A DNA stretch of 21,030 bases, taken from the IMG/VR virus record IMGVR_UViG_3300021961_000763, positions 1 through 21,030 of that record. One strand, given 5' to 3'. Below, in pieces: positions 1-21,030 of this stretch (positions are counted from its first letter, which is position 1; every line of letters starts with the position of its first letter). The position numbers and the translations under genes were made by a program. A model generated the notes under the pieces. The model ran no database searches and was not told where the DNA came from. It saw nothing but the letters and a program-made list of their open reading frames with translations. Source of the DNA: a virus.

Positions 1-3000
1 GAGGTACCAGAAATAGCTTCTACTAAAGAATTAAAAACGCTAGTAGCTGTATTAACATTTAGAGAGTTTAAAGAATTATTTAAAGCGTCATCAATGCCGT
101 CTACAAGAGTTGTAGCACCTGTTAAAGCGTTAGAGAAGTCATAACTATTTAGTTTAGCATTAAGCTGAGTTTTAACTGCTTCAAGCTTATCTGTAGCCTC
201 AGTAAGTTTAGTTTGTACCTCGTAATCTCCTAGAGTGGAGTTTAAGGTATTTTGTATATTTGCAATATCTGCAGCTGCTTCCTCTAAATTAGTAGTAAAA
301 GACACACCTGCAAGACTATTATTTAAAGTAGTATCGATGCTGGCAATAGCTGCTTGAGCCTCTCCAGTTTTTACAGAGAAATCTACTGAATCTAGAGCAC
401 TATTTACCGAGTCTACAGAAGCATTTATAGCCCCTATCGCAATAGCAGTACTAGTTTCTAATACTACACCACCTAAGGTATCTTTTACTTCTTGAATCGA
501 AGATTCAACATTTTCAATCATTGTCTCGGCTGAGATACTTAAATCAACATTAGAAATAGTACTGTCTAATAGGTTGACGGCAGCATTAATAACTTTAACC
601 ATATTATCTGCCGCAGCACTTAAATCTACTTCTTCAATAGTCGAGTTTAGAGTATTTACAGCTAAAGTAATTGCATCTACTGCCTCAGTGGCTGCAACAC
701 CTAAATCTACTGATTTAAGAGTGCTATCAATAGTATTAATAGAAGCAGTTATATTATTAGCAGTACCGGCAGCTGAAATAGAAAGAGATACGTCATTTAG
801 AGTACTGTTAATTACGTTTACCGCGGAGACAATTTGGTCTTTAGCAGTTTGCGCGGAGACCTCAAAATTAATCTCATTCAATAGAGAATCAATAACGTCT
901 ACAGACGTATAGAGCGAAGTTAACGCATCAGACGCTTCGAATAAGACAGATAAACTGCCGCCCTCCTCAAGTACTGCATTTATGTTACCAATTCCTTCAG
1001 CGTAGAGATTTAAGTTTTCAGGTGCCGTATCAGATAGATTCTGACCAACAGTAGCAAGACCAACATATCCAGCAGTTAATCTATCTAAGTCAGTGCCTAC
1101 AGCAGCCACAAAAGTTCCAAAACTAGTTGTAGCTGTTTGAATACTGACATCTAAAATATTACCTGCTTCAGTTAAAGTAGTGAGAGCTCCAGTAATTAAA
1201 CCAAGATTGACATTAAAGTTATCTAACGGCCCACCTGGAGCTGTTAAGATGTCAAAACCATCTGTTTTTAGGGTAGAGAGTAGTGATTCTCTAAATTGAG
1301 AAAATATACCACCTTCTCCATAGAATTGAGATAGCCCGTCCACGTCTAGATACTTTACTAAGTCTTCGTTAAAGTTTCTAAAATTATCAGTAAGCCCAAC
1401 ACTAATCTCTTCTAGACCGTCAAAAACAGTTTCTACTGGTGTGAAGAACTCCTCAACCTGAGCCGCTAGAGCCTGTAACTGAGTAAAGGCTGCTGACGCA
1501 TTTGCAATGGCTTCTTCAATTTTTGCTTCCCGAGCAGCTTCTTCTAAGGTAGCAAAAATAATTTCCGCATTACCGGCTGCTGCCTGAATAAATGCACTAC
1601 GAAGAGCTGCACCAGACTCTCCGCCGATAGCCTCTAAATTGACTGTAAGAGCTTCTAAATCTTTATTATAGGAAGAGAGAGCTTCGCGTACCTTATTTAC
1701 AACAGACTCTTCATCAGTACGAACCTGATTAAGATTAAAATTAGACTCAGCTAATAGCTCAGTGATATCTTGTAAATCATTTTGCGCTTGATTAAAGGTT
1801 ACAACCGCATCTTGAGTTTTTTTGATAATATCACTCTCTTTACGACGAGTATCTATTAAACTACCTGTTAAAGACGCAATAGATGCTTCTACAAACGCTA
1901 AATCTTCTATAGCCTGTGTTCTATCTCCCAACAGTTGTTCATATTCAGCTTCAACGTCTACAACGGAACTTAATTCACGCTTTAATGCGCTTTGCTTAGA
2001 GGTTAAATCACTAAGCTGTAAGAACCCGCTAAAGTCAAGATTTTCAGCAGAAACAAGACTTGCAATTTCAGCTTCTACAGCAGAAATCTCCTGACGCAGT
2101 AGAGAGGAAGATTTACCGCTAAGTTTATTAGTCTTTTCAAACTCTTTTACCGCTTTAGCTGCAACCTCGAAGGCATCTTTAGCTGTATCACGTAAATCAT
2201 ATAGTTCATTACCAGACTCGGCTACCGTAGCTAGCGTATCGTCGTAGATGCCTAATATCTCAGAAGTTTGGTCTGAGATATTACTAGTAAGAGAGATAAT
2301 CTCTGAGCCTAGATCTTTAATAGTGCTAAGTACCGCATCTTTAGATTGATTAAAGGCATCTGAAATTTGACGTACTGTATCTTCATATGCAACTACTAAA
2401 TCATAGACGATATCAATAGTTTGGATGGTGGCATCTTGTAAGACATCTAGAGACTGTGCAAACTCCATAATCTTGTCTTCGTTATCACCAAACTCGTTAT
2501 TAAGAGTGTCAATCGCATCTTTAAAGTTATCTACGATATTCTCACCACGAGTAATACTCTGTAGGTACGAGTTTATACTTTGAGCCGCATTACCGAACTT
2601 AGCATCATTCATAGCTGTCATAAGGTCTTGGAGTGGTACAGCACCTATCCCAACTGTTGCAATAATACTAGAGTTGATACGCTCTAGCCCAGCAGCAAAG
2701 TTACGAGTCGCTTTAGCAAACTGTTGTAGGGCTTTAGTGCGGTCTTGCTCTCTTAAGATTGCGAGACGTTGTTCTGCCGCAGTTTCTGCAATAGCACTAC
2801 CATATCCATCAGCGGCAATAACAGCCTTAAGTTGTTCTTTAGTTAGGGTAAGAATGCTTTCCTGAATTGCATATTCGTTAACCTTAATAGCGTCTTGTAA
2901 GGCTTGGTTAGCCTCTGCGATTCGTCCTGGTTCTATTTCTGGAACAGCATTAAGCTCTGTTATAATGCCTTTCCAATCCTTAACAGCTTGAGTACCGCCC

Positions 3001-6000
3001 TCAATCACGTTTTTAAGATTTTTTAACTCTGGTCCAAGCTCAAAGGCTTCTACTGCATCACGAAGTGCTTCCGCAGAGGCAGAGATAAGATTACCGATTT
3101 CTGCATTTATACCTGCTCGAATAGCTGCAGCAGTTTCTCCGGCAGTCATACCTAGTTCTGTAAACACAGAACTCATAGCTCGTACACGCGCAACAACGTT
3201 GCGTACGGCGATAGCTCCAGCATTTAACTCTTTTGACACGTCTTGTAGGTTTTCGAACATACCTCTAGAAGATTCAATTACACCAACGCTTGCTAGAGCA
3301 TACTGTTTAAATGAGGTTACTAATCTATCAGTCTGGTCACTGCTTTCTCCAAAGTACTTCACAGTTTCTTCACGAAGCTGATTATAATATGCAGACACAT
3401 TAGAGGCGTTAGCAGCAGCTACTCTATCTATTTCTGCATAGATGTTAGCAATGTTTGGAACATTTGCAGTAATTTTTGCCAGAGTAGCACTAAACTCTTG
3501 AGCAAACTCTAAACCTGCTAAGAATCGTTCTTGAGTCTTTTGATTAATATCTTGGATTTCTGCAAACACATCAAGAGCTTGCTGTAAATCCGCTGCATTA
3601 GGTGTGAGAGCATCTACAACAAGACTACGGAAAGTTACTGCACCCGCATCATTACGTTGAATAGTAACTCCTTGAAAAAACTGTTTTACCAGTTCATCAG
3701 AAACTGCTTGAGCTTCCTTACCAACATTTTCTAGAGCCTTGAATCCACTCTTAAATGCTAATCCAACTTTTTCAAAATTACCTTTATAGAACCTAACTTG
3801 CACGTCAATCTCGTCTGCAAGTCTAATACCGGCAGATTTTAAGCCTGTAATCAGATTACCGAATACCTGTGTAGGAATATCTTCAATAGCTGCAACGTTC
3901 TCGGCACTTAAATCACGACTTACTGTTTCTAAGCCTTGATACCCTTCACCGGTTATTTTACCTTTGACATCTGCTGTAGGCTTTGGGCGCTTACCGAATA
4001 AAGCACCTATAATTAAGGCCCCAATTGCAGCAAAAATTAATGGAGTAGCAAATGCGGCTATAGCAGTACTACCTACCGTAGTAGAAATAGCAGCAGAAAC
4101 TTTGGCGACAAAAGCAGTACCCTTAAAAAGAGTAGCAACACCAAACCCGATAGCACCTCCTATAGTACTAGCTAAAGAAGTGTCTCCAGTTAGTTTACCA
4201 ATAAAGTTACCAATAAAAGCTCCCTGTATCGCAGATAAAGCGACAGAAGCAAAGGTAGACATACTAGCCGCTGGAACAGCAGCTGTAGTAGTTCCCGCAG
4301 TAGTACCGGCTACTGTTCCAGCAGCGCTCCCTACCGCGGATGCAGATAGGGTTTCTGCAGTACTAGCTAGTTGAGTAGAAGACTTAGCTAAACTAGCACC
4401 GGCATTCTGTAGCCCCACAGAAGACTTAGCAAACTCTCCAAATGAGCGTTTTAAGTCATTTATACCTGTAACCTCAAAGAATACATTTTTAAGCGTATCC
4501 ATCGAAAATAGATTCTGAATACCTCCAGAACCTCCTAGAGAGGCTAAGCTTGCAATCGTTTTAACAAATGCTTTTAGTTTACCGTTGGCAATATCAGTAA
4601 TAGCGCCAAGCACTTTTTGAATTTCAGCTAGCTCTTCTTCTTTTGCAATTCGTTCTGTAGTTACTTTTTGTAGCGACGCCTGAAGAACAGCTTGAGACTG
4701 GGTTAAGGATGCAAGAGACTGCTCTGTGGCAGCTCTCTGCCCAGAGGCGCGACTTAGTTCTAACGTCGCTTGTTGTTGCTCTTGAAGTTGTTTTAAATAG
4801 TTTGTTCCAGCAGAGCGAATATCTTGAGCGTTTGCACCAACTAGTGAGTCGAAATAAGACTGTTGACTTGCTAGCAGTGATTCCGTGGCCGAAGTTACTT
4901 TTTCACGAAGTGAAATTTCTTTTTCTAATGCTTCAGAGTACTTATTTTGAACATCAGTTAAATCTTGTGTTTGAGATTCTAAAATATTTTTGAGAAGTGC
5001 TTCTTCTTGTAACAGACGATTTACTCCAGCTTGTTTAGAGCTAGTTACTACGGAAGAAATAGTTTTTGTAATTTCTTTTACTAGGTTGAGAATTAAATCA
5101 GCTTCTTTACGAGCAAGCTCTTCTCTAGCCTTTAAAATTTCTGCGTTAGCTTGAGCCTCTCTTACCTGTAATTCGTTTAAAGTTTTTTGATACTCGGCAA
5201 TTTTTTCTTGCCCACCTGCTTTTTCTGCTTCTGCCTGTGCTTGAATTGTTTGACGTCTAATGTCATTTAGAGCATCTAGTTCTGTACGCTGTTTTTGTAA
5301 ATCGCTTATCTGAGCACTAATATTACCAGACTGTATTTCAAAAGCCTGTTCAATGCCTTTAAACACGGTACCTTCAGGTCCGTATAAATTAATCATAGCA
5401 GATTCTAACTTAGTTATTTCGGCAAGAGCTTCTGTAAATACTTTTGTGTCTGGCTTATAATCGACTTTTTTTACCAGAGAAGCATCAACTCCTTGAGCTG
5501 TTAGAGCTTGTCTTATTACATCGCTGTAACCCTTTAGAAATTCATTATTTAAGGTTTGAAGATTAGTTAAGTAACTATTATCAGAACGAATTTTAGCTAT
5601 TTGAGCCTCTAACGCAGCTTTTTGAGTATTAGCTTCTGCACGTTGAATAGTTTTTTGAGTCTCTAAAATTTCACGCTGACGACGTAATTCATCTGCACTC
5701 GCATCAAGCTTAGCTTTTTCTAATTTAGCTTGTTCATCAAATATTTGTAGTTCTAGCTCTAATTGTCTTTCAATAGCTGCTATCGAAGCTCCAGAAGATT
5801 TTAAGTTTTGTTCTGCAATTTGCTTTTCAACAGCAATAAGCTCTAACTCACGAGAGTAGTTAACCTCTGCCTCTGCTTTTTGTAGTTGAAAGAGTTCTTT
5901 TTCTGCTCTAAATACTTCAGCTAGCGCAGCGATACCAAATAAGTCATCTTCTGCAAAAGCCTCTCTAGTAATCTTAGCTTCTTCTACTCTAGCCTGAGCT

Positions 6001-8969
6001 CGAGTTTGTGCAATGCCAAGCTCTATTCTAGATAGTTCTCTTGCAGTTTGTAGTTGACTTTGTTGTATTTCGAGCTGTTGCTTAGCTGCACTGACTCCAC
6101 CTTTAGAGGCTTTTGCTTGTTCTAAGGCTTGTTGTGCTTGTAGCTTAGCGATATTAGCTGAGAGCCTATTTTGAGAAAAAGTACTCTCTAAAGACGCTCT
6201 TTGAGCCAGCGCTTGCTGGTTTTGTAATCTATTACTGAGTTGTGCTATTGCATTTTGATTTCTGAGTTCTTGAGTTTGTTTACGTAATTCCTCTGTCAAA
6301 TTAGCTGCTGCAATAGTTTGGTCAACAAATCTTCCAATTGCAGCTTGTAGCGTTTTATTGTAGAGTTCTGCTTCTGCATTGATTGTAGCTCTTAGTTTAC
6401 GCTCGTCATCAAAGTTTAGCTGTCTTTCTTTTACTAGTGCATTAATAGCCTGCTCATTACCAATAAGTTTAGCAGACTCTGCGGTTCTAAGTAATGTAGT
6501 CTCAATAAGCTCATTCTGATTAGCTATTTGTTCTTGTTGATTAGTAACGATCTTACCTTCTATATCAATTATACCCTGAAAGGGGGCAGTATCAATTAAA
6601 CCAATCTCTTTGCTAAAAGTAGAAGTGATACCTTTATATGTTTTTTCTAAAGCAAGTAGAGATGATTCAATCTCTTTAAATACTCTAATCTCGTCTAATA
6701 TACTGTTTATGGAGGTGCTAAGTTGTATATTAGCACTTTTGATTTTTAGAATTTCTTCATCGCTCATCTGAGCTAAAGCAGTAGAGTCTCTTAGTAGAGC
6801 ATTTTGTTTTACAAAAGCCTCATTAGCTATTTGAAGTTGGCTCTCTAAACCGCCAATACTAGAACCAAGTTGTTGTGAGTTAATAGAACCGGCTTTAATA
6901 GCCTCATTTAAATCGTTAATAGTACTAACAGATAAAATACCGGCTTCTACTAATCTTCTCTGTTCCGCATTTAAACCAGCCAAAGAAAAGTCTTCTCCTA
7001 GCTTCTGAACCTGTTGACCAAACACAGCAAATCGTTCAGAACTTTTTTGAATAACTCCTAGAGTGGTATCAGTAATACTTGTCGCAACTTTTTCTGCAGA
7101 TAGTCCAGTCTGTGCAGCTAGCTCTCCTATAACTAAATAGTACTCTGCTCCATACTTTTTATACGCATCCGCTATAGCAGTAACTAGAGTTAACTGTTGA
7201 CGTAACCCATCTAGTTGTGCAGGGTCAGTAGTTTCTGCAATAGTTGCATTTAATTCAGCTATTTTTTCATTTGCAGCACCTAAAAGGTCTATTTCAGCGG
7301 CTACTTGATCAGCTACTGTTCCAAAATTTTCAATAAATCCTGAAGCTCTTAGAGCATTTGACTCTGCCGTATCTTCTATCTCTTTTCGTAGTGTTTTTAA
7401 GCTATCAGGTAATTTTTCTAAATCTTCTGCAGTGGCACCAAGAGCCTTTAAAGACTCTGTGAGTTTTGCACTACCTCCAGCAGCTGCTGCTGCCGCACCC
7501 GTAAAACCTGTTTCTAAGTTTTTTGAGGCTTCAAACAATTTAGAAATTTTTTCGGTTAACCAACCAATAGCGTCTATTCCAAAAACTTGTAATGCAAGTT
7601 GCGCTGCAGTAACAACTAGCCCAATAACACCTAACGTCTTAGAAAGTAGGCTAAAGGCGATTGTTAAACCTGAAGCTGCTCCACGTAAAAGATTAGCAGT
7701 ACCGATAAAAGCTCTGGATTTTACATCAGCTTTTTCCAAGGCTAAGGAGTTAGCTGAGATAGCTGCAGTCAAAGCCTGATATGATTGACTTCCAGTTTTT
7801 TTAGTAGCTTCTAAAAACTTCTGCTGTTCTTTATAGGCAAGATTAACTTTATTAAGTTGAGAGATAGTTTGGATAGCTCCACCTCTCTGTAAGTCTAGTG
7901 CTTCTTTAAATCTTTTAGCTTGTTCAGCATCCTGACCCTTAAGAGGAGTTGCTCTAATGATGTACCCCCCTTTTTCTCTTTTTTGCCCAACAGTTTCTCT
8001 TAAGTTCGATAAAGCAGAAACATCAAATTTATTTTTATCTGCTAAGAACTCAGAAAGCTTAGTTAAATCTTTTAAAGAATCATTAACAAAACCTCCTACA
8101 ACTTGAGAGCCTTTACTAAATACAAGAGTTAATATCCCACCAAATAGTAATAAAGTATTACCAAAATCATTCTTAAAAAAGTTTACAATAGGTAATAAGA
8201 CATTAACTAATAACTTAGCTAAGGCTATACCTAACTCTTCTACTTGTACTCTAAGTTGCTCTAGTGACTTTTGAGTAGAAGGAGCTGTAGTGTCAATAGC
8301 ACCAAATTTACGCAAACCCTCTTCAATAGCTGCGTTAGCAAAAGCCTGACGACGTTGGAACTCATTTAGAGAGTTTGCACTTACTCCAAGTTGTCTAGCG
8401 TATTTTTGCACCGCCGGTTCTATACGGGTAAAGATACCAAGTTCGTCTAAGAGTTCTGGTTCTAACTTAGCAACACCTCGAGTAATACGCTGTAAGGAGT
8501 CTGTAAAGTCTCTACCAAGTGCGCGAGAAGCTTTTAAAGCTACCGTAGTAAATCCTTCAATCTGACGAGTATTAAAACCCGCACTAAGAGCAATGTTAGC
8601 ATTTTGAGCGGCCTCAGTAAGAGTAACTTGACCTTCTGTAATATCTTTAATAGATTTAAGAATACGTGGACCACTCTGTCCGATTTCTGCCGCTAGAGTT
8701 TTTGTACCTTGAATAATAGCATCTGATTGTGCTGCTTTAGATAATGCAGAGAAAGCCTGTTGTAGAGCAAAGATAGTTGCAGCTGCACCAGCATATGCAG
8801 CAACTAAGCCGCCTAATCCTTGAGACTGGGCTGCAAAAGCACGACCCGCGCTGGCCGACGATTGGCCAAGGCGGGTCTGAGATCTGTTAATTCGATCTGT
8901 ATCTTTGTTGACTTTATCGGCACCAGTACTAGTAAATTGTGTCTGGATTATATTCTTAATTACAGCCAA
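1..8969 (-). CDS. Tape measure protein (partial, C-terminus off left edge)
   Basis: One uninterrupted minus-strand frame runs from a TTG at 8967-8969 to the left edge, giving 2989 codons without a stop. Tape measure proteins thread the tail lumen, set tail length and are ejected with the DNA. The N-terminus reads MAVIKNIIQTQF and leads into an Ala/Gly-rich segment. Hydrophobic stretches lie near residues 54-69, 247-284, 431-464 and 1560-1660; the last is a long Gly/Ala/Ile-rich block. Residues about 840-1470 are Ala/Gln/Glu/Lys-rich and look like coiled coil. Eleven 27-residue repeats occupy about residues 2692-2988. The position after the G/GT chaperones is classic. A stop at 8979-8981 closes this frame upstream, so the start must lie at or below 8978. 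TTG overlaps nothing and has a weak GAGAAG about 5 nt ahead. I saw no peptidase or lysozyme motif in the visible part. Family assignment is secure; the exact start is less so. Confidence 0.93.
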   Translation of the reverse strand, partial: MAVIKNIIQTQFTSTGADKVNKDTDRINRSQTRLGQSSASAGRAFAAQSQGLGGLVAAYAGAAATIFALQQAFSALSKAAQSDAIIQGTKTLAAEIGQSGPRILKSIKDITEGQVTLTEAAQNANIALSAGFNTRQIEGFTTVALKASRALGRDFTDSLQRITRGVAKLEPELLDELGIFTRIEPAVQKYARQLGVSANSLNEFQRRQAFANAAIEEGLRKFGAIDTTAPSTQKSLEQLRVQVEELGIALAKLLVNVLLPIVNFFKNDFGNTLLLFGGILTLVFSKGSQVVGGFVNDSLKDLTKLSEFLADKNKFDVSALSNLRETVGQKREKGGYIIRATPLKGQDAEQAKRFKEALDLQRGGAIQTISQLNKVNLAYKEQQKFLEATKKTGSQSYQALTAAISANSLALEKADVKSRAFIGTANLLRGAASGLTIAFSLLSKTLGVIGLVVTAAQLALQVFGIDAIGWLTEKISKLFEASKNLETGFTGAAAAAAGGSAKLTESLKALGATAEDLEKLPDSLKTLRKEIEDTAESNALRASGFIENFGTVADQVAAEIDLLGAANEKIAELNATIAETTDPAQLDGLRQQLTLVTAIADAYKKYGAEYYLVIGELAAQTGLSAEKVATSITDTTLGVIQKSSERFAVFGQQVQKLGEDFSLAGLNAEQRRLVEAGILSVSTINDLNEAIKAGSINSQQLGSSIGGLESQLQIANEAFVKQNALLRDSTALAQMSDEEILKIKSANIQLSTSINSILDEIRVFKEIESSLLALEKTYKGITSTFSKEIGLIDTAPFQGIIDIEGKIVTNQQEQIANQNELIETTLLRTAESAKLIGNEQAINALVKERQLNFDDERKLRATINAEAELYNKTLQAAIGRFVDQTIAAANLTEELRKQTQELRNQNAIAQLSNRLQNQQALAQRASLESTFSQNRLSANIAKLQAQQALEQAKASKGGVSAAKQQLEIQQSQLQTARELSRIELGIAQTRAQARVEEAKITREAFAEDDLFGIAALAEVFRAEKELFQLQKAEAEVNYSRELELIAVEKQIAEQNLKSSGASIAAIERQLELELQIFDEQAKLEKAKLDASADELRRQREILETQKTIQRAEANTQKAALEAQIAKIRSDNSYLTNLQTLNNEFLKGYSDVIRQALTAQGVDASLVKKVDYKPDTKVFTEALAEITKLESAMINLYGPEGTVFKGIEQAFEIQSGNISAQISDLQKQRTELDALNDIRRQTIQAQAEAEKAGGQEKIAEYQKTLNELQVREAQANAEILKAREELARKEADLILNLVKEITKTISSVVTSSKQAGVNRLLQEEALLKNILESQTQDLTDVQNKYSEALEKEISLREKVTSATESLLASQQSYFDSLVGANAQDIRSAGTNYLKQLQEQQQATLELSRASGQRAATEQSLASLTQSQAVLQASLQKVTTERIAKEEELAEIQKVLGAITDIANGKLKAFVKTIASLASLGGSGGIQNLFSMDTLKNVFFEVTGINDLKRSFGEFAKSSVGLQNAGASLAKSSTQLASTAETLSASAVGSAAGTVAGTTAGTTTAAVPAASMSTFASVALSAIQGAFIGNFIGKLTGDTSLASTIGGAIGFGVATLFKGTAFVAKVSAAISTTVGSTAIAAFATPLIFAAIGALIIGALFGKRPKPTADVKGKITGEGYQGLETVSRDLSAENVAAIEDIPTQVFGNLITGLKSAGIRLADEIDVQVRFYKGNFEKVGLAFKSGFKALENVGKEAQAVSDELVKQFFQGVTIQRNDAGAVTFRSLVVDALTPNAADLQQALDVFAEIQDINQKTQERFLAGLEFAQEFSATLAKITANVPNIANIYAEIDRVAAANASNVSAYYNQLREETVKYFGESSDQTDRLVTSFKQYALASVGVIESSRGMFENLQDVSKELNAGAIAVRNVVARVRAMSSVFTELGMTAGETAAAIRAGINAEIGNLISASAEALRDAVEAFELGPELKNLKNVIEGGTQAVKDWKGIITELNAVPEIEPGRIAEANQALQDAIKVNEYAIQESILTLTKEQLKAVIAADGYGSAIAETAAEQRLAILREQDRTKALQQFAKATRNFAAGLERINSSIIATVGIGAVPLQDLMTAMNDAKFGNAAQSINSYLQSITRGENIVDNFKDAIDTLNNEFGDNEDKIMEFAQSLDVLQDATIQTIDIVYDLVVAYEDTVRQISDAFNQSKDAVLSTIKDLGSEIISLTSNISDQTSEILGIYDDTLATVAESGNELYDLRDTAKDAFEVAAKAVKEFEKTNKLSGKSSSLLRQEISAVEAEIASLVSAENLDFSGFLQLSDLTSKQSALKRELSSVVDVEAEYEQLLGDRTQAIEDLAFVEASIASLTGSLIDTRRKESDIIKKTQDAVVTFNQAQNDLQDITELLAESNFNLNQVRTDEESVVNKVREALSSYNKDLEALTVNLEAIGGESGAALRSAFIQAAAGNAEIIFATLEEAAREAKIEEAIANASAAFTQLQALAAQVEEFFTPVETVFDGLEEISVGLTDNFRNFNEDLVKYLDVDGLSQFYGEGGIFSQFRESLLSTLKTDGFDILTAPGGPLDNFNVNLGLITGALTTLTEAGNILDVSIQTATTSFGTFVAAVGTDLDRLTAGYVGLATVGQNLSDTAPENLNLYAEGIGNINAVLEEGGSLSVLFEASDALTSLYTSVDVIDSLLNEINFEVSAQTAKDQIVSAVNVINSTLNDVSLSISAAGTANNITASINTIDSTLKSVDLGVAATEAVDAITLAVNTLNSTIEEVDLSAAADNMVKVINAAVNLLDSTISNVDLSISAETMIENVESSIQEVKDTLGGVVLETSTAIAIGAINASVDSVNSALDSVDFSVKTGEAQAAIASIDTTLNNSLAGVSFTTNLEEAAADIANIQNTLNSTLGDYEVQTKLTEATDKLEAVKTQLNAKLNSYDFSNALTGATTLVDGIDDALNNSLNSLNVNTATSVFNSLVEAISGT
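6..896 (-). repeat. Eleven tandem 27-residue (81-nt) repeats inside the tape measure gene
   Basis: Translated on the minus strand, this stretch falls into eleven units spaced exactly 27 codons apart. Each starts with a hydrophobic residue, then N/D-S-T-L/I, a V at position 9, D/S at 10 and L/F at 11. Examples of unit starts are VINSTLNDVSL, TIDSTLKSVDL, TLNSTIEEVDL, LLDSTISNVDL, SVNSALDSVDF and TLNSTLGDYEV. The second half is Ala/Glu/Ile-rich and ends with a motif like INAAVN. The units are diverged at DNA level but keep phase with no insertion or deletion. A weaker related unit precedes them, and the array reaches the window edge, so the true copy number is probably higher. Confidence 0.85.
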
Positions 8970-8970
8970 G

Positions 8971-9306
8971 TCATCTTCTCACTTTTGCTTTACTTTTTGA
9001 AGCTGCTTCTCGCATCTTACTTTGCTGACGATAGTGCTCTTCAAACACTCCATGCGCTACAAGCATTAAGTCTAAAACTTCTTTTCTATCGTCTACCTCA
9101 TAGATATTCATAAAAGTTTCTAAACATGAATAGTCTTTACCTAACCAAACTCCATTCATACCTTCTATTAAATCGGGAAGTAGATTAAATAGAACAACTG
9201 CGGTTTGGCTAGTATACGGTAGCGAGCCGAGGTCTTTAGGAATTTCATCGTCTCTCGGCTCCCAGCCCATTTGTTCACACATAGAGTAGTACTGCTCTTG
9301 TGTCAT
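8971..9306 (-). CDS. Tail assembly chaperone, T part (made as G-T frameshift fusion)
   Basis: This 111-codon frame starts at an ATG (MTQEQYYSMCEQMGWEP) and lies in the -1 frame relative to the preceding chaperone gene. The frame is open upstream of that ATG right to a slippery heptamer at the end of gene G. A -1 shift there adds 13 residues (LKDFLRNQLHGGG) and gives a 267-residue G-T fusion. In lambda, gpG and gpGT act together on the tape measure and recruit tube subunits; gpGT is the minor frameshift product. A GGAGGG abuts the ATG with no spacer and is paired in the predicted frameshift hairpin, so independent initiation looks unlikely. The acidic, tryptophan-containing N-terminal sequence and basic end (KSKAKVRR) fit T-type extensions. 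The gene ends 2 nt before the tape measure TTG. Confidence 0.85.
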   Translation of the reverse strand: MTQEQYYSMCEQMGWEPRDDEIPKDLGSLPYTSQTAVVLFNLLPDLIEGMNGVWLGKDYSCLETFMNIYEVDDRKEVLDLMLVAHGVFEEHYRQQSKMREAASKSKAKVRR

Positions 9307-9351
9307 CCCTCCGCCATGAAGTTGATTGCGAAGGAAATCTTTTAGTTTTTT
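9306..9351 (-). promoter_or_regulatory. Programmed -1 ribosomal frameshift site (A AAA AAC plus stem-loop)
   Basis: On the minus strand the end of gene G reads GCA AAA AAC TAA. The heptamer A AAA AAC (9345-9351) is in the correct phase (X XXY YYZ), one codon before the stop. Eight nucleotides downstream, TTCCTTCGC (9328-9336) can pair with GCGGAGGGA (9306-9314), forming a 9-bp stem with two G-U pairs and a 13-nt loop. That spacing is typical of stimulatory structures. After the slip the -1 frame reads CTA AAA GAT and stays open through the T part. Confidence 0.9.
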
Positions 9352-9773
9352 GCGTCTGTCTCTTTACGGTCCTGTTCAAAATTATCAAAATCGTTTAGAG
9401 TGTCAGTAATAAATTGGTCAAAAATGGTAGAGTTTTTTAACAAATCAAGAGCATCCTCTGCAGTATATGGAATATCTTGTTTAGCGTCCATCTTTGTCAT
9501 ATCAACTGGAATTAGTTGTCCAAGTCCTTTAACTGTTAGACCGCTCCAACCTTTAATAACAGCATCAGCATAAGCCTCTAAGAATTTATCATTATCGACT
9601 TCTTCTTCACGCTGGCGAGTACGTTTATTAAACTTATACACTAAAGCGCTGTTTCTAATCTTAATTAGTCTGTCACGACCTACGTAGCAGACACGAACTT
9701 TAAAACCGTCAATATCAGGGAAGTCAACTTCACTGACTTTTTCAGTTACCATTAGATTTTTAATTAAACTCAT
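9342..9773 (-). CDS. Tail assembly chaperone G
   Basis: A 143-residue protein located between the major tail protein and the tape measure, the standard place for lambda gpG-like chaperones. It begins MSLIKNLMVTEKVSEVDFPD, and a central YADAVIKGWSGLT segment followed by a proline/aspartate-containing stretch and an acidic C-terminus fits the family pattern. Its role would be to hold the tape measure soluble and help tube polymerisation; it is not part of the finished tail. The start has a GAGAGG ribosome binding site 6 nt upstream, just after the terminator that follows the tail tube gene. The last codons contain the A AAA AAC slip site. Assignment rests on position, size and the frameshift rather than on a catalytic motif. 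Confidence 0.88.
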   Translation of the reverse strand: MSLIKNLMVTEKVSEVDFPDIDGFKVRVCYVGRDRLIKIRNSALVYKFNKRTRQREEEVDNDKFLEAYADAVIKGWSGLTVKGLGQLIPVDMTKMDAKQDIPYTAEDALDLLKNSTIFDQFITDTLNDFDNFEQDRKETDAKN

Positions 9774-9793
9774 TGTTTCCTCTCATTCTTTAG

Positions 9794-9866
9794 AAAAAAG
9801 GGTAGCTACCATATCCAACTTGCTATTAGTGAGGGGATATCTAATAGCTTGCTGAGGTAGCTACCC
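9794..9866 (-). terminator. Strong intrinsic terminator after the major tail protein gene
   Basis: On the minus strand GGGTAGCTACC (9856-9866) pairs perfectly over 11 bp with GGTAGCTACCC (9800-9810), followed at once by six T (9794-9799). Inside, GCTATTAG (9841-9848) pairs with CTAATAGC (9822-9829) around an 11-nt loop, so the whole forms a long two-part stem. The T tract on only this strand fits termination of minus-strand transcripts. It would reduce read-through from the abundant tube gene into the chaperone and tape measure genes. Confidence 0.82.
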
Positions 9867-9878
9867 ATCTAGATTACG

Positions 9879-9908
9879 ATAAACTACACCCCCTCAAGCG
9901 TAGTTTAT
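9879..9908 (-). other. Hairpin just downstream of the major tail protein stop
   Basis: ATAAACTAC (9900-9908) pairs with GTAGTTTAT (9879-9887), a 9-bp stem with a 12-nt G-rich loop, starting a few bases after the tail protein stop codon. No T run follows, so it is not by itself an intrinsic terminator. It may protect the 3' end of the tail protein message from exonucleases; this role is inferred. Confidence 0.55.
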
Positions 9909-9914
9909 TTAGTG

Positions 9915-11192
9915 TTACGAAGCAGCAGATACGAACATTGTTAGCTCGCTACCAGTACCTTTTGAAGCAGTTGGTTCTTGAGCTAGGAATTCAACTGAGA
10001 TTCCAATAATGTCTTCTACTGTGTGAGTTGGGAAGTTAAACTGCACTGCAGGCATGTAGATAGCTACAGATGGTGCAGAAGCGCCACCAATTCTTAGGTT
10101 AGCAGTGCTAACTTGAGCAATACTAGTTCTAGTATCATTAACGATGTTACGTAGGAACTGAGCACTCTCTTCTACTCCTGCACGTAGGTATGCAGTAAAG
10201 TTTCCAGTGATAGTTCTTGAACCTGTAAACTGACCGATTGGAGAGTTTAGGGCTGCAAGTTCTTCTGGAGTTAGGTAAGTAAGAGCGTTTGAATATGTAA
10301 ATCCAAGTCCTGTTACAGGGAAGGTATACGTATTAGCAGCCCCACCTTGAGTAGTGTGTGTTACTTCAATTGAACTGAGACGGTTCTGAATGAATGCACT
10401 AGTTACTGTTGCAGAAGCTACGTTATAACTTGCGTAAGAGTGATACTCCGCTTCAGAAGTACTAGCCTCTGCGTTTGAATTAGCAGTTACAGAAGCACCA
10501 CCATTGAGCACACCTCCAATAACTGAGATTAGCTCATCTCTGTCAGTGCCTGTTAGCTCAACAAAGTCTGTTCCAAATCCACTCCAGCTTGTAGTAGCAA
10601 TAGAATCGATAGCAGCGTCAATAGATGCTTCGTTTACTGTAGCATTTTTAACTTGATATACTACGTTATCCATTTTAATGTACATATGATATTCAGTAGC
10701 ACGTGCAAAGTTTGAAGTGTGTCCGCTAACGTCTACACCCGCAGCTCTAGTTGCTAGGTCAAACTGCCCACCATTTTGCCAAGCGCTTTGAAGTGATGAA
10801 GAAGTACCTACACCCGCTGCATAAGAAGTGTTTGACATTAGAGCTTGCCATAGGAACCAGTCAGCAAGAGGCTGAGCATTACCAGTAGCATCATTGCTAG
10901 CTCCAGCACTGGTGCTAACAAGACCGGTAGGTCTTAGATAGGTTTGGAAACTCCATTCTGTGGGGTTAATTGCAGTATTAAAACGCTGAGTACTACGGTC
11001 AGGACTTAATCCACTTTCTAGTGATGTAATGTCCTGAGTAGCTGCAGACTGACTAGCCGCATATCCAGCAAGAACTTCTACTCTCCAAGTATTAGTAGAA
11101 GTCATATCTGTAGAATCTATACCACTAGCAGTAATATCTACTGTAGACATATAGACTTCAGAGTTTCTTTGAAGGTTTAGTGATGAAGCCAT
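9915..11192 (-). CDS. Major tail tube protein
   Basis: A 425-residue Ser/Thr/Ala-rich protein, rich in predicted beta structure, placed between the tail terminator and the chaperone genes, which is where the main tube subunit sits in siphoviruses. The N-terminus MASSLNLQRNSEVYMSTVDI and the following TWRVEVLAGY are typical of tube proteins that open with a strand pair. The central part contains EWSFQTYLRPTG and a later FTAYLRAGVEESAQFL segment. The C-terminal ISVEFLAQEPT strand is also characteristic. At 425 residues it is longer than the minimal tube fold of roughly 150-250, so it probably carries an added surface domain. A strong AAAGGAG site lies 9 nt before the ATG and overlaps the stop of the preceding gene. 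Two hairpins follow it, fitting a highly expressed gene. Confidence 0.85.
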   Translation of the reverse strand: MASSLNLQRNSEVYMSTVDITASGIDSTDMTSTNTWRVEVLAGYAASQSAATQDITSLESGLSPDRSTQRFNTAINPTEWSFQTYLRPTGLVSTSAGASNDATGNAQPLADWFLWQALMSNTSYAAGVGTSSSLQSAWQNGGQFDLATRAAGVDVSGHTSNFARATEYHMYIKMDNVVYQVKNATVNEASIDAAIDSIATTSWSGFGTDFVELTGTDRDELISVIGGVLNGGASVTANSNAEASTSEAEYHSYASYNVASATVTSAFIQNRLSSIEVTHTTQGGAANTYTFPVTGLGFTYSNALTYLTPEELAALNSPIGQFTGSRTITGNFTAYLRAGVEESAQFLRNIVNDTRTSIAQVSTANLRIGGASAPSVAIYMPAVQFNFPTHTVEDIIGISVEFLAQEPTASKGTGSELTMFVSAAS

Positions 11193-11206
11193 TTTAGCTT
11201 TCTCCT

Positions 11207-11656
11207 TTAGGATTTAAAAATTTCAAAGCGAGTACTAAGAAATATTTCTGCCATACCATATGGGTGCAGCAAGCCTGAATCTGTTAGTACAGTTAATATA
11301 TTAACATCAAAAAGCTGTAGATCAGGTGTACCTTTAAAATTATATAAAATGTGCTCTACATCCAAAACCAAATTGTTAATTTGGTCAACTGGGTCGTCAC
11401 TATTTACATAACATCTTAAGGTAGATTCAATCTTTGCCTCAGTATTATTGTTAGTATTAAATTTTCTTATTTCTCGCCCTGAGGTAATATAGATTGAGGG
11501 AAAATCATTAATTTCGTCAAGGTATTTTAAACCTCGATATATGTTATCGCGTAAATCAGTTTTAAAATTATACGCGGTATCGTAAGGTGAAGCTCTACCA
11601 TCAATTTGTTTTAGAGAGCTAACTATTAAATCATTGATTCGAGTTCTATTAGACAT
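11207..11656 (-). CDS. Tail terminator / tail completion protein (lambda gpU-like)
   Basis: A 149-residue protein between the neck protein and the major tail protein. It opens with an amphipathic helix (RTRINDLIVSSLKQIDG), then FPSIYITSGREIRKF, a strand carrying RCYVNSDDPVD, a helix (LDVEHILYNF) and the ending TDSGLLHPYGMAEIFLSTRFEIF. This order of helix, FP-containing strand, conserved TDSG and final strand matches tail terminator proteins. They cap the last tube ring and form the head-binding face. It is preceded by a 57-nt gap that holds a sigma70-type promoter. Its own ribosome binding site is weak (AAGAAG). The family call rests on pattern and position. Confidence 0.75.
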   Translation of the reverse strand: MSNRTRINDLIVSSLKQIDGRASPYDTAYNFKTDLRDNIYRGLKYLDEINDFPSIYITSGREIRKFNTNNNTEAKIESTLRCYVNSDDPVDQINNLVLDVEHILYNFKGTPDLQLFDVNILTVLTDSGLLHPYGMAEIFLSTRFEIFKS

Positions 11657-11674
11657 CTTTTTATTTCTTCTTAC

Positions 11675-11703
11675 AGTATACCACGGGTAACAATGTTTGG
11701 CAA
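11675..11703 (-). promoter_or_regulatory. Sigma70-type promoter with extended -10, before the tail genes
   Basis: On the minus strand TTGCCA (11698-11703) is followed after exactly 17 bp by TATACT (11675-11680). Each hexamer matches consensus at five of six bases. The base context TGG before the -10 gives an extended -10 (TGnTATACT). An A/T run (AAAAAATAAAATT) lies just upstream of the -35. Transcription would start near 11668, about 12 nt before the tail terminator ATG. The site occupies one of the few real intergenic gaps. Confidence 0.75.
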
Positions 11704-11713
11704 ATTTTATTTT

Positions 11714-13075
11714 TTAAAGTTCTAATCGTCTAGTTTGAGCTTGCTGTTTAAATTTAGTTTGTATAACTGACCTAATGGAGTCCTCAACTAAATTAGTTAC
11801 CTGATATCCTGAGCGTTCTAACTTTTGGTAGTAGGGCTCATAAAAGTAGTCTACGGTTCGTTGTCTAAAATTAAAAAACGCTCTAATACTATTTCTAAAA
11901 GCTCCTGTACGTTCATAAATTTTAGGTGGTCTAGGCTTACCAGCCCCCCGTCTCATACGTTGTTTTACTTTAGCCTTCACTAATACAGTCACGTCAATAG
12001 CAGATTCTTTTTCAATTCTTTCTTCTTTTTCTATTTCGGGGGGTTTAAAAGCCTTAGAAGCGATTTCTACTCTTCCAGCATAGGCTAACACACTACCAGA
12101 AGAATATATAATGTCAAATGAAAAGCTTTGATTATTAAATTGTTTTTCTATTGTAGCGAATAGGCTTTGAAGTTTTGATAATGCTTGTGGGTCTGTAGAT
12201 AGTTCTGCTAATCTCTTTTGAACAATCTCTTCAAAAGTAGAATTGAAATTAGTATAGGCTTGTTTAAAATCAGAGCGCTTAGCGACTTCTGCAAGTGCTT
12301 CATTAAGTATACTTTTTGGATAGGCAAATTTTATATCTAACGCTTGACCGTCTCGGGAAAGACTAATACGTGCTGTTCTAAGAATAAACTCTTTTTTGAA
12401 CTGAAGGGTTGTAATTGCTGATTGTTTAGCATTAATAGTTAGAGGAATAGTTAAGGTCAGAGCCTTAGTAGTTAAGTTTTTAGATATAGCTTGTAATACT
12501 TTACGGAGGCTTAAATTTTTTTGCTTACTAGGCGCAGATAAATGTTCTTTTAACAACCCTCGTTTGTCTTTATAGTATCTAAAAAATCTTTCAGAGTCTT
12601 CAATAGTTTGAACCTCTTCTTGAATAGCTCCAGTATCTGGATTAACAGAGTATCCAACAGTAAGTTCTTTAGCGCCATCTGCACCAATTCTTATAGGACT
12701 ACCTAATTCAATAGCTCTTTCTCTTCGAGGGGTTATTTCTCTGGAGTTATTTATAATATACTTTAACAAAGAGGCTTTAACTTCTTGAGTTTCAATACCG
12801 CCAGTCACGGTATTAACTTTAATAAGGTCAACTTTCAAGCCTCGACCAGCTACTTCTTGAATTTTACGAGTACCTGTAGCAGATGCAATACCTGCTTCTA
12901 CTATAGCGTATGATTTAGTAGCTAAAGAACGTATTGCAGTAGAAAGTTCTCTTTTCCCTTCGCTCTCTAATGCGATAGCAGCACTAGATAATCTAGAACT
13001 AAAAATACTAGCTAATGCAAAAGGTCTATTGTTTATAATTGCGAAGTTAGATACAGAAAAACTAGGAGAAGCCAT
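11714..13075 (-). CDS. Neck / head-closure-type protein with gp10-like C-terminus
   Basis: A 453-residue protein lying between the head-tail adaptor and the tail terminator. The C-terminal ~70 residues (from about 386) read YERTGAFRNSIRAF and then VDYFYEPYYQKLERSGY and a final basic helix. This TG-x-x-R-x-S start, Y-rich turn and E-x-SGY motif resembles HK97 gp10-type neck or tail-completion proteins, which normally have only about 100-150 residues in all. The first ~370 residues are thus a large extension: helical and Ser/Ala-rich at 18-70, charged at 110-175, beta-rich at 205-250, helical at 255-315, then a Lys/Glu linker near 345-358. I do not recognise the extension. Its ATG overlaps the adaptor stop by one base (TAATG), indicating coupled translation. 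Function as a neck component is inferred from context. Confidence 0.6.
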   Translation of the reverse strand: MASPSFSVSNFAIINNRPFALASIFSSRLSSAAIALESEGKRELSTAIRSLATKSYAIVEAGIASATGTRKIQEVAGRGLKVDLIKVNTVTGGIETQEVKASLLKYIINNSREITPRRERAIELGSPIRIGADGAKELTVGYSVNPDTGAIQEEVQTIEDSERFFRYYKDKRGLLKEHLSAPSKQKNLSLRKVLQAISKNLTTKALTLTIPLTINAKQSAITTLQFKKEFILRTARISLSRDGQALDIKFAYPKSILNEALAEVAKRSDFKQAYTNFNSTFEEIVQKRLAELSTDPQALSKLQSLFATIEKQFNNQSFSFDIIYSSGSVLAYAGRVEIASKAFKPPEIEKEERIEKESAIDVTVLVKAKVKQRMRRGAGKPRPPKIYERTGAFRNSIRAFFNFRQRTVDYFYEPYYQKLERSGYQVTNLVEDSIRSVIQTKFKQQAQTRRLEL

Positions 13076-14349
13076 TATTCAACTAACCTATAAAGATTAA
13101 GGATACGACGTACTTGCGGTGGAAACTCATCGACTCCAAGTTTATAAGAATTAACTGTCTCTCCTTGCATAGTAACTCTGTCACTTCCGGACCGACCTTT
13201 ATAGATAACTTTAATCATCTCTAAGACAGCTAGTTTTAAATCTGCAGGAATTGTAGTATATCCGCCATTATAGTATACTTTAATACCATTAGGATAATTA
13301 TAAAACTTAAGTGGTCGGAAGAAACTAAGTTTTGGTGTTCCACCACCATCGCCAGTATTAAAGCTAATTTCTCCTGTAGTTGGGTAGAATGTATACTCAT
13401 TAACCCGTCTGGACACATCAGGCATTTGAGTAGAGTTGTCTGAGCCATCAAAGCGCATTAACAGTTTTGTATTTTCATTCTGACGAGTTGGATATGTAGG
13501 AGCAGTAAAGTTGGCGGTATATTCTGCGATATGACTAATCTTTAAGTCGTCTAAGTATCCAGTTAAATAGTTAGTTGAAATACCTCTTCCAATATAGAGA
13601 CCTGTATTAAAATTTGGAATAGAGTTTGCGCTGGCAAGAGTTGCAACGCTAGTTCCATTTCGATAGAGTTTAATATTAGAAGAATCCCTAACTAAAGCTA
13701 AGTGATAGAACTGATTGGCGCTATAACCTGTATTAGCGCCTTGGCGCGCAACAATGTTTTCAACTCCATCAACAACAGTTACAAACTGAAAGCCTCCGGA
13801 ATCAAAATCTAAAGATAGCTCCCAGTAGTTATTAGCGCTTCCGCTACTGAGAAGTGTTTGAGTATTAGCACTAACATTATCAAATCTAGCCTGTACCTCA
13901 ATAGTAAAGGGGTCTACACCTAAATCCCAGTCAGAGTTAGAATCAGTTAAGAGATAGCTAGCTCCATCAAAACGAGCACTAGAGCGATTAAATTTTTTCA
14001 CACGAGTTTTAAGAAGCGGATTCCCAAAGTTAGAAATAGTGTGAGATTGCCCTTCAATTATGATAGGTTCACCGTTTGTACCAGGTCCACCTAAGATTTG
14101 AAAATCTTTACCATCATAGTGAGATACTTCATCTACCCTATTTATGGGCGGGTACGAGACAAAAACTGAAGAGATACCGCCATCAAAGAATTCTACGTAG
14201 TTGTTAGAGGCAAAAGTACGACCACAATATGATTCTACTAGTGAAGTGACTTGAGTGGCGATATTAGCTAATCGCCCATCTTCATCTGTATTAATTGTTT
14301 TAATAACTAAAAAGTCTTTAATCTCAGCTAGATTTACTAAGTTGGCCAT
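13075..14349 (-). CDS. Head-tail adaptor (gp6-like connector) with inserted LamG-like domain
   Basis: A 424-residue protein whose two ends look like a phage adaptor of the HK97 gp6/gp15 type. Residues 1-80 form the helical start (LAEIKDFLVI, TSLVESYCGRTF, then YPPINRVDEV). Residues about 312-424 carry YTFYPTTGEISF, GIKVYYNGGYTTIPADLK and a last helix pair. Between them, residues ~117-305 form a concanavalin/LamG_3-like jelly roll: SARFDGASYLL, PFTIEVQARFD, a YHLALVRD strand, KLYRNGTSVA, LYIGRG, GYLDDLKISHIAEYTANFTAP. The frame is continuous. Adaptors bind the portal and recruit the neck protein. The insert would project outward and may bind glycans. The start has a TGGAGGA site 5 nt upstream and overlaps the previous gene by 26 nt. 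The domain calls are my reading of motifs, not a search. Confidence 0.82.
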   Translation of the reverse strand: MANLVNLAEIKDFLVIKTINTDEDGRLANIATQVTSLVESYCGRTFASNNYVEFFDGGISSVFVSYPPINRVDEVSHYDGKDFQILGGPGTNGEPIIIEGQSHTISNFGNPLLKTRVKKFNRSSARFDGASYLLTDSNSDWDLGVDPFTIEVQARFDNVSANTQTLLSSGSANNYWELSLDFDSGGFQFVTVVDGVENIVARQGANTGYSANQFYHLALVRDSSNIKLYRNGTSVATLASANSIPNFNTGLYIGRGISTNYLTGYLDDLKISHIAEYTANFTAPTYPTRQNENTKLLMRFDGSDNSTQMPDVSRRVNEYTFYPTTGEISFNTGDGGGTPKLSFFRPLKFYNYPNGIKVYYNGGYTTIPADLKLAVLEMIKVIYKGRSGSDRVTMQGETVNSYKLGVDEFPPQVRRILNLYRLVE

Positions 14350-14617
14350 CTATATCCTCCAGAATTTTGGAAATTGAATATGCGGTTAGCCGCACAGGAG
14401 AAGAGTTTTTTACCCCTCCAGGAATTGTTTTCCAAGACTCTAATTGTGTTTGCAATTCTGATTGCGCTTTGTGCTGTTCAACATCTTCTAGCGTAAAGTG
14501 ATGATAGGCCCCATTAAAAGAATTACCCTGAGCTAAGTATTCTCTAAATTCGTTATCAAACGTAAGATACTGTTTTCTAGCAGCTTCGAGAATCATACTT
14601 TTAGTTAAAAAATCCAT
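14324..14617 (-). CDS. Small hypothetical protein of the connector region
   Basis: A 97-residue, soluble, mostly helical protein (MDFLTKSMILEAARKQYLTF) with a Gln/Glu-rich middle (VEQHKAQSELQTQLESWKTI) and a C-terminal helix (AYSISKILEDIDGQ). I do not recognise a family. It has an AAAGGG ribosome binding site and overlaps both neighbours: its start lies 17 nt inside the glycosyltransferase-like gene, and its end lies 26 nt inside the adaptor gene. This tight packing suggests coupled translation and a role in head or connector assembly, such as a minor head protein or a partner of the adaptor. The role is inferred from place only. Confidence 0.7.
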   Translation of the reverse strand: MDFLTKSMILEAARKQYLTFDNEFREYLAQGNSFNGAYHHFTLEDVEQHKAQSELQTQLESWKTIPGGVKNSSPVRLTAYSISKILEDIDGQLSKSS

Positions 14618-15296
14618 CTGTTATCCCTTTACTATTCCAAAAACTTAAATCATATGGACTTTCACCTTCTTCTATTTTTGGACCTGCATTAAAAGATTCT
14701 GAAAGGTCACAAATAAGTCCTGGTAATCCTTCTAAGTAGAATTTAGAGTGCGGCTTAAATGTTTTTTCTGTCAGTTTTTCTAGCCGTAACCAGAAAAAAG
14801 TTCCTGCATAGCTAAATCGCTCACCAATATTTTCAGGTAAGTAGTCTTTTCTATCAATTAAGCAAGAACCGTAAACACTATATTTTTTATTCGTAAAAGG
14901 TAGTTTAGCGTGTTGGGTTAAGGTGTAATGAAGTAGTACATCTGTCCAGATAGAAGAGGCTTTACCATTGTCAGATTCTGGATGATAGGTAATGCCTTTA
15001 GAATGGCAATAGTAGAGCATACCACTTTGATGTTCTTTAAGTAGTTTAGGAAGACTCTGCTCAAAAAAATGACCCGTTTCTCGAAGAGGGTTATTATCTA
15101 CGGTAATAACTTCATAGCCTAATTTATTTAGGATTGAAGAGACTCTTTCATAGATATCAAGCTCAGTAGTCACTCTAGTAACAGTAGCTATCTTTTTCCC
15201 GGTAAAGATTGCGTTATACTTTACAAGTGCTTTTATGACTTTAAGCACTCCAGGATGGTCTAAGCAGTGAATATGACAAATGCAATGTTTTAACAT
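14601..15296 (-). CDS. Glycosyltransferase-like protein
   Basis: A 231-residue protein that resembles a family of bacterial and phage glycosyltransferase-like proteins. The pattern I recognise is an opening strand CHIHCLDHPG, a YYCHSKGI motif (residues 96-102) equivalent to the Y-x-H-(S/T)-K-G signature, W117 after it, a FSYAGTFFWLRLEKL segment (161-175) equivalent to the SGNFWW-like motif, and a YLEGLPGL stretch near 187. No classic DxD is evident. Family members are thought to transfer sugars, but the substrate here is unknown. The gene sits directly after the capsid gene and its hairpin, and just before the connector genes, with an AGAGG site 4 nt before the ATG. A role in modifying virion proteins is possible; host-surface change is an alternative. 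Confidence 0.55.
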   Translation of the reverse strand: MLKHCICHIHCLDHPGVLKVIKALVKYNAIFTGKKIATVTRVTTELDIYERVSSILNKLGYEVITVDNNPLRETGHFFEQSLPKLLKEHQSGMLYYCHSKGITYHPESDNGKASSIWTDVLLHYTLTQHAKLPFTNKKYSVYGSCLIDRKDYLPENIGERFSYAGTFFWLRLEKLTEKTFKPHSKFYLEGLPGLICDLSESFNAGPKIEEGESPYDLSFWNSKGITDGFFN

Positions 15297-15316
15297 AAAA
15301 CCTCTGATATGAAATA

Positions 15317-15341
15317 AGGGGGAGGGCTGTGCCCTCCCCCT
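15317..15341 (-). terminator. GC-rich hairpin after the capsid gene
   Basis: On the minus strand AGGGGGAGGGC pairs with GCCCTCCCCCT over 11 perfect base pairs with a 3-nt loop (ACA), followed by TATTTC. The tail is short in T, so termination may be partial. A minor 6-bp hairpin (CTAATT/AATTAG, 15353-15369) lies between the capsid stop and this stem. Together they fit attenuation after the most abundant head gene. Confidence 0.72.
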
Positions 15342-15371
15342 CCAACAGCAGACTAATTGTAAAAATTAGTA

Positions 15372-16754
15372 TTATGAGCTTGCAGTTGTGATAAGTGCAG
15401 CATATGAGTAACGTGAGCTTAGCGCTGCTTGACTTACAGTAGTAAGAGCCTGGAAGTCCATACGAGTGCTGAGATACATCGCAGTTACTTGTTGCTGTGG
15501 TAGATATTCACTTTCGATTTCCATCGCACGACGCTCACCGATAATGAATCCTGGCTTGTAAACTAGAATACCGAGGTTAGAATCGGCAGCTCCAGCAGTA
15601 TCCATGAACTCAGAGATGAAGATCGGAATACCGTATACAGCACCAACACTACCAGTGAGATAAGTAGCTTGTGCTCCGAACTTATCTACAGTCTGGAAAT
15701 CAGTGTTAGTAACTAGGTTGTTATATCCTTCTACTGAAGTGATATAAGCTAGGTTGCTTCCAAGAGCAAGTCCATAACGACCTAGAGTAATACGGGCAGC
15801 AGCAATATCACCTGGGTCTGCCTTATCAATAGTGGTTCCAGTTTTAGTAACTAGACCACCAACGGCAGCAGCGTGCTCTACAATACCCTTAATAACTGAA
15901 GGATAGGCTCCAGCAGCAGTTAGAGTATTTGATGATGAGAAGGCGCTAAGTGAGCCGTTACCACGTAGAAGAGCCTTATCGATTCCACGTGCTAGACGAC
16001 GAGTAGCCGCTTGGCGTAGGAAGTCGATGAGAGGAAGAATAGTATCTTCTTCTTCGTCTTTGGCAATATGGGTTGAAACCATAAACTTCTTCGGGCTAAC
16101 AGTAACCGCACCAATTTGAGCTTGACGAGAAGTTGGAACTGTAGTAGTATCAGTGACACCAGTGGCAAATGAACCGCTGGGGAACTGAGCTACGAAGTCA
16201 CTAGTATCTTCGTCGGCTACTGGAATACGGAAATCTTTTGAGTTAACCTCAATGCGGTTAAACATTGGAGCAACTACGAGTTGCTGTTGCATCTCGTTAT
16301 AGACGTTAGTGCTGAAGGCTTCGTTTAGGTTGCTGTCAGTAAGAACAGCTTTCATGCGGTCACCAAGCTTAGTGTCAAAGACGTTCCACTTGTTGAGGGC
16401 ACGGGCTAGGAATACAGCGTTTGACTTCTCAGCATCTGAGAATTGGGCTGCAGTGCGAGTGCTTTCCTGGTAGTGCATTTTGCTACTTTGGAAAGAATTT
16501 ACCTGCTCGCGATAGGCTTTTAGCTGACCTTTTAGCTCAGCAAGCTCCTCCATGACACGAGTGTCTGGAGCGCTATTGGTTTCTTGCGCACGGTACTCAG
16601 CAGCTTCTGCTTTAAGTACGGCCTCACCAGTTTTTTCAACTAGTTGAGCAACACGTGGCTCTGATACTTGAGCTGGCGCTGCTTTAGTAGTTACTTCGGC
16701 AGTAGAAGCTTTCGTATCAAGTTTAATTGGTTCACCTACGTTTTCAGTAGTCAT
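15372..16754 (-). CDS. Major capsid protein alone, from an internal in-frame start
   Basis: An ATG at 16752-16754 lies in the same frame as the protease fusion and begins MTTENVGEPIKLD. It is preceded at 9 nt by a near-perfect Shine-Dalgarno (AGAGGAG), stronger than most in this window. Initiation here gives a 460-residue protein, a normal size for an HK97-type capsid precursor: about 100 residues of delta-domain-like scaffold followed by the shell domain. This would let the phage make hundreds of capsid subunits while making few protease copies. The long fusion would then be a minor product carried into the prohead. That two products are made is inferred from the start signals; there is no sequence break. 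Confidence 0.75.
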   Translation of the reverse strand: MTTENVGEPIKLDTKASTAEVTTKAAPAQVSEPRVAQLVEKTGEAVLKAEAAEYRAQETNSAPDTRVMEELAELKGQLKAYREQVNSFQSSKMHYQESTRTAAQFSDAEKSNAVFLARALNKWNVFDTKLGDRMKAVLTDSNLNEAFSTNVYNEMQQQLVVAPMFNRIEVNSKDFRIPVADEDTSDFVAQFPSGSFATGVTDTTTVPTSRQAQIGAVTVSPKKFMVSTHIAKDEEEDTILPLIDFLRQAATRRLARGIDKALLRGNGSLSAFSSSNTLTAAGAYPSVIKGIVEHAAAVGGLVTKTGTTIDKADPGDIAAARITLGRYGLALGSNLAYITSVEGYNNLVTNTDFQTVDKFGAQATYLTGSVGAVYGIPIFISEFMDTAGAADSNLGILVYKPGFIIGERRAMEIESEYLPQQQVTAMYLSTRMDFQALTTVSQAALSSRYSYAALITTASS

Positions 16755-17915
16755 AGTTCTTTTCTCCTCTAGAGTTTTGTGTATATTATGGCCATATACT
16801 TTTAACATAAGATCTCTGCTGCTTTCCGGTGGGAGCTGCTTTAGAGTCTCAACAACCATACAAATTTTATGTGCTAAACTGAAATGAGAATTATTCCACT
16901 CAGTATAACTTAAACTTACAAGATTAATAGAGTCATTTAAGGCTCGTTGTAGTTTTTTACTAGTAGCAACTTCGGGAGTAGACTTAACTTGAAGGAGCGA
17001 TAACTCATCTAAATTAACGATACTCTTGAATTTACTAATAATATGAACTTGTTCTTCTTCGGTAAAGGTTTTATCTGTGTTGATATAAAGGTTAATGTCA
17101 AATTCAGTTTCTAAATCCCAGTAATTGAGAATTGTAATACCTGGGGCCGGGACAGTAATAGTTTTATCTAAGGAATTGCCGTTGATGTCGCACGCTGCAA
17201 AATCAAAAGTAGGATTATCCGCAGTAGCAATTCTATCAGTTTTGTAACGAATTCCGTCAATAACAACAAAAGTCTTTTCTGTAATCTTAGCAGTATCTTC
17301 ACTGAGTAGGTTTACAAATGGAATTTGTTTCATTGGGTCTTCAATTACAGGAGTAGATTCTTCAGCTTTATCTTCTTCAACAGCTTTTTCTTCTACTTCT
17401 TCTACAACAAACTTATTTTTAAAGCTTTCATAGGCATCATCTGCTTCGAAGCTCTTTCGTACTGAGAAGAGAGAATTTTGGTTAGCTGGAACACTCACCA
17501 CTGAAATTTCTAGTAGTTCTACATCTTTAATAACAAACGTGTCAGAACGCTTATCATAGTCGGCATCTTTAACTCTAAAACCAACACTAAAGCTCTTTAG
17601 AACTCCGTCGTTGATTAGGGTTTGTACGCCATGTTGACGCTCTGCCGCTCCACTTACGCTTGCTTCAACAAAAATACCTTTTTTGTCTACTGTTACTGCG
17701 TTTACTCGACCGATAGGCTTACTGTGGTCGTGTTGATATAGAAGAATCGGGTTACGTCTAAAATTGTCTATTCCTTTAGTCCAGGCTTCTGGAAGTACAA
17801 TGTCTCCCGTCCTATCCTTGTCACTAGTATTGGCATAGCCCGCAATTTTAAAAGCTTTTTCACTAGCGCCTTTTACAGTAATGTCGTCGGTAGTGATAAA
17901 AAATTTTTTATCCAT
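15372..17915 (-). CDS. Prohead protease - linker - major capsid protein fusion
   Basis: A single 847-codon frame. Residues 1-155 match S78 (HK97 gp4-type) prohead proteases: LLYQHDHSKPIGR with likely catalytic H62, VLKSFSVGF with S110, and LLEISVVSVPAN with E136. Residues 160-190 are Glu-rich; residues ~190-387 form a linker domain I cannot assign. From residue 388 comes a capsid precursor: a charged helical scaffold-like segment with coiled coil near 454-476, then the HK97 fold (Phage_capsid type), with ATRRLARGIDKALLRGNG and GAVYGIPIFISEFM as landmarks. The protease would cleave scaffold-like segments during prohead maturation. The start has AAGGAG 9 nt upstream, overlapping the portal stop. 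Fusion of protease and capsid is known in some phages, but usually with a short join. A second, internal start is described separately. Confidence 0.9.
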   Translation of the reverse strand: MDKKFFITTDDITVKGASEKAFKIAGYANTSDKDRTGDIVLPEAWTKGIDNFRRNPILLYQHDHSKPIGRVNAVTVDKKGIFVEASVSGAAERQHGVQTLINDGVLKSFSVGFRVKDADYDKRSDTFVIKDVELLEISVVSVPANQNSLFSVRKSFEADDAYESFKNKFVVEEVEEKAVEEDKAEESTPVIEDPMKQIPFVNLLSEDTAKITEKTFVVIDGIRYKTDRIATADNPTFDFAACDINGNSLDKTITVPAPGITILNYWDLETEFDINLYINTDKTFTEEEQVHIISKFKSIVNLDELSLLQVKSTPEVATSKKLQRALNDSINLVSLSYTEWNNSHFSLAHKICMVVETLKQLPPESSRDLMLKVYGHNIHKTLEEKRTMTTENVGEPIKLDTKASTAEVTTKAAPAQVSEPRVAQLVEKTGEAVLKAEAAEYRAQETNSAPDTRVMEELAELKGQLKAYREQVNSFQSSKMHYQESTRTAAQFSDAEKSNAVFLARALNKWNVFDTKLGDRMKAVLTDSNLNEAFSTNVYNEMQQQLVVAPMFNRIEVNSKDFRIPVADEDTSDFVAQFPSGSFATGVTDTTTVPTSRQAQIGAVTVSPKKFMVSTHIAKDEEEDTILPLIDFLRQAATRRLARGIDKALLRGNGSLSAFSSSNTLTAAGAYPSVIKGIVEHAAAVGGLVTKTGTTIDKADPGDIAAARITLGRYGLALGSNLAYITSVEGYNNLVTNTDFQTVDKFGAQATYLTGSVGAVYGIPIFISEFMDTAGAADSNLGILVYKPGFIIGERRAMEIESEYLPQQQVTAMYLSTRMDFQALTTVSQAALSSRYSYAALITTASS
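16764..16770 (-). promoter_or_regulatory. Internal ribosome binding site for the capsid protein
   Basis: AGAGGAG on the minus strand, 9 nt before the internal capsid ATG. It falls inside the codons for Leu-Glu-Glu of the fusion protein. A small hairpin (GTATAT/ATATAC, 16781-16799, 7-nt loop) lies just upstream and leaves the site unpaired. Confidence 0.75.
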
Positions 17916-17928
17916 TGATGGTCGCTCC

Positions 17929-19182
17929 TTACTCTCGTAGGACGCTGTCAGCAGGTATTTCGTCTACACTTTCATTTGTGGGACGACCACCTACCTCTGG
18001 ATTTACAGCACTTCCTGTTATATTTTGGGGAAGTCTAATTAAATTAGTTTCTGGAGTGTCTAGTGTTTTAAATCCAAGCTTTGCACGAGCCTCATCTGGA
18101 GTGATAATACCCGAGTTTACTAAACTAACATAATATTGACTTTGGGTTCTTAAATCAGGTTGAAGAGCTGTAATAACGGTTCTATCTGGCATAATGCGGA
18201 CAGAATTAAAATAGTGAGCAAGAGCACTAGCAAACATCAAAACTATTGGCAGAACTGTGTGTTCGTAGAAGAGTACTTGGTTTGCTGCGATATTAGCGTT
18301 ATTACCACTTTTCATTAAGACATAAGGCACGCCCATTGCCTTAGCCATATCTTGTTCTAGTCTATCTACACTGCTTTCAAAATCTAAACTCTGAAAGTTA
18401 ATGTCACTAAACTTATCAATCTTTAGTCCACCATCTAAAATAGCCGGACTACGAGCGCCTTCAAAAATAGTAGCATAAGAATTGCGCCAACTCTGAAGTA
18501 ATCGTTCTTTAATTTTAGTGTTTAGCACGGAATCGGTAGTCAGCACCACACCGGGCACGGCATTATTCTTAAAAAACTGACGCTGAAACTTTAGCAGTGC
18601 GTTGTAGATGTTGATAATGTTTGAGAGACTCTTGATACGAGATTTTCCACGAAAGATGCTCTCATCGTTATCTTCTTTAATGTGAATAATTTCGTCAGCT
18701 CGAAACTCGATAACCTGCTTCTTTGATTGGCGCACCGAACTATAACTAGAAGAGCCGCCACCATGAATCAAGAAGATATACCCACGCACAAAAGTCTTTG
18801 GGTCGGTTACAATCTCTACGTCATTCGCCGGAAGTACATAAAGATGGTTTCCATCATAGTAGAAAAAGGCATTACCATCTAACAGTAGGTCGAAGTAGGC
18901 ACGTCGTAGTAGTCGAACTCTATCCTCAAACGGGTTTGGTCTATCATTAAGTAGCTTGTTAAGCTTTTTAGCAGGGCCCTCGCCTGAGATTGCAAAAGGA
19001 ATCTCAACGCAGGCACTAACAATCATATCAACCGCACGATGAATAACTTCTATCTGGTCATAGGCAGCTCTAAAATCAACGTTAGAGTCTGGCTGAACAA
19101 AAGGTTCGCGGCTATGAATATACGATTGAACTGGGTTAAGTTTCAGTCTGTCCGCTAGCCAACCTATCGGTCCCCTCGCCAT
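17929..19182 (-). CDS. Portal protein (HK97 type)
   Basis: A 417-residue protein of usual size for HK97-family portals (Phage_portal), the dodecameric ring at one capsid vertex through which DNA passes and on which terminase and adaptor dock. Landmarks in order are YDQIEVIHRAVDMIVSACVEIPF near 41-63, LLLDGNAFFYY near 98-108, a wing-type strand region, the VPGVVLTTD segment, the stem/crown region with QDMAKAMGVPYVLM, and the late VNSGIITPDEARAKLGF motif that is typical of this family. The start is supported by GGAGAG 8-9 nt upstream, although this makes a 47-nt overlap with the HNH gene. Only 13 nt separate its stop from the protease-capsid gene, so the two are likely co-translated. Confidence 0.93.
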   Translation of the reverse strand: MARGPIGWLADRLKLNPVQSYIHSREPFVQPDSNVDFRAAYDQIEVIHRAVDMIVSACVEIPFAISGEGPAKKLNKLLNDRPNPFEDRVRLLRRAYFDLLLDGNAFFYYDGNHLYVLPANDVEIVTDPKTFVRGYIFLIHGGGSSSYSSVRQSKKQVIEFRADEIIHIKEDNDESIFRGKSRIKSLSNIINIYNALLKFQRQFFKNNAVPGVVLTTDSVLNTKIKERLLQSWRNSYATIFEGARSPAILDGGLKIDKFSDINFQSLDFESSVDRLEQDMAKAMGVPYVLMKSGNNANIAANQVLFYEHTVLPIVLMFASALAHYFNSVRIMPDRTVITALQPDLRTQSQYYVSLVNSGIITPDEARAKLGFKTLDTPETNLIRLPQNITGSAVNPEVGGRPTNESVDEIPADSVLRE

Positions 19183-19555
19183 CTAGTTTCTCTCCATACT
19201 GTGCTTTTTGCCGTTCTAACCATTCGCCTACTTTTAGCGCTACATAGTTAGAGTAGCTTTTTCCAAATATTTGGTGTAGCCTGCTATGATGAGCCTTGCA
19301 TAGAGAATACAGGTTGTCATTACTGAGTTTTTCTTGATGTTCTGCTTCGAACGTAGTTCGATACGTTCTAGCTTCTTCATCAGTTGTCACTCGAATACGG
19401 TTTTTTTGTGTCCAAGCGTTCCAAAGCTCACTCACGCAGTAGAGGTGATGTAGCTCTATGTTTTCTTCACTGCCGCAAATATAACACGGTTCTCGACGTT
19501 TGTACCGGCTCTTCATACCGTCTCGAACGTGTTTGACAGGTTCTCGCTTTAACAT
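19136..19555 (-). CDS. HNH endonuclease
   Basis: A 139-residue HNH nuclease. A CYIC zinc pair (C24, C27) is followed by IELHHLY (H36, H37), then NDNLYSLCKAHHSRLH with N81, C86, H89/H90 and H94, giving the beta-beta-alpha-metal layout with an added zinc site. HNH proteins beside terminase genes are needed with the large terminase for cos-site cleavage in several siphoviruses, HK97 gp74 being the model; homing is the alternative. The gene stands alone after a 78-nt gap that carries a consensus promoter. Its own ribosome binding site is weak, and the mapped leader would be very short, so a start at M14 cannot be excluded. The C-terminal codons overlap the portal start. Confidence 0.85.
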   Translation of the reverse strand: MLKREPVKHVRDGMKSRYKRREPCYICGSEENIELHHLYCVSELWNAWTQKNRIRVTTDEEARTYRTTFEAEHQEKLSNDNLYSLCKAHHSRLHQIFGKSYSNYVALKVGEWLERQKAQYGEKLDGEGTDRLASGQTET

Positions 19556-19575
19556 AACTTTCGATTTCTTATTTT

Positions 19576-19604
19576 ATTATAAGTCTATTACTCAAAATAG
19601 TCAA
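19576..19604 (-). promoter_or_regulatory. Near-consensus sigma70 promoter before HNH/portal/capsid genes
   Basis: On the minus strand TTGACT (19599-19604) and TATAAT (19576-19581) are separated by exactly 17 bp. The -35 matches consensus in five of six bases and the -10 in all six. The region upstream of the -35 is strongly A/T-rich. Transcription would begin near 19569, about 14 nt before the HNH ATG. It lies in the only sizeable gap of the packaging region. Confidence 0.82.
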
Positions 19605-19605
19605 A

Positions 19606-19625
19606 ATATTTCTTTTTTGAAATAT
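19606..19625 (-). other. AT-rich perfect hairpin between terminase and the promoter
   Basis: ATATTTC pairs with GAAATAT over 7 bp with an A6 loop (minus strand), immediately upstream of the -35 box and a few bases after the terminase stop. The following TTTT is short and the stem has only one G-C pair, so it would be at best a weak terminator. It may instead act as an upstream A/T element for the promoter. Confidence 0.4.
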
Positions 19626-19633
19626 GATGCAGG

Positions 19634-20917
19634 CTAGGAGTAGATACTAACAGCGCTATTTTTATTGTATGAATATATTGCATACCGTATCGCGTCACAA
19701 CAGTGAGAAGTCCAGTCGTGATTAGGTTTAGCTTTTTCTGTACGAGAGTTCCAGCGATAGGCGGTCATACTCTTAAAAGAGTAAGATGCTGTTTCAATAT
19801 CAAAAAAGAGCTTGTTTTGTTCTACAAGTGTTTGAATATGTGCAATTCCGTCGTTTACACTTTTTATCGCATTGTCACACGCAATATCATAGTCATAGGC
19901 TAAATCGGCTCGTGTCTGCTGAGCTGCAGAGTCGATATAGATATTTTCAACATTCCAATAGTCGCTCATAGCCTTAATAGCCTCTGCGTGTTGGCTAGTT
20001 GTACCTTCGGTAGCAACATACTCATCTACAACATACCAGTTAGCACCATCAGTCGCCACAATAACAAAAGCAGTAGCGTCTCGATAACCCATATCGAGAC
20101 CTCCTATAAAGGTAAATCGTTCGTTAGAAGGTTCGATTCGATAAGAGGCCCCTTCACTTACTAAGTCTCGCAGATGTTCGTTCTCATCTAGCTTGTAGAT
20201 TTGACCTTCAAAAGTCGCCCATTCACAGTAGTACTCTTGACGAAAGAGACTGTCTGGAATAGCACGTTTCGCTTCTTCAATGTCTTCTTGCGTGAGTCGT
20301 GGGTTTGCGTGCCACGGAAAGAGTCCACTACCCCACTCTGGGAAAGATGGGTCTTGTCCGCGCAGATAGTATCCATAGAGATAGTTTTCTTTTCCGCGAG
20401 GCGTAGAAATAAAAAGAGCCCGCGAGTCTGGGAAAGTAGACAGCGCGGGACGTAAGTCACGAGTAAAATATTCGTCATCAGGAATGAGCGCGGCTTCGTC
20501 TACAATAAGTAGATTTGCGGCTCGTCCAACTAGAGAGCTGCGGTTATTCGCTGAGAGTAGTCGAAGAGTACTATCATTAACCAGACGGACCACTCGGTCT
20601 TTAAGATTGAATCGTTTAGTTTCAATGTTAAATGCCTCGATAAGTTCAGTGGTAAAGTCCCAGATAATAGAACTAAGGTTAAAGTCGGGAGCCACCACAA
20701 TAACTTGTTGATTAGGTTCTAGTAGTTTAGCGAGTGCTAGCACTGCTGCACCACTAGACTTACCTGTACGGCGAGCAGAAATATGCACCCAGTTACGCTT
20801 TGTACTTAATCCCTCCATCATCGCACGTTGGCTCGGATTAAGTTCCGTGAATCCGTATTTATCCGGTAGACGGGCTACAAGCCTGTCTACCGGAACTTTA
20901 AAGTAGCTAGAGGTCAT
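19634..20917 (-). CDS. terL: Terminase large subunit (ATPase and nuclease)
   Basis: A 427-residue large terminase, the motor that pumps DNA into the prohead and cuts the concatemer. The N-terminal ATPase shows Walker A SARRTGKS (47-54), Walker B LLIVDEAA (136-143, with D140 and E141) and the coupling motif FISTPRG (169-175). The C-terminal RNase H-like nuclease shows GGLDMGYRDATAF (D275), VVDEY (298-299), YIDSAA (D329) and the late HDWTSHCCDAIRYAI with D408. Both domains look intact. The ATG overlaps the stop of the upstream gene as ATGA, so the two terminase genes are probably translationally coupled. Length is at the short end for the family, which is normal for this type. Packaging mode (cos or pac) cannot be told from the protein by eye. 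Confidence 0.96.
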   Translation of the reverse strand: MTSSYFKVPVDRLVARLPDKYGFTELNPSQRAMMEGLSTKRNWVHISARRTGKSSGAAVLALAKLLEPNQQVIVVAPDFNLSSIIWDFTTELIEAFNIETKRFNLKDRVVRLVNDSTLRLLSANNRSSLVGRAANLLIVDEAALIPDDEYFTRDLRPALSTFPDSRALFISTPRGKENYLYGYYLRGQDPSFPEWGSGLFPWHANPRLTQEDIEEAKRAIPDSLFRQEYYCEWATFEGQIYKLDENEHLRDLVSEGASYRIEPSNERFTFIGGLDMGYRDATAFVIVATDGANWYVVDEYVATEGTTSQHAEAIKAMSDYWNVENIYIDSAAQQTRADLAYDYDIACDNAIKSVNDGIAHIQTLVEQNKLFFDIETASYSFKSMTAYRWNSRTEKAKPNHDWTSHCCDAIRYAIYSYNKNSAVSIYS

Positions 20918-21030
20918 TCTTCTTTAGGGCCGCCAATCATCTTACCATAGGCAATACTCTCATCCGCACTAGACTCAAGCCCCATGAGACCCATACGAAT
21001 CTGGTCTACGCGACAAACATCAATGAGTTC
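20914..21030 (-). CDS. C-terminal end of upstream gene, probably small terminase (partial)
   Basis: The frame enters from the right edge and ends at a TGA that overlaps the large terminase ATG by three bases (ATGA). Only 38 residues are visible: ELIDVCRVDQIRMGLMGLES and a tail ending GGPKEE. A helix followed by a short charged tail just before the large terminase fits the small subunit, which recognises phage DNA and regulates the motor. The visible part contains no diagnostic motif, so the call rests on position. Confidence 0.6.
   Translation of the reverse strand, partial: ELIDVCRVDQIRMGLMGLESSADESIAYGKMIGGPKEE

Follow-up and report, generated by a model that had tools for sequence, protein, structure and literature searches.

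In the lactococcal phages of the 936 and P335 groups, the neck passage structure (NPS) bears carbohydrate-binding modules (CBMs), one of which has been found to bind host cells, and this structure is a separate fibre-forming protein that lies outside the adaptor, uses several CBM folds and is dispensable in TP901-1 (PMC6669499). CBMs are also inserted in essential structural proteins of the 936 phages, namely evolved Dit and extended major tail proteins, at the tail tip or tube (PMC6669499). Among ring adaptors, tail tubular protein A of KP32 (T7 gp11-type) has an extra beta element that has been proposed to be lectin-like, although this element is a sheet of 43 residues, weakly called by Phyre2, and not a whole jelly roll (PMC5440376). 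The adaptors of T5 (p144) and DT57C (gp120), of the families PF24163 and PHROG_442, are 170-aa proteins in which two helices, a small beta barrel and two further helices follow one another, and they have no inserted domain.

Here we describe a locus that can be set beside these systems. The window, a 21,030-nucleotide stretch of an uncultured virus genome (IMG/VR record IMGVR_UViG_3300021961_000763), encodes a 424-residue protein that is, with very high confidence, a T5-type head-tail adaptor (head completion protein, HCP) carrying an in-frame, complete LamG_3 jelly roll. It has the gene position and the order of secondary structure elements of T5 p144 and DT57C gp120 and matches them in its C-terminal sequence, but differs in having ~229 additional residues in the loop of the attachment domain. 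As in the NPS, carbohydrate-binding-type domains would be displayed round the neck; however, the lectin-like domain sits within the adaptor ORF itself, and it is not a separate fibre- or ring-forming neck passage structure or collar protein. The insertion of such a domain into an essential structural protein recalls evolved Dit and the extended major tail proteins, though here the recipient is the adaptor, and KP32 tail tubular protein A belongs to another adaptor family. The original prediction had taken lectin-like domains to be usual on fibres, tubes and capsids; the fusion to an adaptor is indeed new, but CBMs at the neck were already known, in the 936 group as the separate NPS protein (PMC6669499).

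The genes of the window run from terminase through an HNH protein, portal, a fused protease-capsid protein, two small genes, the adaptor, a 453-residue protein, tail terminator and major tail protein to the tape measure, and thus share the T5-like order of portal, protease, MCP, adaptor, Neck1, terminator and major tail (Table 1). The 453-residue ORF overlaps the stop codon of the adaptor by one base. A T5-type head-neck order together with homologous portal, adaptor, terminator and major tail proteins, by which membership of the Demerecviridae can be judged, is present. Given the fusion of protease with capsid, and a portal that shares no more than ~36% identity with its best matches, the window phage likely belongs to a separate family-level lineage relative to the Demerecviridae. 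The fused protease-capsid ORF, which has a long middle region, is conserved in relatives, whereas T5-like isolates have separate genes. A tape-measure-like ORF (3-8969, minus strand) continues beyond the window, and its length of 2989 residues or more implies that the tail is very long. Between the capsid and adaptor genes lies a conserved 231-residue protein (14601-15296, minus strand) with the motifs HSKG and GTFFW, found only in the window's subclade, for which there was nothing above the Pfam cut-off and no support from PDB profiles. We considered it as a glycosyltransferase partner and dropped the idea, since such a role lacks profile or PDB support and the protein is absent from deeper members of the clade.

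Table 1. Features of the adaptor gene and its neighbours in the window (residues refer to the 424-residue protein)
Feature	Position	Strand	Evidence
Tail terminator (T5 p142-like)	11207..11656	-	Phage_tail_terminator_7, E 1.9e-16
p143-position (Neck1 / HK97 gp10-like) protein, 453 aa	11714..13075	-	Position; C-terminal similarity to T5-like 'tail completion or Neck1' gene
Adaptor C-part, residues 317-424	13075..13401	-	PF24163 at 359-422; PDB profile matches; hhalign
Insert, residues ~88-316	13402..14088	-	Absent from 170-207 aa sister-lineage adaptors
LamG jelly roll, residues ~101-315, 23.8 kDa	13405..14049	-	Laminin_G_3; AF2 pLDDT ~90; Foldseek
Pfam LamG core, residues 129-273	13531-13965	-	
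Adaptor N-part, residues 1-87	14089..14349	-	Phage_connect_1 at 7-49; AF2 secondary structure; alignment with insert-less adaptors
Prohead protease fused to major capsid protein, 847 aa	15372..17915	-	Peptidase_S78 and Phage_capsid
Portal protein, expected partner of the adaptor ring	17929..19182	-	Phage_portal, E 1.2e-52; ~36% identity to Demerecviridae portals (best matches)

The adaptor ORF (13075-14349, minus strand) starts with ATG, is uninterrupted by internal stops and encodes a 47 kDa protein. Its Laminin_G_3 match (E 1.1e-16; 61.8 bits against a cut-off of 27.6) covers positions 3-142 of the 151 in the profile, and it is flanked by matches to Phage_connect_1 (E 9e-6) and HCP (PF24163; E 1.2e-6), each above the curated Pfam cut-off, so that both flanks are adaptor-type, as had been proposed. 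In PHROGs the ORF is assigned to the head-tail adaptor phrog_442 (E 1.9e-21), and a profile of the family matches, in the adaptor C-part, the head completion proteins of DT57C (8hqo, E 4e-7) and T5 (9ilp, E 2e-6); compared with T5-like HCPs by hhalign, the C-part reaches a probability of 97%. The 270 columns of the PHROG_442 profile do not betray an insert in known members: complete orthologues lacking the insert cover columns 84-263, and the extra length is a long N-terminus only. Among 35 aligned representatives (the window protein and 34 relatives that are 32-90% identical to it), Laminin_G_3 and HCP were detected in all and Phage_connect_1 in 34, and this recurrence of all three parts excludes chance. 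The modest single adaptor matches of the window protein (E 1e-6 and 9e-6) might be taken to indicate a decoration or tail protein with adaptor-like ends, but both halves match, HCP recurs in every relative, the synteny agrees, capsid and terminator have no other adaptor-like gene between them, and orthologues without the insert occupy the same position; we regard that reading as scarcely tenable.

An AlphaFold2 (AF2) monomer model computed from the 35 representatives (mean pLDDT 82, pTM 0.71) comprises an adaptor and a jelly roll, with pLDDT of ~83-95 in the LamG blocks and ~74-89 in most adaptor blocks, residues 334-351 being poor and weak spots lying near 381-410. When only nine close relatives were used the adaptor was not resolved (pLDDT <40). 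In the N-part, helices 7-14 and 21-42 form part of a helix bundle and are followed by strands 49-56, 61-63, 69-78 and 83-85 of the attachment barrel; the C-part contributes the last barrel strands (319-322, 327-330 and 355-362) and helices 369-390 and 411-420. The flanks are thus ordered helix-helix-barrel-helix-helix and fold jointly as a helix bundle and small barrel. Together with the Pfam, PHROG and PDB matches, this model bears out the idea of a LamG-like jelly roll inserted in frame between two halves that make one adaptor. Its borders needed revision: alignment with insert-less adaptors shows that the ~229 extra residues replace a short turn at about residues 76-84 on the scale of the 170-residue T5-like protein. 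The LamG domain had been placed at residues 117-305, which do map to 14001-13435, but this cuts short a domain that takes in strands 105-108, 112-114 and 294-298 and whose strands span 105-298; likewise, the adaptor halves drawn at 1-~95 and ~312-424 are both real, though the insert begins already at ~88 and the C-half only at ~317. Foldseek against the PDB returned mostly LamG-like structures, including the PAPP-A LamG, pentraxins and domain 4 of AbnA, at low global TM (~0.3), and we therefore read the individual analogues, toxin binding domains among them, only as 'jelly roll'. An independent BFVD model of an uncultured-virus protein (UniProt A0A218MK94, 446 aa) matched over its full length (TM 0.90/0.86, 38% identity).

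Scans of IMG/VR with the whole protein, its C-half and portals, which retrieved certain contigs repeatedly, yielded 133 records of complete ORFs (418-453 aa), each with all three parts, and two further ORFs (373 and 392 aa) cut by the contig end. LamG is present in every clade relative whose contig reaches the adaptor gene. The portal-scan loci with no adaptor match have <3.5 kb after the portal, too short to reach the gene, and the few ORFs with only a C-half in a later scan are truncated by the contig end; one contig (G010) considered as a case of LamG loss ends ~2 kb past the portal, gives no adaptor match and was not counted as such. None of 50,697 named phage records covers 80% of the protein, and two scans of the contigs of GTDB species genomes found no relative. 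Among named phages, the closest LamG sequences (25-33% identity) come from T4-like cyanophages, where, unlike in the window, they form part of large multi-domain baseplate or structural proteins and not of adaptors. Two apparent precedents were set aside: the 'gp14 neck protein' of phage metaG-MbCM1, found as a LamG match in BFVD, has 2400 residues and a doubtful neck label, and Aphanizomenon phage CL131 has a stand-alone LamG in a different gene order. Within the literature collection searched, no paper joined LamG, phage, head-tail and neck. The phages with this adaptor are a widespread, uncultured, aquatic clade related to T5.

Sister lineages, reached by a portal search that started from a Vibrio phage, allowed a comparison with adaptors lacking the insert, as the original prediction had suggested. 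At the same gene position they encode adaptors of 170-207 aa without LamG, which match the LamG family's own N- and C-half profiles (2e-15 and 6e-14 for the adaptor of L208). PF24163 spans the L208 protein unbroken (E 1e-20), and on insert-less orthologues of 185-207 aa it aligns with no break (3-183 to 2-168/169). A second insertion has taken place at the same attachment-domain loop: the 337-aa adaptors of L227 (7743-8756) and L229 (5926-6939), which lie outside the LamG clade in the portal tree, contain an unrelated, Cys-containing insert of ~150 residues to which no Pfam family could be assigned. In a portal tree of 59 rows, a single branch (SH-aLRT 100) with a long stem separates the 31 LamG carriers from the other rows. 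A single gain without any loss accounts for this pattern, subject to the reservation that long branches always call for.

The LamG domain evolves faster than its flanks, yet under purifying selection. Mean pairwise identity among relatives is 37% for LamG as against 49-52% for the flanks, and in most close pairs the dN of LamG exceeds that of the flanks, by up to ~10 times; its omega is mostly below 0.15 (mostly 0.03-0.15, with one pair at 0.35), values that are rough because many pairs approach saturation at synonymous sites. Adaptor and LamG distances correlate closely (Mantel r 0.85; 0 of 1000 shuffles), which indicates that LamG has been inherited with the adaptor and not swapped. A neutral passenger retained by chance is very improbable given this omega and the lack of any loss among the 31 tree members, even though insertions in exposed loops are often tolerated and L227 and L229 carry an unrelated insert in the same loop. 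L053 (4690-6033) and L055 (12287-13630) have near-identical adaptors (flank dN 0.02-0.04) and strongly diverged LamG domains (dN 0.34, omega 0.35), a contrast suggesting that the lectin has either recombined locally or changed fast. Conservation within LamG is highest at R116, S124, F148, R155, H216, G232, G264, D267 and T294, which look framework-like, and no conserved sugar site was recognised.

The 453-residue protein and the corresponding Neck1-position genes of L001-L196 share a conserved, T5 Neck1-like C-terminal region of ~110 residues, whereas their N-terminal ~300 residues fall into seven groups that BLAST does not join (the largest with 26, 23 and 20 members). These groups cut across adaptor relatedness: L102 and L118, for example, differ in group and have identical adaptor C-halves. 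The three largest groups have invariant polar residues in the order D...ExK (with a leading E in one), and two of them align there. This order is typical of PD-(D/E)XK nucleases; comparison of the N-terminal groups with PDB profiles gave no match, and on the motif we would guess at a nuclease. In L198, a second LamG occurs in a protein of ~540 residues encoded just after the tape measure (2716-4353, minus strand), possibly a Dit-like tail tip protein. G004 and G007 have ORFs of ~535 aa with a second LamG that are placed after the tape measure by position only, and G007 has five LamG matches in total.

The T5 homologue is dodecameric, and its counterpart of the insert-bearing domain sits at the portal's outer face (PMC11313276, PMC10713586); in DT57C this region is domain II (DII, 44-111) (PMC10713586). 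As the insertion loop belongs to domain II, the insert starts on the outer side of the neck, and since twelve domains of ~24 kDa each are too big for the DNA channel, they would be placed outwards. By analogy with these structures, the LamG domains very probably form an outward-facing, 12-fold ring, or collar, around the neck. Of the 12- or 13-fold ring first envisaged, the outward 12-fold arrangement is a sound inference from the cryo-EM of T5 and DT57C, and 13 can be discarded.

What such a collar might do is less certain. We propose that a T5-type adaptor gained one LamG jelly roll in its attachment-domain loop and that the resulting collar would serve as an accessory adhesin, whose weak, multivalent binding of glycans on host envelopes or particles may make productive contact more likely ahead of tail-tip engagement. 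Glycan binding is suggested by fold and analogy, with no conserved binding site recognised; of the possible roles, that of an accessory neck adhesin is the likeliest, and we would put its chances at about even. On the sugar binding, adhesion to cells or mucus and organising of whiskers raised in the original prediction, which is supported in part, the evidence that bears is the fold and the insert's faster evolution. Such fast evolution would fit any exposed surface. The jelly rolls might instead pack on the portal, the capsid vertex or each other, bracing a three-protein neck that has no stopper ring and binding no sugar. Retention throughout the clade, purifying selection, co-inheritance with the adaptor and the conservation of residues 115-124 and 291-311 at the base of the insert would all agree with such bracing, and the Milano collar has been described as adding robustness (PMC10491603, as relayed in PMC11313276). 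Yet the LamG surface is far more variable than the flanks, unlike a commonly shared interface, and sister lineages manage without LamG, so we consider a structural ring rather unlikely. Collars of T4 and other phages hold fibres (PMC11313276), and the ring could by the same token be a docking platform for whiskers, fibres or a collar protein; this is improbable, because no fibritin- or whisker-like gene is seen in the window, the genes adjoining the adaptor (14601-15296 and 14324-14617) were not detected in the deeper members with LamG, and the conserved docking face to be expected is not seen. Taken as a whole, the explanation by a LamG-bearing T5-type adaptor, an outward collar and an accessory adhesin appears reasonably probable.

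The domain, the ring protein and separate neck CBMs were known; what is new is a lectin-like domain fused into the adaptor ring and fixed across a broad uncultured clade. We tentatively suggest, while thinking it somewhat doubtful, that the attachment-domain loop of T5-type adaptors has repeatedly served as an insertion site for exposed domains, and that a large, uncultured lineage of aquatic phages fixed a lectin there as an integral, non-dispensable 12-fold glycan-binding collar affecting adsorption outside the tail tip. Such a site would suit display on virions. Earlier neck lectins are optional, separate fibres, whereas in this clade the adaptor ring, indispensable to T5-type phages, is the platform for display. 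If the LamG domain binds glycans, abundant uncultured phages of an entire lineage would have twelve fixed neck adhesins, pointing to modes of attachment beyond the tail tip.
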